In this document: in pieces, positions 1 through 64,000 of the stretch
Layout of the letters: every line of letters begins with the position of its first letter
How positions within the stretch are numbered: the stretch's first letter is position 1
Assembly (NCBI GenBank): GCA_021820525.1
Contig: JAKADM010000007.1
Span: 1 to 64,000, forward strand
Length of the DNA: 64,000 nucleotides
Reading direction: 5' to 3'
From: Thermoplasmata archaeon
Lineage (GTDB): Archaea > Thermoplasmatota > Thermoplasmata > Thermoplasmatales > Thermoplasmataceae
Translations under genes and position numbers: made by a program
The notes under the pieces: model-generated
The model's input: only the letters and a program-made list of their open reading frames with translations
Databases searched by the model: none
What the model was told of the DNA's origin: nothing

Positions 1-60
1 ATTTATGCTTGAAAATTAAACGGTTGTTTACCATGGAAAATGGGTAAAATAGATATGGCT

Positions 61-969
61 CTATGTTCCCGAATCCCTTAGAAGTTTAATGTTTTGTCTG
101 AACTTATGAAGAGTTCTTCCAAGATCATCAGTTTTTCCATATTTGAGCATGCAGGAAATTGTATAAAGAGGCTCAGCTGCCCTGTAGATCCTCATCCTTT
201 CCCTGTAATGGCTAATTCTTTCTTCCCTGATCCTGTCAGGCAACATTCTGATAACCACACTTTCAGGATAATCCACGGAAAGGGATGCAAGGTCAAAGGC
301 CATGTCTCCCGCACAGGATTCACCCCAGTCTATGATCCCGTTTATCCTGTTTCCATCATTGGATAAAACTATATTATCCCTGTAAAAATCGCCGTGAATA
401 AGGGTTATGTCCCTATCCATAATATTTTTTGAAGCGACTGAGAATTTTTCCTGAATCATATGAACATTTTCCCTATCCACATACTTGCTTAGAGTTTGTT
501 TAAATTCATCCAGTGTCCCCAAATATTTCTCAGTCCATTCGTATCTGTCGCTCACAGGCAGATCTATTTTCTGCAAATTTCTCAGGTCAAAATTTGATGT
601 GTAATTGAAATATTCATAAAAATCATGGATCAGGGCAGAACTCAAATCTTTTAACGAAGTGAGAGGAATACCCTTAATAAAAGCATAAATTTCCACTATT
701 TTTCCATCAAGGGGCATAATCCTATAATGAGGAACCTTAAATGGGAATCCCTTCAGGATCCATACAATATCTGATTCTTTGACCATGCTTTCAGAAGATC
801 TTCTGTCTCGCGGGAATTTTATTGCTATTTTTTCATTCCATATGAGAATCCTGCTATTCCATCCTGTTTCCACCAATCTGTATGGCCCATCTTTTTCTAT
901 TGGAATAAGGTTTTGGGCAGCTTCAATAAGTTCATTCTCTGTATATTCATTCCACCCTTCCCTCTCCAT
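61..969 (-). CDS. APH/choline kinase-like phosphotransferase
   Basis: This 302-residue protein has the aminoglycoside phosphotransferase/choline kinase fold. Seen: a likely ATP-binding lysine in IAIKFPR (about residue 51), the catalytic-loop motif HGDFYRDNI (192-200) and the metal-binding IIDWGE (212-217). Family members phosphorylate small hydroxylated molecules such as sugars, choline, homoserine or antibiotics; the substrate cannot be told here, and a resistance role should not be assumed. The ATG start is supported by a TATA-like box about 26 bases upstream, so the mRNA is probably leaderless. It is monocistronic and divergent from the NiCoT-like gene. Confidence 0.8.
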   Translation of the reverse strand: MEREGWNEYTENELIEAAQNLIPIEKDGPYRLVETGWNSRILIWNEKIAIKFPRDRRSSESMVKESDIVWILKGFPFKVPHYRIMPLDGKIVEIYAFIKGIPLTSLKDLSSALIHDFYEYFNYTSNFDLRNLQKIDLPVSDRYEWTEKYLGTLDEFKQTLSKYVDRENVHMIQEKFSVASKNIMDRDITLIHGDFYRDNIVLSNDGNRINGIIDWGESCAGDMAFDLASLSVDYPESVVIRMLPDRIREERISHYRERMRIYRAAEPLYTISCMLKYGKTDDLGRTLHKFRQNIKLLRDSGT

Positions 970-992
970 GCAATCTCATGTAATTTTCATAC

Positions 993-1004
993 AAAAATAA
1001 ATGC
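993..1004 (-). promoter_or_regulatory. TATA box of the phosphotransferase gene
   Basis: On the minus strand this reads gcatttattttt, centred about 26-29 bases before the ATG at 969. That spacing suggests transcription starts at or just before the start codon (leaderless). Inferred from spacing and composition only. Confidence 0.45.
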
Positions 1005-1128
1005 AACGTTTACGGTGACTTATTAATCAGGGTATAATTCATATTTCAAACTCACAATTTTTCCCACATATTTTCATTTCATGCGAATTCAACTGACACA
1101 AATTATAATATTTATAAACCTATACTTA

Positions 1129-1728
1129 ATGAAAATGTTTTCCTTTCAGGCTCTATTCATAGCAGTAATTTTACTGGGAACATTGCATATGATAGCCCCG
1201 GATCACTGGTTACCCCTATCAGCCATAGCAAGAAGATTCAAATATACGAGGTATAAAATTCAGGGCACAGCCACCATTCTTGGAGGCCTTCATTCTGGAA
1301 TATCAGTAATGGTAGGTTTGATAGCCTCCATTATAGACATTATTTTTATTTCATATTTCAGGAATGGCTTTTCACTTATTGGCGCCGTTCTTCTTCTTTC
1401 AGTTGCGATTTATTTCTTTGCAAATGGTTATAGGGAAAGCAGATCAGGCCATCTGGATGTTCAGGAAAATGGAACTGTAAAATCGGCCCTTGTTGTGAGT
1501 ATTTTCCCTGATTTTGCAGTAATACCTTTCATTATCCTTACGGTGGACCAGAATTTAATATCTGCAATGGAAATAATAGCTGCATTTATCCTTGCAAGTA
1601 TAGTATCCTTAAACGCAATGGCATACATCGGCACAAAAGGTCTGGCAAAGATAATCGAAAGAGTACCGCCATATTATATTGATTATTTGATGGGCCTTAT
1701 CCTTCTTTTTACCATACTGTTTGTCTGA
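1129..1728 (+). CDS. NiCoT-like polytopic membrane protein (possible Ni/Co transporter)
   Basis: About 200 residues with roughly six hydrophobic segments. Near the N-terminus is HMIAPDH, which fits the HX4DH signature that nickel/cobalt transporters of the NiCoT group carry in transmembrane helix II; a further GGLHSGIS follows. The family moves Ni2+ or Co2+ inward or outward. Here only the motif supports that, and the rest of the sequence is divergent, so the substrate is unproven. The ORF track starts at 1081, but a TATA-like stretch (aattataatatttataaa, 1101-1118) lies inside that extension. I therefore prefer the ATG at 1129 or 1135. The gene is monocistronic and convergent with the Nudix gene. 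Confidence 0.6.
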   Translation: MKMFSFQALFIAVILLGTLHMIAPDHWLPLSAIARRFKYTRYKIQGTATILGGLHSGISVMVGLIASIIDIIFISYFRNGFSLIGAVLLLSVAIYFFANGYRESRSGHLDVQENGTVKSALVVSIFPDFAVIPFIILTVDQNLISAMEIIAAFILASIVSLNAMAYIGTKGLAKIIERVPPYYIDYLMGLILLFTILFV

Positions 1729-1791
1729 TCCTATCCCTCAGTTTAAAATCATGATTTTTCTCAACTTGAAATTTTAATTTTAATTTTCAAA

Positions 1792-2223
1792 TTACTTTTT
1801 TTCAGAGCTTATTGAATTTATATATTCCATTGCCTTCTTAATAATCTCCTTCTGGTTAGGATATTTTAGCTGTGCCATGGCCTCATCATAGGAGAGCCAT
1901 TCATAACCCACGTGTTCATGTGAAATCTTAACAGGGGTTTCTCCCTGAACCTCTCCGAGAAACATTATGAGGTCTTTCCTTATATTTTCTCCATTGAAAT
2001 TGAAATAGTATTTTGTCCTTTCCTCAAAACCTGGAATGATCCTGCAATTTATACCTGCCTCCTCAAAGGTTTCTCTCTTCGCAGCCTGCGTGTTGTTCTC
2101 CCCCTCCTCCACATGGCCCTTTGGGAAGTCAAGGAAACCCTCCCTTCGTTTCAAAAATAGAAACATTATGTTACCTTCGGTCCTTTTAAATACTATAATT
2201 CCTGAACTTACTTCATTTCTCAT
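1792..2223 (-). CDS. Nudix hydrolase (Ap4A hydrolase type)
   Basis: A 143-residue single-domain Nudix hydrolase. The complete Nudix box GX5EX7REUXEEXGU is visible at about residues 36-58 (GHVEEGE ... RETFEEAGI), including the Mg2+-binding glutamates. The short N-terminal part (SSGIIVFKR) and the C-terminal YEWLSYDEA stretch resemble diadenosine tetraphosphate (Ap4A) hydrolases, which split Np4N dinucleotides and serve as housecleaning enzymes. The exact nucleotide substrate is inferred, not shown. It converges on the NiCoT-like gene, with a T-rich stretch between them, and stands alone. Confidence 0.85.
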   Translation of the reverse strand: MRNEVSSGIIVFKRTEGNIMFLFLKRREGFLDFPKGHVEEGENNTQAAKRETFEEAGINCRIIPGFEERTKYYFNFNGENIRKDLIMFLGEVQGETPVKISHEHVGYEWLSYDEAMAQLKYPNQKEIIKKAMEYINSISSEKK

Positions 2224-2288
2224 AGAGTATGTATTATTAAAACATATAAAATGTTAGACTATTTTCCCACACAGATATAAGTTTAATT

Positions 2289-3479
2289 TTAAGATGGCAC
2301 ACCCTTTCCTGAAAGATTGCCCAGATATGTATAGGCAACAAGGAATGCTATTATGGAAAGGGCAGATAAAGCATACATGGCATAAGTTTCATGTGTACTG
2401 AAGATCTGAAGCAATCCTATTCCGAGAAAGAGTGAAACCGGACTTACTATGTTGTATATGAAAGAGTTTATACCGAAATATTCCCCTCTTTTGTCCTCTG
2501 GCGCAATTTTTGAAATTATGGAACTGGATACAGGCGACATTAAATTTTCCCCAACCGTCAAAATTATTATGGCTGACGCAAGCAAGAAAATATTGGCTGT
2601 CAATGAGAATATGAGAAAGGCAAGGGAATAGAAAAGTATGCCTGCTGAGAATATCCTATGGTCTGTGTATTTTACAGCAAACTTTGTGATGCTTGATTGA
2701 AAGAAAACAACAACTGCAGTGTTGATTGAATAAAGTATTGTTATTAAAAAAGGACTGAGTAACCACTGTGTTTTCAGATAAAGGGGCATGGCAGGGGTTT
2801 CATACTGGTTGGCTATGGCAAAGCATACCCCAATCAAAAGTGAAACAGATATAATCCTACCGTAGCCGCTTCCCCTTATAATTGAAACTTTATCATCAAT
2901 TCCAGCCTGTTTAGTTTTTCCAGTTTCTTCAAAGAAAACATAGAAAAGGGTCATTTGGGCCAGGGAGCCTATAATTGGAGCAATAAAGAAAAGGGAATAG
3001 GAAAAAGTTGAAGCAAGGCCTGAACAGATCAACCCTATGCCAATCCCAACATTTGCCCAAATTCTCATCACCGAAAAATATTTCGTTCTTTCTCCTTCAA
3101 GGCTCAGATCAGATATTATGGTATTTTTCAGTGTGCCTTCAAATCCTGATAGGTAGGAGGAAAGAGTTAGCATTATGAAAATCAGGTATATGCTCAGATT
3201 GAAACTTACTGAAAGGTAAAGAATGGAGTAAACAATGAACATGAAAAATGGAATTATATAGGAGAATCTGAACCTGCCCAGTATATCAATGAGTTTTCCT
3301 GATTTCCTCTGAAGTGGTGAGGAAATAATATTGGAAAGAACAATAATTATACCAATGTCAATGAAATTGTACCCTCTGGTATTGAGATAAAGAGATAGCA
3401 ATATCCAGAGAGGATATTTGGAAAATCCGTTTATTACAGAATCAATAACCAAAAGATTCATCTGCTTCTTGAGTTTCAT
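2289..3479 (-). CDS. MFS transporter
   Basis: A 396-residue protein with about twelve hydrophobic segments and a larger polar loop in the middle (around TGKTKQAGIDDK), the usual 6+6 layout of the major facilitator superfamily. A loop between helices 2 and 3 has GKLIDILGRFR, a form of the MFS signature G-X3-D-X-X-GRR. A repeat-like APEDKRGEYFGI in the second half matches the equivalent loop of drug and sugar exporters. The substrate is unknown. The ATG start follows many MFS proteins in having a short polar N-terminus (MKLKKQ). Monocistronic; the next 425 bases upstream hold no gene. Confidence 0.85.
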   Translation of the reverse strand: MKLKKQMNLLVIDSVINGFSKYPLWILLSLYLNTRGYNFIDIGIIIVLSNIISSPLQRKSGKLIDILGRFRFSYIIPFFMFIVYSILYLSVSFNLSIYLIFIMLTLSSYLSGFEGTLKNTIISDLSLEGERTKYFSVMRIWANVGIGIGLICSGLASTFSYSLFFIAPIIGSLAQMTLFYVFFEETGKTKQAGIDDKVSIIRGSGYGRIISVSLLIGVCFAIANQYETPAMPLYLKTQWLLSPFLITILYSINTAVVVFFQSSITKFAVKYTDHRIFSAGILFYSLAFLIFSLTANIFLLASAIIILTVGENLMSPVSSSIISKIAPEDKRGEYFGINSFIYNIVSPVSLFLGIGLLQIFSTHETYAMYALSALSIIAFLVAYTYLGNLSGKGVPS

Positions 3480-3904
3480 AAAAATTCTTCCGGTTTAATT
3501 TCACAAATTATGCAATCATAATATTACATTTTCTGGCGGAAAATTTCATAATAATCCATCAACATATGAGATGAATTGCCAATCATTTCCCATATTGCAC
3601 AAACCCATATGTTTGACCAGAAAGAATGCAGTAAAATTTATCTTTATAAGGAAAATCATAACCTCCAAACATCACTTTTGCTATCTATGGCTATGGCATT
3701 TGCATAAATTTTTTCAAATATTTTTAAGAGGTTTGGCATGAATATCGCGGAACAAATCATGTGTTTATCATATTTATGTTTTTCGCATGGAAGAACAATG
3801 GACAATCTAAAAAATCATCTGTTTGCATCTGTTGTTCTGTTCTCTTCTATTTGAGATAAGTTTCGATTCAAAATGAATATAAGGGTTTATGCATACAGAT
3901 ACCC
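3480..3904. other. Intergenic region with divergent promoters
   Basis: 425 bases between the divergently transcribed MFS gene and pgk. I see no ORF with coding character, no tRNA-like fold and no repeat array. Its right end carries the pgk TATA box. Nothing else recognised. Confidence 0.5.
3875..3884 (+). promoter_or_regulatory. TATA box of pgk
   Basis: gaatataagg centred about 26 bases before the pgk ATG at 3905. This is the spacing expected for a leaderless archaeal transcript, and it supports the chosen start. Confidence 0.5.
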
Positions 3905-5179
3905 ATGGAAGGGAATCAGCAGGATTTCTTTAATCTGGACGACTTTGATCTGAGAGGAAAACGTGTGTTGCTGAGGCTTGACCTCAACTCTCCAATCCAT
4001 CCCATAACCGGAGAAATAATGAGTGATACTAGGTTTCATTCCCATGTAAAGACAATTAACAGGTTGAAGGATTCTAAGGTCATAATACTGGCCCATCAGA
4101 GCAGGCCTGGAAAATATGATTTTGTATCTTTAAAAGAACACGCCAGGGTACTTCAAAAAATTCTTGGAAAAAGCGTAAAATTTGTGGATTCCCTGTTCGG
4201 TTCAGAAGTTCTTCAACATATTGAGAAAATGAAAAATGGGGAAATACTCATGCTTGAGAACACCCGTTTTTATTCTGAAGATGTGGTTCTTGATACATCA
4301 GATTTTGAAACCATGGAAAAAACAAATTTTGTAAAAACACTTTCATCGGTCTGTGATTATTTTGTAAATGATGCCTTTCCGGCAATACATAGGAACCAGA
4401 CATCCCTGACTGGATTCACAAGGCTTATGCCAAACATTGCAGGCCACCTGATTCACACGGAAATATCAGCGTTAAATGAATTTCTCACAGGACGAAAGGG
4501 GAAAAAGATTGCCATACTTGCAGGTTCCAAGATTGAGGATTCCATAGCTGTTTCAAAATCATTCCTGAATAAGGGAATTACGGATGAAATTATTGTTGGG
4601 GGCGTTGTGGCAAACGCCTTCATGTGGGCGGATGGGAAGGACATTGGAAAGAAGAACAGGGACTTCATCATAAAAAATAATAAAAAATACGAATCTTTGA
4701 TTAAAACATGCACTGAACTCATAGAGAAGTACAGGGAAAAAATTGTCCTGCCTGAAGATTTCATATTAAATCCGTCCAGGACAAGAATACACTGCAAGGA
4801 GGAAGTGCCTGAGGATCAGATACTTGCCGACATCGGGCCGGATACAATTGCCACATTCTCTGAAAAAATAAGGGAGGCTGACGCCATATTTATCAATGGC
4901 CCAATGGGAATGTATGAGCTGGAAGATTATAGCAGTGGAACCTATGAAATATTGAAGGAAGTTGCAAGTTCGGGCGCTATGAAAATAGCTGGCGGGGGCC
5001 ACACCATATCGGCAATAGAGGCATTGAAACTGGAAGATCATTTCAACCATATTTCAACGGGTGGAGGTGCATTAATAAGCTATTTATCAGGTGAACCAAT
5101 GCCAGTTATAGAAGCCTTAAGGCTCAGCAAGAGTATGTTTCATGGGGATGATTTAAATGGAAAACGGCAATCAGATTGA
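3905..5179 (+). CDS. pgk: Phosphoglycerate kinase
   Basis: Phosphoglycerate kinase (424 residues) converts 1,3-bisphosphoglycerate and ADP to 3-phosphoglycerate and ATP in the lower glycolytic/gluconeogenic route. Seen: the N-terminal substrate loop VLLRLDLNSPI (about 21-31), DTRFHSHVKTI, the basic-patch GHLIHTEI region, and nucleotide-binding glycine motifs AGGGHTISAIE and STGGGALISYL near the C-terminus. Length fits archaeal PGKs. It overlaps the prefoldin gene by 23 bases, so pgk, pfdA and ftsY are probably one transcript starting at the TATA box above. The sugar kinase thus sits with protein-biogenesis genes, a location kept in some archaea. Confidence 0.97.
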   Translation: MEGNQQDFFNLDDFDLRGKRVLLRLDLNSPIHPITGEIMSDTRFHSHVKTINRLKDSKVIILAHQSRPGKYDFVSLKEHARVLQKILGKSVKFVDSLFGSEVLQHIEKMKNGEILMLENTRFYSEDVVLDTSDFETMEKTNFVKTLSSVCDYFVNDAFPAIHRNQTSLTGFTRLMPNIAGHLIHTEISALNEFLTGRKGKKIAILAGSKIEDSIAVSKSFLNKGITDEIIVGGVVANAFMWADGKDIGKKNRDFIIKNNKKYESLIKTCTELIEKYREKIVLPEDFILNPSRTRIHCKEEVPEDQILADIGPDTIATFSEKIREADAIFINGPMGMYELEDYSSGTYEILKEVASSGAMKIAGGGHTISAIEALKLEDHFNHISTGGGALISYLSGEPMPVIEALRLSKSMFHGDDLNGKRQSD

Positions 5180-5567
5180 ACAGGAACTGGAGTTTCTCCA
5201 GTCCTATATAGACGCATCAGAAAAACAGATCACAATTTTGACTCAGGGCATGGAGGATTATGGCAAGGCCCTTGCCGTACTGCAGTCAAGAGAGATCGGG
5301 CAGTCTTCAGAGACTTTAATCTCCCTTGGAGGAGGAGTATTTGCGAAGGGGAAGGTTGAGAATTCAGGGAATGTTCTTGTCGCAATAGGTTCTGATCTAT
5401 TCATTGAAGAGGATTCAACCAGGACTGAACTCAGACTCAGGGCACAGATTGAGGATGTAAGAAAATCCATAGAAAATATTAACAACCAGAGAACTGAGGC
5501 CATAAGAAGGTACCAGGCAATTATATCCGCAATAAACAGTGCTGGAAACAATTCAAGAAAAGAGTAA
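5157..5567 (+). CDS. pfdA: Prefoldin alpha subunit
   Basis: 136 residues. Prefoldin is the hexameric (two alpha, four beta) jellyfish-shaped chaperone that passes unfolded proteins to the thermosome. Seen: an N-terminal coiled-coil helix (about 1-50), a central beta-hairpin region with SLGGGVFAKGKV and NVLVAIGSDLFIE (about 63-93), and a C-terminal coiled coil (about 95-130), exactly the alpha-subunit plan with two hairpins. It begins inside the 3' end of pgk and its stop lies one base before the ftsY start, so translation of all three genes is probably coupled. Confidence 0.95.
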   Translation: MENGNQIEQELEFLQSYIDASEKQITILTQGMEDYGKALAVLQSREIGQSSETLISLGGGVFAKGKVENSGNVLVAIGSDLFIEEDSTRTELRLRAQIEDVRKSIENINNQRTEAIRRYQAIISAINSAGNNSRKE

Positions 5568-5568
5568 T

Positions 5569-6429
5569 ATGTCCCTGAAGGATAGGTTAAAATCGTTTTT
5601 CAGAGGCAGTTCAGATCTGCTAAAAATCGATGACCTTGCAGATGAGTTCTTCAATATTCTTCTGGAATCCGATGTCAGCCTTGAGACAGCTGAATATATA
5701 TTGAATGAGTTCAGAAAGATGGGGTCGGAAAAGAAGAGGGTCAGGAGAGAAGATGCCATAGGGATGCTCAAGGTAATCCTTAAAAAAATTCTTGATGGTG
5801 CAAAGACGGATTTCAACATACTTGGCCAGACAAAGAAGCCTTTTATTATTCTTTTTATTGGAATAAATGGAACTGGAAAAACAACAACGGTCGCAAAGGT
5901 TTCCAATTATCTTCTGAACCATGGAAAAACAGTTGCCCTTGGGGCATCTGACACCTTCAGGGCAGGTGCCATAGAACAGCTGAAAATACATGGGGAAAAT
6001 CTCGGTGTAAGAGTCATTTACCAGGGAATGGGAAGCGATCCTTCAGCCGTCGCATTTGATACAATCGAGCATGCAAGGGCAAGAAACCTTGATTATGCAA
6101 TTATAGATACTGCTGGAAGGATGCAAACCAACAGGAACCTCATGGAAGAAATGAAGAAAATAAAGAGGATATCCAAACCCGATCTCACAATTCTCACTGT
6201 GGATGCACTTGCGGCAAACGATGCCATTGAGCAGGCAGCAACCTTCAAGAAAGAGATTGGATTTGACGGGTTGATTGTGAACAAGCTTGATACAGATGCC
6301 AGAGGGGGCTCCATATTCTCCATTGCCCATCAGTTTAGAAAGCCCATATATTTTTTGGGAACGGGCCAGAACCTTGATGATCTTGTTCCCTACGACCCGG
6401 ATTTCATAATAAATAAGATATTTTCATGA
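5569..6429 (+). CDS. ftsY: Signal recognition particle receptor FtsY
   Basis: FtsY is the membrane-associated SRP GTPase that docks ribosome-SRP complexes at the Sec translocon. This 286-residue form is short, keeping only the N and G domains with no long acidic A domain, as in many archaea. Seen: P-loop GINGTGKTTTVAK (about 98-110), DTFRAGAIEQL (the SRP-GTPase insertion box), DTAGRM (G3), and NKLDTDARGG (G4 and closing loop). The ORF track begins at 5539 within pfdA. I take the ATG at 5569 (MSLKDRLKSFF), directly after the pfdA stop. Its 3' end overlaps the convergent XRE regulator by six bases. Confidence 0.96.
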   Translation: MSLKDRLKSFFRGSSDLLKIDDLADEFFNILLESDVSLETAEYILNEFRKMGSEKKRVRREDAIGMLKVILKKILDGAKTDFNILGQTKKPFIILFIGINGTGKTTTVAKVSNYLLNHGKTVALGASDTFRAGAIEQLKIHGENLGVRVIYQGMGSDPSAVAFDTIEHARARNLDYAIIDTAGRMQTNRNLMEEMKKIKRISKPDLTILTVDALAANDAIEQAATFKKEIGFDGLIVNKLDTDARGGSIFSIAHQFRKPIYFLGTGQNLDDLVPYDPDFIINKIFS

Positions 6430-7104
6430 CTGATTTATCTGGGACATTATTTTTGCAATCTCCAATGGCGGGAGTTCTGTGGTTATGAGTGGTATATTTT
6501 CTACATCGGAAAGCTTTATGGCAAGTTCGTCCACTCTGTCCGCCTGGATATATACAACTGCTGCTGGTTTAAGGGGATGAACCCTGATGGCAATCATGGG
6601 GCTCCTGCCCATTTTAACTTCTGTGAAAAAGATCACTCTCTGGCTGGACCAGCCGTATAGAAGGCTATATTCAGAATATGAAAAGGAAAGTATGGCCTTG
6701 ACACCATTCACAATGGTGTATCCCCTTACATATCTGTTCAGATCAGCTGAGGATGTTGCCTTTCCCTGTATCTTGCTTATTACCGTTTTGAGGTTAACGT
6801 CCCTGTGGTAATCCCCTATGTCTATGAGTGCTTCGTAGGGAACGCCAGAATTGTATCTTCTCAGTATGGAGCCCCCGTGTTCCTTTTCTATGGCAATCAG
6901 AGCATATACAAATTTTCTTATAGTTGCTATTCCCGGGGATTTTCTTCTTCCCGATTCATAATCTGTGATCATTGAGAGCGGCACATCCATCTCTCTGGCA
7001 AGTTCCGTTTTTGAAATTAAGAATTCCTCCCTCCACTTTTGCAGAGTCTTTCCAAAATTCTCTGAAAGGGCAATTTCACCGGCAATCTTTTCTTCAATAT
7101 CCAT
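6424..7104 (-). CDS. XRE-family helix-turn-helix regulator (COG1709-like)
   Basis: 226 residues: an N-terminal helix, an XRE-type helix-turn-helix (about 20-75, with LISKTELAREMDVPLSMITDYESGRR), then a conserved alpha/beta domain of about 140 residues ending in VHPLKPAAVVYIQ and LPLITTELPP-like text. This layout matches an archaeal family of predicted transcription regulators (COG1709, from memory). The ligand of the C-terminal domain is unknown. The ORF track starts at 7122, but a TATA-like ttttttatac at 7125-7134 would then lie too close. The ATG at 7104 (MDIEEKIAG) is 26 bases from it and is preferred. It may autoregulate; I see no operator. Confidence 0.8.
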   Translation of the reverse strand: MDIEEKIAGEIALSENFGKTLQKWREEFLISKTELAREMDVPLSMITDYESGRRKSPGIATIRKFVYALIAIEKEHGGSILRRYNSGVPYEALIDIGDYHRDVNLKTVISKIQGKATSSADLNRYVRGYTIVNGVKAILSFSYSEYSLLYGWSSQRVIFFTEVKMGRSPMIAIRVHPLKPAAVVYIQADRVDELAIKLSDVENIPLITTELPPLEIAKIMSQINQS

Positions 7105-7160
7105 TAATTTGTTAAGAAACAAAAGTATAAAAAATTGACGAAATGGGTTTCGTCATATGC

Positions 7161-8012
7161 TTAAATTTTCTGGCCGTGCAGCATGGATCTCATTAAGAGG
7201 CTTATGTGGCCTGCTTCCTGCATTCTTCTGAAAGAATACTGGACCCATTTTTTTCCAAAGGGTATATATGCGAATACTGTTTCTCCCTTTTTCTGAAGGT
7301 CAACCAGGTACTGGTTCCTTATACCATTGAGCATGGCATACCACACATCTTTCTTCCTTTCCCTGTTTATCTCCCTTGCCCTTTCGATTATCTTATCGTC
7401 ATGGCTCGCAATCATAAATCGTGGTGAATTGTCGAACAGATACTGCATAATTTCAATATAATTTTTATCAATCTCTGCCTTTGTTTTATATGCCACATTG
7501 TCTGGTTCTGTATAGGCACCCTTTACCAGTCTTATGGTACCATCCTTTTCTGTGACCTTTTTTACATCATCCATGGTTCTTCTCAAATATGCCTGCATAC
7601 AGAGGCCCGTATTTTTGTTGGGAAGCTGGGACATATATAGCTCAATGGTGCTGTCTACAAGTTCTGATTCCTCCATGTCAACCCACACAAAGATGTCCTT
7701 CTCCCCTGCAAGCCTGACAATTTCGGCATAGTTCTTTTTGGCCATGTCAGGGCTTACAGAAAGACCTATCTGCGTTGGTTTTACTGAAATCTGGGTGAGT
7801 CTGTCCCCTTTCTCCACCCTCTTCAGGATTTCCCTGTAACTGTCCATTGCATCCTTTATATCTTCCTGCGAGGTCAGGGCTTCACCAAGATAGTTCATTA
7901 TGGCCCCTATGCCAAGCCTGTTAAATCTCCTGCCCCTCTCCATAACATCGCTTACCGTGGGGCCTGCTATCCATCTTCCTGCAACAAGTTTTTCCATAAA
8001 GCCATTGAGCAT
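7161..8012 (-). CDS. Proline dehydrogenase
   Basis: A single-domain FAD-dependent proline dehydrogenase (283 residues) that oxidises proline to pyrroline-5-carboxylate and passes electrons to a quinone. Seen: the barrel motifs ISVKPTQIG, VWVDMEES, QAYLRRT (140-146), RLVKGAY (161-167), a HD pair (about 204) and the substrate-binding YSFRRMQEAGH near the C-terminus. These match the PutA/PRODH family. No P5C dehydrogenase is adjacent. The product would feed electrons to the membrane quinone pool that the cytochrome bd genes in this window also use (inference). Monocistronic. Confidence 0.9.
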   Translation of the reverse strand: MLNGFMEKLVAGRWIAGPTVSDVMERGRRFNRLGIGAIMNYLGEALTSQEDIKDAMDSYREILKRVEKGDRLTQISVKPTQIGLSVSPDMAKKNYAEIVRLAGEKDIFVWVDMEESELVDSTIELYMSQLPNKNTGLCMQAYLRRTMDDVKKVTEKDGTIRLVKGAYTEPDNVAYKTKAEIDKNYIEIMQYLFDNSPRFMIASHDDKIIERAREINRERKKDVWYAMLNGIRNQYLVDLQKKGETVFAYIPFGKKWVQYSFRRMQEAGHISLLMRSMLHGQKI

Positions 8013-8111
8013 ATAACTTCATTGGGAGCATGGCATCCGGTAATTTATCCTTTTATTTTCCTTATATGGGGAGATTTCATAAAATGGAATGGGAAACACT
8101 TAACATAGGAT

Positions 8112-8507
8112 ATGGATTTACCAACAGTGAATGAGAAAATATATCCCTATCTGCTCATATTATCTGCATTATCCCTGTCTGTTGGAGGGTATTCCCTTTA
8201 CGCAGGAAAACTTGTACCTGTTTTCCTCACCTATCTTACAATTTTTGCCCTGGCTGTAATCCTTATCCTGGCATTTTTAATGATGAAAAAAATGAATTAT
8301 AAACTCAAAGTTGCCGGCCTGATTCTTGGCATTCTTGGAATTGCACTTTCACTGAACCCTTCCCATATTTCTGCCCTTCTAAACATCGGAAAAAGCCCCT
8401 TTCTCACCATTGCTGATATCACAATGATAACTGGTTTTTTCCTATTTCCAGGAATATATATAGTGTTGTTTTTCTATGAGGCAGTTAATGGGGGCGATAA
8501 ATATTAA
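8112..8507 (+). CDS. Small four-helix membrane protein, unknown function
   Basis: 131 residues with about four transmembrane segments (starting near residues 12, 32, 65 and 100) and little else; the polar parts are a short N-terminus (MDLPTVNEKIYPY), a lysine-rich MMKKMNYKLK turn and an acidic C-terminal tail. I do not recognise the family. The start is an ATG about 28 bases after a ttcataaaat TATA-like box. Its last 20 bases overlap the nucleotidyltransferase, which suggests co-expression and perhaps a link to a membrane glycan or lipid step, but this rests only on position. Confidence 0.65.
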   Translation: MDLPTVNEKIYPYLLILSALSLSVGGYSLYAGKLVPVFLTYLTIFALAVILILAFLMMKKMNYKLKVAGLILGILGIALSLNPSHISALLNIGKSPFLTIADITMITGFFLFPGIYIVLFFYEAVNGGDKY

Positions 8508-9216
8508 CGGCCTGATTACTGCCGCCGGACTGGGAACAAGGTCAGGGCTTGATGGGAAGTTCAGAAAGGAGATGCTTGCGCTCTATGATTATAGAGAGGG
8601 AAGGCTTGTACTGAGGCCAATAATCGACATGGTAATTTTCAGGATGTGGAATGCTGGCGTAAAAAATATAGGAATTGTATTGAATAGGAATGATGGAATC
8701 ACGGGTGAATATGTAAAAAGGGAATATCCAGATATTGAAATTTTTTATCAGGAGAAGCCCAGCGGTTTCGGAGACGCCATTTTCTGTGGAAGGGAAATGC
8801 TTGATAAAAGTTGCATTGTCAATGCAGGGGATGGCCTGATCCTCGATCCAGCTTATTATGTAAGGATGACAGGAAGCAGGGAATCAAGATTGACACTCTT
8901 TGAGGTTGAAAATCCGTCAAGGTATGGAAATGCCATGATAGATGAAGAAAGGAAAATGGTCATAGAGGTCAGGGAAAAGCCTGAAAAGCCACTCTCAAGG
9001 TATGCCTTGGCCGCCATTTACTTTTTTAGAGAACCCTTCAAGGAATATGTATCAACATCACGCACAGAATTTACAGAATACATACAGAATGCAATTTCAT
9101 CAGGTTATCCCCTGAGTTATAGCATCATAGATAAAAGGGAATGGATTAGCGTTGGAAATGTTGAAAAATATGTAGAATGTGTTGAAAAAACTTATAAATA
9201 TTTTAAAAAAGATTAG
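8488..9216 (+). CDS. Sugar-phosphate nucleotidyltransferase (GalU-like)
   Basis: About 242 residues of the NTP-transferase (GT-A-like) fold, which joins a sugar-1-phosphate to an NTP. Seen: the nucleotide loop LITAAGLGTRSG with an FRKEMLAL substrate segment, EKPSGFGDAIFCG (base-binding), and NAGDGLIL where the metal aspartate normally sits (usually GDD/GDN). This arrangement looks like UTP-glucose-1-phosphate uridylyltransferase, but the protein is shorter and lacks a hexapeptide domain. The product sugar nucleotide is not determined. The track start is 8476; the ATG at 8488 places the loop at the usual distance. Overlaps the membrane protein gene upstream. Confidence 0.82.
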   Translation: MGAININGLITAAGLGTRSGLDGKFRKEMLALYDYREGRLVLRPIIDMVIFRMWNAGVKNIGIVLNRNDGITGEYVKREYPDIEIFYQEKPSGFGDAIFCGREMLDKSCIVNAGDGLILDPAYYVRMTGSRESRLTLFEVENPSRYGNAMIDEERKMVIEVREKPEKPLSRYALAAIYFFREPFKEYVSTSRTEFTEYIQNAISSGYPLSYSIIDKREWISVGNVEKYVECVEKTYKYFKKD

Positions 9217-9221
9217 AAATT

Positions 9222-10676
9222 TTACTTCATTATTTTCCTGTATGCTTCTGAACCAACCAGTGCCAGTATTACAATGATTATTCCACCTATGGCACCATAG
9301 CTGTAATACAAAAGCCCAGGTATCTTTGAAAATCCAACGTTCTCCTGAAGTTCTGAAAAGTACATTGTAACATTTCCTGAGGAAGAGGATGTTTCATAAC
9401 CGGATGGTGCAAATACGGTGTAGTTATAAGTGCCTGTCATAACAAGGAATCCTACGAATTCTCCTGTTGTGTTGTTGTACATATTTCCAAGTTCAATGCC
9501 CCATTTGCTTCCATTGGGGAGCCCGTTCTCATTGAATAAAACCCAGTTATAGGTATTGTTCTGGAACTGGTAAGTCATATTTTCATAGCCTGAAATGGTG
9601 TTATTCATTGTTCCGCCGAACATCACAATTGTGTTGTTTGCACCATATGTGGAAATAGCCTGCCCATATTCCGGGGATGGTGATGCAATATGGAGGTTAA
9701 CCCACTCAGCCATGGAATTAAATATATATGTGCTGTTTGATGGCATTCCATTGCTCATTACTCCTCCATAGAGGAGGGTGAAGTTGTTGAATTTAAAGTA
9801 ATCAAGTGAAGCAAAGGCCATAGCCGGTGGGCTGTTTGATGATGATATGTTCATCCATTTCATGGAGGTTGTGTTCAGTACATATGTGTAGTTACTGTAT
9901 TTCCCGTTATATCCGCCATAATAGAGTATGTTCCCATTGGGAAGGGGGCTTGCAGCCATCCCTTCCATTGCCATGGGGGCAGTTCCATTAACCTTCAGGC
10001 GGCTCCAGGAATTATCCTTGAACAGCCATGTGGAATTTGAGTATCCCTTTGCAGTCATTCCTCCAAAGAGAACAATTCCTCTGAGGATAGGAGAATAGGC
10101 CATTGTTGTGAATGCCCTGGGTGAAGGGGCAAGGGTCAAACCCTTTAAAGGTGTCCATGTCAGGCCGGTAAATATCCATGTCTGATTGAAATATGTTCCA
10201 TTGTTAATTCCGCCAAAGAGGACAATGCTGTCGCCTCTTGGATAGTATGCGGTGGATGAACCTGCCATCTGTGGTATGGAACTCTGAGTTGTGAGTTTTG
10301 ACCATGTTCCTGATTCATATGTCCATGTCTGGTTTGAAAAAACCTCTGTATTCTTGTACATCACTTTGCCGCTGTTGTTATAACTCATATTTACAATGGA
10401 CTGGCCACCAAACATCACCACCTCCTTGGTAGGTTCGAAGCATGCCATTGTGCTGTTGCTCATTGGTGCCGGGCCTGAACTCCCTGTGTAATTCATCCAT
10501 TGATACTTATAAACTGTACTGTTATAAGCATAGCTTGGACTTGCAACTGGCCTCGCACCGACCGTTGCCGGCACACCTGCCTGAAAAAAGGTGGCTGCAA
10601 AAACAATAACAGTCATAATCGTTATGCCTGCCACCATCCATTTCCTGAAGCTGTTTGACTTTAACTTTGGAGACAT
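9222..10676 (-). CDS. Kelch-repeat cell-surface protein
   Basis: 484 residues. A basic N-terminus followed by a hydrophobic stretch (WMVAGITIMTVIVFAATFF, about 13-31) acts as signal peptide or anchor. Then come roughly five to six Kelch repeats (for example VMFGGQS, IVLFGGINNG, IVLFGGMTAKG, ILYYGGYNG, TLLYGGVMSNG, IVMFGGTMNN), each followed by a W-containing strand. They should form a beta-propeller outside the cell. After it is a small domain with FNENGLPNGSKWGIELG, common in surface proteins of acidophilic archaea, and a C-terminal transmembrane helix with a basic tail. It is rich in N-x-S/T sequons, so it is probably heavily N-glycosylated. Ligand unknown. Confidence 0.85.
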   Translation of the reverse strand: MSPKLKSNSFRKWMVAGITIMTVIVFAATFFQAGVPATVGARPVASPSYAYNSTVYKYQWMNYTGSSGPAPMSNSTMACFEPTKEVVMFGGQSIVNMSYNNSGKVMYKNTEVFSNQTWTYESGTWSKLTTQSSIPQMAGSSTAYYPRGDSIVLFGGINNGTYFNQTWIFTGLTWTPLKGLTLAPSPRAFTTMAYSPILRGIVLFGGMTAKGYSNSTWLFKDNSWSRLKVNGTAPMAMEGMAASPLPNGNILYYGGYNGKYSNYTYVLNTTSMKWMNISSSNSPPAMAFASLDYFKFNNFTLLYGGVMSNGMPSNSTYIFNSMAEWVNLHIASPSPEYGQAISTYGANNTIVMFGGTMNNTISGYENMTYQFQNNTYNWVLFNENGLPNGSKWGIELGNMYNNTTGEFVGFLVMTGTYNYTVFAPSGYETSSSSGNVTMYFSELQENVGFSKIPGLLYYSYGAIGGIIIVILALVGSEAYRKIMK

Positions 10677-10740
10677 TGACCTTAAATTGTTAATTCATTA
10701 ATAAATATTCCATAAAATTTAGGATTTATAAACACCCAGT

Positions 10741-11913
10741 TCATTTTAGACCCCTGCTCTCCTTCCAGTATGTTCTGGGCATAACCGCATCCTTAAATCT
10801 GATTGCATTCTCCCTGAACCTGTTCACATCTTCAATAATCTTCTCAAGTTCTGCTCTGAGATTTCCTGATGGTTTATATCCAAGTTCCTTCAGTTTTTTA
10901 TGCTCTGGGTTATAGTAATGCTGATCCTTTTCAACCCTTGGGTTTTCCACGTGCTTTATTTCTACCTCTCTCCCAAGGATCTTCTCTCCATTCTCTTTCA
11001 CGTATGCTGCAAGTTCGTTTATTGAATAATGTTCATCAAACTGGTTGTAAACCCTGTATTCTCCAATTTCAGGTGGTTTGTTCAGGCCAAGCATCAGGCA
11101 GCTGATGCTATCTTCGAGAGAAAGAAAACCTCTTCTCTGTTCGCCCTTTCCATAGGCTGTGACTGGCATTCCAAGAACAGCCTGCACACAGAATCTGTTG
11201 AGAGCAGTCCCCCAGACCTCATCTATATCGAATCTCGTATAGCTTTCTGTCTCTTTGATCTCTTTAGTACCTGTGCCATATACTACACCCTGCATTACAT
11301 CGGTTATTCTCAATCCCCAGACCCTGTTTGCAAACATAAGGTTGTTTGTATCATGAACCTTGCTCCAGTGGTACCACGAACCGGCAAACTTTGGGAACGG
11401 AAGTGTATCTTTCCTGCCACGGTATTCAATTTCGAAAAAACCTTCCGGGATGTCAATGTTCGGAGTTCCATACTCACCCATTGTTCCCAGTTTCAGGAGG
11501 TGAGCCTTTGGTACAATGTCTTTCATCGCATAAACCAGGTTTATTGTTCCCCCCATATTCTGTATGAGGGTTTCTCTTGCCTGTTTAAGTCCAATCATGG
11601 AGTATGGAGCAGATCTTTGCTCGGCTAGATGGACAATCGCATCAGGTTTTTCCCTCTCCATGAACATATAAACAAAATCCGGGTCATTTATATCTCCCTC
11701 GTAGAACCCAATGGTTTTGCCATAGAATTTTGAAGCATCCTTGATCCTATCCTTCATATCCTTTATGGGAGTTATGGATCCAGAACCCACTTCACTTACT
11801 CTTGCTCTTGTATAGAAAGAATCAACTCCTACAACATCATGACCTTCCTTAAGGAGTCTCAGTGCAAGGGGCCAGCCAATATAGCCATCAATACCAAGAA
11901 TAACTACCTTCAT
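10741..11913 (-). CDS. agl3: UDP-sulfoquinovose synthase
   Basis: An extended SDR (about 390 residues) that makes UDP-sulfoquinovose from UDP-glucose and sulfite, like plant SQD1 and Sulfolobus Agl3. Seen: the NAD loop GIDGYIG near the N-terminus, the catalytic Thr in LGTMGEYG (about 144), the YHWSK Tyr/Lys pair (about 181/185), and the long insert typical of SQD1 (SGSITPIKDM ... QRSAPYSM). In archaea the product goes to N-glycans of surface proteins rather than, or besides, lipids. The ORF track adds seven residues; the ATG at 11913 (MKVVILG) sits at leaderless distance from a TATA-like box. It lies between the sequon-rich Kelch protein and a glycosyltransferase. Confidence 0.88.
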   Translation of the reverse strand: MKVVILGIDGYIGWPLALRLLKEGHDVVGVDSFYTRARVSEVGSGSITPIKDMKDRIKDASKFYGKTIGFYEGDINDPDFVYMFMEREKPDAIVHLAEQRSAPYSMIGLKQARETLIQNMGGTINLVYAMKDIVPKAHLLKLGTMGEYGTPNIDIPEGFFEIEYRGRKDTLPFPKFAGSWYHWSKVHDTNNLMFANRVWGLRITDVMQGVVYGTGTKEIKETESYTRFDIDEVWGTALNRFCVQAVLGMPVTAYGKGEQRRGFLSLEDSISCLMLGLNKPPEIGEYRVYNQFDEHYSINELAAYVKENGEKILGREVEIKHVENPRVEKDQHYYNPEHKKLKELGYKPSGNLRAELEKIIEDVNRFRENAIRFKDAVMPRTYWKESRGLK

Positions 11914-11934
11914 ATAATGAGGGATTTGAATCAT

Positions 11935-11946
11935 GAATAATAAATT
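11935..11946 (-). promoter_or_regulatory. TATA box of the sulfoquinovose synthase gene
   Basis: Minus-strand taatttattatt, centred about 27 bases before the ATG at 11913. It overlaps the extended ORF start, which argues that the shorter start is used. Confidence 0.4.
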
Positions 11947-12159
11947 AACCTTAATTTGAGACTTTAATTTTCTTATTTGCTATGATATTCTTTATTGAAC
12001 ACTAACAAATCCAGAGATGGGGATTTTTAATAGGATCTCCAAGTACCACACAATCCTGAATGAGTAAGTCTGTTACTTAATCTCCAATTTTTTCCTTTGT
12101 AATTATGAGTTTTGTTAGAAATTACAGGGAAAAACAGGAAACCATTTTGTATTCTATTT

Positions 12160-13143
12160 TTAGACCATATAGGGTTTTCCCTCATTGAAACGATAGGTTA
12201 GCAGTTTCCATAATCCATCAGTTCCATTTTTTAGATAGGGACTTTGGTGAAGTGATTCAACATATCTTTCATCATCCAGGTTCAGATATTTTATCAGTCC
12301 ACCCTCTTTAAGGGCCTCCAGGTATATATTTATGATCATCTGCTGCATATTTTTTTCATATTTTTTAAATTCCTTAATATTATTTTTTACATACTTATAG
12401 TACTCTCTTGAAAATATATATCTCTCAGGGTTGCTTATTTTTTCTTTTAAAAGGTATGCAAGCATACCAGCAATTAAAAGTTTGGAATTCAAAGGTCGGT
12501 TTCCAAAAATTTTACCTGCAAGTTTATTCAGGAAATCCGGAAAATCCATATTATATATTTCCAGAAAGGATTGGATAATTGGAGGTCTTGTGGTGCATTC
12601 TATAGTTGTATACCTTTCCTCTCTTCCCTTTTCAGTTTTCCACGTATCTCGGTACGCCTTATGGTATATGAAATATTCTTTTTTGAGAAAAATTTCTAAA
12701 GGTTCTCTGTCCTTCATAATGGGCCTTTCGTGAATATATCCGCGCCACAAGATTGCTTCCTTTTTGAAAATCCTTGGAATATATTCTATGTAGCCTATTT
12801 CTTCATTGCCTCTTGGTATAAATGCCACATCAAAATTACCTAACTGTCTAATATTATTTATGAGGCCATCTGATGGTATCTCGTCGGGATCAAGGTTAAT
12901 GACATACTGGCTTTTCATCTTTTTAAACGCATATTCTCTGTATATCTCAATATAGCCAAGGTCAAAAAGCCTTATGATCTGAAATTTCTTCCTCTCCGAC
13001 AATTCAAGATTCTTATTGAAAATCTCATCTCTGGAATTAAAATCTATAACCAGGATTTCATCCACAACCTCATCCATCTTTGTAATAACTTCTTCGACCA
13101 TCTCGTCCTTAGTAAACATTAAAAGGCCCAAAGAATGCAACAA
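12160..13143 (-). CDS. Glycosyltransferase family 2-like protein
   Basis: 327 residues. The N-terminal half follows the GT-A pattern of WaaE-like family 2 enzymes: a first strand ending LLMFTKDE, then VDEILVIDFNSRDE (second strand and nucleotide-binding acid), and VINLDPDEIP (a DxD-like metal site). The C-terminal half is helical and lysine-rich. Donor and acceptor are unknown; the neighbour makes UDP-sulfoquinovose, so use of that donor is a reasonable guess. The start is uncertain. TTG at 13143 keeps the first strand, while the ATG at 13119 would cut it but overlaps the stop of a 67-codon upstream ORF (TAATG). See findings. Confidence 0.75.
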   Translation of the reverse strand: MLHSLGLLMFTKDEMVEEVITKMDEVVDEILVIDFNSRDEIFNKNLELSERKKFQIIRLFDLGYIEIYREYAFKKMKSQYVINLDPDEIPSDGLINNIRQLGNFDVAFIPRGNEEIGYIEYIPRIFKKEAILWRGYIHERPIMKDREPLEIFLKKEYFIYHKAYRDTWKTEKGREERYTTIECTTRPPIIQSFLEIYNMDFPDFLNKLAGKIFGNRPLNSKLLIAGMLAYLLKEKISNPERYIFSREYYKYVKNNIKEFKKYEKNMQQMIINIYLEALKEGGLIKYLNLDDERYVESLHQSPYLKNGTDGLWKLLTYRFNEGKPYMV

Positions 13144-13476
13144 TCACCACTCAATGTACCCCAATATGATCCCTGGAAATAATGGTATCTAAAGTAATTT
13201 TCTTTTAAAATTAAAACCAAATTTCCACAGACTGAAACATGCTCTACTTCTCCACTCATTTTGATTGCCCATTCTTGAAAAGATTCAACAATATTACTGC
13301 GTGACTTGATTCCTTTCTGCAACCTTATTTAATGAGAATTTGGTTCTAATATTGGGAAAGAAGGATGGGTTAAATAATCGAGTGAAGAATGGGGGCAAAT
13401 AAAATAATGAATAAATAATCATTAAATAAAACAAATCATTTTAACGATTGAGGGATGGGGAAAATGGGGATTAAAT
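13144..13476. other. Intergenic region upstream of the glycosyltransferase
   Basis: About 333 bases without a convincing gene. A 67-codon minus-strand ORF (13119-13322) ends in a TAATG overlap with an ATG of the glycosyltransferase; its composition (many Cys, Tyr, Trp) does not look like a normal soluble protein and I do not call it. The right part is AT-rich with several gatgggg strings and a short AATGA-8-TCATT inverted repeat. Confidence 0.4.
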
Positions 13477-13677
13477 TTGTTAGATATAAAGAAAAGAATT
13501 TCAAAAGGACAGGCTGTGATGGATATTGCATTTCATTATTATGCAGGGTTAAAGGGAATTTCCCTGGAGGACGCATTCAAAGAATTTAATCATCTCTTAA
13601 CTATGGGATCTTATGACAATCCCTGGCTTAACTGCGCCATAAGGATGGCCGAGAGAGAAGTCCAATCCTATGATTAA
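13477..13677 (+). CDS. Small uncharacterised protein (66 aa)
   Basis: A 66-codon ORF starting with TTG, with well-behaved composition: basic and acidic residues alternate in what looks like two or three amphipathic helices (MLDIKKRISKGQAVMDIAFHY, then ISLEDAFKEFNHLL, then the acidic-basic C-terminal helix). I do not recognise it. There is no Shine-Dalgarno sequence, and no clear TATA box at leaderless distance, so expression is unproven. It stands alone between two minus-strand genes. Confidence 0.45.
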   Translation: MLDIKKRISKGQAVMDIAFHYYAGLKGISLEDAFKEFNHLLTMGSYDNPWLNCAIRMAEREVQSYD

Positions 13678-13931
13678 ATTTAAGTCAATTTTAAAGAATT
13701 GATTTTCTTATTAAAAAGAAGACCATCTGAGATTATGGAACAGTAACCAATGTGTGGAGTTTCCCCATAGATTCCACAAAGATAATGATTTCTCAATGGA
13801 ATTTAAGTCCCCTGACAATTAATCATCAAATTAAAAGTACTCCATTTTCTGGACAATTCCTAATAAATCGATTTTTAAGAAAAAGGAGATAATTATTGGA
13901 TGCAAAAGATCTTCTTAAGGTTTTAATCCTT

Positions 13932-15107
13932 TCAGGTTCTGTAATGTCTGTATTTTATGAAGAAAAGAATGTCATAGCTTATCTTTATGGCTGCACCAGC
14001 CATGAAAACACCAGCAGGAAAGACCTCAAGGAATAATCCTGCCAGTCCAGGCCCGGGTATTTGACCGCCATTCCTGGCTGCAAGGAATGAGGAGTTTGCC
14101 CTTATCCTATCTTCCCTGGTAAAATAGGAATTTATGAAACTATCCCTCGCAGGAACATCCATCTGGCTGGTACTCTGCCTCAGAAACAGGAAAATTTCAC
14201 TCAGGGGGAGAAGGTGGAATACCGGTACCATGAAGAGAAACACGTTGCTTATGAGATGGGTATAAACCATTGTTTTTACCAAACCAATGGAACCGGAAAT
14301 AAAACTGGAAATAATCACTGAAAAGGCGGTAATTATGTTCACAATAATAAATATGAAGCCTGTTTGTGAAAGCGTCGTATGGTAAACAACATCAAACCAC
14401 AGCGATATTATGGACGAGTTTACGAGGCCTCCTCCAAGAGCATCCAAGGAAAAAATGGCTGATAGAGTGAAAATTTCCTTTTTCGCCTTAACATTTATAT
14501 CATCATTCTTTTCGTTTTTACCCTCTTTTACGGGCATCTCCGGGAATTCAAGAATCAGATAGATGATAATCTGGATCAGGGAAATCAAAAATATTACTTC
14601 AAAAATTAATAAAAAGGAATCCGGGGGAATAAGGAAGAGGAAGGCAGATGCCACTGCACCGCTTCCATAGGAAAGGAAATTGTATATGCTGAATAGAAAA
14701 TTTTTTTCTTTCTGAACCTCTGTATATGTGCTTATGGTATATTTTTCCAGGGACTGATTTGTGGCAAAATCCCTTCCTCCAAGGGATATTCCACCTATTA
14801 TGATTGATGCAATGAATGCAAAAACACTTTGAAAATAAAGGAGGATAAACAGGGCAGTGGAAAGAAGAATGGAAAGAAGAAGCAACTTTTGTTTTATTCC
14901 CATATTAATTATGGTATAAAGGTAAAGAAAAAAAGTGGATAGGGCAAGACTGAAAAGAACAATTATGGAAATCTGAATTGGGTCTAGCCCTTTGCTTGAA
15001 AGAAAATAGGGTGAAGAAACTGCAATGGTGGAAAGTATAAATGTCCTTGATGACTGTGAAAGGCTAATCAGCAACGGTTCTTTTCTCATTTTATCACTCT
15101 TTTCCAA
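13932..15107 (-). CDS. MFS transporter
   Basis: 391 residues with about twelve hydrophobic segments split by a charged central loop (EGKNEKNDDINVKAKKE, around residue 195), the major facilitator layout. A conserved-looking RQSTSQMDVPARDSFI stretch in the second half matches the loop that precedes helix 9 or 10 in exporters of unknown substrate. It is not a close copy of the MFS protein at 2289-3479. The substrate cannot be inferred. The ATG start gives a short basic N-terminus (MEKSDKMRKE). Monocistronic, divergent from mdh. Confidence 0.82.
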   Translation of the reverse strand: MEKSDKMRKEPLLISLSQSSRTFILSTIAVSSPYFLSSKGLDPIQISIIVLFSLALSTFFLYLYTIINMGIKQKLLLLSILLSTALFILLYFQSVFAFIASIIIGGISLGGRDFATNQSLEKYTISTYTEVQKEKNFLFSIYNFLSYGSGAVASAFLFLIPPDSFLLIFEVIFLISLIQIIIYLILEFPEMPVKEGKNEKNDDINVKAKKEIFTLSAIFSLDALGGGLVNSSIISLWFDVVYHTTLSQTGFIFIIVNIITAFSVIISSFISGSIGLVKTMVYTHLISNVFLFMVPVFHLLPLSEIFLFLRQSTSQMDVPARDSFINSYFTREDRIRANSSFLAARNGGQIPGPGLAGLFLEVFPAGVFMAGAAIKISYDILFFIKYRHYRT

Positions 15108-15258
15108 TCTATCATAATGGAAGTGGGAAAGTCATTACTATGAATTGGGTTAAATCAATAATTGTATAAAAGAACTCCTGAAGGATGAAGATAATCCATA
15201 TTCATATGTGTTCAGGTAAAAAGAGCAGTAAAAGGAGTATATATTTAAAAAAGAATAA

Positions 15259-15268
15259 CAATATAATC
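15259..15268 (+). promoter_or_regulatory. TATA box of mdh
   Basis: caatataatc centred 26 bases before the mdh ATG at 15289, giving a leaderless mRNA. A second AT-rich box (tatatatttaaa, about 15238-15249) lies further upstream and could serve a longer transcript. Confidence 0.45.
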
Positions 15269-15288
15269 GATTATGAAATTACCAGAGC

Positions 15289-16257
15289 ATGAGAGCAAAA
15301 ATTTCAGTTATTGGAGCTGGAAATGTTGGCGCCACGGTGGCTCAGTTCCTTTCCATTGAGGATCTTGGAGACATTTATCTTTTTGATGTAGTCGATGGAA
15401 AACCTGAAGGCGAAGCACTTGATATGATGGAGGGGACACCTCACTGGGGTGTGGACAACAACATAAAGGGATTCACAACAATAAACCCCGAAAACTATGC
15501 ACACCTTAAGGGCTCAGATGTTATTGTAATAACAGCAGGCCTCGCAAGAAAGCCTGGTATGAGCAGGGATGACCTTCTTGTTAAAAACATTGGGATTATT
15601 AAGGATGTGGCAGAAAACGTTAAGAAATATTCACCGGAATCCATAATAGTTATGGTTTCAAATCCTGCAGACACGATGGCCTATGCATTCCAGAAGGTCA
15701 GTGGAATCGATCCGAAAAGAATAATCGGACTTGGTGGATCACTGGACAGCTCAAGATTCAGGACGTTCATTGCAATGGAGCTTGGGGTATCTGTAAAGGA
15801 TGTTAACGCATTCGTTGTTGGTGGTCATGGCGATGATATGGTTCCATTCATAAGATACTCAAGTGTTGCAGGAATGCCCATCTCAACACTCCTTCCCAAG
15901 GAAAAGATAGATGAAATAGTAAAGAGAACAAGGTTCGGTGGAGGAGAAATTGTGGACCTTCTCAAGACAGGAAGTGCATATTATGCTCCGGGAATATCCA
16001 TAACTGCAATGGTTGAATCCATAATTAAGGACAAGAAAAGAGTCATACCATGCGCAGCCTACATGGATGAGGATGCGGCAAAACATTACTCAGCAAAAGG
16101 GCTCTTCATTGGTGTGCCCATAAAGATCGGAAAGGAGGGTGTCGAGCACATATATAAGATAGATTTCAACGATGAGGAAAAGGTCCTCTGGAATAAGACC
16201 GTTGAATCTGTCAAGAAGAATGGAGAAAAGGTAGATTCAGTGCTTTCCCAGCACTGA
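15289..16257 (+). CDS. mdh: Malate dehydrogenase (LDH-like)
   Basis: NAD-dependent malate dehydrogenase, 322 residues, interconverting malate and oxaloacetate in the citric acid cycle. Seen: the Rossmann loop GAGNVGA (8-14), the acidic NAD-specificity residue at the end of the second strand (YLFDVVDG), the substrate loop ARKPGMSRDDLL, in which Arg (not the Gln of lactate dehydrogenases) marks malate use, VSNPADTM, and the catalytic pair in DSSRFR and VGGHGDDMVP. It belongs to the LDH-like [tetrameric] MDH group common in archaea. Monocistronic; the gene ends just before queC, which is convergent. Confidence 0.96.
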   Translation: MRAKISVIGAGNVGATVAQFLSIEDLGDIYLFDVVDGKPEGEALDMMEGTPHWGVDNNIKGFTTINPENYAHLKGSDVIVITAGLARKPGMSRDDLLVKNIGIIKDVAENVKKYSPESIIVMVSNPADTMAYAFQKVSGIDPKRIIGLGGSLDSSRFRTFIAMELGVSVKDVNAFVVGGHGDDMVPFIRYSSVAGMPISTLLPKEKIDEIVKRTRFGGGEIVDLLKTGSAYYAPGISITAMVESIIKDKKRVIPCAAYMDEDAAKHYSAKGLFIGVPIKIGKEGVEHIYKIDFNDEEKVLWNKTVESVKKNGEKVDSVLSQH

Positions 16258-16263
16258 TAAAAT

Positions 16264-16959
16264 TTAATTTTTCTTGTTTTTAAGATAATTTGAATAAAAT
16301 TCTGGATATTTTTCGTATTCTACAGGATCTAAATAACCCGCTTCCATGAAGCCTTTCAATCTTAACAGGCATGAATCGCATTCTCCACAGGCCTTTTTCC
16401 TTCCCTCGTAACATGAATGAGTCAATTGGTAGGGTGCTTTCAGTTCCATGCCCATCCTTATTATTTCGGCCTTGGAAAGCCTCTGTAATGGTGCAATAAT
16501 CCTGAGTTTGCTTGATTTTGCCAGACCTGTTTGAAGTGCTTTTTCCATGGAGGATATGAACTCCGGCCTGCAGTCAGGGTATCCGGAATAGTCAACGGCA
16601 TTAACCCCAAGCATTATGGCATCTGCCCCGTGAAGATCCGCAAAGCCTCCAGCAATGGATGTGAAGATAATATTTCTTCCTGGAACATAGGTGTTCGGAA
16701 TATTGTCCCTTGAAATCCTGCCCTTCTCCACCTCCAAGTTGTCTGTAAGTGAACTGCCCCCAATCTGGGTCAGGTCTATTTTGAAAACCATTCTTGCGAT
16801 GCCATAATACTCTGCTATTTTTTTTGACGATTCCAGTTCAATCCTGTGCCTCTGGCCGTAGTCGAAACTTATCCCGGTGATCTCATACCCTTCCTTCAGG
16901 GCGTATGCAAGGACGGTTGTGGAATCAAGGCCCCCAGACATTAGAACGATTGCCTTCAT
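16264..16959 (-). CDS. queC: 7-cyano-7-deazaguanine synthase QueC
   Basis: QueC uses ATP and ammonia to turn 7-carboxy-7-deazaguanine into preQ0, the precursor of archaeosine in archaeal tRNA. Seen: the PP-loop SGGLDSTT (residues 8-15), FDYGQRH, and a C-terminal zinc-binding cluster CYEGRKKACGECDSC. About 231 residues, the family norm. The track start (16977) adds six residues; the ATG at 16959 overlaps the queD stop as ATGA, so I use it. It is the last gene of SDR-queD-queC, each joined by a four-base overlap, which implies translational coupling. Confidence 0.95.
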   Translation of the reverse strand: MKAIVLMSGGLDSTTVLAYALKEGYEITGISFDYGQRHRIELESSKKIAEYYGIARMVFKIDLTQIGGSSLTDNLEVEKGRISRDNIPNTYVPGRNIIFTSIAGGFADLHGADAIMLGVNAVDYSGYPDCRPEFISSMEKALQTGLAKSSKLRIIAPLQRLSKAEIIRMGMELKAPYQLTHSCYEGRKKACGECDSCLLRLKGFMEAGYLDPVEYEKYPEFYSNYLKNKKN

Positions 16960-17432
16960 TGGATATCCTCTTCCCATGTGGCCCTCTGGCCAGGGCCTTC
17001 GTATACTGAAAGCTCAATTCTTTTCACATTCTTCCCGAATTTTACCCTTCTCAAAAGTTCATGTGAAAAGAATCTTGCCAGTTCCTCACTTGAACTGTGG
17101 CTTACATCACAGAGGAAAACAAACTCCTCGGGGACAACCATTTCATATTTTTCATAGCTTATGTAATATTTTCCATTCTCCTTTCTATGCTTTATTCCCT
17201 CACCATTGAGGGGAAGAATCAACCTGTGGTCAACGTCTTCAAGCATGGCTCTCAATTCTTTCTTTACCTGTACAAAATCTGCAACCATTCCGTTTTCAAG
17301 TTCCCCATATATCTTCAGATCAATGGCATAATCGTGGCCGTGAAGCCTCTTGCACTTTGAGTGTTCTGGAATGAAATGAGCTGCTGCAAATTTCAGGTTT
17401 GTATCCCAACCATTTATGAATATACTCATCAT
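16956..17432 (-). CDS. queD: 6-carboxytetrahydropterin synthase-like QueD
   Basis: A 158-residue member of the 6-pyruvoyl-tetrahydropterin synthase family. QueD makes 6-carboxy-5,6,7,8-tetrahydropterin from dihydroneopterin triphosphate in preQ0 synthesis. Seen: zinc histidines in AAHFIPEH and LHGHDYAI (His19, 31, 33) and the catalytic Cys27 between them (HSKCKRLHGHDY), plus the later DVDHRLI and SVYEGP motifs. Its neighbour queC places it in the deazaguanine pathway rather than in biopterin synthesis. queE and the first GTP-cyclohydrolase step are not in the window. Confidence 0.93.
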   Translation of the reverse strand: MMSIFINGWDTNLKFAAAHFIPEHSKCKRLHGHDYAIDLKIYGELENGMVADFVQVKKELRAMLEDVDHRLILPLNGEGIKHRKENGKYYISYEKYEMVVPEEFVFLCDVSHSSSEELARFFSHELLRRVKFGKNVKRIELSVYEGPGQRATWEEDIQ

Positions 17433-18271
17433 TGTTTTTTCCTCCTCTCTTTCATCCTATCCCAGACATCTTCAGGAAGCATTGAAAGGTCATTGAACTC
17501 CCCGGCTCCTCTGAGATATTCTCCACCATCTATCCTTATTACTTCACCGTTAATAAAAGATGAAAAGTCACTTAAAAGGTACGCTGCAAGCTCAGATATC
17601 TCCTCTGTGGTACCAAGCCTTCTGGAGGGATTTTTCTTTATTAGATAATCTTCAAAGGACTGATCCGGAATGAGATTTTTCCATGCCCCTTCTGTCTTGA
17701 AAGGTCCGGGTGCAATGCCATTTGCCCTTATTCCCTTAGGCCCCCATTCCACAGCAATGCTTCTTGTAAAGGTGCTCAGGCCTCCCTTGGCGGCCGCGGA
17801 TGGAATAACATAGGCAGAACCTGTTTCAGCATAGGTTGTGAGTATGCTCAGAACCACACCCTTTCTTTTGGACTCTATCCACCTTTTGCCGGTCTCAAGA
17901 GTGATGTTTATGGAGCCGTTCATAACAATATTGATCACTGACAGGAATGCATTCATTGATAGATCTTCAGTTCTTGATATGAAATTACCTGCAGCGTTAT
18001 TCACAAGCCCATCCATACCGGAAGAGGAGAATATATCATCTACAATTTTCCTTACCTGTTCAAATTCCCTTATATCTACAGGGAAGAAATTACATTCTGT
18101 TCCAGATTCCTCAATCAGCTTTTTTGCCCCAGCCAATTTTTCTCTGTCTCTTCCCAAAATATATATATTGGCACCATAGGACGCAAGTTTTCTTGAGATC
18201 TCCAATCCGAGGCCACTGCCTCCACCTGTAACCATATAAAATTTTCCCTTGAATGGCGATCCGCTTAACAT
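17429..18271 (-). CDS. SDR oxidoreductase, 2,4-dienoyl-CoA reductase-like
   Basis: 280 residues with the SDR Rossmann fold: TGGGSGLGLEIS for NADP(H), VNNAAGNFIS, and a C-terminal RIDGG. At the catalytic site the usual Tyr-X3-Lys is absent. The text reads VIPSAAAKGG, with Ser in the Tyr place, as in 2,4-dienoyl-CoA reductases (DECR), which use another Tyr. NNAAGNF is also typical of DECR-like proteins. A role in fatty acyl or prenyl reduction is therefore plausible, yet it opens a queD-queC operon by an ATGA overlap. A deazaguanine role is unlikely on chemistry, so co-transcription may be incidental. Confidence 0.82.
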   Translation of the reverse strand: MLSGSPFKGKFYMVTGGGSGLGLEISRKLASYGANIYILGRDREKLAGAKKLIEESGTECNFFPVDIREFEQVRKIVDDIFSSSGMDGLVNNAAGNFISRTEDLSMNAFLSVINIVMNGSINITLETGKRWIESKRKGVVLSILTTYAETGSAYVIPSAAAKGGLSTFTRSIAVEWGPKGIRANGIAPGPFKTEGAWKNLIPDQSFEDYLIKKNPSRRLGTTEEISELAAYLLSDFSSFINGEVIRIDGGEYLRGAGEFNDLSMLPEDVWDRMKERRKKQ

Positions 18272-18432
18272 AAAACTTTATGCCTTACACAGCATTAAAA
18301 TTTTACATTATATGGGTGTTGTCGAAAATGAAATCCATTTCCCAATTATTAAAATTCTTTGGGGGATTGGAGTTTGAGAGATTTCTCATTCCATAAAAAA
18401 AAGACAATGATGTAGTCAAGATGGAACAGATG

Positions 18433-18450
18433 CAAATTTCATGAAATTTG
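18433..18450. repeat. 18-bp perfect palindrome
   Basis: CAAATTTCATGAAATTTG is identical on both strands. It lies about 160 bases upstream of the SDR-queD-queC start and about 165 before tRNA-Arg. Size and symmetry suit a dimeric regulator's operator; this is inference. Confidence 0.5.
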
Positions 18451-18582
18451 AGTTTTCCCTTATCTGAACTGTAAGTATGAATGATTGTAAAAAGAAATTA
18501 TAAATCTACTCTAACAAAAAGATGATAAAATCCATGTTTTCATGGTGATTTAACTTCTGCAAAATCGTCAGGTTCAGATAAA

Positions 18583-18592
18583 CAAATATACT
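18583..18592 (+). promoter_or_regulatory. TATA box of tRNA-Arg
   Basis: caaatatact centred about 27 bases before the 5' end of the tRNA, the normal archaeal tRNA promoter position. Confidence 0.5.
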
Positions 18593-18614
18593 ATTTAGTA
18601 TTTCACCGAAGTAA

Positions 18615-18689
18615 GGGCGCGTGGCCAAGCCTGGATATGGCAACAGCCTCCTAAGCTGTAGATCAGGGGTCCGAATCCCCTCGCGCCCG
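18615..18689 (+). tRNA. tRNA-Arg (anticodon CCU)
   Basis: A full cloverleaf can be drawn by hand: acceptor GGGCGCG/CGCGCCC, D stem GCC/GGC, anticodon stem ACAGC/GCTGT around loop CTCCTAA (anticodon CCT), T stem AGGGG/CCCCT around TCCGAAT, and discriminator G. It reads AGG codons. There is no intron, and CCA is not encoded. Confidence 0.95.
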
Positions 18690-18808
18690 TATGAAAATCT
18701 CTTGCCATCAACGTTTATAGATGATTATTTTTAGGGCTCGGTGTTTAAAACGAACATTTTAAAATAAATTTGCATTTGGGATATAAATAAAAAATGTTTC
18801 TTCCAATT

Positions 18809-19540
18809 TCATTCCATTCTTGGAGCAAGGAGATATTTAACCCTTTTTTCACCGCTTGACTGTGCAAATTCCAGTTCTATAACAAGGGGATAATCGTTAT
18901 TGAAAGCAAGCTTGAGATTTTCTGCAGTTCCAATGGATTTCATTATCTTTATGAGATATTCAGAAGGATAGCTGCTCTTAATTTCGCCATTAGATTTTAT
19001 CTCCTTATAGTGCTCAGAATCAATTTTCATCTCAGCATCCTCGGAATCGCTCTTTGAGGAAATGGTAAAGCCCTCCGGGGTCAGAATGAAGCGGACCGAA
19101 TCTCTAACGTCTGCAGCCGCCTTCAGACCTCTTTCAAACTGGCTTTTTGGAAAAACAATGTAATTTTCAGGATTTACTGAAGGCAGTTTTGGGGGATTTA
19201 TATTTCCATATTCCAGAAGGGCTATGCTTTTGCTCAAATTTCCCATAGAGAACTTAATCTTTCCTGATGTGGGTACAAGAGTTACTTCATCGGAGTTGCT
19301 TCCAAGTTTTATTACACCTCTGAGTTTCTCCATATCCATAGGAAGATCAGTCTTTTCCAGTACATCGTATTGTATGAAATTCTTTGACTCTACGAAAAGA
19401 TCAACCATTGCTATTCTTGCACTGTCGATGGCCCTTATGTGAAGACCATCCTGCTCAAATTCAAATTTAGCCTCATTGGTTATGGACCCAATTATGTCTG
19501 AGATTTCCTTCAAGCTGCCTATGGTCGTTACTACCTTCAT
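18809..19540 (-). CDS. pcn: DNA polymerase sliding clamp PCNA
   Basis: The homotrimeric ring that tethers DNA polymerase, Fen1, ligase and other replication factors to DNA. About 243 residues in two similar domains joined by an interdomain linker. Seen: FEFEQDGLHIRAIDSARIAMVDL near the N-terminus (typical of PCNA), the central hydrophobic loop with the linker residues, and the C-terminal YLLAPRME. The ORF track starts at 19588; the ATG at 19540 (MKVVTTIGSL) fits family length and lies 26 bases from a TATA box. It diverges from the unknown gene at 19594. Confidence 0.96.
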   Translation of the reverse strand: MKVVTTIGSLKEISDIIGSITNEAKFEFEQDGLHIRAIDSARIAMVDLFVESKNFIQYDVLEKTDLPMDMEKLRGVIKLGSNSDEVTLVPTSGKIKFSMGNLSKSIALLEYGNINPPKLPSVNPENYIVFPKSQFERGLKAAADVRDSVRFILTPEGFTISSKSDSEDAEMKIDSEHYKEIKSNGEIKSSYPSEYLIKIMKSIGTAENLKLAFNNDYPLVIELEFAQSSGEKRVKYLLAPRME

Positions 19541-19562
19541 AAAAGGATATGCATATGGATGG

Positions 19563-19571
19563 AAATAAATG
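19563..19571 (-). promoter_or_regulatory. TATA box of the PCNA gene
   Basis: Minus-strand catttattt centred about 27 bases before ATG 19540. It falls within the longer ORF, so it also decides the start. Confidence 0.5.
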
Positions 19572-19593
19572 TTTTCAATATTGATCAAAGATA

Positions 19594-20547
19594 ATGATCA
19601 AATTAGATAAGAAAAACATTTTTAAGTGCAATAATACTGAAATCGTCCATATGATAGAGGATTCAAAATCGATGTGGTCAACAATGAGTTTGAATGTAAA
19701 GTTGAATTATGAAATATTCAAGGTTCTTTCAGATGTCAAATACACCTTCAGATCAACTGTAGTCTCAACCCAGGATAAAATAAAGATCATTTCCTTCATA
19801 CCTGAGAATTTAAGCGAGACCGGAAAATTTAAGGTTTTTTTAAGATCCATAGAAACAAAAGTATCTGGGGATATGAGCATAATTGAATATGAAAATCCTG
19901 ATGATATGAATTTGAATTTTCTTTCAAGATTGGTGAATACCGATGGAGTCATAGTAACTGAGGTTTACTCGGACAATAATGGATTTCATCTATACTGTAA
20001 ATTCCCAACATGTGTGAGGGAAAGGCTTTCAGATCTGATCTTTGAAGCCACAGGTGAGATTCCCGGTATAAACATTGACCATTTTTCAGATATGGAAAGG
20101 TATAACCCTGTATTTCCCATAGAAGTTGACAGGGCACTGTATGAAATAAAAATAAGGAAGAAGATTCTATCAAATGAGGACAGTGCAGGCAGAGCTGAGT
20201 CAGATAATATGAGGACTGACAGGATAAGGCTTGTGGGGTGTTTCTATGGGAATCTTCCTTCTGATATACAGATTGAAAAAACGCTGAATTCAATGGCAAT
20301 TTACAACCTTTCAGGTTCACTTAAGGAACCTCTGCTGAAAATGGTGGAGCAAAACATCCTGACATACACGAGGGAAGTGGAACTGGATGGGGATGGAATA
20401 ATCTTGAAAATCCTGACACCACAGGCAAATGTGAGAGATATAATACGCATATTTTCAGACTTTATGGATGATGATCTGGAAATAATAAGCATAGGGGAAA
20501 GGCAGACAGGTTTTAATCAGGAGGAAACACTCAAAATATCTAAATAA
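19594..20547 (+). CDS. Uncharacterised ~310-residue protein (family copy 1)
   Basis: 317 residues, soluble, with no signal or membrane segment. The first half looks alpha/beta (IKIISFIPENL ... FKVFLRSIETK), followed by a domain with TDGVIVTEVYSDNNGFHLYCKFPTCVRERLSDLI and, after a short acidic linker, a C-terminal alpha/beta part (LDGDGIILKILTPQ). I do not recognise the family. The order of predicted elements and several positions match the protein at 53000-53932 (see findings), so the two may be distant paralogues. The reading frame starts ATG right beside the divergent PCNA gene; the ATG at 19594 has no clear SD. Confidence 0.7.
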   Translation: MIKLDKKNIFKCNNTEIVHMIEDSKSMWSTMSLNVKLNYEIFKVLSDVKYTFRSTVVSTQDKIKIISFIPENLSETGKFKVFLRSIETKVSGDMSIIEYENPDDMNLNFLSRLVNTDGVIVTEVYSDNNGFHLYCKFPTCVRERLSDLIFEATGEIPGINIDHFSDMERYNPVFPIEVDRALYEIKIRKKILSNEDSAGRAESDNMRTDRIRLVGCFYGNLPSDIQIEKTLNSMAIYNLSGSLKEPLLKMVEQNILTYTREVELDGDGIILKILTPQANVRDIIRIFSDFMDDDLEIISIGERQTGFNQEETLKISK

Positions 20548-20577
20548 ATGGGAATAATAAGTTGCTGGTAACTGTTA

Positions 20578-21900
20578 ATGAGCTCCCCTGAAGAAATGTT
20601 TAAAATCCTGAATATTAAAGGGTACGACGATCTTTTTTCTGACATTCCAGACAGCGTGAAAAAACCCTTAAAAGGAATTGGAAAGGGAAAGAGTGAGATG
20701 GAAATCACTCTTGAAAGTGAATCCGTTGGAAATCTGAATAGATCAGATCTCCGCATATTTCTTGGCCTCGGTGCCTATGAAAGATATATCCCTGCAGCTG
20801 TGGGAAATATCATAATGAGAAATGAATTTATCACAGCATATACCCCATATCAGGCGGAAATATCTCAGGGAATGCTTCAGGCCCTTTTTGAATACCAGAG
20901 CATAATATGTGATCTCACTGGAATGGAAGTCACAAATTCCTCCATGTATGATGGGGCCAGTGGACTGGCCGAGGCCGTAAGGATGGCATACAGGGTAAAT
21001 GGAAAATCGGAAGTCCTTGTACCTGAAAATATATACAAAAACCACCTTGATGTGATCAGAACATATGCCACAGGCATGCCCATAGAGATAAAATTCTACG
21101 ATGTAAATCATGATGGTACAATCGATCTGGAAAATCTGAAGGAAAGGGTAAATTCAAGCACATGTGCCATCATAACATATAACCCTTCCACATATGGAAC
21201 ACTTGATCCGGCGGTGCCTTCCATAGGAGAGATAAAGGGCGATGCACTGCACATTGCCTATTATGATCCCATCTCCCTGGCGTTAATTATCTCTCCGGGG
21301 GAATATGATGCAGATATAGCTGTGTCCGAGGGTCAGCAGCTTGGAATACCGTTGAATTTTGGAGGACCCTATCTTGGTCTTTTTTCATTCAAGGAAAAAT
21401 ATGTGAGGAAATCTCCCGGGAGGTTGATAGGCGAAACTTTGGATCACAACGGGAAGAGGGCATATGTGATGACTCTTCAGACAAGGGAGCAGCATATCAG
21501 AAGGGATAAGGCCATGAGCAACATATGCACAAACCAGGCCCTGATGGCCCTTGCTTCATCTGTCTACCTTTCCGTTCTGGGAAAGAGGGGACTGGAATAT
21601 GTGGCATCCAAAACAATGGAGAACTCAAGAAAATTAATCTCCACAATTGACAGCGTTCATGGTTACAGGACAAGAAAGTCAAACAACCCCTATTTCTCAG
21701 ACATTATTGTGGATGTAGATTCAACACCCGATCTTATATTTTCCTATTTGCAGAAAAATGGAATACTTGGAGGATATCCTTCAAATATGGCTCTTAATGG
21801 TCCATCTGGCAAAAACGGAAGGTCTGTTTTCTTTGCAGCTACTGAAATGACGGGGGAAGAGGATATGGAAAAATTGAAAAAAGTTCTGGAGGTGTTCTGA
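20578..21900 (+). CDS. gcvPA: Glycine dehydrogenase (decarboxylating) subunit 1
   Basis: The N-terminal half of P-protein of the glycine cleavage system, here a separate 440-residue subunit as in archaea and many bacteria. The P-protein decarboxylates glycine and loads the aminomethyl group on lipoyl GcvH. Seen: FLGLGAYERYIPAAV, TAYTPYQAEISQGMLQALFEYQ and ASGLAEAVRMAYR, typical for this subunit; PLP is bound by the other subunit. The ATG overlaps nothing upstream, and the TGATG junction at 21898-21902 couples it to gcvPB. The glycine decarboxylase pair is complete here; gcvT is not in the window. Confidence 0.96.
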   Translation: MSSPEEMFKILNIKGYDDLFSDIPDSVKKPLKGIGKGKSEMEITLESESVGNLNRSDLRIFLGLGAYERYIPAAVGNIIMRNEFITAYTPYQAEISQGMLQALFEYQSIICDLTGMEVTNSSMYDGASGLAEAVRMAYRVNGKSEVLVPENIYKNHLDVIRTYATGMPIEIKFYDVNHDGTIDLENLKERVNSSTCAIITYNPSTYGTLDPAVPSIGEIKGDALHIAYYDPISLALIISPGEYDADIAVSEGQQLGIPLNFGGPYLGLFSFKEKYVRKSPGRLIGETLDHNGKRAYVMTLQTREQHIRRDKAMSNICTNQALMALASSVYLSVLGKRGLEYVASKTMENSRKLISTIDSVHGYRTRKSNNPYFSDIIVDVDSTPDLIFSYLQKNGILGGYPSNMALNGPSGKNGRSVFFAATEMTGEEDMEKLKKVLEVF

Positions 21901-23318
21901 TGCCTTACCATCAGGCGACTTACGACGAAAAAACCCTGAAGGAAATAGGGTCGTCAAACACATTCGCTGTGGAAAAGGTAAATAAACCGGAAATTCCAGA
22001 AAGACTCAGGAGGAAGAATATTGAACTTCCAGATGTGGCCGAATATGATGTTATAAGGCATTATGTCCATCTTTCCCAGATGAACTATGCCGTGGATACT
22101 GGATTTTATCCTCTTGGTTCATGCACAATGAAGTACAATCCAAAATTTGCAGACAGAATTGCAAATGACCAGAGGTTTACAAGGATGCATCCCCTGACTT
22201 CACCAGAATATTCTCAGGGCGAACTCCATATAATGTATGAACTTCAGGAGTTCTTAAAGGCAAGTTCGGGTATGGATGCCGTGTCGCTCCAGCCTCTCGC
22301 AGGTGCCCAGGGCGAATATACTGCCATGCTTATTGTGAGGAAATACATGGGAAGCATTGGGCAAAGCAACAGGAATGAAATAATCGTACCTGATTCTGCC
22401 CATGGGACAAATCCAGCATCTGCGGCAATGGCGGGATTTCAAACTGTCGAAATACCTTCAAAGCAGGATGGAAAAGTTGATCTCGAGGCCCTCAGGGATG
22501 CAGTCTCCGAAAACACAGCAGCATTTATGATAACCAATCCCAGTACCCTTGGAGTTTTTGAATCTAATATACTGGAAATTGAAAAGATTGTTCATGGCGC
22601 GGGGGCACTTCTATATTATGATGGTGCAAACTTCAATGCAATTCTGGGAATCACATCGCCTGGCCTTATGGGATTTGACATGGTCCATTTCAACCTGCAC
22701 AAGACCTTTGCAACACCCCATGGTGGAGGGGGCCCTGGAGCAGGACCTGTGGCAGTCAAAGATAAATTGAGGGAATTTCTGCCTGTGCCCGTTGTGGTTA
22801 AGGATGGGAAAAAATACTCCCTGTATTATGGATATAAGAACAGCATAGGAAGAGTTGCAGGATTCAACGGTTCATTCATAAACATACTCAGGGCATGGAG
22901 TTATATGAAATACAAGGGTGACGATGGCCTCACTGAAAATACAAGAAAAGCTGTCCTCAATGCAAACTATATGGCAAAGAGGCTGGAGGGTATCCTTGAT
23001 ATACCTGCAAAGGGAATTAAGAAGCATGAAGTTGTGGCATCAAGCAAAAAGACAGGAAAGAGAGCCCTCGATATAGCAAAATACATAATCAACAGTGGCG
23101 TGCATGCACCAACAATCTATTTTCCCCTCATAGTTCCTGAGGCACTTATGATCGAGCCAACCGAGGATGCATCGGTTGAAGATATGGATCTCCTTGTAAA
23201 ATTAATAAGGGAAGCAATTGAAATGCCACAGGAAGAGATTGAAAAATTGCCAGTCAACCTTTCCATTGGAAGGGCTGACGAGGTAAGGGCTGCCAGGATT
23301 ATGAAACTCCACTGGTAA
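21900..23318 (+). CDS. gcvPB: Glycine dehydrogenase (decarboxylating) subunit 2
   Basis: The C-terminal half of P-protein (472 residues), carrying the PLP site. Seen: GFYPLGSCTMKYNPK, LQPLAGAQGEYTAM, PDSAHGTNPASAAMAGF, VHFNLHKTFATPHGGGGPG (the Lys that binds PLP) and GRVAGFNGSFIN. All are hallmark stretches of GcvPB. The start codon overlaps the stop of gcvPA by one base (TGATG), so the subunits are made together. The matching lipoyl carrier gcvH lies about 13 kb downstream on the other strand. Confidence 0.96.
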   Translation: MPYHQATYDEKTLKEIGSSNTFAVEKVNKPEIPERLRRKNIELPDVAEYDVIRHYVHLSQMNYAVDTGFYPLGSCTMKYNPKFADRIANDQRFTRMHPLTSPEYSQGELHIMYELQEFLKASSGMDAVSLQPLAGAQGEYTAMLIVRKYMGSIGQSNRNEIIVPDSAHGTNPASAAMAGFQTVEIPSKQDGKVDLEALRDAVSENTAAFMITNPSTLGVFESNILEIEKIVHGAGALLYYDGANFNAILGITSPGLMGFDMVHFNLHKTFATPHGGGGPGAGPVAVKDKLREFLPVPVVVKDGKKYSLYYGYKNSIGRVAGFNGSFINILRAWSYMKYKGDDGLTENTRKAVLNANYMAKRLEGILDIPAKGIKKHEVVASSKKTGKRALDIAKYIINSGVHAPTIYFPLIVPEALMIEPTEDASVEDMDLLVKLIREAIEMPQEEIEKLPVNLSIGRADEVRAARIMKLHW

Positions 23319-23319
23319 T

Positions 23320-24138
23320 TCAGGCAGTCTTAAACTTTCTTTTTCCCGCCTCAAAGATCTCTCCATCAAGGCCAAGTACATTCAGAGATTCATCTATATC
23401 CTCATTGGATGCACCCCTGTTTTTGAATTCTCTCACAATTTCATCGTAGGTCGCCCCGCCTATGGGATCATTTTTCTGTATGAAGGCAAGAATATCATCC
23501 TTGAGTTTCATTGCCTCCCCTGATGGCCTGGCAACGGAAACGGAAAGGGCTATCTGTTCAAGCCTTTGAATATCATAGGAAGGATATATTTTGGCAGATT
23601 CTATTGCGCCTGTTGCCTCATCCTCTGTAAAGCCCTTTCCCATCAAGGATTCCACGGTCGCTTCAGGATTGTTTCTTATCTCCTTTATGGCAAGAATCCT
23701 TCTCTGCAGGAGAAAGGCAGTTCTGGAGATCCAGTAATTTGAGGAGTCCTCATCTATTTTTCTCACGCTTTCGGGATTTATATTGACATACATCTTTCCC
23801 TCCTCCGTTCTGTAATAGGATGTCCTTCCCATAACAATTATTTCATCCTCCACATTGACCTTTGATATGTCATTTTTCACATCCTGATTGAACTCCTTTG
23901 AGAAATATGTGACGTAGAATGCGGCCGTGGGATCTGCAACCGTCAGTTTTGTCATATCCCCATCTTCGTTCTTTGCCATCAATTTTCCGCAAAAGAGAAC
24001 TCTTCTTCCCACTGATCCGCCTGGAGTTACAAAATATTCCTTCCTGTAATCACCTTCGCCCTCCGTAATTGTGTTATTGCATTCCCTGAGTTCCGATGAA
24101 AATATCCATCTTGCCGGTTCTCTCCTCTTTTCATTCAT
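23320..24138 (-). CDS. RPA-associated protein (Rpap)
   Basis: 272 residues of the archaeal RPA-associated family (COG3390, from memory). An OB-fold occupies about 30-130 (FVTPGGSVGRRVLFCGKLM ... VEDEIIVMGRTSYYR), followed by a helical winged-helix-like C-terminal half (DPIGGATYDEIVREFKNRGAS) that probably mediates protein contacts. Archaeal Rpap proteins are encoded next to RPA and are thought to join the single-stranded DNA-binding complex. The start overlaps the RPA stop by four bases (ATGA), so the two are co-translated. Confidence 0.85.
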   Translation of the reverse strand: MNEKRREPARWIFSSELRECNNTITEGEGDYRKEYFVTPGGSVGRRVLFCGKLMAKNEDGDMTKLTVADPTAAFYVTYFSKEFNQDVKNDISKVNVEDEIIVMGRTSYYRTEEGKMYVNINPESVRKIDEDSSNYWISRTAFLLQRRILAIKEIRNNPEATVESLMGKGFTEDEATGAIESAKIYPSYDIQRLEQIALSVSVARPSGEAMKLKDDILAFIQKNDPIGGATYDEIVREFKNRGASNEDIDESLNVLGLDGEIFEAGKRKFKTA

Positions 24139-25229
24139 ATAAACTCCTCCTCCTGAATTTTTCTTATTTCACTGAGAGCATTTTTGTCAATATGGCCTAT
24201 CTCAGTGGCGCGCAGATTAAGACCCTGAGTATTCTCCCTTACATTTCCCTTCACATATATGGCATTGTGCAGAAGGGCATTTTCAAGCTTATCCTTAACT
24301 TCTCTTTTCAATGGAGGCCTGCTTTCGTTTTTCAAATAGGATTCCTCTATTCCGCTGATACTTTTTATTGCATCATACCCCGCATTTACCTGAATGTAAT
24401 CTGTGCCGTCATCCAGTGTAAAATAGGCAAAAACATCATACTCTGGCAATAGGTCAGGGTGATCGGGGCATCTTATGTCATCTATCCTCTTTTTGCATTC
24501 CCTGCATCTTGTTATGAGGCCAGCCTTATCCCCCATGCTGATTACAAAGCCGCTCACCTTGATGCCTCCCACAGGATTCTTTATATCCTTAATGTAAACA
24601 TAATCTGGCTCATCCCCTATGTTCAGGGTAATATATTCAACACCAGTCTTGTCAGATATGTTCAACCTGTAATATCCGTTGAACTCATCCAGTCTTGCCC
24701 CCTCAAGCCTCACAGCCTTGCCTGGTTTTAATTGAAGGCCAAAGGATGAAACACCTATGGTCCCCGTCTGATCCTTCAATATATACTGGAATATTTTTCT
24801 CCTTTCCCCATCCTTCTCATATTCCCTGATCCTTTCGTCCTTCACCAGGCCCTCTACAGTCACAAACTTATCCCTGATATTCAGATCCTTAATGCTATAA
24901 TACCTGTAATTTCTTTTTACCTCAATATCCTCAGTAAGAAACTTAAACTCAGTTTTCTGGTCAAAATATACCCTCACCTTATCCTTATAGGTTTTGGAAT
25001 AGCATCTCCTTATCTCATAAACATCCTTTTCCCTTACTGTGGATGGCAGTGACCATGCAGTATATGAAATAACGCCAGTATCATCCCCAATCAGGCCGTA
25101 GTGGTATGTGGTTTTACCCTTTGATGTTTCCATATCTTTGCTTGAAAGGGATAGAATTTTTACCTTTATGTTTAGATCAACAGCGTCTCCTGATATGTCA
25201 GATAACTTTACAAATTTTTCCTCTGCCAT
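24135..25229 (-). CDS. rpa: Replication protein A (single-stranded DNA-binding)
   Basis: 364 residues. Binds single-stranded DNA in replication and repair. Three OB-folds can be seen: about 1-105 (VKILSLSSKDMETSKGKTTYHYGLI), about 105-200 (KFVTVEGLVKDERIREYEKD) and a C-terminal one interrupted by a zinc finger, CRECKKRIDDIRCPDH (Cys242, Cys245, Cys254, His257). The multi-OB plus zinc finger plan matches euryarchaeal RPA. It heads an operon with the Rpap gene. The ATG start gives MAEEKFVKLSDI, as in relatives that begin with an OB-fold strand. Confidence 0.93.
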   Translation of the reverse strand: MAEEKFVKLSDISGDAVDLNIKVKILSLSSKDMETSKGKTTYHYGLIGDDTGVISYTAWSLPSTVREKDVYEIRRCYSKTYKDKVRVYFDQKTEFKFLTEDIEVKRNYRYYSIKDLNIRDKFVTVEGLVKDERIREYEKDGERRKIFQYILKDQTGTIGVSSFGLQLKPGKAVRLEGARLDEFNGYYRLNISDKTGVEYITLNIGDEPDYVYIKDIKNPVGGIKVSGFVISMGDKAGLITRCRECKKRIDDIRCPDHPDLLPEYDVFAYFTLDDGTDYIQVNAGYDAIKSISGIEESYLKNESRPPLKREVKDKLENALLHNAIYVKGNVRENTQGLNLRATEIGHIDKNALSEIRKIQEEEFI

Positions 25230-25334
25230 TGCATTCCCAATTCCATAAATATTATAGACTTATCGATTGTATGAAAGAATATTAAAAATAGATTAAATAT
25301 TATCTGGTATTATAGTGGTGGAAGTGTAGACTCT

Positions 25335-26099
25335 TTGATAGGCATAATTGGAGGAAGCGGAATTTACAATCTTATAGAAGTGGAAGAGAGCAGAAAAATA
25401 GACACGCCCTTTGGGGTCCCATCTTCTGATGTGGAGATAGGAAATTTTAGGGGCAGGAAAGTTGCATTCATTCCAAGGCACGGAAAAAACCACAATATCC
25501 CACCCCATATGGTAAACTACAGAGCAAACATCTGGGCAATGAACAGCATAGGAGTAAGTGAAATTTTGGGAATAAATGCTGTTGGTTCATTAAAGGAAGA
25601 AATGGCCCCGGGAGATGTTGTTGTTCCGGACCAGTATGTTGACTTTACAAAGAACAGAAAACTCACTTTTTATGATGGACCTGATGTTGTACATATTTCA
25701 GCAGCAGATTCGTTTTGCCCGAGAATGAATGGGGAACTTTTTGAAGTATCGAAAAAATATGGAAAAACACATATGGGTGGTACCTATATGGTGATAGAAG
25801 GGCCCAGGTTTTCTACAAGGGCAGAGTCAAAAATGTTCAGGCAGTTTGCTGACATAATTGGGATGACACTTGTTCCAGAAATAAATCTCGCCAATGAGAT
25901 GGCAATGTGTTATTCGATGATAGCAACGGTCACCGATTATGATGCATGGTCTGAAACTGCTGTGGAGGCTTCAGAGGTCATTAAAATATTGAAAGAAAAC
26001 GAGGAGAAGACACAAAAGATTGTTGAGGACTTTTTGACAGTTCACAAGGAAGAAAGAACGTGCAAATGTTCTAACAGATTGGATGGAGCGAGGTTATAG
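25335..26099 (+). CDS. mtnP: S-methyl-5'-thioadenosine phosphorylase
   Basis: 254 residues of the MTAP family. It splits methylthioadenosine with phosphate to adenine and 5-methylthioribose-1-phosphate, salvaging the by-product of polyamine synthesis. Seen: [52 protein letters not shown] and [20 protein letters not shown]. The C-terminus holds CKC (Cys243, Cys245); a CxC there is known in thermophilic archaeal MTAP enzymes as a stabilising disulfide motif. The start is TTG. The gene is followed two bases later by the aCPSF2 gene, so they are co-transcribed. Confidence 0.94.
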
Positions 26100-26101
26100 A
26101 T

Positions 26102-27331
26102 TTGATAAAAATAAAGTTTTTAGGCGGAGCAGAAGAGGTTGGGAGACTCGGGATAATAATAGATATGGATGGAAAGAGATATCAGGTTGATTACGGTGTA
26201 ATACCGGAAAAACCACCTCAGTTTCCCATGCCTCCTGAAGAGATTGACGGACTGTTCATTACCCATTCCCACCTTGACCATATTGGGGCAATGCCCATGT
26301 ATTTTCAGGATGAGGGCGTGGATGTGTTTGCAACAGAAATGACTGCCAACACAACAAGGCCAATGTTAAACGATTCTATAAAGGTCACAGCCCTTGAGGG
26401 CTATGTGGAGAGGTTTAACAGAGAAGATGTGGAAATGATGTATACCATGATGAATGTTCTCAGATACGGTGAGAAAATAACACTGGATGATACAGTGATC
26501 ACACCCTATTCGGCCGGTCATATACCGGGTTCAACAATGTGGAAGTTTGAGAACTCTGACGAAATTATGGTTACGGGAGATCTATACACAAGGGATTCCA
26601 AACTCCTTTCAGGGGCCAAGCCAAGAAAGACAAGGAATCTCATTGTGGAGAGTACCTACGCAGGAAAGAACCACGAGGAGAGGGAGGAGGTAAGGAAGAG
26701 GCTGAGAGACAGGATAAGCGAGGTCGTGGAGCATGGCGGAAAGGTTGTTTTGCCATCCTTTGCCATGGGAAGAATGCAGGAGCTCATAATGTCCCTTTAT
26801 GATCTTCCATATAAGATTGCAACTGATGGGATGGGCAACCTCATAACAAGCATATACCTGAACACACCAGGCTATCTCAGATCAGAGAAAGAGTTCAGAA
26901 AGGCAGTGGCAAGAGTTAAGGAGGTTCGTGGAAAAAGAATGAGGGAGCATATGGAGGATGTGGATATTATCATATCAACATCAGGCATGCTTGATGGAGG
27001 ACCTGCCCTTGGATACATTGAGAAATATGTACATGATCCAAAGAGTGCCATTTTCATGACCGGATATCAGGTGGAGGGCACAAACGGGAGAAATCTCATG
27101 GAAAAGGGAACGCTCAATCTTTCAGGAGCAGAGATAAAACCAGATATGCAGGTTGAGTTCTTCGATATGTCTGCCCATGCAGGCCACGACGATCTTGTGC
27201 AGTTCATCAAGGACTGCCAGCCTGAAAACGTAATTCTCTGCCATGGAGATCAGAGAGAGGCCATTGTGGACGATCTGGCAAACTACAATGTCATATTGCC
27301 ATTTAATGGAAAAGAGTTCAAAATCGAATAA
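26102..27331 (+). CDS. aCPSF2-like beta-CASP metallo-beta-lactamase nuclease
   Basis: 409 residues, a beta-CASP ribonuclease without an N-terminal KH domain, as in archaeal aCPSF2. Seen: HSHLDHIGA (55-63, zinc ligands), the GDLYTRDS metal aspartate, VVLPSFAMGRMQEL, STSGMLDGGPALGYI (beta-CASP), MTGYQVEGTNGRNL and the C-terminal SAHAGHDDL (beta-CASP histidines). Family members trim or cut RNA and take part in 3'-end formation and turnover in archaea. It starts with TTG, two bases after the MTAP stop, and is not preceded by an SD. Why it shares a transcript with MTAP is unclear. Confidence 0.93.
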   Translation: MIKIKFLGGAEEVGRLGIIIDMDGKRYQVDYGVIPEKPPQFPMPPEEIDGLFITHSHLDHIGAMPMYFQDEGVDVFATEMTANTTRPMLNDSIKVTALEGYVERFNREDVEMMYTMMNVLRYGEKITLDDTVITPYSAGHIPGSTMWKFENSDEIMVTGDLYTRDSKLLSGAKPRKTRNLIVESTYAGKNHEEREEVRKRLRDRISEVVEHGGKVVLPSFAMGRMQELIMSLYDLPYKIATDGMGNLITSIYLNTPGYLRSEKEFRKAVARVKEVRGKRMREHMEDVDIIISTSGMLDGGPALGYIEKYVHDPKSAIFMTGYQVEGTNGRNLMEKGTLNLSGAEIKPDMQVEFFDMSAHAGHDDLVQFIKDCQPENVILCHGDQREAIVDDLANYNVILPFNGKEFKIE

Positions 27332-27693
27332 GGATGCTATCCACGGAGAGAGGATGAATTCTAATCTTTTCCTTAATTATGTCTTGTTGGAGAGAAAAAA
27401 CTGAAGGTTGAAAGTAAACAAATTATTTTTTGCCTTAAGGATACTGTTAAAATCTAAATTTTTCTGATACGCAAAAACTATTATTGATATGGAATTTCAA
27501 ATGGCAATCTTGTAGAGAAGTTTTTTCTTTAAATTTCCTGATACAGGTACATACTGCATGTCTATTCAACTCGGGAAAACCAATCATACCCTATTTCTTG
27601 TCATAAAAACATCATATGAGTCCTGATATATGAAAGGAAATTTCACAGTGAAATCAACGTTTCCACAATGTTATGAAACTGAGCCTTTCAGTC
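27332..27693. other. Intergenic region between convergent genes
   Basis: 362 bases between aCPSF2 and the convergent marC-like gene. No ORF of coding quality and no RNA gene recognised. It contains the perfect 15-bp interrupted palindrome ATTTCAC-A-GTGAAAT (27640-27654) and a run of Ts (ttttttcttt, about 27522) that could end transcription from the left. Confidence 0.45.
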
Positions 27694-28296
27694 TTAAACA
27701 CCGAGAGAAACCACTGCATCAATTATGAACTGAACTGCAAATCCTGCTACAAAGAGACCAAATATTCTTGTAATTGCCTTCATCGATTTGTCGCCCAGGG
27801 CCCTTGATATGGGCGTGGCAAACCAGAAGAGTATTAAAACAATAACAAAAATGGAAATGACTGAAATTACTGTAAGGCCCATGGAAAGTAAACTTCTCTT
27901 TGAAAGTATAATTACAAGGGAAATTGCTCCAGGACCAGCCAGCAATGGTGTTGCAAATGGTACAATGCCCAGATCGGGATTCTTGTACGATTTTCCCGTA
28001 GATCTGGGCCTGTCCCCTTCCCTGACCATTTCTATACCCATAATCAGTAGAATTATTCCTCCTGCAATCTGGATTGACATAAGAGAAATACCCATGAGAA
28101 AGAGCACGGTTGAGCCAATAAGGGTAAAAAAGACAAGGATTATGGTGCCATAAACAAAAGCATCCTTTGTTGCAGTCCTTTTTTCCTGCTCCGAATAGTC
28201 AGAGGTCATAGTTAAGAAGAGTGCCATCGTACCGAATGGATCAATGACAACAAATAGAGGAAAGAATATTTTTACAAAGGTAAGGAGAATGCTCAC
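27694..28296 (-). CDS. MarC-family integral membrane protein (copy 1)
   Basis: 200 residues with about six transmembrane helices, of the MarC/UPF0056 family. Seen: FPLFVVIDPFGTMALFLTMT near the N-terminus, GIVPFATPLLAGPGAISLVI in the middle (the family's conserved PLLAGPG) and a glycine-rich IFGLFVAGFAVQFIIDAV at the end. Despite the name, the function is not settled; family members are not proven antibiotic pumps. The GTG start lies beside a divergent SDR gene. A second, independent MarC gene is at 38723-39361. Confidence 0.85.
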   Translation of the reverse strand: MSILLTFVKIFFPLFVVIDPFGTMALFLTMTSDYSEQEKRTATKDAFVYGTIILVFFTLIGSTVLFLMGISLMSIQIAGGIILLIMGIEMVREGDRPRSTGKSYKNPDLGIVPFATPLLAGPGAISLVIILSKRSLLSMGLTVISVISIFVIVLILFWFATPISRALGDKSMKAITRIFGLFVAGFAVQFIIDAVVSLGV

Positions 28297-28392
28297 GTAA
28301 GGGTCATTGCGGCAGTATATAATAGTATTGTGAATTTAAATATATGAAAGGGGAGGTAAGGAAAAGAATTTATTCATCCGAGACCTATTTAG

Positions 28393-29190
28393 ATGTTAGA
28401 AATGGCACTGGAAATAAATCTAAAGGGAAAGGTGGCCGTGGTTACAGGCTCAAGTTCCGGGCTGGGAAGGTCTATCGCCCAGTTCTTATCACAGGCAGGG
28501 GCTTCCGTGGTCATAAACTACAGAAAGGAGAAAGATAAGGCTGACGAGGTTACGCAGGAAATTATTCAGGGCGGAGGAAAGGCAATCTGTGTTCAGGCGG
28601 ACGTCTCAAAAAAGGAGGATGTGAAGCATCTTTTTGAAATGGCAGATCAGGAGCTTGGCCCTGTGGACATTCTTGTAAATAATGCTGGCATAGATGGAAA
28701 AAGACAGATGTGCGGCGATGATGATCCTGATGAATGGGAACGGGTGATATCCATAAATCTTCTGGGACCATATTACTGCGCCAGAGAGGCTGTGAAAAGA
28801 ATGATTCCGAAGAAAAGCGGGGTGATAATTAACATCACATCGGATCATGAGTTTGTGCCATGGTCAGGATATTCTGCCTATTCAAGTTCCAAGGCAGGCC
28901 TTTCTATGTTCACAAAAACTCTTGCACAGGAGGTGGCAGAGAATAATATCAGGGTAATTTCTGTAGCTCCCGGTGCAATAAAGACACCCATAAACAGGGA
29001 TGTGTGGGGCAATCCCGATTCTCTTGCAGACCTTTTGAAGAAGGTAGCCATGCCGAGGCTTGGAGAAGTCAGCGATATAGGCAGCGTTGTTGCATTCCTC
29101 TGCAGCGATCTGGCATCCTATGTAACAGGTATAACCGTTCCTGTTGATGGCGGAATGCTTCTTTATCCTGATTTTAAGCACGGTGGATGA
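28393..29190 (+). CDS. SDR dehydrogenase, glucose 1-dehydrogenase-like
   Basis: 265 residues. The classical SDR pattern is complete: TGSSSGLGRSI for the cofactor, VNNAGIDGK, a catalytic Ser in ITSDHEF, YSSSK (Tyr-X3-Lys) and the C-terminal PVDGGM. The sequence around ITSDHEFVPWSGYSAY resembles bacterial glucose 1-dehydrogenases and the sugar (aldohexose) SDRs of Thermoplasmatales, which use NAD(P)+ for non-phosphorylated sugar oxidation. Substrate is inferred only. Start: ATG 28393, with 28402 as alternative. Monocistronic and divergent from marC. Confidence 0.85.
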   Translation: MLEMALEINLKGKVAVVTGSSSGLGRSIAQFLSQAGASVVINYRKEKDKADEVTQEIIQGGGKAICVQADVSKKEDVKHLFEMADQELGPVDILVNNAGIDGKRQMCGDDDPDEWERVISINLLGPYYCAREAVKRMIPKKSGVIINITSDHEFVPWSGYSAYSSSKAGLSMFTKTLAQEVAENNIRVISVAPGAIKTPINRDVWGNPDSLADLLKKVAMPRLGEVSDIGSVVAFLCSDLASYVTGITVPVDGGMLLYPDFKHGG

Positions 29191-29730
29191 AATTTTTTTT
29201 CATAAATCAATTCTCATTAACAAATAATTTGAGAAAGGTCTGTGTAAATTTACTTTAATGGGTCTGATTAAAAAGAAATACTTCAAATATTTCAATAGAT
29301 GCATCTTATGTCTGTTCATCTTTTGATTTACTGGCATATTTGAATTAATATTAAAATTTTTCCAGCCCCAGAATTAAGCGTTATTTAAAAAATAAAATTA
29401 TAACTTTTTTTAAATTCTATTAAATCAGGCAAAAAACCATAAAACTCAAGGTTATGTTCAGATTCATATCTTCTCCTATGTTAGATATATGATAGATATT
29501 ATGTTTCAATCTGTTTTAGCAGTTTTAAGAAATTGAAAATATTAAAATATGTATTATAGATAATCTCAACAGGATCAGAGATTAAGATAAGGCGAGAAGA
29601 TATTCCCAGCTAACATATTAACTGTTGATCTGGATCTAAAATCCAGTTCAATTAAAATTTAATCAGTGATGATCATTAGCTGGTATAAGAAAAAAGTGAA
29701 AGGAAATGATGATTAAGAGGACAGGTTATA
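29191..29730. other. Long AT-rich intergenic region
   Basis: 540 bases with no ORF over 60 codons that looks coding on either strand. It is very AT-rich, with runs of A and T (aataaaattataacttttttt). It contains two short RTGATGA strings (about 29667 and 29706) but no CTGA partners, so I do not call a C/D RNA. The next gene may be driven from ctggtataaga (about 29680). Nothing else seen. Confidence 0.45.
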
Positions 29731-31179
29731 ATGAATGATGCATTCAAAATATTCAAGAGTTTCTTTAACCAAAAGTTCGGGAAATCGCTTGTAATCAAGG
29801 GAAGCCCTGGCAGTGGAAAGACGACGTTTTCTCTTGAGTTGGCCTCAGAACTTTTTGAAGAACAGCCCATACATTATCTTTCCTCAAGATTTACCGATGA
29901 ACCCTTAAAGGAAAGTTTCGACTTCATTGACAAAATTTCCTATAGAATGAAACAGAGGGAGAGCGAAAGGAAGGAAAACCTGAAATATGTAAGCACTGAG
30001 TCATTGAAGAAACTTGAGAAGATTATAGAAGAAAATAACATGAAAAATGAAAACGACTTCAGCGGTGGACTGGTTTTTGATATAACTGAAGTTGTACCTG
30101 AAATTAACGAGATTTACAATTTCGTGGAAAAAAACATAGATAAGGGGCCCGTAATAATACTGGATTCCATAGAGGCCCTTGCGGAGAAATACCATCTGGA
30201 TCCAACACTTATATTTTCAGTATTCCAGAATGACCTTGTGGAGAAAAGCGGGGCAGGCTTAATCGTTGTGCTTGAGTCTATCGGGAACGAAAAGCTGGAA
30301 TACTATTCCGATGGTGTGATTTCCCTGAGCAATAAGATTGTTCAGAACTACCTGGTAAGAAAATTGCGAATCGAAAAACTTAGAGGTATGTCTGTGGGTT
30401 CTCTTCCTGTTTATTCCTATACCTTGCTGAATGGAAGGTTCACCTTTTTTGACTCGCTGAATCTGAACTATCCAAAAAAGAGAATACCCATGCCTGAAGT
30501 AAATGAGGAAATTCAGTATAAGGTACCCCTTGGAAATAAGGAAATCGGAAAACTCATGCCAAACGGAAATCCGTATATTGATTTAGGGTCAATCGTCATT
30601 TTTCACAGGAATACCATATCGGACAGAACGGAAATGGCTGTAAACCTCATAAAGAACACGCTCATAAGGACAACCATTGCCGATGGAAGGGGTGCAATGG
30701 ATGTATCCTCAGGAAGTTACGAAACCATGAGGGTTCTGATGACAACAACCGATCCGGAATACCTCACCCATTATATTACAGCCGAAAAGACAAAGAGAAC
30801 AAACCAGTTCATAATTAATCTGGAGGGGAAAAGTATGACCTCAGACTTCCCAATGGAGGTCATTGATTTCTTCATGAACTCTTCAAAAAGGCCCAATGTG
30901 TACATATTTTCCACAGACTTTCTGAACTTTACATACGGAGAAAACTTCGTGGGAGAGCTGTTGAGTCTCATAAATGAACTCAGGATTTCAGGCATTATTG
31001 TCATAATTACCGATGACAACTATTATAGAAAATTGAGCCACTACGCATATATGACCCTCCACTTTGTAGACATTGAAGGCTGTATATACCTGAATGCAGG
31101 GGGAGATGACCATTTCGCCCTGGAAACAATAACAGATGAAACAGGGTGGACCAGTTATAATCTGACAGAAAGTGTCTGA
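29731..31179 (+). CDS. KaiC/GvpD-like ATPase with degenerate second domain
   Basis: 482 residues. The first half is a RecA-like ATPase of the KaiC type: Walker A GSPGSGKTT (24-32), a Walker B-like strand in GPVIILDSIEAL (about 138-149), and a sensor-like region. The second half repeats the fold's strands (RPNVYIFSTDFLNF, ISGIIVIITDDN) but I see no Walker A, so it is probably an inactive second domain. That layout recalls archaeal KaiC-like regulators such as GvpD. No gas-vesicle genes are near. It stands alone after a 540-base gap. Function unknown; could sense ATP for regulation. Start ATG, with an aagagg SD-like string about 12 bases upstream. Confidence 0.75.
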   Translation: MNDAFKIFKSFFNQKFGKSLVIKGSPGSGKTTFSLELASELFEEQPIHYLSSRFTDEPLKESFDFIDKISYRMKQRESERKENLKYVSTESLKKLEKIIEENNMKNENDFSGGLVFDITEVVPEINEIYNFVEKNIDKGPVIILDSIEALAEKYHLDPTLIFSVFQNDLVEKSGAGLIVVLESIGNEKLEYYSDGVISLSNKIVQNYLVRKLRIEKLRGMSVGSLPVYSYTLLNGRFTFFDSLNLNYPKKRIPMPEVNEEIQYKVPLGNKEIGKLMPNGNPYIDLGSIVIFHRNTISDRTEMAVNLIKNTLIRTTIADGRGAMDVSSGSYETMRVLMTTTDPEYLTHYITAEKTKRTNQFIINLEGKSMTSDFPMEVIDFFMNSSKRPNVYIFSTDFLNFTYGENFVGELLSLINELRISGIIVIITDDNYYRKLSHYAYMTLHFVDIEGCIYLNAGGDDHFALETITDETGWTSYNLTESV

Positions 31180-31256
31180 TATTTTCATCATTGCTTTGAC
31201 CATATTTCCATTCCTTTCCGGTAAGAGTTTTTAATACCCTCAGGCAATTCCTTTTC

Positions 31257-32231
31257 ATGTATCCACAAAATAGAATGAGAAGGCTGAGGAATTCTGAGAA
31301 TTTAAGAAATCTTGTATCTGAAACGTCCATATTGAGGGAGAAACTCATAATGCCTGTTTTCATAAATGAAAATATCAAAAAACCTGAGGAGATAGGCAGT
31401 ATGCCAGGTATATATGCCTATCCTCTAGAAAGCCTGGACAGCTATTGTGAGAAATTAGGGAAGGCGGGAATAAGGAATGTACTCCTTTTTGGCATACCAT
31501 CGGAAAAGGATAGTGAAGGTTCCCAGGCATATGACGAAAACGGAATTGTGCAGAAGGCAGTACCCTATTTTAAGAAGCATGGTTTTCTTACAATAACCGA
31601 CCTGTGCATGTGCGAATACACAGACCATGGTCATTGTGGAATAATAAGAAACAACGATGTGGAAAATGATACAACCATCTCATATTATGGTAGAATAGCT
31701 GTCAGTCAGGCAAAAAGCGGTGCGGATGTGATTGCCCCCTCAGGAATGATGGATGGACAGGTATATGCCATCAGAAAGGCTCTGGATGAGAACGGCTTTG
31801 AAAATATACCTATTATGGCATATTCTGCAAAGTATGCATCTGTTCTATATGGTCCATTCAGAGATGCTGCACAATCTGCCCCTTCCTTTGGAAACAGAAA
31901 GACATATCAGATGGATCCTCCCAACAGAAGGGAGGCCATGAGGGAAATCCAGAGGGACATTGAAGAGGGTGCCGATATGATCATGGTTAAACCGGCCCTG
32001 TTTTATCTTGATGTTATAAGGGAAGCAAGGGAAAGGTTTGATCTGCCTCTGGTGGCCTATGGGGTTAGCGGGGAATATTCCATGATTATGAATGCTATTA
32101 AGAACAAACTTCTGTCGGAAAATGCCATAGAAGAATATGTAACGTCCATATTCAGGGCAGGAGCAGACATGGTAATAACATATTTTGCCCAGTATCTTGG
32201 GGAAAAGTTTGAGGCGAGGATGGGCAGATAA
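31257..32231 (+). CDS. hemB: Porphobilinogen synthase
   Basis: Delta-aminolevulinate dehydratase (324 residues) condenses two aminolevulinates to porphobilinogen, the second committed step of haem synthesis. Seen: the zinc-site cysteine cluster DLCMCEYTDHGHCGI, the two active-site lysines in IMAYSAKYASVLYGPF and MVKPALFYLD, and the conserved YQMDPPNRREAMRE and YGVSGEYSM stretches. The three-cysteine form marks the zinc-dependent class. ATG start; the short region before it has a weak TATA. The haem is needed by the cytochrome bd encoded in this window, although the genes are not linked in a unit. Confidence 0.96.
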   Translation: MYPQNRMRRLRNSENLRNLVSETSILREKLIMPVFINENIKKPEEIGSMPGIYAYPLESLDSYCEKLGKAGIRNVLLFGIPSEKDSEGSQAYDENGIVQKAVPYFKKHGFLTITDLCMCEYTDHGHCGIIRNNDVENDTTISYYGRIAVSQAKSGADVIAPSGMMDGQVYAIRKALDENGFENIPIMAYSAKYASVLYGPFRDAAQSAPSFGNRKTYQMDPPNRREAMREIQRDIEEGADMIMVKPALFYLDVIREARERFDLPLVAYGVSGEYSMIMNAIKNKLLSENAIEEYVTSIFRAGADMVITYFAQYLGEKFEARMGR

Positions 32232-32303
32232 AAATTTTTGGATCGGCTTCGCAGATTTCACATATTTTAAATATTATACAAAAATGTGACCGTGGATGAA
32301 CAA

Positions 32304-34049
32304 ATGAGGATCACGTATATACTTGAAATGAGAGATCCCAACAACAGCTTTTTCCAGGTAACGATCAATGTTGAGGGTGTTTCAGAGGATATAACTATGG
32401 TAACAATGCCTGCATGGACCCCCGGGTCCTATGCCATTCGGGACTTTTCAAGAAATGTCCGTCTGCTGAAGGCAAGAACCCCTGAGAACGAAAATATTGA
32501 GATCCAGAGGAAGGACAAATCCACATGGAAACTTCTCAACGGAAAAAATAAAAGTTTTACCATATCCTATGAAGTATATGCAGGGGAATTTTCCGTAAGG
32601 GAAAGTCATATGGATTCAACCCATGCATATTTGAACGGAACAAGCGTTTTCATGTATATTGAAGGTTATAAGGATCAATCGGCAGAACTCATAATCAAGC
32701 CTTACGGGGAATGGAAAATATCAACAGGCCTGGAAAAGATAGGGGATAACAGATACAGGGCAACAAACTATGACATACTTGGGGACAGCCCCATAGAAAT
32801 TGGAACACATCGCTCCTATTTCTTTACCGTGGATGGAAAGGAGCATGAGGTTGCAATTTATGGAAACGGAAATCAGGATGATGAAAGAATTGTTTCCGAC
32901 ACAAAGAAGATTGTGGAAACATACAGGACCATGATGGGATCATTGCCATATAAGAGATATCTTTTCATAATCCATCTTACAGAGGATCAGGGTGGCGGCC
33001 TTGAGCACCTGAATTCAAACACGATTGACGCAGACAGGTTCCTTTTCAGTGACAGGCAGAAATACATAAGGTTTCTGGAAACCATATCCCACGAATTCTT
33101 CCATCTATGGAACATAAAGAGGATCAGGCCAGTGGAACTTGGGCCATTCAACTACAAGGAGGAAAATTACACAACAATGCTTTGGGTTGGAGAAGGCCTC
33201 ACAAACTTCTACGGAAATCTGACAGTTCTCAGGGCAGGTCTCATTACAAGGGAGGAATACCTGAATCATCTTGCATCCATCATATACATTTATGAAATGT
33301 CTCCAGGCACAAGATATGAATCGGCATCCGATTCATCTTTCGATGCATGGACGAAGCTTTACAGGCCATCGCCCAACAATTTCAACAGTTATGTTTCCTA
33401 TTATCTGAAGGGCGAAATCCTTGGGCTGATGATAAGTGGCAGAATATGCGAATATACCAGAGGACAGAAAAGCCTGGATGATCTTTACAGGCAGTTGATG
33501 GAGAAATACAATAAGGACGGAAAGGGATACACAGAAAAGGATTTCATTGCATCCCTCATGGAAATATCTTCCCTTGATTTTGCACCATTTTTCTCAAAAT
33601 ATGTAAATGACACGGAACCCATAGATTTTCAAAAGGAACTCAGAAGAATAGGCCTTGAACTCCAGGCAAAGTATGGAAATCAGAATGAACCCCACGGTTA
33701 CCTTGGAATTCTAAGCTTGCCTGGAAAAAACTCCGTATATACTGTGGTAGAAAACTCTCCTGCGCAGAAGGCTGGAATAGGCCCAAATGATGAAATAGTT
33801 GCCATTGACGGATTCAAGTTCAACCCTAACTTCATGCGGAAAGTCTCAGAGGAAGCACATATTATGGTAGATAACTTTCAGGACATGAAACCCGGAAAGA
33901 AGGTGAAAATACACTTCTTCAGAATGGGGATCCTCATGAGCGTTGAAGCCATTCTTGGTGAATCACCTGCTGACAGCTACACGGTAAGGGAGATAGAGAA
34001 TCCAGATGAAAATGTTAAGGTCATAAGGGAAAAGTTCCTTATGGGATAA
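32304..34049 (+). CDS. M61-family metallopeptidase with PDZ domain
   Basis: About 581 residues, homologous to the glycyl aminopeptidase family M61. Seen: an N-terminal beta domain (MPAWTPGSYAIRDFSR), the gluzincin zinc motif HEFFHLWN (about residue 263) with a downstream glutamate in WVGEGLTNFYG, and a C-terminal PDZ domain (about 470-560: GYLGILSLPGKNSVYTVVEN, PAQKAGIGPNDEIVAIDG). There is no signal peptide, so it is probably cytosolic and trims peptides after the proteasome. The track begins at a GTG (32286); I prefer the ATG at 32304 (MRITYIL), at leaderless distance from atattata. Monocistronic. Confidence 0.9.
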   Translation: MRITYILEMRDPNNSFFQVTINVEGVSEDITMVTMPAWTPGSYAIRDFSRNVRLLKARTPENENIEIQRKDKSTWKLLNGKNKSFTISYEVYAGEFSVRESHMDSTHAYLNGTSVFMYIEGYKDQSAELIIKPYGEWKISTGLEKIGDNRYRATNYDILGDSPIEIGTHRSYFFTVDGKEHEVAIYGNGNQDDERIVSDTKKIVETYRTMMGSLPYKRYLFIIHLTEDQGGGLEHLNSNTIDADRFLFSDRQKYIRFLETISHEFFHLWNIKRIRPVELGPFNYKEENYTTMLWVGEGLTNFYGNLTVLRAGLITREEYLNHLASIIYIYEMSPGTRYESASDSSFDAWTKLYRPSPNNFNSYVSYYLKGEILGLMISGRICEYTRGQKSLDDLYRQLMEKYNKDGKGYTEKDFIASLMEISSLDFAPFFSKYVNDTEPIDFQKELRRIGLELQAKYGNQNEPHGYLGILSLPGKNSVYTVVENSPAQKAGIGPNDEIVAIDGFKFNPNFMRKVSEEAHIMVDNFQDMKPGKKVKIHFFRMGILMSVEAILGESPADSYTVREIENPDENVKVIREKFLMG

Positions 34050-34157
34050 TCTAAATTTTAATTTAAAGCGATTAAAAATATTATTTCAAGATTAATTTTC
34101 AAACCTTTACAGGAATATGAAAAAATAAAATAGACAGATATCATTATAGAGTCTGCA

Positions 34158-35102
34158 GTGGAAGAATATAAAATTGAGATATTGAGAGAGATAAAGTCAT
34201 TTCTTGTATCTCTGGATTTTCAGGTTTCAGAGGAATACACCTCAGGCGTTTTTGCATTTGATATTATAGCGAAAAATGAGAGTGAAACCTATCTAATAAA
34301 GGTAACATATAACATCGATACCATAAGGTCCGATGTTGTAATTGAAATGCAGAGATTTTCGGTATCTTTTAAAATATCTTCTCTTATTATAGGAGTCAGG
34401 AGTGGGGCTGGCCTGCTTGAAGATGGGATACTATATTTCAGGCATGGAATGCCCATAATGACTCTGGGAACATTCAAGGAGTATGTGAAGGGAAACAGGC
34501 CATACATATATTCAGGTCCCGGTGGTTATTATGTTCCAATTGATGGAAAAAAGATGCAGGAAGCAAGGGTAAGTTCAGGATGTTCCATAGGATATGTATC
34601 AGGAAAGATTGGCCTTTCAAGAAGATCCATATCACTTTACGAATCCGGAAGTTCAACAACACTGGATGTTTTTGAAAAGCTTGTGGAGATCCTGAAATCA
34701 GATATCAGCAAATCCATAGATCTTCTTGAACTTTCTAAGGAATGGAAGGTATTCCCTGAAATTGAATCTGATGAGGATATATTTATAAAAATGGCAAGGA
34801 AACTCCTCATCGATTTTGGTATAATGACAGAAACATTCAGGAGATTTCCATTCAATGCTGTTGGTAAGAATGATGAGGCAGATACAATTATTATGGGCCT
34901 TTTCGAAGATATTGAGAACAGTTCCTCCAGATTTCCAAAAATAAGGAAAATATCTGATTTCCTTGATAAGGATCCGCTGATCATTGTGGAAGAGCAAACA
35001 GACAGGGATTTCTTTGGGGGATGCGCCATAGTTTCCTTAAGCAAAATAAGGGAGGAGGGTCTGTCAAAAATACTTAATAAGAGGGAGAAAAAGGAGGAAT
35101 AG
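34158..35102 (+). CDS. Archaeal HTH regulator with endonuclease-like domain (COG1395-like)
   Basis: 314 residues. An N-terminal domain (about 1-120) with FDIIAKNESETYLIKVTYN looks like a restriction-endonuclease-like fold strand pattern, followed by an XRE helix-turn-helix (about 130-180: SSGCSIGYVSGKIGLSRRSISLYESG) and a C-terminal alpha/beta domain. This three-part order matches the archaeal putative HTH regulator family (COG1395, for example MJ0558). Whether the first domain cuts DNA is unknown; I do not see a full PD-(D/E)XK set. Start GTG. The gene is followed after five bases by an unknown gene, so they form an operon. Confidence 0.82.
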   Translation: MEEYKIEILREIKSFLVSLDFQVSEEYTSGVFAFDIIAKNESETYLIKVTYNIDTIRSDVVIEMQRFSVSFKISSLIIGVRSGAGLLEDGILYFRHGMPIMTLGTFKEYVKGNRPYIYSGPGGYYVPIDGKKMQEARVSSGCSIGYVSGKIGLSRRSISLYESGSSTTLDVFEKLVEILKSDISKSIDLLELSKEWKVFPEIESDEDIFIKMARKLLIDFGIMTETFRRFPFNAVGKNDEADTIIMGLFEDIENSSSRFPKIRKISDFLDKDPLIIVEEQTDRDFFGGCAIVSLSKIREEGLSKILNKREKKEE

Positions 35103-35107
35103 CTCCA

Positions 35108-35737
35108 ATGGAAGTTATGGAGGTAAACCAGAACTTCACCATACTTTTTGCAATTAAGGGGCTGGTCTCTGAAGGGGACAGGGTGAAGGAAAAACTGTAT
35201 GAATATATTCCTCAAAAAATACTTATCGGCATATCTCCGGAGGAGCTTGAGGGTTTGAAAAAATTTATAGAAAAACCTTTCACTGTTCCCATGGGTGATT
35301 ATGACGTCATATATGGCACGCTTCTGTCCAAGTTTGGCGAGGTCGAAATTCCGCCGCCCATATTCACTCAGGCAGTAATCTATGGGGTGAATAGAAAAGT
35401 TCCCATGGAGGGTATTGATCTGGACGAAGAGACCTTTGGAAGCTATTATGGGGAGAATTTCAGGGTCGGGGATCTGGTGAGGTACATTACAAGAAAGAGG
35501 AGGATGATGAGAAGGAACTTCAATCTCAATTCTCCTGAGGAGTTTGTAATGGAATGGAAAAACAACATGGATAAAAATCCCGGGACAAAAAGGATGGAGG
35601 ATAGCCGGGTTCAGGAAATTTGCAGGAGGATTGTGGAAAACGCCAATCATGGTGGTTCTGAAAGAACCATTGCCGTTATTGAGTATGAATTCAAAAATGA
35701 TGTTGAAGATTCACTCCACAGACGGGATGAATCTTGA
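35108..35737 (+). CDS. Uncharacterised protein cotranscribed with the COG1395-type regulator
   Basis: 209 residues, soluble and highly charged. I do not recognise it. Visible are a first strand (NFTILFAIKGL), a short alpha/beta part (QKILIGISPEELEGL), a conserved-looking FTQAVIYGVNRKVPMEGIDLD, and an arginine-rich helix RKRRMMRRNF. The order strand, GIDLD/E, basic helix, then TIAVIEYEF at the end, loosely recalls the TraB/TIKI fold, but this is weak. It starts five bases after the regulator stop (ATG, with a gaggaatag SD-like string) and its 3' end overlaps the convergent rlmE gene by 27 bases. Confidence 0.7.
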   Translation: MEVMEVNQNFTILFAIKGLVSEGDRVKEKLYEYIPQKILIGISPEELEGLKKFIEKPFTVPMGDYDVIYGTLLSKFGEVEIPPPIFTQAVIYGVNRKVPMEGIDLDEETFGSYYGENFRVGDLVRYITRKRRMMRRNFNLNSPEEFVMEWKNNMDKNPGTKRMEDSRVQEICRRIVENANHGGSERTIAVIEYEFKNDVEDSLHRRDES

Positions 35738-36301
35738 AAATATTATATAAATCTCACTGCTTTCTGATCTTGAAGAGGGCGGCTTTGTTATATATGACTT
35801 TCTGAACATTTTTTTATATTTTTCAACAAAGGGACCTGTCATATCTCCCTGAAATTGCTTGAGCACAACAGTACCACCGGGAAGGAGAAAACCATTGCAA
35901 TGTTCCATAATGGCATTGCATATGTTCACCGAGGCCCCATGGTCCCTGTCATGCTGCCCTGAAGTATGGGCCATGGCATCGGAAAGAAAAAGATCGAATC
36001 CATCCCCCATGACCTCCCTGATCCTTTCCCATGTTTCACCCCTTGTAATATCACCCTTTATGTTTATGGGAAAATCTGATCCTTTCCCAGCACTTAGATC
36101 GACACATACAAGATTGGCAGGATTCCTTTCCATAAGTACATCGGTCCATCCTCCTGGAGACGATCCTATTTCAAGAACCCTCATTCCAGGAAACAGAATG
36201 GGGAATTTCCTGTCTATATCAATTAATTTATAGGCAGCCCTGCTGCTATAGCCCTGCTTTTTGGCCTTCTTATAATAAGTGTCCTTTCTCCTTTCCATCA
36301 T
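35711..36301 (-). CDS. rlmE: 23S rRNA 2'-O-ribose methyltransferase (RrmJ/FtsJ family)
   Basis: 196 residues with the FtsJ fold. Adds a methyl group from S-adenosylmethionine to a ribose in rRNA (Um in the A loop of 23S rRNA in bacteria). Seen: GYSSRAAYKLIDID, the SAM motif VLEIGSSPGGWTDVL, LSDAMAHTSGQHDRDH (the catalytic Asp, in a form of DxAP), and VLKQFQGD with a catalytic lysine. The archaeal proteins of this family may target rRNA or tRNA, so the position is inferred. The ATG overlaps the gcvH stop by four bases (ATGA), coupling it to gcvH. Confidence 0.9.
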   Translation of the reverse strand: MMERRKDTYYKKAKKQGYSSRAAYKLIDIDRKFPILFPGMRVLEIGSSPGGWTDVLMERNPANLVCVDLSAGKGSDFPINIKGDITRGETWERIREVMGDGFDLFLSDAMAHTSGQHDRDHGASVNICNAIMEHCNGFLLPGGTVVLKQFQGDMTGPFVEKYKKMFRKSYITKPPSSRSESSEIYIIFSRFIPSVE

Positions 36302-36672
36302 TCACCAATGAATTTTTTGTATTCCTCAGGCGTCATCAATCCGGAAGGCTTATTTTTAAGTTTTATTCTGACAAGCCAGGCTCCAAAGGGGTCCTTATTT
36401 ATCTTCTCAGGTTCATCTGACAGCTCCCTGTTTACATCCTGAACGGTTCCATCCACTGGAGAAAACACATCCTCTGCAGACTTTACAGATTCAATGGTAA
36501 GCAAAGGCTTCCCTGAATGTGCTTCCTTTCCCACATCGGGAAGATCAACGTATACCACATCCGTAAGCTGTTTCTGGGCGAAATCACTCACGCCAACAGT
36601 TGCCATATCCCCTTCAATCTTGACCCATTCATGTGTTTTTGCATACAGGAGTCCATCCTTTATTATGCTCAT
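36298..36672 (-). CDS. gcvH: Glycine cleavage system H protein
   Basis: 124 residues, the lipoylated carrier of the glycine cleavage system that shuttles the aminomethyl group from P- to T-protein. Seen: THEWVKIEGDMATVGVSDFAQKQLTDVVYVDLP and the lipoylation loop IESVKSAEDVFSPVDG (Lys64). Length and beta-barrel layout are normal. It is separated from gcvPA/gcvPB by about 13 kb and instead heads a two-gene unit with rlmE. The 5' end lies 42 bases from the divergent thpR gene. Confidence 0.96.
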   Translation of the reverse strand: MSIIKDGLLYAKTHEWVKIEGDMATVGVSDFAQKQLTDVVYVDLPDVGKEAHSGKPLLTIESVKSAEDVFSPVDGTVQDVNRELSDEPEKINKDPFGAWLVRIKLKNKPSGLMTPEEYKKFIGE

Positions 36673-36713
36673 AGCTGTGTAAGATTAAAATAGTATAAAT
36701 ATTCTCATAAAGC

Positions 36714-37211
36714 ATGAGAGCCTTCACAGGCATTTCGATTTCATTTTTTCCACTATATGGGGAAATTTCGAAGGATATGGAAATGCTTTTTGCAAAAAAT
36801 GGGAAGATCGTTAAGGCAGAAAATCTTCATGTGACACTGCAGTTCCATGGAGAAATTTCAATGAACAGGGCGGAGGAATTATGGAAAAATATGAAATTTC
36901 CGGAATACAGGTTTCAGATTACGGGGGATAGCATATCTCACTTCCCAGAGGAGACAAAACGGGCAAGAATCATATTTATTCATATTCTTTCAAAGGAACT
37001 GAGTGAATTAGCATACGTAAACCACTGGGAGCAGAGTTTCCACTGCACACTTTGCAGATTGAATAAACCTGAAAATATTAATGAACTGGAAATGAAATAT
37101 AAAGGAACTGTTTTCTTTAACCTTACGGTTGAAAGAATTTGTATGTTCTCAAGCGAACTCACCAGTTCCGGTCCAATTTACAGGGAAATCTTTTGCCATC
37201 AACTGATATAG
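36714..37211 (+). CDS. thpR: RNA 2',3'-cyclic phosphodiesterase (2'-5' RNA ligase-like)
   Basis: 165 residues of the 2H phosphoesterase superfamily, formerly 2'-5' RNA ligase. It opens 2',3'-cyclic phosphates at RNA ends; archaeal members also ligate tRNA halves in vitro. Both catalytic H-x-T-x motifs are present: HVTLQF (about residue 39) and FHCTLCR (about 128). MRAFTGISIS is the typical N-terminus. The 3' end overlaps the convergent hypothetical gene by 13 bases. Monocistronic. Confidence 0.9.
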   Translation: MRAFTGISISFFPLYGEISKDMEMLFAKNGKIVKAENLHVTLQFHGEISMNRAEELWKNMKFPEYRFQITGDSISHFPEETKRARIIFIHILSKELSELAYVNHWEQSFHCTLCRLNKPENINELEMKYKGTVFFNLTVERICMFSSELTSSGPIYREIFCHQLI

Positions 37212-37516
37212 TTTATGGAATCCCTTGAAGTCTCCTTTTTCTTTTCCTGCACAATCTCTTCAGGGCTGAATTCTATGGCTATGAGATTGGAAACAGGTAT
37301 GAGCCTGAGGAGGGATTTTTCGCCCTCAACGTTGAAAACAAGCGCCCCCTCTTCACCCAGAATGGTATATCCCGCAAACTCCCCTCTGGTTTCCATGGGG
37401 TCATCCTTTCCACTGTTTGACAAAACTCTGTATTTTCCACCTTTTTTAATCTCTATCATATCCATTTTGTTCAGCATCTCCATTATGTTGATTATTTTTG
37501 ATTCAGTTATTTTCAA
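37199..37516 (-). CDS. Small uncharacterised protein (105 aa)
   Basis: 105 residues: an N-terminal helix with hydrophobic spacing (ITESKIINIMEMLNKMDMI), then KKGGKYRVLS and several beta-strands, ending in a lysine/glutamate-rich tail. The start of the protein resembles a winged-helix fragment (helix followed by a K-rich wing), so a regulatory role is conceivable. I do not recognise it. It lies just downstream of the winged-helix gene at 37550-37984 on the same strand, with 33 bases between, and is probably cotranscribed with it. Confidence 0.6.
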   Translation of the reverse strand: MKITESKIINIMEMLNKMDMIEIKKGGKYRVLSNSGKDDPMETRGEFAGYTILGEEGALVFNVEGEKSLLRLIPVSNLIAIEFSPEEIVQEKKKETSRDSINYIS

Positions 37517-37549
37517 CAGTTAATGATATCTTTCTATGTAATAATATTT

Positions 37550-37984
37550 TCACTGTTTTTTTGACAATCTCCACACATGCTCAACGGTTTTCTCATAATT
37601 GTCCAGGGCCATGTTTATATTTATTTTGACCCAGTTCCATGCAGTTTCGAGATTTCCACCGCGCAGCCTGTACTTTTTATTTTTGCCGTCATGCTCCTCC
37701 TCAAGAAGATCCATGGATTTCAATTTATTTAGATGCCTGTAAAGGGTCGTTCTGGAAGTTTTCAAAAAAGCCATCAATTCTTCGCCAGTCCAGTATCTAT
37801 CCGCATTGTCAAGAAAACATTCCTTAAAAAGCCTGAAATAAACAGATTTGCTTATGCTCTCAAAATCTGTGTTTGGATTCAATCTTGGGATATAGCCTAT
37901 ATCTGACAGGAAATAGGCAATGCTCCGGTTCAAATCCTGATCCAGAATCCTCTGGGGTGTTGATGCTATGGTGATCTTAAACAT
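37550..37984 (-). CDS. Winged helix-turn-helix regulator
   Basis: 144 residues. A helical N-terminal part (about 1-60), then an HTH with a wing (WTGEELMAFLKTSRTTLYRHLNKLKSMDLLEEEHDGKNKKYRLRG, about 66-110), and a C-terminal helix that may dimerise (ININMALDNYEKTVEHVW). ArsR/HxlR-like by shape. Target unknown. It starts 11 bases from the divergent aroD ORF start, so the two share a promoter region and it may affect aroD. Its own neighbour downstream is the 105-residue gene. Confidence 0.75.
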   Translation of the reverse strand: MFKITIASTPQRILDQDLNRSIAYFLSDIGYIPRLNPNTDFESISKSVYFRLFKECFLDNADRYWTGEELMAFLKTSRTTLYRHLNKLKSMDLLEEEHDGKNKKYRLRGGNLETAWNWVKININMALDNYEKTVEHVWRLSKKQ

Positions 37985-38007
37985 TAATCTGCATAATGCA
38001 GTTCATA

Positions 38008-38020
38008 AAAATATTTTTAT
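38008..38020 (+). promoter_or_regulatory. TATA box of aroD
   Basis: aaaatatttttat, centred about 25 bases before ATG 38038. It supports the shorter aroD start and a leaderless message. Confidence 0.45.
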
Positions 38021-38037
38021 GCTTTTCCCAATCTATT

Positions 38038-38718
38038 ATGGTGATGGCATTTTCATGCAATGATCTGAAAAGAAGGTCTGGAATTCCTGTAATCGTTGCC
38101 TCCGTAATACCAGACATGAAAAATATGCATAAATTAAGCGATGATGCAATCCGCTATGGTTTCATACCGGAATTGCGCTTTGATCTTTCAAATATGGATA
38201 TATCATCCATAAATAAATATGTTCAAAATCTTGAAAAAAAGGAGGTTAATGCCATATTCACATTCCGATCGGATTCAGTAAGTCAGATCAATGAAATGTA
38301 TTCAGAAGCATCCAATTACGAAAATATCTTACTTGACATTGAGGTCAAAAATTATCCTGATATATCATTCCCATTGAGAGGGGAAAAACTGATACTCTCT
38401 TCCCATTATGAAAAAAGCTTTGACACAATGAAAATGTATTCAAAAATATCAAAGTTTGAGTGTGGTGCAATAAAGCTTGCCTGCAGATGCGCAATGAAGG
38501 ATGCGGTTGAAAATATGTTCCAGATAGAAAGGGTAAGGGATGAAAGGCCGGTCTCATTTACACCAATGGGAAGCGATACATCCACTCGCATATCAAGCGC
38601 AATTTCCCTGAGCGATTTTGCCTATACATATTACGAAAGGGAAATTGCACCGGGGCAGCCCTATTATAAGGATATGCTTGACATTATGAAAATCCTTTCC
38701 AAATATGTTAAAAATTAA
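38038..38718 (+). CDS. aroD: 3-dehydroquinate dehydratase, type I
   Basis: Removes water from 3-dehydroquinate to give 3-dehydroshikimate (shikimate pathway step 3). About 226 residues of the type I class, which forms a Schiff base. Seen: PELRFDLS (strand with substrate arginine), ILSSHYE (catalytic His), GAIKLACRC (Schiff-base Lys) and the closing PGQPYY. The track start (37996) adds 14 residues; the ATG at 38038 (MVMAFSCN) is 25 bases from a TATA box and is preferred, with 38044 possible. The rest of the pathway (aroB, E, K, A) lies about 20 kb to the right, so aroD is not in that operon. Confidence 0.93.
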   Translation: MVMAFSCNDLKRRSGIPVIVASVIPDMKNMHKLSDDAIRYGFIPELRFDLSNMDISSINKYVQNLEKKEVNAIFTFRSDSVSQINEMYSEASNYENILLDIEVKNYPDISFPLRGEKLILSSHYEKSFDTMKMYSKISKFECGAIKLACRCAMKDAVENMFQIERVRDERPVSFTPMGSDTSTRISSAISLSDFAYTYYEREIAPGQPYYKDMLDIMKILSKYVKN

Positions 38719-38722
38719 ATGT

Positions 38723-39361
38723 TTATACGGTCTGGGCAATTGCAATAATTCCTGATGTTATTAATTCAACGGCTATGGATGCAAGCAAAAGTCCCATTAT
38801 CCTTGAAATCACCGTAGTTCCGGTTTTCCCAAGTTTTCTTGATATGCTCGTGGCGAAATAGAGGATCACATAGGAAAGAATCAAAACGAAAATTATTCCA
38901 ACGATAAGTGATATTTTTAATGGTATGGTATCGGCCCTTGAGTTTAAGAGGATCGCCGTTGTTATGGATCCGGGGCCAGCCAGAAGGGGCGTTCCAATGG
39001 GGACAATTCCCACAGCATCCCTTTCAGCATAATCCATGCTCTCTTCCCTGGTGAGCTTTGTATTTGAAGTTTTACCCTGAAGCATGTCGAAGGCAACCTT
39101 AAAAAGTAAGAAACCGCCTGCAATTTTAAAATCGTTTATGCTTATTCCAAGTATCTGGAAGACATATACTCCAACCGCAACAAAACCAAAGAGCATTCCT
39201 CCGGCTACTATTATGCTGCTTCTTATAACCTTCATCCTTTCTGCTACGCTGAAATCCTCTGTAAGATATACAGTGGTGGGAACGGCACCCACAGGGTTTA
39301 TAATGGCAAAAAGTGCCGCAACCACATAGCCGAAAAACTCAAGCGTTACAGTTAGATCCAA
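38723..39361 (-). CDS. MarC-family integral membrane protein (copy 2)
   Basis: 212 residues, six transmembrane segments, same family as 27694-28296. Seen: VVAALFAIINPVGAVPTTVYL, AVGIVPIGTPLLAGPGSITTAIL and the C-terminal RIMGLLLASIAVELITSGI. It matches copy 1 in the conserved PLLAGPG region but differs elsewhere, so the copies are old paralogues. The proposed transport substrate is unknown. The ATG at 39361 is upstream of a gene-poor stretch shared with the hypothetical gene on the plus strand. Confidence 0.85.
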   Translation of the reverse strand: MDLTVTLEFFGYVVAALFAIINPVGAVPTTVYLTEDFSVAERMKVIRSSIIVAGGMLFGFVAVGVYVFQILGISINDFKIAGGFLLFKVAFDMLQGKTSNTKLTREESMDYAERDAVGIVPIGTPLLAGPGSITTAILLNSRADTIPLKISLIVGIIFVLILSYVILYFATSISRKLGKTGTTVISRIMGLLLASIAVELITSGIIAIAQTV

Positions 39362-39445
39362 TTCAATGCGAAATATAAGCGTCCCTATTATTTTTTATGC
39401 ATCCTTGGGGTAAGGGGACGGGTGTTGTTTGCTTGGGAAAAAAAG

Positions 39446-39455
39446 GATATATACC
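39446..39455 (+). promoter_or_regulatory. TATA box of the gene at 39475
   Basis: gatatatacc centred about 25 bases before a TTG start. If correct, the transcript begins directly at a TTG codon (leaderless TTG initiation). Confidence 0.4.
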
Positions 39456-39474
39456 ACGGTAAATTAGAGATGTA

Positions 39475-40302
39475 TTGAACTCTCCAGGCATCGGTCAGAT
39501 AGTTGAAAATAATGTTATTCGAAGAGGTGGAAGCTTCATTTTTAAATATATCTATGGAAACCCAGAAATAAGGGACTGGGAAATTGAGGACAGCATTGTA
39601 ATACCCCTAAATGGAAAATTGAAAATAATTACCCCAAGAACCACAGGTAAATTAAAGGAAAATCATGGGTCCTATCTGAGGCTACCTGAATCGGCCCTCA
39701 GGAAAGCAGTTACGGATATACAGGAGATGGGGTTTTTCATAAAAAACATGAATTTGATAGGAACGGGAAATGATTATATCCGGGGGGCAGCATCTCAGGG
39801 AGATATACTGGGCTTTGAAACATTTTGGAAGGCGCTGAATTCAGGATTCACATTCCAGTATGGTTCTTTTTTCAAAGAAGATATCTATTTTGGTATGGAT
39901 AACTCCTCAAGAATATGGTCAAACAACAGGGATCTCATTACAATAATGGGTGAGAAGATGGCTGAATATATTTCAGAGGCCATATCTGGCCTTGAAAAAT
40001 TTGTAATAAACGATCAGAGAGATGAGAGAATTATAGGAAAAGAGAAAATAATAAGATATTCAGCAGACGATGAATCTTTCAGGGAAATATTGAAGAGAAT
40101 AGGTAGAAACAGAATCAATATGATGAAAAGGGAAAAAAATGGAGATCACATAATTTATTGTAACAGTGTCTCCGGTGAAATATTCATGATTCATTATGGT
40201 AATGGAAACATAACATTGATGCCCATAGGGGAGGTCGGTCTCAACAGCCTTATGGAGTATGTCGAGTTAATAGAGAAGATGGGTGGTGCGTACCTTGGTT
40301 AG
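39475..40302 (+). CDS. Uncharacterised protein (275 aa)
   Basis: 275 residues, soluble, of mixed alpha/beta type. A well-formed reading frame with ordinary codon use and no frameshift, starting TTG. No recognisable family motif. The first third contains GSFIFKYIYGNPEIRDWEIED and KLKIITPRTTGK, the C-terminal part ends in a long helix (LNSLMEYVELIEKMGG). It overlaps the next gene by about 20 bases, so both are one unit. It may be confined to Thermoplasmata; this needs a search. See findings. Confidence 0.65.
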   Translation: MNSPGIGQIVENNVIRRGGSFIFKYIYGNPEIRDWEIEDSIVIPLNGKLKIITPRTTGKLKENHGSYLRLPESALRKAVTDIQEMGFFIKNMNLIGTGNDYIRGAASQGDILGFETFWKALNSGFTFQYGSFFKEDIYFGMDNSSRIWSNNRDLITIMGEKMAEYISEAISGLEKFVINDQRDERIIGKEKIIRYSADDESFREILKRIGRNRINMMKREKNGDHIIYCNSVSGEIFMIHYGNGNITLMPIGEVGLNSLMEYVELIEKMGGAYLG

Positions 40303-40996
40303 TGATCCTGTTCTCATAAGATTCAGGGCGGAGCAGAGTGAGCGCACAAAACTGCACAATCTCATTTCCTTTGCCTTTTCCACATTGCTCATGGATGATT
40401 CCGAAAGGAGAGCAATAAGGAAGTTTGATCTAAATGAAAGGTCATTTTTCATTGAAACAGTGGATTCAAAGGGGAAGAGTTTAGTTTTCAAAGGCTTCAT
40501 AGACCAGCCCGGAATGATGCAATGCCTGAATAATGTAACGGGAGGAAGTGAGGTATATGTATGCTTTGGGAGCCACAGGAACGCCGTATCAGAAAGAACC
40601 GATAGCAAGGTCATATGTCCGGAAAGCAGGTTCAATGATTTTCAGGGAAACTATGAAATTTCACTCTATCCCTTTCCCTATCATTTGAATATGCCGGAAT
40701 ATGAAAAGTATCTCATATTCAAATCCATATTGGGAACTAAAAAGACCCTATCCCGTGAGAAAATCACAGACACGGTATATGGAAAGATAAGGAGAATGTC
40801 CATAGGCATATACGGTGATGAACTGTACAGTGCTGTAATGGAAGATGTGAGGCAGGGAATAGAATGTGGAATCCTTGCAGGAGAAAACAGGGAATATTCC
40901 ATAAGGGCAGATATTCTTACATCCTCCAGATCCTTTCTGAACTTTTATTATAAATATTATGAGAAGCTTTACAAGACTACGCTTTATGATTTTTGA
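40283..40996 (+). CDS. Uncharacterised protein (237 aa), partner of the preceding gene
   Basis: 237 residues, soluble. I do not recognise it. Visible: an N-terminal helix-rich part (ERTKLHNLISFAFSTLLMDD), a middle with beta-strands (GKSLVFKGFIDQPGM, GSEVYVCFGSHRNA), and a C-terminal helical part with KKTLSREKITDTVYGKIRRMSIGIYGDELY, which resembles a winged-helix spacing. The GTG start at 40283 overlaps the previous gene; TTG at 40295 is a second choice. The stop is four bases from the convergent phosphate-transporter gene. Confidence 0.65.
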   Translation: MVRTLVSDPVLIRFRAEQSERTKLHNLISFAFSTLLMDDSERRAIRKFDLNERSFFIETVDSKGKSLVFKGFIDQPGMMQCLNNVTGGSEVYVCFGSHRNAVSERTDSKVICPESRFNDFQGNYEISLYPFPYHLNMPEYEKYLIFKSILGTKKTLSREKITDTVYGKIRRMSIGIYGDELYSAVMEDVRQGIECGILAGENREYSIRADILTSSRSFLNFYYKYYEKLYKTTLYDF

Positions 40997-41000
40997 TCAT

Positions 41001-41903
41001 TCACACAAGCAAAAATCCAACAAGCATCCCAAAAAGTGGGGATATTATCCACATGGCAACCACCTGGAAAAATGGCCTTGAGATCATGGCCTTGGTGTTG
41101 TATGAGAGGCCTGAGCCAAAAACACTTGATGTGAGCGTCTGGGTGTTTGAAAGGGGAAGGGAAAAGAATGTGGCGGCCTCCACAAGGGCAGATGATACAA
41201 GCAAGGAAATGAATGCATTGGCATATCTCATCCCGTATATATCCTGGGAAACTCTCTTTATGACACCGCCGCTCAGGAATATTGCCCCAATAAATATGGA
41301 AAGGATCATGATTCCAAGGGTAAACAGGGTGTCATGGCCCAGGGATGCCAGAAGGCCAAAGGTGTTTGCCCCAAGAGTGAACGCGGTCAGAAATGATATG
41401 ATTACAAGAAGAATTTTATAGATTCTTGCAGCCTTCCATGCATTGTTCACGTTTATGGAAGAGATCTTCCTGTTGAGATAGAAGGAGAAAAATATGGATA
41501 AAATGGGGGCAAGAACCCAGGCAGATATTACAAAATAAACATAGGACAAATCCATGGAGAATCCAGCTCTGAGGGAGATTCCTATGGAAATTCCCACAAT
41601 GGCCATGGTGAGTGAAAGCGGTACCCTGAAAAAGGTTGCAAGGGCAAACAATATGAACGATATGAAAAGAACTACCACAATATAGTAAGGGACATCCGGC
41701 ATGATCCTGAATATGGAATCGGAAAGAAACCTGCCCTCGATTATAAGGCCCAGTGAGAAACCGCCGGCACCAAGCAAAAGACCAAACCATCTGGACACAA
41801 TTCTAGACCCCACAACCGTTCCAACTGCCGCAGAAAGATTGTTGCCAGAAACAATCATGGAGAGAAGGGCAATGAGAAAAATTGAAATATAATATAATAT
41901 CAT
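41001..41903 (-). CDS. Inorganic phosphate transporter (PiT family)
   Basis: 300 residues with about ten transmembrane segments, member of the PiT/PHO-4 family that imports phosphate with a cation. The duplicated signature is present in shortened form: GNNLSAAVGTVVGSRIVS near the N-terminus and FTLGANTFGLLASLG in the second half. The family's usual GANDxANxxG is changed in the first copy to GNNLSAAVG. It is cotranscribed with a PhoU-like protein that ends in an ATGA overlap with it. That pairing (PiT plus DUF47) is common and supports the assignment. Confidence 0.85.
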   Translation of the reverse strand: MILYYISIFLIALLSMIVSGNNLSAAVGTVVGSRIVSRWFGLLLGAGGFSLGLIIEGRFLSDSIFRIMPDVPYYIVVVLFISFILFALATFFRVPLSLTMAIVGISIGISLRAGFSMDLSYVYFVISAWVLAPILSIFFSFYLNRKISSINVNNAWKAARIYKILLVIISFLTAFTLGANTFGLLASLGHDTLFTLGIMILSIFIGAIFLSGGVIKRVSQDIYGMRYANAFISLLVSSALVEAATFFSLPLSNTQTLTSSVFGSGLSYNTKAMISRPFFQVVAMWIISPLFGMLVGFLLV

Positions 41904-42550
41904 CTTGATACCGACATCATTGTATTCAATATGAGATCAGAAATATCTTCACAGTCGTCAAGAAGATCGTCCAGTGTGTGTACAACGGAATTTATGTGAT
42001 TAAATGTAAGATAGCTTATGCTTTCCGATATTCTGTATAATCTGTCAATTATTCCGTCCTTTATTTCGTCAACGTCCTCCTCCATCTTTTCAATCTCTTT
42101 CCTGATCTGTTTTGCCTCTGCAACATCACTGACCTGGAGCATCCTGTCAACCAACTTAACTGCCTCAATATTTATCTCCAGTATGGCACAGAAGCTTGCA
42201 TAAAAATTGCTGACAGGCTCCATGTGAAATGAGTTTGCAATCAGACTGTCCTTGGTTCTTGACATCTCTCTGGATATCCAGTATGTCCTGTCAATTATGT
42301 CATCAAACTTTTCTATAAGATTGAGAAAATTATCCATCAGTGTGGAACCGATTGCACCTGATGTAACGTTCCTCTTTAATTCAAGGGTAATATCATCCGC
42401 CTTCTTTTCATTTTCACTTACCTTTCTGATCATATCATCCAGAGGGTCCTCAGGCTTCTGAAATATGCTTATGAGAATATTGGAATTTTCAATTGCCAGA
42501 TTCATATAGCTTTGCATGCTCAAAAGGGATTGCCTCTCCCCAATAACCAT
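41900..42550 (-). CDS. PhoU-like (DUF47) protein
   Basis: About 216 residues, all helical. Two repeats of the PhoU type are visible (ENEKKADDITLELKR and KEIEKMEEDVDEIKDG, each with the acidic metal-binding E/D-X3-D pattern). DUF47 proteins accompany PiT transporters and may regulate phosphate uptake. It precedes the transporter in the operon, with an ATGA overlap. The track start is 42580. A TATA-like box (about 42590-42604) makes ATG 42550 (MVIGERQSLL) the better start, although 42580 is not excluded. Confidence 0.85.
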   Translation of the reverse strand: MVIGERQSLLSMQSYMNLAIENSNILISIFQKPEDPLDDMIRKVSENEKKADDITLELKRNVTSGAIGSTLMDNFLNLIEKFDDIIDRTYWISREMSRTKDSLIANSFHMEPVSNFYASFCAILEINIEAVKLVDRMLQVSDVAEAKQIRKEIEKMEEDVDEIKDGIIDRLYRISESISYLTFNHINSVVHTLDDLLDDCEDISDLILNTMMSVSR

Positions 42551-42638
42551 AATTTTCTTAAGAAAATGGTAATTTACCATCAGCAGGAATTTTTATTTAT
42601 TATAAAATCGTATTGCAATTCTAAAAAATATTTCCAGA

Positions 42639-43592
42639 TCATATCATGGAACTGTAAATATTCATGTTTTCCCTGTAATGATGAACCGTTTCTCTCAATC
42701 CATCTTCAAAGGATATTTTGGGTTTCCAGCCAAGGGATTCGGTGGACGACGGGTCCATTGCATATCTCCTGTCATGGCCTGGCCTGTCTTCCACGAACTC
42801 TATTAATTCCTGTTTCAAATTAAGCATTTTGAGGATCATTCCCACAACGTCAATATTCCTCATCTGGTTCCTGGCGCCTATAAGGTATTTTTTTCCGGGA
42901 ATTCCTCTTTCAATAATAAAGTCAACAGCATCATTATGATCCCTTACATGAATCCAGTCCCGGATCTGAAGGCCGTTGCCATACACAGGGATTTTTCTTG
43001 AATTCAGGGCATTCAATACTGTCTTTGGAATGAGCTTTTCCGGATGCTGGTGCGGGCCGTAATTGTTGCTGCAGTTGCTTATGGTTATCCTCATGCCATA
43101 TGTATTCCTGTAAGCCCCTGCAAGAAGATCTGCAGATGCCTTTGTGGCAGAATAGGGATTCATTGGTTCATAGCATCTTTCAGGAGTGAACATATCGGTT
43201 CCATCGGGATCAAGTGATCCATAAACCTCATCGGTGGATATTTGATGAAATCTCATATCATGCCTCCTGGCAAAGTCAAGCAATTTCTGGACACCAACAA
43301 AGTTGCTCATCACAAAGGCCGATGAATCCTTGATTGAATTGTCTACATGGGATTCTGCGGCAAAATTTATTATAAGATCGGCATCATTCAAAATATCCTC
43401 ATACCTGTCCACATTTAATATATCGTCCCTGATAGCCATATATCTTTTTTCAGGAAAGTTTCGCTCATACCATATATTGGATGCGTATGTACCCTTATCC
43501 ATATTTATAATGAAATCATCCGTCTTCTCCAGTCTTCTCTGAATATAGTTGGATCCAATGAATCCTGAGCCCCCTGTAACAATAATTTTCAA
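42639..43592 (-). CDS. rmlB: dTDP-glucose 4,6-dehydratase
   Basis: 317 residues, extended SDR. It converts dTDP-glucose to dTDP-4-keto-6-deoxyglucose with bound NAD+. Seen: TGGSGFIGSNYIQ at the N-terminus, NFAAESHVDNSI, STDEVYGSL (catalytic acids and Thr), the YSATKAS Tyr-X3-Lys pair, and YGPHQHPEKLIP. It is the last gene of rmlA-rmlD-rmlC-rmlB, all overlapping, and its ATG overlaps the rmlC stop by four bases. The product enters dTDP-L-rhamnose, probably for surface glycans. Confidence 0.95.
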   Translation of the reverse strand: MKIIVTGGSGFIGSNYIQRRLEKTDDFIINMDKGTYASNIWYERNFPEKRYMAIRDDILNVDRYEDILNDADLIINFAAESHVDNSIKDSSAFVMSNFVGVQKLLDFARRHDMRFHQISTDEVYGSLDPDGTDMFTPERCYEPMNPYSATKASADLLAGAYRNTYGMRITISNCSNNYGPHQHPEKLIPKTVLNALNSRKIPVYGNGLQIRDWIHVRDHNDAVDFIIERGIPGKKYLIGARNQMRNIDVVGMILKMLNLKQELIEFVEDRPGHDRRYAMDPSSTESLGWKPKISFEDGLRETVHHYRENMNIYSSMI

Positions 43593-44140
43593 AACACATC
43601 TCCCCTGGAGACTGCATCACTTAAAAGTGGATAGGATCTGTCCTTTTTGGAAACAATCCTTTCAAGATCGGGCCATTCTATTCCAATCTGGGGATCATCA
43701 TATCTTATGCCTCTTTCCCTTTCCGGATTGTATTCCGATGTTGTCCTGTACAGGACAAAGGAATCTTCCAGGGCACAGAAACCATGGGCAAAGCCTTCAG
43801 GAATCCACAGTGAGGTGGCATTATCTTCAGAGAGAACGATTGAAAAATATTTTCCGAAGCCTTTTGAATCCCTTCTTAAATCAAGGGCAACATCCATTAT
43901 CTTCCCGGAAATTACGGAAACAAGCTTTCCCTGTGCATAGGGATTTAGCTGATAATGCAAGCCTCTTATGACACCTTTCCTCGAAAAGGAAAGATTTTCC
44001 TGTTTAAATGCTCTGTTAATGCCAGCAGGTGTAAAATCACCTTCCTTATATGTTTCGGTGAAGTAACCTCTTTCGTCCTTGAATATCTTTCTCCTGACCA
44101 TAATCAGGCCATCCATATGGCACTTCTCAAAGGTAAACGG
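43589..44140 (-). CDS. rmlC: dTDP-4-dehydrorhamnose 3,5-epimerase
   Basis: Cupin-fold epimerase of about 183 residues. Seen: KIFKDERGYFTETYKEGDF, QENLSFSRKGVIRGLHYQL (active-site histidine), GKIMDVALDLRRDSKGFGKY, ATSLWIPEGFAHGFCAL and the tail YNPERERGIRYDDPQIGIEWP. It makes the epimerised sugar that RmlD reduces. The ORF track (44185, GTG) overlaps rmlD by 11 bases; the ATG at 44140 (MPFTFEKCHMDGL) gives the normal family length and is preferred, but the GTG start remains possible. Confidence 0.93.
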   Translation of the reverse strand, partial: PFTFEKCHMDGLIMVRRKIFKDERGYFTETYKEGDFTPAGINRAFKQENLSFSRKGVIRGLHYQLNPYAQGKLVSVISGKIMDVALDLRRDSKGFGKYFSIVLSEDNATSLWIPEGFAHGFCALEDSFVLYRTTSEYNPERERGIRYDDPQIGIEWPDLERIVSKKDRSYPLLSDAVSRGDVF

Positions 44141-44174
44141 CATTTTACTCCATTGTTCATGTGTAATTAAATTT

Positions 44175-44984
44175 TTAAATTTCACCTATGTATGTTATAT
44201 TTGATTCTGCGGAATGGAAATCCCATAGAATGATTTTCTTCGCTTTTTCTATGCAAAGGGAGGAATCACGAGGCCTTCTGGCTCTTCCGCCTGAAATTTC
44301 CGTGCTTCTTTTAACAAGATTCTGATCAAGATTGAAATGTTTGGCAATTTTAATTGCAAACTCATACCTTGAAATCCTTTCTCCTGAAACATTTATGAGG
44401 CCATTGAAATGCATATTATTGAGTTCCACAGAGGCCCGGGCAAGATTTCTTGCACTTATGGGTGAATAGAAAGATTCAATTGCCCTTATTTCTCTGCCTT
44501 CCTTCAAATTTCTGTAAACAAATAGGGGAAAGTTCATCTTATTGCCGAATACGCCAGAAGTTCTGATTATGATTGAATTGGGAACTGGCAATATGGCAAA
44601 ATCCCCAAGAAGCTTGGATTTTCCATAATAATTTATTGGATCAGGAATATCATCTTCTGAATAATTTCCTCTTCCCCCATCAAAAACATAATCTGTGGAA
44701 AAGTGAATTAACCTTGAGGAGAATCTGCTTGCATACCTTGCCATGGCCACAGGGGAGAGGGCATTGATTTTTAAGGCATCCATCCTCTCGGTTTCGCATT
44801 TATCTACATCCGTCATTGCACCGCAGTTAAAAATCTGATCAGGCTTCTCCCTGAGAAGATAGGAGTATACTTCTTCAGGATCTCTGAGATCAAGTTCATC
44901 TTTGGCTGGTGTGAGTGCATCAGGAATCAAGCTTTTTATCTCCCTTCCAAGCTGCCCACCTGCTCCAGTTATGAGTGTTTTCAT
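44175..44984 (-). CDS. rmlD: dTDP-4-dehydrorhamnose reductase
   Basis: 269 residues, extended SDR, which carries out the last reduction to dTDP-L-rhamnose. Seen: ITGAGGQLGREIKSL, NCGAMTDVDKCE, STDYVFDGGRGNYSEDD, the YGKSK Tyr-X3-Lys, and IIRTSGVFG. The order of genes is A-D-C-B. It starts with ATG overlapping the rmlA stop by four bases (ATGA). Confidence 0.94.
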   Translation of the reverse strand: MKTLITGAGGQLGREIKSLIPDALTPAKDELDLRDPEEVYSYLLREKPDQIFNCGAMTDVDKCETERMDALKINALSPVAMARYASRFSSRLIHFSTDYVFDGGRGNYSEDDIPDPINYYGKSKLLGDFAILPVPNSIIIRTSGVFGNKMNFPLFVYRNLKEGREIRAIESFYSPISARNLARASVELNNMHFNGLINVSGERISRYEFAIKIAKHFNLDQNLVKRSTEISGGRARRPRDSSLCIEKAKKIILWDFHSAESNITYIGEI

Positions 44985-46042
44985 ATGTTCATCTTCGAAT
45001 CTCTTCCGGCTATTATGCTTGTCCTCCTTGTTTTTGAATAACCGGAGTTTATGGTACAGTTCGGGCCTATTATGCTTTCAAATATTATCCTTCCATCGAG
45101 GAAATCCACGGTGCAATGATCCATGAGCACAGAATTTTCAATTTCGGTACCCTTAATCCTGCACCCATCGCCTATGCTTGTATAGGGACCTATGTAGGAA
45201 TTCTCTATGGTCACATCATTCCCTATATAACAGGGACCAAGCACCCGGCTATTTTCATCTATTACGGAGTTCTTTCCAATTTCAACCCTTCCCGAAACGT
45301 TAAGCATGGAAGGGTCGGAATTTCCCTTAATATTTTCAAGGACCAATCTGTTACATTCAAGAAAATCACTCACGGTACCTGTGTCTTTGAACCATCCCCT
45401 TATAATTTTATACCCTATTTTTCCGTTCCTTTCAAGAAGAAGCTGCAGGGCTTCCATTATTTCATATTCACCTCTCCATGATGGCTTGAGCATATCGATG
45501 TATCTGAAAATTGATGGTCTGAGGAAATATACGCCTGAAACTGCAAGGTTGCTCCTGGGCTTCTTTGGTTTTTCCTCAAGTGAAACTATTCTATTGTCCC
45601 TTACTTCACAAACACCAAATTTTTCTGGATTCTTTACATTTACAAGCATTAAATAGGCATCCATTTTATTATTCTCAAAATCATTTCCTGGCTCAGTAAG
45701 ATGATCCTGCATCACATTGTCACCAAGGTATACAACAAAGGAATCTTCACCCACAAAGTTTCTACACAGGCCTATGGCATGGGCAATTCCCAGGGGCCTC
45801 TCCTGATATATGTATTTTATGGAGCAGTTCCATTTACTTCCATCCCCGTAATATTTCTTAACTTCCTCCCCGCCAACAGAGCCTATGACTATGCCTATCT
45901 CCTTAATCCCCGCATCAAGCATGTCCAGCAGGGCATATTCACTCGTTGGTTTTCCGGCAATGGTGAGCAGCTGTTTTACGTCAGAATATGTGATCGGGCG
46001 GAGCCTTGTGCCTGTTCCACCGTGCAGTATTATACCTTTCAT
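44981..46042 (-). CDS. rmlA: Glucose-1-phosphate thymidylyltransferase (long form)
   Basis: 353 residues. N-terminal nucleotidyltransferase with the loop LHGGTGTRLRPIT, QERPLGIAHAIG and YLGDNVMQD (metal-binding Asp); C-terminal left-handed beta-helix repeats (about 250-345: IGNDVTIENSYIGPYTSIGDGCRIKGTEIENSV). This long type has hexapeptide repeats, as in archaeal and some bacterial enzymes; the 290-residue RmlA of enteric bacteria lacks them. It makes dTDP-glucose and opens the rml operon. The start is supported by the TATA-like box at 46061-46077 at leaderless distance. Confidence 0.92.
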   Translation of the reverse strand: MKGIILHGGTGTRLRPITYSDVKQLLTIAGKPTSEYALLDMLDAGIKEIGIVIGSVGGEEVKKYYGDGSKWNCSIKYIYQERPLGIAHAIGLCRNFVGEDSFVVYLGDNVMQDHLTEPGNDFENNKMDAYLMLVNVKNPEKFGVCEVRDNRIVSLEEKPKKPRSNLAVSGVYFLRPSIFRYIDMLKPSWRGEYEIMEALQLLLERNGKIGYKIIRGWFKDTGTVSDFLECNRLVLENIKGNSDPSMLNVSGRVEIGKNSVIDENSRVLGPCYIGNDVTIENSYIGPYTSIGDGCRIKGTEIENSVLMDHCTVDFLDGRIIFESIIGPNCTINSGYSKTRRTSIIAGRDSKMNI

Positions 46043-46060
46043 CCTATTTGCATGATCCCT

Positions 46061-46077
46061 TAATATATTAAATATTC
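46061..46077 (-). promoter_or_regulatory. Promoter of the rmlADCB operon
   Basis: Minus-strand gaatatttaatatatta, centred 26 bases before the rmlA ATG at 46042. It should drive the whole four-gene unit as a leaderless message. Confidence 0.5.
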
Positions 46078-46095
46078 AGTATGGAATGATCTGTT

Positions 46096-46431
46096 TCAAT
46101 TGCCTGAAACAAGAGTAAACAAATCCTTCAGGCTTTCCTTTAATTTTAAACCCTCCTCTGTGAGAAAGTATGTTATGTGGTTATCATATGTGGCCCTCTC
46201 CACAATACCCATTCTCTCCATTTCCCTGAGCCTTAAAGATATGGCCCTTGCACTTGCATCAGGAATGCCCTTTCTTATCTGATTAAATGTGGCCATCTCC
46301 CTGCTTCCTGAAAGCATTCCCATAATGAGGATTGTATATTTCTTCCCAAGCATGGAAAATATGGGAAGGGAAGAATCAACGCATATGAGGCTCTCACCAT
46401 ATCTTATCATGCAGGCCTTTTCCTCATCCAT
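46096..46431 (-). CDS. HxlR-family winged-helix regulator
   Basis: 111 residues, a single HxlR-type DNA-binding domain. Seen: LGKKYTILIMGMLSGSREMATFNQIRKGIPDASARAISLRLREMERMGIVERATYDNHITYFLTEEG, i.e. helix, recognition helix with many arginines, then wing, the family pattern. Members bind as dimers, and some respond to oxidants through a cysteine (two near the N-terminus here: Cys7 and Cys17). It is just upstream of the rml operon on the same strand, so it may control it or the divergent HEPN-like gene. Start ATG. Confidence 0.82.
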   Translation of the reverse strand: MDEEKACMIRYGESLICVDSSLPIFSMLGKKYTILIMGMLSGSREMATFNQIRKGIPDASARAISLRLREMERMGIVERATYDNHITYFLTEEGLKLKESLKDLFTLVSGN

Positions 46432-46515
46432 AAATCATGATCCATTCCAGAATATATAGAACTATCCGCCTTAAATAAAAGCAATAAAAAAGCTTATGAT
46501 GTATCCATCCCATGT

Positions 46516-47058
46516 GTGATTGAATTGAAGTTAGAAACGTTCTTTTCAGACGTGGTTAAGGGTGAAATGTACAGGGACATAAAGATGTGCATTGAAAACA
46601 ATTCTCCCGTTATGGCTGTAATTGCCATATTTGCCTACGGAGAAATGGTTGGCGGAATAGGAAGGATTCTGGAAGGGGAGGACGAAAGAATCGTTTTCGG
46701 CTCGGGTCAGTCAAATAAGAACTTTGCATCATTTATCAAATGGGCAGGCAAACCCTACAGGGATCTGGACCCAAGGGAAACATACAGAATTATAAGGGGC
46801 GGATTATTCCACAGATATTTCATAAGAAATCCTGCTGTCATAGAGATAAACCCTGAAGATCCATCTGCCATAATGGAATATGGAATGAAGAGGGGAATAT
46901 GGCTTGAAAGGGACAGGGTCGTCATTAACGTGAACCAGCTATTTAAGGATATGAAAAAAACTGTTAACAGAATGAAGATAAAAATGAAAAAGGAAAATAT
47001 GGGAAATTTTGAAATTGCCCAGAATCTCGGAATGGAGTTTTTAATTATTGGCAGGTGA
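46516..47058 (+). CDS. HEPN-like domain protein, unknown function
   Basis: 180 residues, helical. In the middle it has FASFIKWAGKPYRDLDPRETYRIIRGGLFHRYF. The Arg-X4-His (RGGLFH) at the end of a helix, preceded by a conserved aromatic and a Tyr, is the pattern of a HEPN ribonuclease-like domain. The lysine-rich C-terminus (MKKTVNRMKIKMKKE) could bind nucleic acid. HEPN proteins are often toxins or RNA-cleaving defence parts, usually with a nucleotidyltransferase partner; none is adjacent here. GTG start; the end overlaps the convergent cyd-operon gene. See findings. Confidence 0.6.
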   Translation: MIELKLETFFSDVVKGEMYRDIKMCIENNSPVMAVIAIFAYGEMVGGIGRILEGEDERIVFGSGQSNKNFASFIKWAGKPYRDLDPRETYRIIRGGLFHRYFIRNPAVIEINPEDPSAIMEYGMKRGIWLERDRVVINVNQLFKDMKKTVNRMKIKMKKENMGNFEIAQNLGMEFLIIGR

Positions 47059-47721
47059 GTTTGTCCTGTTTGGGTTTGCCTTAAAGAGTTTTGAAAAGTC
47101 CACAAAGCCAAGCCAGAGGAGCACAATCCCCAGAAATTCCGCATAATAAAGGAATGCAGGGAATGCCGCTATGTAAAGTGTTCCTGCAATGCTCACAACT
47201 ATAACTCCAAGGATTATGCTTATAAGTTTCCTGTCCGCTTTCTTCCTGTACGATATGGCAGATATTATTATGAGAAGAGCTGCTGCCGGAAATGTAACTA
47301 TGGATGATGTAATTACAAGACTGAGCGGAAGAAGGCCTGCTACAACTCCAGTTATTATCATATTGGGAATTGGGGTCAGGGCAAGAGATATGGCAAGTAT
47401 TATGTCTGATATTATGGAATAGGCAACATATGATCTGATCAGAGTTGAGTTATTGAAAAGATATACCGATCCCAGTGCAAGCATCTCCACAAGTATGGCC
47501 ACAAGAAACAGGTAGGAATCCATCAATAGGTTATTGTAAATGCTGGCAGAAAATAGTATCTCAAGCAGAACTGATATGGCAAATATCCACAGACCTGTTG
47601 ACCAGAACAGGAAGGGCATTTTTCCTGTTCTCACAAGATTTGTCGTGATAAGTATCGCAAGAAGTATGGTCAGGAGGAAAATTATTATGGTGGATATAAA
47701 AACTATGGGGTAAAACATCAT
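47041..47721 (-). CDS. Seven-helix membrane protein of the cytochrome bd operon
   Basis: 226 residues with about seven hydrophobic segments and almost no extramembrane parts except a short basic tail. I do not recognise it: it is neither CydX (about 35 residues) nor a CydC/CydD ABC protein. Its start overlaps the cydB stop by four bases (ATGA), so it is translated with cydAB. A role as an accessory subunit, or a haem or quinone handling protein, is inference from position. No conserved histidine pair is obvious for haem ligation. Its 3' end overlaps the HEPN-like gene. Confidence 0.7.
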   Translation of the reverse strand: MMFYPIVFISTIIIFLLTILLAILITTNLVRTGKMPFLFWSTGLWIFAISVLLEILFSASIYNNLLMDSYLFLVAILVEMLALGSVYLFNNSTLIRSYVAYSIISDIILAISLALTPIPNMIITGVVAGLLPLSLVITSSIVTFPAAALLIIISAISYRKKADRKLISIILGVIVVSIAGTLYIAAFPAFLYYAEFLGIVLLWLGFVDFSKLFKANPNRTNSPANN

Positions 47722-48686
47722 TCCACCTCATCTGCACCTGCATTAATCCTCTTTTTAGAAGAGTTTACCCACACTCTGAAGAAAACGATTGACATTATGA
47801 GAAGAAGGGTACCTCCTATGAGCGTTGCGTAGAATATCTGTGTCTGCATTGCGGAATCATTCAGGAGTGAATTCACATCTATTGTCTTTGAACCAAGGTT
47901 TGGGTAAACGGAATAAAATAGAAGGAACGCCGCGGCTGCAAGAAATCCCTGGAACGTGATCTTATCTGATATGTATTTTCTAAGCTTTGGAACCATGTTT
48001 ATCACGGGTATGCTGAGTGTCACAAGTCCTGAAAGCATCATTATGTAAAGATTGCTGTAATCGTTTATGGCAATGAATGAAGCCCCTGCAATGATTAAGC
48101 CAATAACTGTGACTGCAAGGGAAAGGATGCTGTTCACATCAAGTTTATAGAATATGGATGAAAGACCGAAAAGAGCAATGGCACTTCCTATGATGAAACC
48201 ATCATCGGGAAGATAGGATACGAAGGATGCAAGGTTAAATGTTCTGGCATTTATATTCAATCCCCTCCCGCTCATGAGGGAAGTGTATATGACGAGAACA
48301 AAGAAACCAAGGATGTATGTGAGTATGGCATAGGTTGAATAGAGGGTTTTCCTGCTTATATTCCACCTGTTTTTGAATATGAACTCCGCAGATATTATGG
48401 AGAGGTTTCTCAGAATGTATATTACGATGAATATGAGTATGTACGAAATATAGGAATAGGCCAGAATCGGAAGGGCATTGGGGATAAGTGCCTCAACATT
48501 CACCACATAGAATACAAAAAATGTACCTGTGATCTCCCAAATCGGTACAAGATAGTAGAACACCTTTCTCCTGCTCTCCTCATACTTGAATATAATTGCC
48601 GAGGCGGCCATAAGTTCGGTCGATATGATTGCAAAGAACATTCCAAATATTATTCCGTTAAGCAAAACTTCAACATTAAACGCCAT
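47718..48686 (-). CDS. cydB: Divergent CydB-like subunit of cytochrome bd
   Basis: 322 residues with about eight or nine transmembrane segments. It lies where cytochrome bd subunit II should be, directly after cydA. The usual CydB markers (for example the DGFDLGVG stretch near the N-terminus) are absent; the best counterpart of the VWDGNEVWL region is VPIWEITGTFFVFYVV (about residue 47). It is therefore a fast-evolving or alternative subunit II, assigned by position and topology. The ATG overlaps the cydA stop by one base. It is expected to stabilise the haem-bearing CydA. Confidence 0.72.
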   Translation of the reverse strand: MAFNVEVLLNGIIFGMFFAIISTELMAASAIIFKYEESRRKVFYYLVPIWEITGTFFVFYVVNVEALIPNALPILAYSYISYILIFIVIYILRNLSIISAEFIFKNRWNISRKTLYSTYAILTYILGFFVLVIYTSLMSGRGLNINARTFNLASFVSYLPDDGFIIGSAIALFGLSSIFYKLDVNSILSLAVTVIGLIIAGASFIAINDYSNLYIMMLSGLVTLSIPVINMVPKLRKYISDKITFQGFLAAAAFLLFYSVYPNLGSKTIDVNSLLNDSAMQTQIFYATLIGGTLLLIMSIVFFRVWVNSSKKRINAGADEVE

Positions 48687-50035
48687 CAGAGATCACCTAC
48701 CCTTTCAATCTCCTTCTCAACGGATGAGTTTTTCAAAACCTTTGCTGAAAAGTAGAATGTGAACGGAACCACAAGGCAATAGAATATAATAATGCCTATT
48801 CCCAGAGGGAGCACCGAGGGAGATGTGTTTGCAGCGGAGGCCACTGTCATAACATGATTGTAAATTATGTAGGGCTGCCTTCCAACCTCATCAGTCACCC
48901 ATCCAGAATCGTATACAATTTCCAGAAGAATACCTGAAATAACCATGGAGTAAAGGTAGAATTTGCCCGATATGTCCTTCTTTAACACAATCCTTAAGAA
49001 GAGAAGAAGGGCAAAGAGGCCAACAAGGGCTCCACCACCAACCATTACATCAAAGGTAAGATGGATGAACAGTGGGGGCCACTGTGACTGTGGGAATTGT
49101 GTCAAATATGGAACTGCCTGATGGGAATTGAATGAAAGAAACATTATGAGGCTCTGAAGGCCAGGAACTGCGATATAATACTGTGGAACACCATTTATAA
49201 CTATTCCCCCTAGTTTTTCGGCGGCAGGTATGTGATTGTGGAAATTCAGTTCAATTGCAGCATACTTTAGTGGCTGCAGTGAATAGAGCATCCTCATGGA
49301 TTCGTCTCCCGTGAGCCCTGCAATTCCTACTGCAATGAGGCCAACGATGGCTGCAACCTTGATGGATTTCATATAAATACTTCTGGTTATGTCTGTCTTC
49401 GCCTTCAAGTAGTTTATTGCGAAATAGGCGAGAAGGGCAAAAGAGCCAGCTGCAAGAGTTGCTGGTACAACGTGACCTATCTCAACTGCTGCGGACGGGC
49501 TGAACATGGCAGCAAGGGGGTTTACGCCTGAAACAGTCCCGGTTGATATATATTCGGGAATGTTAAATCCTGATGGGGTGTTCATCCATGCATTTACCAT
49601 GGTTATGAAAACTGCAGAGAGAAGTGTTCCGGCTGCAACAAACAGGGAAAGAGCCCAGTGCTGGTACCTGTTTTTGAAATAATCCCAGTAATAAACATAC
49701 AGTACCAGGCTTATGGATTCAAGGAAAAAGGCAAAAACTTCATAGTAAAAGGGAAGTATGTCTATTTTTCCCACAAGCACCATAAAGTTAGGCCACAGTG
49801 AAAAAAGCTCAATGGCAAGCACGGTTCCACTTGCAGTTCCTATGGCAAAAAATATTGCTAGGGCCTTTGAAAGCCTTCTTGCCATGACCTCATATTCCTT
49901 ATCCTTCAAATATATGCCCAAAAACTCTATTACACTCATAATTACAGAGATTGCAATTGTAAGCGTAACAATAAGAATATGAGACCCCAAAGTGAAACCC
50001 ATCATAAAACGATCAAAGTTAATTATGCTGGTCAT
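48686..50035 (-). CDS. cydA: Cytochrome bd quinol oxidase subunit I
   Basis: 449 residues, nine transmembrane helices. Takes electrons from quinol and reduces oxygen to water with haems b558, b595 and d. Seen: the first haem histidine in FTLGSHILIV, YYEVFAFFLES (the b595 glutamates), MVNAWMNTPSG, VEIGHVV (b558 histidine), the quinol-binding loop GDESMRMLYSLQPLKYAAIEL (conserved Lys and Glu), DVMVGGG (b558 methionine) and TDEVGRQPY (conserved Arg). The Q loop is short. So the redox core is complete. It is preceded by an SD sequence, AGGTGAT, rare in this window. Confidence 0.94.
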   Translation of the reverse strand: MTSIINFDRFMMGFTLGSHILIVTLTIAISVIMSVIEFLGIYLKDKEYEVMARRLSKALAIFFAIGTASGTVLAIELFSLWPNFMVLVGKIDILPFYYEVFAFFLESISLVLYVYYWDYFKNRYQHWALSLFVAAGTLLSAVFITMVNAWMNTPSGFNIPEYISTGTVSGVNPLAAMFSPSAAVEIGHVVPATLAAGSFALLAYFAINYLKAKTDITRSIYMKSIKVAAIVGLIAVGIAGLTGDESMRMLYSLQPLKYAAIELNFHNHIPAAEKLGGIVINGVPQYYIAVPGLQSLIMFLSFNSHQAVPYLTQFPQSQWPPLFIHLTFDVMVGGGALVGLFALLLFLRIVLKKDISGKFYLYSMVISGILLEIVYDSGWVTDEVGRQPYIIYNHVMTVASAANTSPSVLPLGIGIIIFYCLVVPFTFYFSAKVLKNSSVEKEIERVGDL

Positions 50036-50039
50036 TCAT

Positions 50040-50046
50040 ATCACCT
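50040..50046 (-). promoter_or_regulatory. Shine-Dalgarno sequence of cydA
   Basis: Minus-strand AGGTGAT, four bases before the ATG at 50035, matching seven bases of the archaeal anti-SD. Most genes here seem leaderless, so this decides the start and indicates a leadered message. Confidence 0.6.
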
Positions 50047-50098
50047 AAACATTGTTGTTTATGTAATTAAGATTTAGCCTGACTGGTAAGGGAAAACA

Positions 50099-50108
50099 CT
50101 TAAATATC
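50099..50108 (-). promoter_or_regulatory. Probable TATA box of the cyd operon
   Basis: Minus-strand gatatttaag in the 96-base gap between mqnD and cydA. A start about 26 bases on gives a leader of roughly 40 bases with the SD above. Confidence 0.35.
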
Positions 50109-50131
50109 ATAAAAAAAATTATTGGGAAATT

Positions 50132-50947
50132 TTAAACAATTTCCATCTTAAACTCAGGTAGAAGCTTCATATCCCTTGCCTTCTTATAATAAATTTCCAG
50201 AGCTTTTCTACCTTTTTCCCCAAAATCGACGGACAGCTCATTCACATACATCTTTATAAATTTAGTCTCAAGTTCAAGATCCTCGTATCTGGCATATTTC
50301 ATCGCATACCTTGCAGCCTCTTCCGTATGTCCCATGGCATATTTTATGGAATTTTCAAAATCTTTTATGTACATGCCTATGGTCTCCTTTCCAAGGCTCT
50401 TTCTTATGGCGTTGAAGCCGAGAGGTATGGGAAGATCACCAGCATAGGCTTTCCACTTTTCGTACAGATCAACAACCTTGAGCAAACCCTTATTTTGAAA
50501 TGTGAGCTGCTCATCGTGTATTACAATACCCGCATCTATCTCTCCCTTTAACACTGCATCGGGTATGGTGTCAAATCTCATTGGCCTTATATTTGCATCC
50601 TTGTTGACAAACATTTTGAAGAGAAGTTCTGAGGAAGTCCCTGATCCCGGGCTTCCAACTATGGCCTTTGAAAAATCTACCTGGCTTTTTGCCACAACCA
50701 TGGGTCCATATGAAATTCCAAAGCTTGCACCTGACCTTGTAAGGGCATATACTTCATTAAAGGATGCATAGGCATTTGCTGAAATGGCAGTCACGTCATA
50801 CATGCCACTTCTTGCCTCCTGATTCAATGTCTCAATATCCTTTATTATCTGTTCATATTCCATTGAAGTCTCTATTTTTCCCGTGATCATTGCATAAAAC
50901 ATAAATGCATCATCCGGGTCTGGGGTATGTGCTACCGTTAGTTTCAT
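50132..50947 (-). CDS. mqnD: 1,4-dihydroxy-6-naphthoate synthase (futalosine pathway)
   Basis: About 271 residues of the MqnD family, a periplasmic-binding-like fold that converts cyclic dehypoxanthine futalosine to 1,4-dihydroxy-6-naphthoate in menaquinone synthesis. Seen: the N-terminal AHTPDPDDAFMFYAM (the MqnD signature S/TPDPDD), VTAISANAYA, GSPGSGTSSELL, DAGIVIHDEQL and GLNAIRK-like PLGFNAIRKS. It lies directly upstream of the cytochrome bd genes, which need menaquinol (or thermoplasmaquinol). The start may be the ATG at 50965 or at 50947; MKLTVAHTPDP at 50947 matches the family's N-terminus. Confidence 0.93.
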   Translation of the reverse strand: MKLTVAHTPDPDDAFMFYAMITGKIETSMEYEQIIKDIETLNQEARSGMYDVTAISANAYASFNEVYALTRSGASFGISYGPMVVAKSQVDFSKAIVGSPGSGTSSELLFKMFVNKDANIRPMRFDTIPDAVLKGEIDAGIVIHDEQLTFQNKGLLKVVDLYEKWKAYAGDLPIPLGFNAIRKSLGKETIGMYIKDFENSIKYAMGHTEEAARYAMKYARYEDLELETKFIKMYVNELSVDFGEKGRKALEIYYKKARDMKLLPEFKMEIV

Positions 50948-51125
50948 GAGTTGACATGTTTTCATCGCATAAAAACCGATATCAATTAATTTTTATTTTT
51001 TCACTTATAAATGAAATCATGAGAAAAAATTCATTCTCTGTGCAAAGAGACTAATATTTAAACCTGTGAGATGGCGTAAATTTTATTTATATCTAAACTG
51101 TATTAGGATTTTCCTGCGTGATTTT

Positions 51126-52058
51126 ATGTCTAAAATATTGATTGCTTTGGGGGGAAATGCTCTTCTTTCAAGTAAGGACAGAAGGGATTTCAAAACACAG
51201 GTCGAGCACGCCTATGTCGCACTGAATTCTCTTTCAGATGTGATTCATAGGGAGGATGTGGTAATTACTCACGGAAACGGCCCACAGGTCGGTGATATAC
51301 TCTTAAGAAATCAAGATCAGGATGGAATGCCTCCAGGCATGCCTCTTCACGCATGCGGAGCAATGTCACAGGGACTCATAGGAGAAATAATACTTGAGGC
51401 ATATGAGAGGGTTAAGAGAGAAAAGGGCTTAAGCAAGGATATGTCCGTAATTGTGACAAGGACGGCTGTCAATTCAGAGGATCCGGGATTTAAGGATCCC
51501 TCAAAGCCGGTGGGCGAATTCTTCACGGAGAAGGAAGCGAAAAAGTATGAAATAGAGAAGGGATGGAAATTTGTAAGGACTGAAAGAGGATTTAGAAGAG
51601 TTGTCCCTTCCCCATTTCCTGTGGATATATTGGAGAAGAGGGTTATAGAGAGTAATCTCCTATCGGGGCTGCTCCCTGTTTGTGTGGGTGGGGGTGGTAT
51701 TCCCGTGGTAAGGACAGAGCAAGGATATGAGGGTGTTGATGCAGTTATTGATAAGGATCTGGCATCCGCAGTCCTTGCATACTTGCTTGAGTTTGATCAG
51801 TTCATCATCCTCACAGACGTAACAAATGTGTATGTGGATTATGGTAAGGAAAGCCAGAGGGCACTGGAAAAGGTCAGGGTGAGTGAGATGGAAAAATATG
51901 TCAAAGAAGGCCAATTTGCCAGAGGAAGCATGGGCCCCAAGGTACAGGCTGCACTGGAATTCTTAAGGCATGGTGGAAAAACGGCCAAAATAGGCAAACT
52001 TGAAAATGCAATGGATGTACTCAATGGTAGGAGCGGGACTGAGATCTTACCGGATTAG
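51126..52058 (+). CDS. arcC: Carbamate kinase
   Basis: 310 residues of the amino acid kinase fold. It makes ATP and carbamate from carbamoyl phosphate, or in some archaea works in the reverse direction to supply carbamoyl phosphate. Seen: ILIALGGNALLSS, THGNGPQVGD, TRTAVNSEDPGF, CVGGGGIPVV, GVDAVIDKDLAS and FARGSMGPKVQAALEFL, all characteristic. The ORF track begins at 51066, but a TATA-like ttatttatatc (51082-51092) lies inside that part. ATG 51126 (MSKILIALGG) matches the family. No arginine deiminase genes are adjacent. Convergent with the phosphoribosyltransferase gene, overlapping by four bases. Confidence 0.93.
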   Translation: MSKILIALGGNALLSSKDRRDFKTQVEHAYVALNSLSDVIHREDVVITHGNGPQVGDILLRNQDQDGMPPGMPLHACGAMSQGLIGEIILEAYERVKREKGLSKDMSVIVTRTAVNSEDPGFKDPSKPVGEFFTEKEAKKYEIEKGWKFVRTERGFRRVVPSPFPVDILEKRVIESNLLSGLLPVCVGGGGIPVVRTEQGYEGVDAVIDKDLASAVLAYLLEFDQFIILTDVTNVYVDYGKESQRALEKVRVSEMEKYVKEGQFARGSMGPKVQAALEFLRHGGKTAKIGKLENAMDVLNGRSGTEILPD

Positions 52059-52699
52059 GGTAAGTTGTATCTCCTATTTTCAACCTTAATTTTTCCAAGT
52101 TTCACCATTTGATTAAGAATTTTATTCAGAGTTTCATTTTCAACCTTCAGATCATAGGTCTCTAAAAGCATCCTCCCAATGTCTTCTATGGATGAATCCT
52201 TTATTTTCAATTTTCCTGTTAGATTTGTGAGATCTTCGTATATATTCCATGGGAAGATGAACCAGGTCCACTTATCTTCTGAAATCTCCTCACCATAGAA
52301 ATCCGGCACAAATTTTGAATGAGCAATATGGAGCATCGTTGCAGTCTTAACCTTTGTTGCCTTGAGAGTCATGGCATAATCATATGCCAGCTTCATACTC
52401 TGGCCCGTATCCGTTATATCATCCACCACGAGAACATTCCTCCTCTCCACAGATACGTTAAGACCGTATTTCATAACGGCCTCTCCATCAACCGTAGCAG
52501 TAAGGCCCCAGTGTTCTGTCTTTATGGCAAAAAGATCCTTGATGAGATTCATATCAGAGAGGATTCTTGCAGGAACAAGTCCGCCCCTGGACATTCCTAT
52601 GATAACATCAGGCTTAAAGTCGGAACCCATTTTCTGATTGATCGTTTCACACCATTTTTCTATTTCATTCCACGTTACAATTTTTGCCCTGAAATCCAT
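52055..52699 (-). CDS. Purine-type phosphoribosyltransferase
   Basis: 214 residues, type I phosphoribosyltransferase plus a C-terminal extension. Seen: PDVIIGMSRGGLVPARILSDM (the N-terminal part with PPi loop), KTEHWG and the PRPP motif VLVVDDITDTGQS. The C-terminal 60 residues are helical and look like a winged-helix or dimer tail (LNKILNQMVKLGKIKV). It salvages xanthine/hypoxanthine/guanine, judged by resemblance to XPRT/HPRT of archaea; the base is not certain. Just upstream is the tRNA-Glu gene, divergent. Confidence 0.85.
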   Translation of the reverse strand: MDFRAKIVTWNEIEKWCETINQKMGSDFKPDVIIGMSRGGLVPARILSDMNLIKDLFAIKTEHWGLTATVDGEAVMKYGLNVSVERRNVLVVDDITDTGQSMKLAYDYAMTLKATKVKTATMLHIAHSKFVPDFYGEEISEDKWTWFIFPWNIYEDLTNLTGKLKIKDSSIEDIGRMLLETYDLKVENETLNKILNQMVKLGKIKVENRRYNLP

Positions 52700-52783
52700 A
52701 ATATCATTGCCATATCTTTATCTGTTTAAATTATTTGCTGTTTTTTTACAAATTTATTTTATAGGATTCAGGCATTTACGCAA

Positions 52784-52794
52784 AAATAAATATA
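52784..52794 (+). promoter_or_regulatory. TATA box of tRNA-Glu
   Basis: aaataaatata-type box, centred about 30 bases before the tRNA 5' end, in the expected archaeal position. Confidence 0.45.
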
Positions 52795-52818
52795 GGCTTG
52801 TCCCTTACAGGAAATAAA

Positions 52819-52893
52819 GCTCCGATGGTGTAGTCCGGTCAAGCATATCGGCCTTTCGAGCCGACGACCCGGGTCCGAATCCCGGTCGGAGCA
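52819..52893 (+). tRNA. tRNA-Glu (anticodon UUC)
   Basis: Acceptor GCTCCGA/TCGGAGC pairs fully; the anticodon stem TCGGC/GCCGA encloses loop CTTTCGA (anticodon TTC); the T stem CCGGG/CCCGG encloses TCCGAAT; discriminator A. The gene has no intron, and CCA is not encoded. Confidence 0.95.
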
Positions 52894-52999
52894 TTTTATG
52901 TATCATCAAGGATAAATGTCTACAGTTAATTTTCTCAATCCTGAATCATCTATCCAGAGATTATGAAAAAGCTCAGGATTTTAAAAAGTCTCGCATTCA

Positions 53000-53932
53000 T
53001 TATATAATATCCCAAATATCAACAGAATAGGGCAACAAATATCTTATGATAATCTTGTGTTCTCTTTTCCTCGCAATTTCATATAGCAGGGAATAATACT
53101 CATATGCGCTGACAGTTGGGAGAAGAACGCTAATTTTTAATTTTTCCCCTGTAGATCTTACAAAATGCCTTAACCTCATAATATGTTCCCTGTTTGCATT
53201 TTCCCTTATAATCGAAAGTAGTCTGCTTTGAACATTCTGATTGTAAATTCCATCACTCTTGCTTATGGCATAGGCCCCCTCGGTTTCAAGGTCAACTTTT
53301 TCTGAATATAAAATCAAATTCAATTTTCCAGGCTCACTTTCATTGCTTTTCATTTCAGCCATAATTTCCTGATTTTTCATTAAGGACAATATTTCAGGGG
53401 ATTCATCTTCTGCCATCATTTCAAATGTTACCAGGGAAATTGGATATTCCGAATTTATGAGGTTATTCGTCCAGATTATACCGGGGTTTGGGCCTAGCCA
53501 GGCAATTCTTGAGTTGTCCCTATCCGATGTGTATTCAGCAAGAAGATCAGACACCTCCTCCATTTCATTGCTGTGGAATCTGGCATATACATTAAGAAAT
53601 CCACCGCTCATATCCGATCTGTTTATAACGAAAGAGTGGAGTTCCATAAGTTTGTTTATTATGGTCAGATCCTTCACATTATTGATCTTTGAATCTATAA
53701 CATATGCACTATCCTTTTCAATGGCTCCAAACTTTTTGAGCATTAGCATCAAGTTATTGCTTTTACTGTTCTTTGGAAAATATGTACTTATCCATGAACT
53801 GCCGTCTAATCTATATACGTATGCTGGAATCTTAGTTGCAAGTTCGGAAGTTGTATTAAATAAATCAGTATTTTCCCTTAATTTTAAAATTAATCTCATA
53901 TCCAGTTTTTTATCAATATCTCGAATCAGCAT
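53000..53932 (-). CDS. Uncharacterised ~310-residue protein (family copy 2)
   Basis: 310 residues, soluble, rich in Asn, Ser and Glu, no signal peptide. The centre reads HSFVINRSDMSGGFLNVYARFHSNEMEEVSDLLAEY, which aligns with TDGVIVTEVYSDNNGFHLYCKFPTCVRERLSDLI of the protein at 19594. The C-terminal third (LKISVLLPTVSAYEYYSLLYEIARKREHKIIIRYL) differs. Function unknown. A TATA-like ttaaactataac about 27 bases upstream supports the ATG. It lies next to a 440-base AT-rich gap and the GT-C-like gene, but is transcribed away from them. Confidence 0.7.
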   Translation of the reverse strand: MLIRDIDKKLDMRLILKLRENTDLFNTTSELATKIPAYVYRLDGSSWISTYFPKNSKSNNLMLMLKKFGAIEKDSAYVIDSKINNVKDLTIINKLMELHSFVINRSDMSGGFLNVYARFHSNEMEEVSDLLAEYTSDRDNSRIAWLGPNPGIIWTNNLINSEYPISLVTFEMMAEDESPEILSLMKNQEIMAEMKSNESEPGKLNLILYSEKVDLETEGAYAISKSDGIYNQNVQSRLLSIIRENANREHIMRLRHFVRSTGEKLKISVLLPTVSAYEYYSLLYEIARKREHKIIIRYLLPYSVDIWDII

Positions 53933-54372
53933 AATACAATAAATAATCTGTTATAGTTTAAATTTGTTTTGTTTTCAGATACACCGGTCCTGCTAAGAAA
54001 ATTGTTACGTAAAGAATTGCAAGGTTTTTGTGTATATATTAATAATTCGAAATAGTTCAACACAGAAAAGACTCTGAATATAAACGGGAAATTGGGTGAT
54101 AATGATATTCATATTATTTGAATAATATTAAAAATCTATTACTAATATTGTAATAAAAGATAAGACCTTTATATGAAAATACAGACATTTCCATTGGACA
54201 TAAAATTATATGATTTATTTTATGTAATTATAAAATTTATACTAATTTCAGGCGCAGAGATGAAATGAGTATGATATATTAAGCAATTTTTTAATTTAAT
54301 TGAATTCTTTAATTATCCGGAGAATCAAAAATAGAAAAACTTAATCCATAGATTTAAATTAACAGAGGATAA
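53933..54372. other. AT-rich divergent intergenic region
   Basis: 440 bases, very AT-rich, between the unknown gene (leftward) and the 960-residue membrane protein (rightward). No coding ORF seen. It holds several A/T-run strings and a short ATTCA-7-TGAAT inverted repeat (about 54106). Just before the right gene is agagg, an SD-like sequence, so this gene may have a leadered message. Confidence 0.45.
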
Positions 54373-57255
54373 ATGAGGCTTTCAAAATTTACCATAAAGG
54401 TAATATTTCTAACCGTTTTGTCTACCATGGAATTCATATTTCTATATTATGGTGACTTGTTACTTGGAACCAGTGCAGTCCCAAATTATATTTTTTTTAA
54501 AACAAACACATCAATTTTTACGGATGGTGCGGTTGAAAGCAACCTTGCATTTATATTACTCCCACTGTCCCTTCTGGGTAGCCAGATTTATACAACCATT
54601 TATCTCTGGCTGGTTTTTGTTGTAACATTCCTTTCCGTCTCCTTTGCCGTAGAATACTTTAACAGGGTATATTTTGATTGTGCTGTAGAGGACCCAATTA
54701 TTACTGCCGTGGGGATTATTGTATCTGTTAGTCTGACATTGAGTTTCTATTATTATGGAGGGCAGTTCTTTGGATATTCGCTCTTTATTGGCCTGGTACC
54801 ACTGTATATGGCATTGCTTGATCAAACCATGAACTTACGGGAGGCCTTTTTCTCAAAGAAGGGTCTGGAAAATAGTATACTGACCTCTCTTGTAATGGCC
54901 CTTTTAGTCGTGGATACAAGAACAATACTCTATGCCATATTGTTGTTTATTTCCTTTACTCTCTTTAAATTCTTACAAAGGATCAGCCTTAGAAGATTTA
55001 TCCACCTGGGCAGTTACTTCATATGGATCTTTTTCCTGTTCATATTGCTTAATCTAAAGTTTCTAATGGGTTTTTTTATGCTTAAAAGCAGTGGTATTCA
55101 GGCCATAGGAGATATAGTTCCAGTACAATTATTCATAGCTTATCAAAAATATACGCCCATATATGCATTTTCTGCAGCAGAAAACTGGTTATCTGTTTAT
55201 AATCCGTCAATGGTATTGTTTGGTTTAATACCATTTTTTGCCGGTATTTTAACCCTATTCAGGAAGCGTTTTCCATCAATGGCCATTTACCTATTTTCCT
55301 TACTTTCTCTTCTGATTATATTTGCGGTATATCTGTCCCCAATCATAAATTATGGCCTGGGCCAGACATCCCTTTACCCATTTTTAGTATATACCTATGA
55401 CACTTACTTTTTCAATATTCTTTATCCTTCCCTTCTTTACATTTTCTTTGCCATGGGCATACTGACAGTCTTAAGCCTGATCTCTAAAATGCCCTGGAAG
55501 AAAAATACCATCAGGTTAATCATGGTAATTTTCCTTGTATTTATTATAGGAAGCCAGGTGATCTATTTTCAGCCAAATGTCCAATCCATAAATCAAAATT
55601 TTAGACCGGTGCCCTTAAGCAACAATTTTGTAAAGACTGCAGATTATGTTTATTCAATCAATCCTCAGGGGAATGTGATGATTCTGGCCAACTTTTCCAT
55701 ACAGAACAACTCCTACCTGAATTTTCCCAATGCTATTACGGAAGATACGGGATGGAATGGCTGGCTAATGTCCCTTCCATCTTATCTGCTGGAACAAAAT
55801 TTTACAATGTTTGCAAGGGCCATGACATACATGGGTGTTCAGTATATAGTGTACAACTCAGAAAACTATACACAGCCATTGAATTTACTGATGCATGATA
55901 AGGGTTTGGTTCTCGAAAAGAGATTTGGCCAGATATATGTTTTAAAAAATCTTTACTTCTCCGGGAGCATAATTTCTAACCAGGGCGCATACATTGCCTA
56001 CAATATACCACAAACCATAGAATTTCTATCTTTAATGAATAAAACCATGCCGATTATTCCCTTTTATGACGTAAACAACTTCAGTAAAATTTCTTCATAT
56101 ATATCGGGGTTTATCTATCCAGCCATGTCCAATGTAACCCTTATGGAATTGGTCTTAAACGGATCAAATTCCTATGAAATAAATGCCGGTGCCATGAATA
56201 TAAATCAGGAACCCAACGGCTGGCAGATTGCACCAATAATCTGCCTCGGGGATGAAATAAATGCCATAGCTGCAAGTTATCAGAATCACGCTCCCATAGT
56301 TTTCCATCCAAAGGTACCTGACGGCTATTATGATGTAATCGTTCAGGGTGGTGTCAAGGTTGGAATTCAATATGGATCTTCCATGCAAACATTGAATTTC
56401 ACGTCAGGAAAAAGCAATGTACAGGCGGTTTTCAATCAGACAGTCTATGCGCCGGAAATTCAATCTGTTAACGCAGGAATCTTAAGAGTGCAGAATCAGA
56501 CCATAACAGTTCAATCCGGAAAATATGTGGATAACAATTATGAGCCATTTATTTCCAAAATATTTCTCATACCCCAAAAAAATTTGAATAAATTGGATGA
56601 AGAAGTCAATAATTTTTATAATGAATATAACATAGTAAAGTTCTCTCCAGATCTCAGGCAGAACATAAGCTTTAATCTTAATAATAAGAATGTGCAAAAT
56701 AACAATTTTACCGTGATTGTGACATTCAGGAATGAGCAGATGGGCCTCTGGACATATCTTCAACCAGTGACCATACCTGGGACTGTTTTTAGGGCTTCAT
56801 ATGATTATGGCCTGTACAACATTTATATTTCTAACCAGAAAAATCCAGAAATATCCTATATGTCTCCTTACGGTATGGACCTTTTGATCATAAACACCAT
56901 GTTGGATCTGGCCATTTTAGGCGCCTATGTTTATTTGAGGAGATTTAGCTCAAATGAGGATGAAGAGAGAAAGGAAAAACAAAAAAGGGTGGAAGAACCT
57001 TATGTCAATAATCAAAGGGCAATCAGGGAAAAAATAAAGATGGGTATATTCAATATTTCCCTATTCCAGATTGTATTAACTCTTTTGGCCATAATTTTGT
57101 TCACATTATTGTATTTGAACTATTCAGCCATTTACGTAGTTTCCGATCTCATATTGTTTTTCCCGGCAATGGTCATTTCCAGAGTAAGGGATTATTCCTT
57201 AAGGGAAATCATTCAAAGGTTTTCAAAAAAAGGTGGAACTGCAAGGGTAAAATGA
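54373..57255 (+). CDS. Large membrane protein, predicted GT-C/YfhO-like glycosyltransferase
   Basis: 960 residues. About 12 transmembrane segments fill the first 400 residues, followed by a large (about 460-residue) extracellular part rich in Asn, Tyr and N-x-S/T sequons, and three or four helices with a charged loop near the C-terminus (NEDEERKEKQKRVEE, about 862). Early loop D-containing segments and the text MGVQYIVYNSENYTQ then YVLKN recall YfhO-like and other GT-C proteins, which use polyprenyl-linked sugars. No GT family motif is certain. ATG start with an agagg SD about 6 bases before. It is probably cotranscribed with the FkbM gene. Base composition is more AT-rich than that of the flanking genes. 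Confidence 0.65.
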   Translation: MRLSKFTIKVIFLTVLSTMEFIFLYYGDLLLGTSAVPNYIFFKTNTSIFTDGAVESNLAFILLPLSLLGSQIYTTIYLWLVFVVTFLSVSFAVEYFNRVYFDCAVEDPIITAVGIIVSVSLTLSFYYYGGQFFGYSLFIGLVPLYMALLDQTMNLREAFFSKKGLENSILTSLVMALLVVDTRTILYAILLFISFTLFKFLQRISLRRFIHLGSYFIWIFFLFILLNLKFLMGFFMLKSSGIQAIGDIVPVQLFIAYQKYTPIYAFSAAENWLSVYNPSMVLFGLIPFFAGILTLFRKRFPSMAIYLFSLLSLLIIFAVYLSPIINYGLGQTSLYPFLVYTYDTYFFNILYPSLLYIFFAMGILTVLSLISKMPWKKNTIRLIMVIFLVFIIGSQVIYFQPNVQSINQNFRPVPLSNNFVKTADYVYSINPQGNVMILANFSIQNNSYLNFPNAITEDTGWNGWLMSLPSYLLEQNFTMFARAMTYMGVQYIVYNSENYTQPLNLLMHDKGLVLEKRFGQIYVLKNLYFSGSIISNQGAYIAYNIPQTIEFLSLMNKTMPIIPFYDVNNFSKISSYISGFIYPAMSNVTLMELVLNGSNSYEINAGAMNINQEPNGWQIAPIICLGDEINAIAASYQNHAPIVFHPKVPDGYYDVIVQGGVKVGIQYGSSMQTLNFTSGKSNVQAVFNQTVYAPEIQSVNAGILRVQNQTITVQSGKYVDNNYEPFISKIFLIPQKNLNKLDEEVNNFYNEYNIVKFSPDLRQNISFNLNNKNVQNNNFTVIVTFRNEQMGLWTYLQPVTIPGTVFRASYDYGLYNIYISNQKNPEISYMSPYGMDLLIINTMLDLAILGAYVYLRRFSSNEDEERKEKQKRVEEPYVNNQRAIREKIKMGIFNISLFQIVLTLLAIILFTLLYLNYSAIYVVSDLILFFPAMVISRVRDYSLREIIQRFSKKGGTARVK

Positions 57256-57338
57256 ATAAACATAAGAATTTCAATGCATGTCTTCACATATATTTTTAAA
57301 TATTCTTTAATACTTACAAAAATTTAAGTGACAGGTGC

Positions 57339-58217
57339 ATGGAAACAAAATTTTCAAAGAATATTTTGTATATGAAAATGATCAAAAAAAGGCTGGGGAT
57401 GGGATATTTTGATGTTTTCCTTGGTCGTATATTCACGTCAAAAAAAGATTTTGAGGTAGATATTAAGGGTAGAAAAATCAAAATAAGATCTGGAATAGGA
57501 AGTCTGGCCAGGCTTATGGATAATGGCTGGAACGTATTTCCATTGAGTGAAGATATGGTTCAGTTGGAGAATAATAACGGAATAAAAATCTCATGTAGAA
57601 CAGATATGGGCCTTGATCTTGTACAGCTGGAGGAGATTTTTATCGATGAGATTTACAAATGCCATATTGTAGATAAGAACGTTATTGACGTGGGAATGAA
57701 TAACGGAGATTCTTCCATATATTTTGCGAAGAAAGGTGCAAAAAAGGTTTTAGGTATAGAGCCTGATTTAAGAAACTATGACATTGGATTAAAAAATATC
57801 AGGGATTCCGGTGTGGATAATATGGTCACGGCAATAAATAGGGCCGTGAGCAATGAGAAATCTGTTGAAATTAAGATGTATGAAGCTTTTCCAAACTCCA
57901 ATTCTTTTCCTGAATTTGAGACAAGTCCGAAGAAGGATAATGCAAAAATATGTGTCGTTGATGGCATAACTCTTGGAGATATAATAGATATGTTTGAAGG
58001 TGAGACCATAGGTTTATTAAAAATGGATTGTGAAGGCTGTGAATATAGCAATATTGAGAAATTGGAAGAAAGGCACTTTAAAAAAATTGAAAATATAATA
58101 ATGGAATACCATCAGGGTCCGAAGAATCTACCATCAATTCTTGAAACCATGGGTTTCAGGGTTGACTTGAAAAAATATGGGGTATTTCAGGGAATGTTAA
58201 TTGCAAGTAGAATTTAA
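57339..58217 (+). CDS. FkbM-family methyltransferase
   Basis: 292 residues, SAM-dependent class I methyltransferase of the FkbM family. Seen: VIDVGMNNGDSSIYFAKKGAKKVLGIEPD (SAM loop), VTAINRAVSNEK, and GLLKMDCEGCEYSNIEKL (the FkbM signature with catalytic acid). These enzymes O-methylate sugars or polyketides. Together with the GT-C-like gene 83 bases upstream it suggests methylation of a surface glycan. The N-terminal 60 residues (MKMIKKRLGMGYFDVFLG) are basic and of unknown function. Confidence 0.85.
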   Translation: METKFSKNILYMKMIKKRLGMGYFDVFLGRIFTSKKDFEVDIKGRKIKIRSGIGSLARLMDNGWNVFPLSEDMVQLENNNGIKISCRTDMGLDLVQLEEIFIDEIYKCHIVDKNVIDVGMNNGDSSIYFAKKGAKKVLGIEPDLRNYDIGLKNIRDSGVDNMVTAINRAVSNEKSVEIKMYEAFPNSNSFPEFETSPKKDNAKICVVDGITLGDIIDMFEGETIGLLKMDCEGCEYSNIEKLEERHFKKIENIIMEYHQGPKNLPSILETMGFRVDLKKYGVFQGMLIASRI

Positions 58218-58414
58218 TTGGGGATTCCAATCAGCAAAGTGCGGTTAAGGGAATTTTGGCAAAGAAAAAATGTAAATCTTTCATTATTACAACTTTGGAA
58301 GAAATCAATTTCTTCATACTTATTTTAAAATGATCGGATCCTTAAACAGATCCAGTTGCCATTTTAAATTAAAAAACTATTAATGACAAAAGAAAATGGA
58401 TGTTTTGAAATTAC

Positions 58415-59464
58415 ATGGTCTGGGAATACAGGATCGCAGGGGATTCCATAAAGGTCCATATTGGGCATGGCGCATTTGAAGAACTGTGGAAAAAAGAGGG
58501 AAACATTTGTTTCATCGTGAGTAAAAATGTTAAAAATGCCCATGTAAAGATGTTTGAAAAGATTGCCCCATCATACATTATTGAGATTGAAGACGGTGAA
58601 AATTCAAAAACACTGAATTATTATGGGAATCTTATTGAAAGGCTTGCCTCAGAGAATTTTGAGCGTAACAGAAAAGTTGCATATGTCGGTGGTGGAACCA
58701 CAGGCGATCTTGTTGGTTTCCTTTCAGCCACATATAAGAGAGGGCTCAATCTAATAGGGGTACCAACCACAGTTCTATCAATGGTGGATTCCTCTATTGG
58801 CGGGAAAAACGGGCTCAATTTTAAAGGGGTTAAAAATCTGATCGGGACATTCAAGAACCCTTCAGAAATAGTTATGGATACATCCTTTATAATGGGAAAT
58901 AATGGAATGCTCTATGAAGCAATGGGGGAGATTATCAAGCATGGTTTGATGCTGGACAATTCAATAAATGAACTGTTGATGCAAAACAGTATGGAAACAA
59001 TATGGCAAGGTAACACAATTGAAAAACTGATAAAGTTGAATGTGGATGCCAAGATGGATATATGCGCCAAAGATCCTTTTGAAACTGAAAATATAAGGAA
59101 CGTTTTGAATTTTGGTCACACAGTGGGCCATGGTATAGAGGCCGTCTCTGGAAACAGGATAAGTCATGGTTATGCTGTTATGATTGGAATGAAGGTAGAG
59201 TCAGAGATTGCAAAAAACCTTGGATACAGTAATTATGATCCATGTGAGATAATTGATAGCATTGTATTGAAATACGGCGTAGATATTCCTGAACTGGACA
59301 GGCATATGCTGAAGGAGTGCGGAAATTACATAAAAAACGACAAAAAGATCAGGGATGGGACTCTGCACATACCTGTGCCTTTAAGTCCGGGCAGGCACAG
59401 GATTATTGAAATTAGAGCTTCTGAGTTCATCACTGAGATGGAGAGGGTTGGTGATAATATATGA
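58415..59464 (+). CDS. aroB: 3-dehydroquinate synthase
   Basis: 349 residues. It cyclises DAHP to 3-dehydroquinate with NAD+ and a divalent metal. Seen: YVGGGTTGDLVGFLSATYKRGLNLIGVPTTVLSMVDSSIGGKNG, GEIIKHGLM, FGHTVGHGIEAVSG and ISHGYAVMIG (metal-binding His and Glu). This is the classical bacterial-type AroB, not the alternative archaeal DHQ synthase II, so the organism can use DAHP. First gene of aroB-E-K-A. ATG start; its stop overlaps aroE by four bases (ATGA). Confidence 0.95.
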   Translation: MVWEYRIAGDSIKVHIGHGAFEELWKKEGNICFIVSKNVKNAHVKMFEKIAPSYIIEIEDGENSKTLNYYGNLIERLASENFERNRKVAYVGGGTTGDLVGFLSATYKRGLNLIGVPTTVLSMVDSSIGGKNGLNFKGVKNLIGTFKNPSEIVMDTSFIMGNNGMLYEAMGEIIKHGLMLDNSINELLMQNSMETIWQGNTIEKLIKLNVDAKMDICAKDPFETENIRNVLNFGHTVGHGIEAVSGNRISHGYAVMIGMKVESEIAKNLGYSNYDPCEIIDSIVLKYGVDIPELDRHMLKECGNYIKNDKKIRDGTLHIPVPLSPGRHRIIEIRASEFITEMERVGDNI

Positions 59465-60282
59465 TACTGGGTCTTTTAGGAAACCCCGTAAGCATTTCAT
59501 GGAGTGAACTTCTCTTCAACAGAATCTTCGAAATAGAGGGAAACAGGAACGCATACTATGCCATAAATGCATCTCCGCACACAATTAACAGAATAATCGA
59601 TACAAATATTTCTCCCTATGATGGTTTCAATGTTACGGCCCCATATAAGGAATACATTCTTAATTTTGCAACAGACAGGGAGCCACTTGTATGGAAAACA
59701 GGGTCTTCCAATGTGATTAAGAAATATTCCGGTGGATATTCTGCTTTCAATGTGGATTACATTGGTTTCGATTTTACACTTAAGAAAAATCATGTGAATC
59801 TTGACGGAAAGCGTGTGGGAATTGTCGGTTCTGGAGGTGTATCAAGGACCATACTTTACTATGTTCTTACAAATTCATCCCCTGAACTGCTGGACATACT
59901 CACAACAAACATGGAGAAGGCAGGGGAGAGGATTAAGGGTACATGGCAGTATTCAAACATGGCTATCAAACCCTATGATTCGGCGGATGAATATGATGTA
60001 CTCATAAATTGCACTCCTCTGGGAATGAGGAAAACTGATAGAGATCCAGCACCAAATTCAAAAATATCAAATAAGGGGTTCCTCATAGATCTGACATACC
60101 AGCAGGAGGAGACTAAGTTCATGGAAAAGGCTAAATTGTTCAATGCGCGAGCTGTTAATGGAAGGGATATGTTTTTTGAGCAGGCAAGGGAAACCTACAG
60201 GATATTTTTTGACAATTATCCTGAGAATCCGTTGTTTGAAAGGGCAAGGGAGGATGTGCTCAATTGGGCTGGAAAGAGTTAA
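59461..60282 (+). CDS. aroE: Shikimate dehydrogenase
   Basis: 273 residues, NADPH-dependent reduction of 3-dehydroshikimate. Seen: GNPVSISWSELLFNRIF (substrate serines), FNVTAPYKEYIL (catalytic Lys), NVDYIGF (catalytic Asp), the Rossmann loop GIVGSGGVSRTIL and CTPLGMRKTD. Product passes to the shikimate kinase downstream. Start ATG overlapping the aroB stop; the 3' end overlaps aroK by 19 bases. Confidence 0.95.
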   Translation: MILGLLGNPVSISWSELLFNRIFEIEGNRNAYYAINASPHTINRIIDTNISPYDGFNVTAPYKEYILNFATDREPLVWKTGSSNVIKKYSGGYSAFNVDYIGFDFTLKKNHVNLDGKRVGIVGSGGVSRTILYYVLTNSSPELLDILTTNMEKAGERIKGTWQYSNMAIKPYDSADEYDVLINCTPLGMRKTDRDPAPNSKISNKGFLIDLTYQQEETKFMEKAKLFNARAVNGRDMFFEQARETYRIFFDNYPENPLFERAREDVLNWAGKS

Positions 60283-61103
60283 GGATCACGGCAAATTCTG
60301 GAATTTCAGTGGTAAGTGGGTTTGTTACTGGAAAGGGGGCAGCCGTTGCACTGGAACTTGGAATGGTCATATCCGTAAGGGAATGGAAGGATCCGGAAAA
60401 TGACCGAAATGTTCAGAGATTGCTTGAAATTATGAAGGAAAGATATGGGGGCAATAATGAGTTTTCCGTACGTGTTTTGAAAAGGTTGCCATCTTCGCAG
60501 GGGTTGAAGAGTAGCAGTGCAATTGTGGGAGGAATATTGATGGCCTATGCAGAAATGAATGGCATCGAACTTTCACAGGAGGAAATGCTCAGAGATGGGA
60601 GTGAGATTTCAAGGGAGACGAAAATGTCAGCTACGGGTGCCACAGACGATCTTGCCATATCTCTTCTTGGAGGCCTCTGCATTGCAAACAATTATGAAGG
60701 TAAACTTATAAAGAGGCAGATCATAGAAGAGAAACCAGTCATAATTCTGACGACTAACAGGAAAAAGGAGAGTTTTAAATTTGGAAGCAACGACTTCTCC
60801 TTTCTAAACAGGGCCTATGAAGATATGTGGAACCGTGTTAACAGATATAATTTTGAATATACTGCAATAATCAATGGGAACTATATGGGAACAATCTCCC
60901 AATCAAAACTGGATTATGAAAAACTTCAGAATCTCAACTTCTCGTATGCAGGAGTAAACGGGAAGGGTCCATCAGTATTCCTCATTTATAGAAACACTGC
61001 GGACAGATCAAAGGATGCATCCATACTTAAGGCAAAGGGAATAAAGTTCATAAGCACAAGGCTGAGCAACAGGCCTGCATATGTGGAGCGGATCAAGGCT
61101 TGA
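60264..61103 (+). CDS. aroK: Shikimate kinase, archaeal GHMP type
   Basis: 279 residues. Phosphorylates shikimate at the 3-hydroxyl. This is the GHMP-fold archaeal enzyme, unrelated to bacterial AroK/AroL. Seen: the loop RLPSSQGLKSSSAIVGGIL (GHMP motif 2), the N-terminal ISVVSGFVTGKGAAVALEL, and MSATGATDDLAISLLGG (motif 3). It starts with TTG inside aroE; no ATG is in frame nearby. Its stop overlaps the aroA TTG (TTGA). A strong marker of an archaeal source. Confidence 0.93.
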   Translation: MGWKELRITANSGISVVSGFVTGKGAAVALELGMVISVREWKDPENDRNVQRLLEIMKERYGGNNEFSVRVLKRLPSSQGLKSSSAIVGGILMAYAEMNGIELSQEEMLRDGSEISRETKMSATGATDDLAISLLGGLCIANNYEGKLIKRQIIEEKPVIILTTNRKKESFKFGSNDFSFLNRAYEDMWNRVNRYNFEYTAIINGNYMGTISQSKLDYEKLQNLNFSYAGVNGKGPSVFLIYRNTADRSKDASILKAKGIKFISTRLSNRPAYVERIKA

Positions 61104-62368
61104 TTTCTGTAGTTCGGGGAAAAATAGGGGGAATGATAAGGGCCCCTCCTTCAAAGAGTTTCATGCAAAGATATGTCCTTTTGTCTTCCTTCCTGGATGG
61201 CCATATTTCAATTCATAATCCGGGTTTTTCTGATGATGATATGGTATCCATGGGGATAGGGCAATCCTGCGGAAAAACGATCCATCAGGATATAGATAGA
61301 ATCACATTGGAAGGAAAATTTGAAAAACCAAAAACTCTGGCAGTGGGGGAATCTGGAACAAGCTTCAGGCTTCTCCATGGACTTCTGGCATCAAGAAGAT
61401 GCAAAACTGAAATACTCTGCAATCCATCCCTTCTAAGAAGGCCAATTGATCCTTTGATCAGTTCACTAAAGCCTTACGGTTATAATTATTCTTTCTATGG
61501 AAATAGGGTACAGGTGGATGCATCCGATTTTTCATGCCCGGGAAATATAAGGATTGATCCATCTCTCAGTTCGCAGTTTTTATCATCCCTTATGTTCTGC
61601 ATGGCCCTTTCCAGAGAGGAGAATGGAATCATAGAAGTCCAAGGAAAGATTGCCTCAGAGGGATATGTGAAAATAACCCAATCCGTTCTGGAAAAGTTTG
61701 GTGTATTGTCTCATATGGGTAAGGTTATATCAATTGATTCCAGAGATATTCACATTCCAGAGGATGTAGAGATTGAAGGTGATTATTCCTCTGCGGCATT
61801 TCCCATAGTTATGGGTCTTTTGCTGTCTGATGATGGCATAACTGTGACGGGATTGCCTGAAAGAACCGTGCAGCCAGATAGGGAAATACTGGAAATCCTG
61901 AAGAAATACATAAAAATAGAACATTATGGGGATTCAATATCTGTAACATCCAAAAAAACTGAAATTGGAAGGATATCCCTTGACGTGAATAAAAACCCCG
62001 ATCTTGCACCGCCGGTCTCAATCCTCTCTCTCATATCAGAGGAAGGCGTTGAAATAAGGAATGCCGAAAGACTAAGGGCAAAGGAAAGCGACCGGCTCAA
62101 TGGAATAATGGAAATTTTGAAATCCATTGGTTGCCAGTGGGAATACTCTTCTGGAAATCTTTATATTTATAGGGGAAAGGTAAACTCTTCTGGAGAAATA
62201 CCTGAAAGGGCAGATCACAGAATGGTAATGACAAAATTCATTGCATCCGCATTTTTTAAGGATAGATTCCAAATTCAAAATGAATCATCAGTAAGCAAGA
62301 GTTACCCCGATTTCTTCAGGAACGTTGAGGAACTTGGATTTAAAATTGAGAATAAAGAAAAATTATAA
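61100..62368 (+). CDS. aroA: 3-phosphoshikimate 1-carboxyvinyltransferase (EPSP synthase)
   Basis: 422 residues. It transfers enolpyruvate from PEP to shikimate 3-phosphate. Seen: RAPPSKSFMQRYVLLSSF (Lys and Ser for S3P), AVGESGTSFRLLHGLLA, GDYSSAAFPIVMGLLL and RLRAKESDRLNGIME; the two-domain inverted repeat layout fits. TTG start, forming TTGA with the aroK stop, so all four genes are coupled. The chorismate-forming step and aroF/aroG are not in the window. Nothing suggests truncation. Confidence 0.95.
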   Translation: MISVVRGKIGGMIRAPPSKSFMQRYVLLSSFLDGHISIHNPGFSDDDMVSMGIGQSCGKTIHQDIDRITLEGKFEKPKTLAVGESGTSFRLLHGLLASRRCKTEILCNPSLLRRPIDPLISSLKPYGYNYSFYGNRVQVDASDFSCPGNIRIDPSLSSQFLSSLMFCMALSREENGIIEVQGKIASEGYVKITQSVLEKFGVLSHMGKVISIDSRDIHIPEDVEIEGDYSSAAFPIVMGLLLSDDGITVTGLPERTVQPDREILEILKKYIKIEHYGDSISVTSKKTEIGRISLDVNKNPDLAPPVSILSLISEEGVEIRNAERLRAKESDRLNGIMEILKSIGCQWEYSSGNLYIYRGKVNSSGEIPERADHRMVMTKFIASAFFKDRFQIQNESSVSKSYPDFFRNVEELGFKIENKEKL

Positions 62369-62370
62369 AT
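62361..62370 (+). promoter_or_regulatory. TATA box of argS
   Basis: aattataaat centred about 25 bases before ATG 62390. It lies in the last codons and stop of aroA and gives argS its own, leaderless transcript. Confidence 0.45.
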
Positions 62371-62389
62371 GTTGCATACATAACTACAC

Positions 62390-64000
62390 ATGCTTTTATT
62401 TCAGGACTTGCTTGAAATTATAAGGTCAGAGGCAAAGAAAACCCTGAGCGGCATTGAGGAGAAGGAGGTAATATTCGACCCGACCGAACATGCCCACATA
62501 ACTCTGAGGCTTATCAAATATGGAAAGACAGAAACGAACTTTGACGGAAAGCTGGATAAGATATGTTCTGATATAGAAAAGCTTGGCTTTGTGTCTTCCG
62601 TAAAAAAGGAAGGTTATTATGTGAACGTATACCTGAACCCAATTGCAATTTTAAACACCATATCTGAATCTATCCATACAGCAGGAATATTTCCGGATTC
62701 GTTCCAGGATCCTGAAAGGGTATCGGTTGAGCATACAAGCACAAATCCAACAGGACCCATACACATGGGCAGGGTAAGAAACTCAGTTATAGGAGATTCT
62801 GTTGCAAAGCTCATAGAGAGATATGGATACAGAGTCACAAAGCAATACTATGTTAACGATTCAGGAAAACAGATGCTTTCTCTCTATCTTGGATATGAAA
62901 AGTTCCATAAGGGTGATGAACTCACAGTGGCAAACCTTCTGGATGGTTATGTCAAAATCTACAATTATTTTGAGGAGCAGAAGAGCGAAAGGGAAGTGGA
63001 AGATCTCATGGAAAGATATGAAAGGGGCGATGGGGAGCTCATAAAAAATGTGAGGGAAATCGCATCTGTTGTTTTGGAATCCATTATCAAGGATCTTGAA
63101 AAACTTGACATAAAGTTCGATGAATTCACATGGGAATCAGAATTCATCACCTCAGGGGAAACAAAAGAGGTAATAAGGAAACTTTCAGAAAATCTGGAAA
63201 CGGATGAAAAAGACGGGGCAAAGTATATTGATATACCCAATCTTAGAAAGATCTATCTTGAAAGGGGAAACGGAACAAGCCTGTATGTGACAAGAGATAT
63301 AGCATATCATATGTACAAGTTTTCCCAGTATGACAGATGCATAATTGTTCTCGGTGAGGATCATAAGGAACATGGGAAGATTATGAATTTCATAATGCAC
63401 ACCCTTTTGGGATATGAAAACCAGATGGATTTCATATTTTACGGATATGTGAACCTGGAATCAGGGAAGATGTCCACAAGAAAGGGAACAAGCATTCCTG
63501 TTTCTGAGGTGTACAACAAACTGGTGGAAAAAGCCTCACAGGAGATTGAAAAGAGGTATGGTAGTTCGGATAAAAGTACAGCGGAAAAAATAGCATCCTC
63601 AGCCTTAAGATTTTACATTCTCCGCATAAATCCATCCAAGCCCATAACCTTCAGGTGGGAAGACGCACTGGATTTTAATGGTGAAACTGCTCCATTTATA
63701 ATGTATTCATACACAAGAGCATCCAGCATTCTTGAAAAGAGTGGTTCAGGCGGAAATTTTACAGAGGAAGATATGAATAAGGAAGAAATAGATTTGATTG
63801 TGCATTTATATGAATATCCCTATAAGTTGAAGGAAGCATTCAACTCTCTCAAACCTGAGGTCCTGGCAACTTACCTTCTCAGCCTGTCAAAGAAATTTAC
63901 AAGTTTTTATGAAAACTCCAGGGTGATCGATCAGAAGGATGAAATTAAAAACAGGAGGATTGCCATAATAAAATCATATACCAGTATTGTTCAGGATTGC
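62390..64000 (+). CDS. argS: Arginyl-tRNA synthetase (partial, runs off the window)
   Basis: Class I synthetase charging tRNA-Arg. The ORF track misses it because there is no stop before the window ends; 537 codons are visible. Reading from ATG 62390 (MLLFQDLLEII) gives EHTSTNPTGPIHMGRVRNS (the HIGH motif as HMGR), YYVNDSGKQML, YVTRDIAYHMYKF (class I ArgRS YxxRD), GEDHKEHGKIM, and KMSTRKGTSIPVSEV (KMSKS as KMSTR). The N-terminal domain is ArgRS-typical. The C-terminal anticodon-binding domain has begun (ILEKSGSGG, SLSKKFTSFYENSRV). Near full length is missing only the very end. Confidence 0.95.
   Translation, partial: MLLFQDLLEIIRSEAKKTLSGIEEKEVIFDPTEHAHITLRLIKYGKTETNFDGKLDKICSDIEKLGFVSSVKKEGYYVNVYLNPIAILNTISESIHTAGIFPDSFQDPERVSVEHTSTNPTGPIHMGRVRNSVIGDSVAKLIERYGYRVTKQYYVNDSGKQMLSLYLGYEKFHKGDELTVANLLDGYVKIYNYFEEQKSEREVEDLMERYERGDGELIKNVREIASVVLESIIKDLEKLDIKFDEFTWESEFITSGETKEVIRKLSENLETDEKDGAKYIDIPNLRKIYLERGNGTSLYVTRDIAYHMYKFSQYDRCIIVLGEDHKEHGKIMNFIMHTLLGYENQMDFIFYGYVNLESGKMSTRKGTSIPVSEVYNKLVEKASQEIEKRYGSSDKSTAEKIASSALRFYILRINPSKPITFRWEDALDFNGETAPFIMYSYTRASSILEKSGSGGNFTEEDMNKEEIDLIVHLYEYPYKLKEAFNSLKPEVLATYLLSLSKKFTSFYENSRVIDQKDEIKNRRIAIIKSYTSIVQDC

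Follow-up and report, generated by a model that had tools for sequence, protein, structure and literature searches.

Cytochrome bd is an oxygen-consuming enzyme, and archaea of the Thermoplasma lineage are acid-loving. To our knowledge, the extra subunits of bd oxidases known so far are single-helix ones only. CydX, CydS and CydH(Y), single-helix proteins of 3-4 kDa, are extra membrane proteins needed in some bd oxidases for assembly and stability (PMC8951039). The bd oxidase of Cuniculiplasma has been published as two subunits only (PMC5155288), and the excerpted account of Lutacidiplasmatales names cydA and cydB alone, assigning that CydA to qOR3 and inferring a transfer of cydA from Thermoplasmatales (PMC9287336). 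The window, meaning the whole 64,000-nucleotide stretch of DNA that was analysed, comes from a Thermoplasmata archaeon genome of 1.54 Mb, and its CydA is 99% identical to that of a Cuniculiplasma MAG, the nearest named relative found. Here, cydA and cydB are followed by a third gene, c2, whose 226-residue product with seven predicted helices differs from the single-helix proteins above and, as the sequence-only reading had held, is not CydX, a single-helix protein of fewer than about 50 residues. No counterpart of the CydS of Geobacillus-type bd is known at the window locus, and no description of c2 was found in the literature that could be searched.

The genes mqnD, cydA, cydB and c2 had been read as lying on one strand (47041-50965), and the open reading frames bear this out, including an overlap of 1 base between cydA and cydB and one of 4 bases (ATGA) between cydB and c2 (Table 1). 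The cydA-cydB-c2 arrangement is not a matter of chance, given that the trio recurs in many relatives. The 3’ end of mqnD lies 96 bases upstream of cydA. At the opposite end of the locus, a 180-aa open reading frame is convergent with c2, overlaps its 3’ end and is kept in two relatives (G006 and G010); a family search with it gave no significant match, and an HxlR-type regulator gene adjoins it.

Table 1. Positions of the genes and intergenic elements at the bd oxidase locus of the window.
Feature	Position	Strand	Description
mqnD	50132-50965	-	277 aa; PF02621 E 1.5e-70; futalosine-pathway menaquinone gene
T-run (sense strand) after mqnD	50111-50118	-	possible archaeal terminator
TATA-like box ATATTTAAG	50099-50107	-	about 65 bases upstream of cydA; from intergenic alignment
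cydA (cytochrome bd subunit I)	48686-50035	-	449 aa; PF01654 E 4.9e-98
cydB (divergent cytochrome bd subunit II)	47718-48686	-	322 aa; PF02322 E 1.5e-4, under curated cut-off
c2 (third gene)	47041-47721	-	226-aa seven-helix membrane protein; no family above cut-off
180-aa open reading frame	46516-47058		convergent with c2
HxlR-type regulator gene	46096-46431		adjoins the 180-aa frame

The position of mqnD had suggested an oxidase linked to the synthesis of its own quinone. However, another PF02621 gene sits on a different contig (C10), together with two radical-SAM genes (TIGR03700-like, similar to MqnE/MqnC), so that the genes of this pathway, which serves the whole quinone pool, are dispersed, mqnD among them. 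The T-run after mqnD is incompletely conserved in G010, while the TATTTAA box before cydA is conserved in two to three relatives, and mqnD is probably a neighbour in a transcription unit separate from that of cydA. Adjacency of mqnD and cydA was seen only in the close relatives of the window and one genome of a different genus (G020), the latter indicating that it is not unique, though rare. With the other mqn genes elsewhere, a promoter-like box in front of cydA and an adjacency this rare, the proposed quinone link is weak.

Comparison with the bd oxidase of Geobacillus thermodenitrificans (5doq) points to a familiar enzyme. The PF01654 match of CydA is full-length (residues 9-436 of 449), the protein aligns over its full length with 5doq_A (phmmer E 2.2e-65), and the haem and quinol-site ligands claimed to be present could all be located in this alignment, with H19, E99, E106, H188, K257/E262, M331 and E383 retained. 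Full-length CydA with these residues and the P-x-W-E motif of CydB are thus common to both enzymes, whereas archaeal CydB is about 15% identical to its bacterial counterpart and is without D-F-G-x-G. The DGFDLGVG stretch is indeed missing, as had been noticed: in the first helix, S-T-E-L-M takes the place of D-G-F-D / D-F-G-x-G, and its glutamate (E24) is invariant in 18 archaeal sequences. The invariant residues of the archaeal CydB group also include P48, W50 and E51, which form a P-x-W-E motif that lines up with the bacterial one, and we take the E51 motif to correspond to the W-D58 region in E. coli, where D58 represents the end of a water chain in the structure and has a proton-relay role (PMC6853902). 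Because the CydB alignment is ambiguous around E24, we can only infer that this residue stands in for the bacterial acidic D25. PF02322 matches of CydB-group members reach E values as low as 3.8e-8, the weaker match of window CydB staying below the gathering score; the archaeal group profile matches 5doq_B (E 0.0012), and hhalign against a bacterial CydB profile gave E 2.6e-10 over 264 columns. The top Foldseek PDB matches of a low-confidence CydB structure model (pLDDT 56) are CydB chains, a result that is not independent because bacterial CydB rows sat in the alignment of the model. Taken together, these alignments argue that CydB is a genuine if divergent CydB, homologous over most of its length, in which a motif has degenerated but homology has not been lost, and that the locus encodes a cytochrome bd of the ordinary kind, though a divergent one, with a canonical CydA.

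By contrast with CydB, no known family could be assigned to c2. Its seven helices are predicted by a structure model of low confidence (mean pLDDT 62), and the charge distribution of the window’s c2 suggests that it is probably oriented N-out/C-in. The models of c2 and CydB were built from the sequences of the window and related loci, and rest on shallow alignments because of this restricted input. Searching c2 against Pfam and NCBIfam gave no match above the curated cut-offs, the best being YwiC (E 0.041, 14.6 bits against a cut-off of 25), and family searches with 29 c2 members found no recurrent family. With nothing above cut-off and no family recurring, both YwiC and a known transporter were ruled out for c2, so that the unrelated transporter family against which the sequence-only reading had weighed its own proposal did not turn up. 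Comparison with CydB by hhalign gave a probability of 1-2%; c2 is thus not homologous to CydB, and a fragment or duplicate of CydB was ruled out as well. Foldseek with the c2 model returned solely insignificant rhodopsin/GPCR-like matches (best E 0.13). No conserved histidine is seen among aligned c2 homologues, and haem binding through histidine is therefore unlikely. Apparent c2 fusions of about 650 aa (G259 and G267), overlapped or abutted by an FMN dehydrogenase gene on the opposite strand, were taken for GC-driven open frames. A search of viral contigs found no c2.

Among 41 relatives, c2 is present in 16 of the 23 with a CydA homologue and in none of the 18 without one (p 2.6e-6). For the window’s family in a class-wide sample, the counts were 35/46 genomes with cydA versus 0/16 without (Fisher p 4.8e-8, uncorrected for kinship; two of the 35 c2 genes are fragments). 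All 16 cydA-less genomes of the family possess a haem-copper oxidase, while no haem-copper oxidase was detected in five genomes that carry c2 (G016, G117, G170, G227 and G249), indicating that, in this family, the presence of c2 goes with bd and not with aerobic life generally. A general aerobic-respiration gene was thereby ruled out in this family, genomes with only a haem-copper oxidase being without c2. The gene is missing from 11 of the 46 bd genomes, including the single-contig G110 and G144, and it is mostly absent from the order’s genomes with the CydAA’ form. In family f4, three CydAA’ genomes, which have two CydA-like genes and lack CydB, each contain an unlinked and only distant c2 relative (L099/L102/L104 in G040, G027 and G031); haem-copper oxidase was not found in G027 and G031. 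The cydA-less genome G002 retains a remnant of c2 interrupted by six stop codons (G002:C89:58329-58601), as expected if c2 decays once bd is lost.

Conservation of the trio in Thermoplasmata, a check that the sequence-only reading had proposed, turned out to be broad, with c2 recurring beside cydAB in many genera. Its absence from that position in all relatives, the other outcome that would have counted against that reading, is thereby contradicted. Both cydA-cydB-c2 and c2-cydA-cydB orders are seen, often with small gaps or overlaps: c2 lies 3’ of cydB in the window, G006, G010, G005 and G195, and 5’ of cydA in G009, G023, G319, G033, G036, G347, G370, G278, G275, G220 and G156, the gap in the latter usually being about 0 or an overlap. 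One gene separates c2 from cydAB in G382, and many c2 copies in other genomes of the window’s family (f1) are unlinked to cydAB. In families f14, f15 and f27, seven of the nine genomes with both cydA and c2 (G183, G191, G212, G269, G290, G397 and G118, but not G048 and G070) have c2 less than 600 bases from cydAB, the genes being arranged divergently, convergently or in tandem. Most c2 relatives outside the order stand apart from cydAB, in dissimilar neighbourhoods (propionyl-CoA carboxylase/methylmalonyl-CoA mutase, 2-oxoacid:ferredoxin oxidoreductase, SufBD, UbiA). Family members also occur in genomes of other families without any cydA, and what these proteins do biochemically in general may therefore not be specific to bd.

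Several related loci deserve separate mention. The cydAB most similar to that of the window (L083, G009:C1:523000-541000, at 8461-10796) is frameshifted into pieces and without c2; G009, a single-contig genome of the same genus, has a second cydAB that is intact and accompanied by c2. At L123 (G359:C10, 1501-2741), an intact c2 stands with no cydA and with a cydB that carries an internal deletion; either the locus has decayed or the assembly is in error. In four genomes, the operon of cydAB or c2-cydAB has immediately upstream of it a gene of about 190 aa with a ribbon-helix-helix-like segment at the N-terminus (L084:7875-8465, L077:7602-8171, L094:7908-8492 and L085:7377-7961), in divergent orientation in three of them; two of the four match RHH_5 (E about 0.003). 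Its product is a candidate bd regulator that is absent from the window’s locus.

We find, then, a nameless protein family with members repeatedly beside bd oxidase genes. With gene identities, linkage, co-occurrence and the facultative presence of c2 established, the reading that we consider slightly better than evenly probable is an ordinary quinol-oxidising bd with a co-transcribed c2 that serves bd specifically and yet is not required by every bd. In this model, cydA, cydB and c2 would be transcribed together, and CydA with three haems and the sequence-divergent CydB would form the quinol oxidase. The c2 protein would most likely aid assembly or stability of CydAB in the membrane; alternatively, it may bind CydAB loosely as an auxiliary protein, physical contact between c2 and CydAB being presumed. 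The role proposed is like that of CydX or CydS, via an unrelated and larger protein.

The histories of c2 and CydA bear on how tight this association is. In the c2 tree, five of the seven linked copies from f14, f15 and f27 form one clade, the G191 and G118 copies falling in other clades. CydA of f15 branches inside Thermoplasmatales CydA, whereas that of G118 branches outside it, and f15 thus pairs a Thermoplasmatales-nested CydA with a c2 that is not so nested. Three c2 lineages in these families and the nested f15 CydA point to repeated independent pairing of c2 with bd. Outside the order, this pairing has arisen about three times, a recurrence difficult to account for unless the two are functionally tied. 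CydA of Lutacidiplasmatales, to which the qOR3 label belongs, has been inferred to come from Thermoplasmatales by transfer (PMC9287336), and CydA of f14/f15 nests in the window’s order in our tree; if f15 is Lutacidiplasmatales, c2 was probably recruited locally and not co-transferred with cydA. At linked loci within the order, the correlation of distances with those of CydA was r 0.95 for CydB and r 0.31 for c2, the c2 distances being noisier because c2 is shorter.

If c2 were a stoichiometric third subunit defining a distinct archaeal bd type, its overlapping operon position, its bd-specific distribution in the family and the repeated pairing would all be accounted for. However, its absence from the 11 bd genomes, single-contig ones included, its weak tracking of CydA distances and the mismatch between the nested f15 CydA and its c2 partner make this reading improbable. 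The same absence, the weak tracking, the possible local recruitment and the free c2 relatives in genomes without bd favour a facultative accessory over an obligate subunit, and we regard a facultative accessory as the more likely status of c2. We are equally doubtful that bd oxidases of Thermoplasmatota have c2 as a true multi-helix subunit, taken up on at least three separate occasions out of a larger family of seven-helix membrane proteins.

A small-molecule sensor or transporter (of haem, quinone, thiol or lipid) for conditions in which bd is used, acting without bd contact, also seems unlikely. The receptor- or rhodopsin-like seven-helix topology of the weak model and the free c2 copies in other metabolic contexts would fit such a role, and haem handling by c2 is made plausible by the report that Cuniculiplasma is without a complete recognised haem pathway (PMC5498576). 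By contrast, family and fold searches gave no significant match, and genomes with haem-copper oxidase also need haem and yet are without c2 when they are without bd. Inherited synteny without function would explain the arrangement common to close relatives, but it is very improbable in view of the several gene orders and strands, the independent pairing in distant families including f15 and f27, and the co-occurrence of c2 with bd even where the genes are unlinked.

Overall, the conserved extra membrane gene of the sequence-only reading has stood, and the new bd type with its own quinone synthesis has not: CydA is canonical, CydB homologous with its W-E motif in place, and c2 absent from 11 of 46 bd genomes of the family. 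In some members of the Thermoplasma lineage, bd is the sole terminal oxidase found, and the haem supply of the lineage is reported as unexplained. Because the lineage has cultivated members, the tie between c2 and bd is testable. A seven-helix partner that recurs in archaea and is specific to bd, if confirmed, would point to an alternative way of building or tuning such an oxidase.

Follow-up and report, generated by a model that had tools for sequence, protein, structure and literature searches.

An orphan multispanning membrane protein gene and an FkbM-family methyltransferase gene in a variable tRNA-Glu/aro interval of a Cuniculiplasma-genus genome

The DNA stretch analyzed here, referred to as the window, comprises 64,000 nucleotides of contig C20 from a Cuniculiplasma-genus MAG (Thermoplasmatales; 1.54 Mb, 86% complete). 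The features between its tRNA-Glu gene and its aro cluster are listed in Table 1. The gene for the 960-aa membrane protein is referred to as the big gene and its product as the big protein.

Table 1. Features of the tRNA-Glu-to-aroB interval, with positions in the window
Feature	Position	Strand	Remarks
tRNA-Glu (TTC)	52819..52893	+	ARAGORN, Rfam; conserved, bounds the variable interval on the left
Ta1207-family gene	53000..53932	-	Pfam match (PF19020, E=3.9e-68); divergently oriented versus the big gene
AT-rich spacer, 440 bp, GC 0.227	53933..54372		between the divergent Ta1207 gene and big gene
960-aa membrane protein gene (big gene)	54373..57255	+	intact ORF
fkbM, 292-aa FkbM-family SAM-dependent methyltransferase	57339..58217	+	intact ORF; PF05050 / TIGR01444
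aroB (3-dehydroquinate synthase)	58415..59464	+	opens the conserved aro cluster; bounds the variable interval on the right

The first-pass annotation had described a two-gene block, consisting of the big gene and fkbM, between tRNA-Glu and the aro genes. Both genes were confirmed as intact open reading frames, and the placement of the block holds, except that the Ta1207-family gene lying between it and tRNA-Glu had been omitted. The spacer, in which no RNA family was matched using Rfam, is presumably the promoter region for both the Ta1207 gene and the big gene. The big gene and fkbM are separated by an 84-bp gap on the same strand and may be co-transcribed, although a TATA-like stretch is found upstream of fkbM itself, which may thus be expressed separately from the big gene. 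Right of the window, contig C20 carries genes for a DNA methylase (PF01555) and, after it, ResIII (PF04851) at L159:11432-15876; this pair probably represents a type III restriction-modification system.

Base composition was assessed using the window genes of at least 150 codons as a reference (mean GC 0.406, SD 0.027; mean GC3 0.417, SD 0.037), and codon usage was compared within the 64-kb window. The GC content of both the big gene (0.364) and fkbM (0.341) falls under the window gene mean, and that of the spacer is the lowest among 12 gaps of at least 150 bp (others 0.254-0.388), in agreement with the earlier description of a more AT-rich block preceded by 440 AT-rich bases. Silent sites give a different picture for the big gene. 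Its GC3 of 0.401 is ordinary relative to the window mean, and few window genes have a lower codon deviation than its 0.10 (G per codon); the corresponding z of 5.9 is due to the fact that z grows with gene length. The AT-richness of the big gene therefore stems from its amino-acid content and not from foreign codons. For fkbM, GC3 was 0.339, approximately 2 SD low, with a codon z of 0.5. The transfer that had been deduced from composition is not borne out, since the silent sites of the big gene are host-like and the dS values of the big gene, fkbM, and aroB lie in the range of their neighbors.

These dS values were obtained by comparison with the sister species (G006), in which the whole tRNA-Glu-to-aroB arrangement is kept (89% identity for the big protein and 93% for the fkbM product). 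They amounted to 0.33 for the big gene, 0.17 for fkbM, and 0.25 for aroB, the remaining neighbors showing 0.21-0.29. For the Ta1207 gene a dS of 0.79 was found versus 0.17-0.33 for its 10 neighbors. Nucleotide identity to G006 was 97% just left of the tRNA gene and 76% in the 200-bp bin containing the tRNA 3' end, and in a base-level alignment the drop starts within a few bases past tRNA-Glu. Unusual divergence is thus confined to the stretch right after tRNA-Glu, comprising the Ta1207 gene and the AT-rich spacer (52894-54372), which suggests that these tRNA-proximal 1.5 kb were replaced or are evolving faster. The high dS of the Ta1207 gene, about threefold that of its neighbors, points to replacement by recombination. 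As the dS values of the big gene and fkbM are in the background range, this pair probably predates the split of the two species. Ta1207-family genes (PF19020) are multi-copy in Thermoplasmatales, with up to 12 per genome in this family, some of them clustered.

Homologs of the big protein were detected in three of 117 genomes of the order, namely the window genome, G006, and G005. No match was obtained in Pfam, NCBIfam, PHROGs, or PDB sequences, and a search of 400 Thermoplasmata genomes yielded no convincing relative but only chance-level stretches of 46-49 residues. Among the relatives, G006 alone has the two-gene block in synteny. In G005, a 41%-identical copy of the big protein is encoded elsewhere, on a 7.4-kb contig that also carries transposase sequence, and aroB of this genome lies in another place; a GT2 gene (PF00535) comes 3 bp downstream of the G005 copy. 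Most of the relatives are drafts with a completeness of 71-89%, but the big protein is also missing in G002 (97% complete) and in G009 (a single contig, 99% complete).

Both edges of the block were found to vary within the genus. The left flank up to tRNA-Glu, including the phosphoribosyltransferase gene beside it, is kept in G010, G007, G004, and G001. Past tRNA-Glu, where transposase, toxin-antitoxin-like, and other genes occur, it is followed by genes for a DDE transposase and a DUF3644 protein in G010, by AbiEi/AbiEii-like or Panacea-type genes in G004 and G007, the latter also containing a transposase fragment, and by PIN-domain and metabolic genes in G001. At the other side the aro cluster is kept. 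Upstream of aroB, a radical-SAM gene is present in G004 and G007 and a cluster including this gene in G002, G009, and G005; in the window genome, G006, and G010, the radical-SAM gene sits on other contigs. In G010, the next-closest relative, the genes preceding aroB encode a Mutator transposase, three products of sugar-nucleotide type (NTP-transferase, PGM/PMM, and SIS/GATase protein), and a GT2. The tRNA-Glu and aroB contigs of G010 have an orientation compatible with joining and share no overlap at their ends; as a guess, they could join as a single large island. Comparison of synteny from tRNA-Glu to aroB thus agrees with the variable locus proposed in the first-pass annotation, as the block is not kept in synteny and with equal base composition across all relatives. 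The assignment to glycan synthesis is likewise backed by context, given the GT2 gene directly downstream of the homolog in G005 and the sugar-nucleotide genes and GT2 before aroB in G010. Taken together, these data support the tRNA-Glu-to-aroB interval as a variable surface-glycan locus of this Cuniculiplasma sub-lineage.

The fkbM product belongs to the FkbM family, as it scored above the curated cut-off for both PF05050 (E=7.7e-14, 52.6 bits, cut-off 22.7) and TIGR01444 (E=4.4e-26, 92 bits, cut-off 37.7). It resembles FkbM-family methyltransferases in its full-length domain match and its glycan context, and differs from them by an N-terminal part of approximately 110 residues without family match. 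Based on family and context, it probably O-methylates sugars. Beyond the sister species, its closest relative is 37% identical. A viral source was not indicated, the best viral relatives showing only 36% identity over 165 residues or 44% over 50. The window genome has two other FkbM genes. One of these is located on contig C11 (L153:7965-15826) in a strongly AT-rich segment (0.27-0.29), together with a gene that appears GT2-like by eye and transposase-like fragments; this segment is probably another surface-glycan island in the same genome.

The topology of the big protein was modeled from hydropathy and charge and refined on conservation. In the best fit, 11 TM helices are followed by a 435-aa outer domain (about 401-835), TM12, a charged cytoplasmic loop, and TM13-14. 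Long outer loops are predicted at 27-69 (EL1) and 237-277 (EL4), with TM2 spanning 70-97 and residues 162-201 forming a hairpin. A first assignment, which placed TM2 at 56-74 and TM3 at 77-97 and had only one TM6, was rejected due to a poorer fit to conservation and charge. Between the window and G005 proteins, identity was 60% in outer loops, 16% in inner loops, and 30% in TM helices (Fisher p=4e-7), and only 1 of 399 circular shifts of the topology performed equally well. Because the topology was refined with conservation in view, these p-values are partly circular and optimistic; more independent support comes from the charge bias, with K+R at 12/46 inside versus 3/116 outside. Conservation of EL1, EL4, and EL5 (0.49-0.66) is no lower than that of the outer domain (0.47), and D28, D51, and E55 in EL1 are invariant across all three homologs (three sequences only). 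The good conservation of the membrane-proximal outer loops suggests an extracytoplasmic active site. The outer domain contains 13 sequons (N-X-S/T), whereas shuffling predicts 6.4 (p about 0.004), so that the description of a sequon-rich membrane protein with a large outer domain stands. Its counterpart in G005 contains 17 versus 6.0 expected, and 10 sequon positions are common to all three homologs.

This plan was compared with that of GT-CA enzymes carrying an outer cap (AftB, ArnT, PglB/AglB, and relatives). Of these, the GT-CA enzyme AftB combines 11 TM helices with a periplasmic cap, and in GT-CA enzymes the region between TM1 and TM2 contains two JM helices and the catalytic Asp (PMC12041299); PMT/ArnT-type enzymes have a long TM7-TM8 loop (PMC7801869). 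By hydropathy, charge, and conservation, with the topology refined on the latter, the big protein fits a seven-TM core with further TM helices and long outer EL1 and EL4. In this predicted topology, it resembles the capped enzymes in that 11 TM helices precede a large outer domain, and in a long EL1 with conserved acidic residues, a long EL4, and a conserved outer face. It differs in that sequence similarity is undetectable and in its C-terminal extension of three helices and a charged cytoplasmic loop. Against families of the GT-C clan, no Pfam, NCBIfam, or PDB-sequence match was obtained using a shallow profile (Neff 1.4), and the big protein was therefore classified as working like a GT-C enzyme and not as a member. 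AlphaFold, with few homologs available, gave a pLDDT of 31 for the full-length protein and 38 for residues 1-430, and a PDB fold search with residues 1-430, likewise uninformative, returned no significant match. The earlier label "GT-C-like" is thus plausible from topology and conservation but was not demonstrated by any profile or fold search. As the WWDYG motif is absent, the big protein is not an oligosaccharyltransferase.

Comparison of the big-protein family with four membrane proteins of glycan clusters using hhalign gave no match. DUF2079 (PF09852) proteins of Cuniculiplasma glycan clusters similarly have 7-11 hydrophobic segments and are encoded beside GT genes (L150, L155), but the hhalign probability versus the window family was below 1% for the two compared. 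A lead to PTPS_related (PF10131) was dropped, since this family was above cut-off in only 1 of 150 genomes of the class and not in the window genome itself. Elsewhere, the window genome encodes a GT2 with a GtrA/DPMS domain, possibly a Dol-P-sugar synthase. Outside the window, on contig C7 (L175:5342-11686), an AglB-like protein of 2114 aa is encoded. It contains a WWDYG stretch and matches STT3 with 20.5 bits, which is below cut-off. Its long outer part shows matches to CarboxypepD_reg and, weakly, to SdrD_B, and the protein appears unusually long for an oligosaccharyltransferase. The pilin of C. divulgatum carries N-glycans at NXS/T sequons (PMC12448462). In view of the sequon excess, the AglB-like protein, and these N-glycosylated pili, the outer domain of the big protein may itself be glycosylated.

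The reading we favor, with somewhat more confidence than not, is that of a variable glycan locus in which the big protein works like a GT-C glycosyltransferase and the FkbM protein O-methylates a sugar of the same glycan. The 11-helix membrane module would have its active site close to the membrane at the outer face, where, by analogy, it would take a sugar from a dolichyl-phosphate carrier and transfer it to a cell-surface glycan or glycoprotein. The sequon-rich outer domain might bind or position the acceptor, and methylation by FkbM would take place in the cytoplasm. No classical GT is encoded inside the window block itself. Alternatively, the big protein could be a structural surface glycoprotein or adhesin with a multi-TM anchor and without transferase activity, its sequons being AglB substrates. 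A large outer domain with 10 sequons kept in three homologs, the AglB-like protein in the genome, and the missing match to an enzyme family suit this proposal, which is nevertheless unlikely: EL1, EL4, and EL5 are conserved at least as well as the outer domain, with low values in TM helices and inner loops, while an anchor needs no such conservation, and the G005 homolog neighbors a GT2 gene. A different function in the glycan pathway, with the big protein serving as an outer-face membrane enzyme or transporter such as a flippase, polymerase, or ligase, is also improbable. Its topology and outer conservation would suit any extracytoplasmic membrane enzyme and a GT-C profile match is absent, but 11 TM helices combined with an extended EL1 and EL4 and an outer domain at the C-terminal side correspond specifically to the GT-CA plan.

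With respect to the history of the locus, an ordinary, vertically inherited gene pair, whose variability is an artefact of incomplete drafts, would agree with the host-like silent sites of the big gene, the full synteny and background dS in G006, and the incompleteness of most relatives. We consider this quite improbable, because the block is also missing from G002 and G009, both flanks occur in relatives beside other neighbors, and the G005 copy lies with transposase sequence away from aroB. Tyrosine recombinase-mediated integration of a recent genomic island at tRNA-Glu would account for the sharp divergence edge at the tRNA 3' end, the variable right flank of tRNA-Glu among relatives, and the sporadic distribution beside a tRNA gene. 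TRNA-flanked, low-GC islands with content varying among relatives have been reported in acidophilic archaea from acid mine settings (PMC12302457), which the interval resembles in these respects. It differs from them in that no integrase is encoded between tRNA-Glu and aroB, no second copy of the tRNA 3' end (allowing up to 3 mismatches) was found in the window, and the big gene has host-like codon usage. As the dS of the big gene, fkbM, and aroB also lies in the neighbor range, such an origin is very unlikely. Repeats within the block were limited to short, chance-like pairs.

Variable glycan loci as such are common. In related Thermoplasmatales, envelope-biogenesis genes beside transposases have already been described (PMC10354927), as have islands bordered by tRNA genes (PMC12302457). 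The locus is thus ordinary in kind, and the orphan big-protein family is its new part. Extending the favored reading, we tentatively propose that the big protein founds a new lineage-restricted GT-C family and acts with FkbM to place a methylated, species-specific sugar on the wall-less Thermoplasmatales surface from an exchangeable tRNA-Glu/aro locus. If true, the surface-glycan machinery of wall-less acidophilic archaea, about which little is known, would gain an uncatalogued membrane enzyme family, and the tRNA-Glu/aro interval would mark where close Cuniculiplasma species differ in surface-sugar genes. Such differences could bear on virus and partner recognition.
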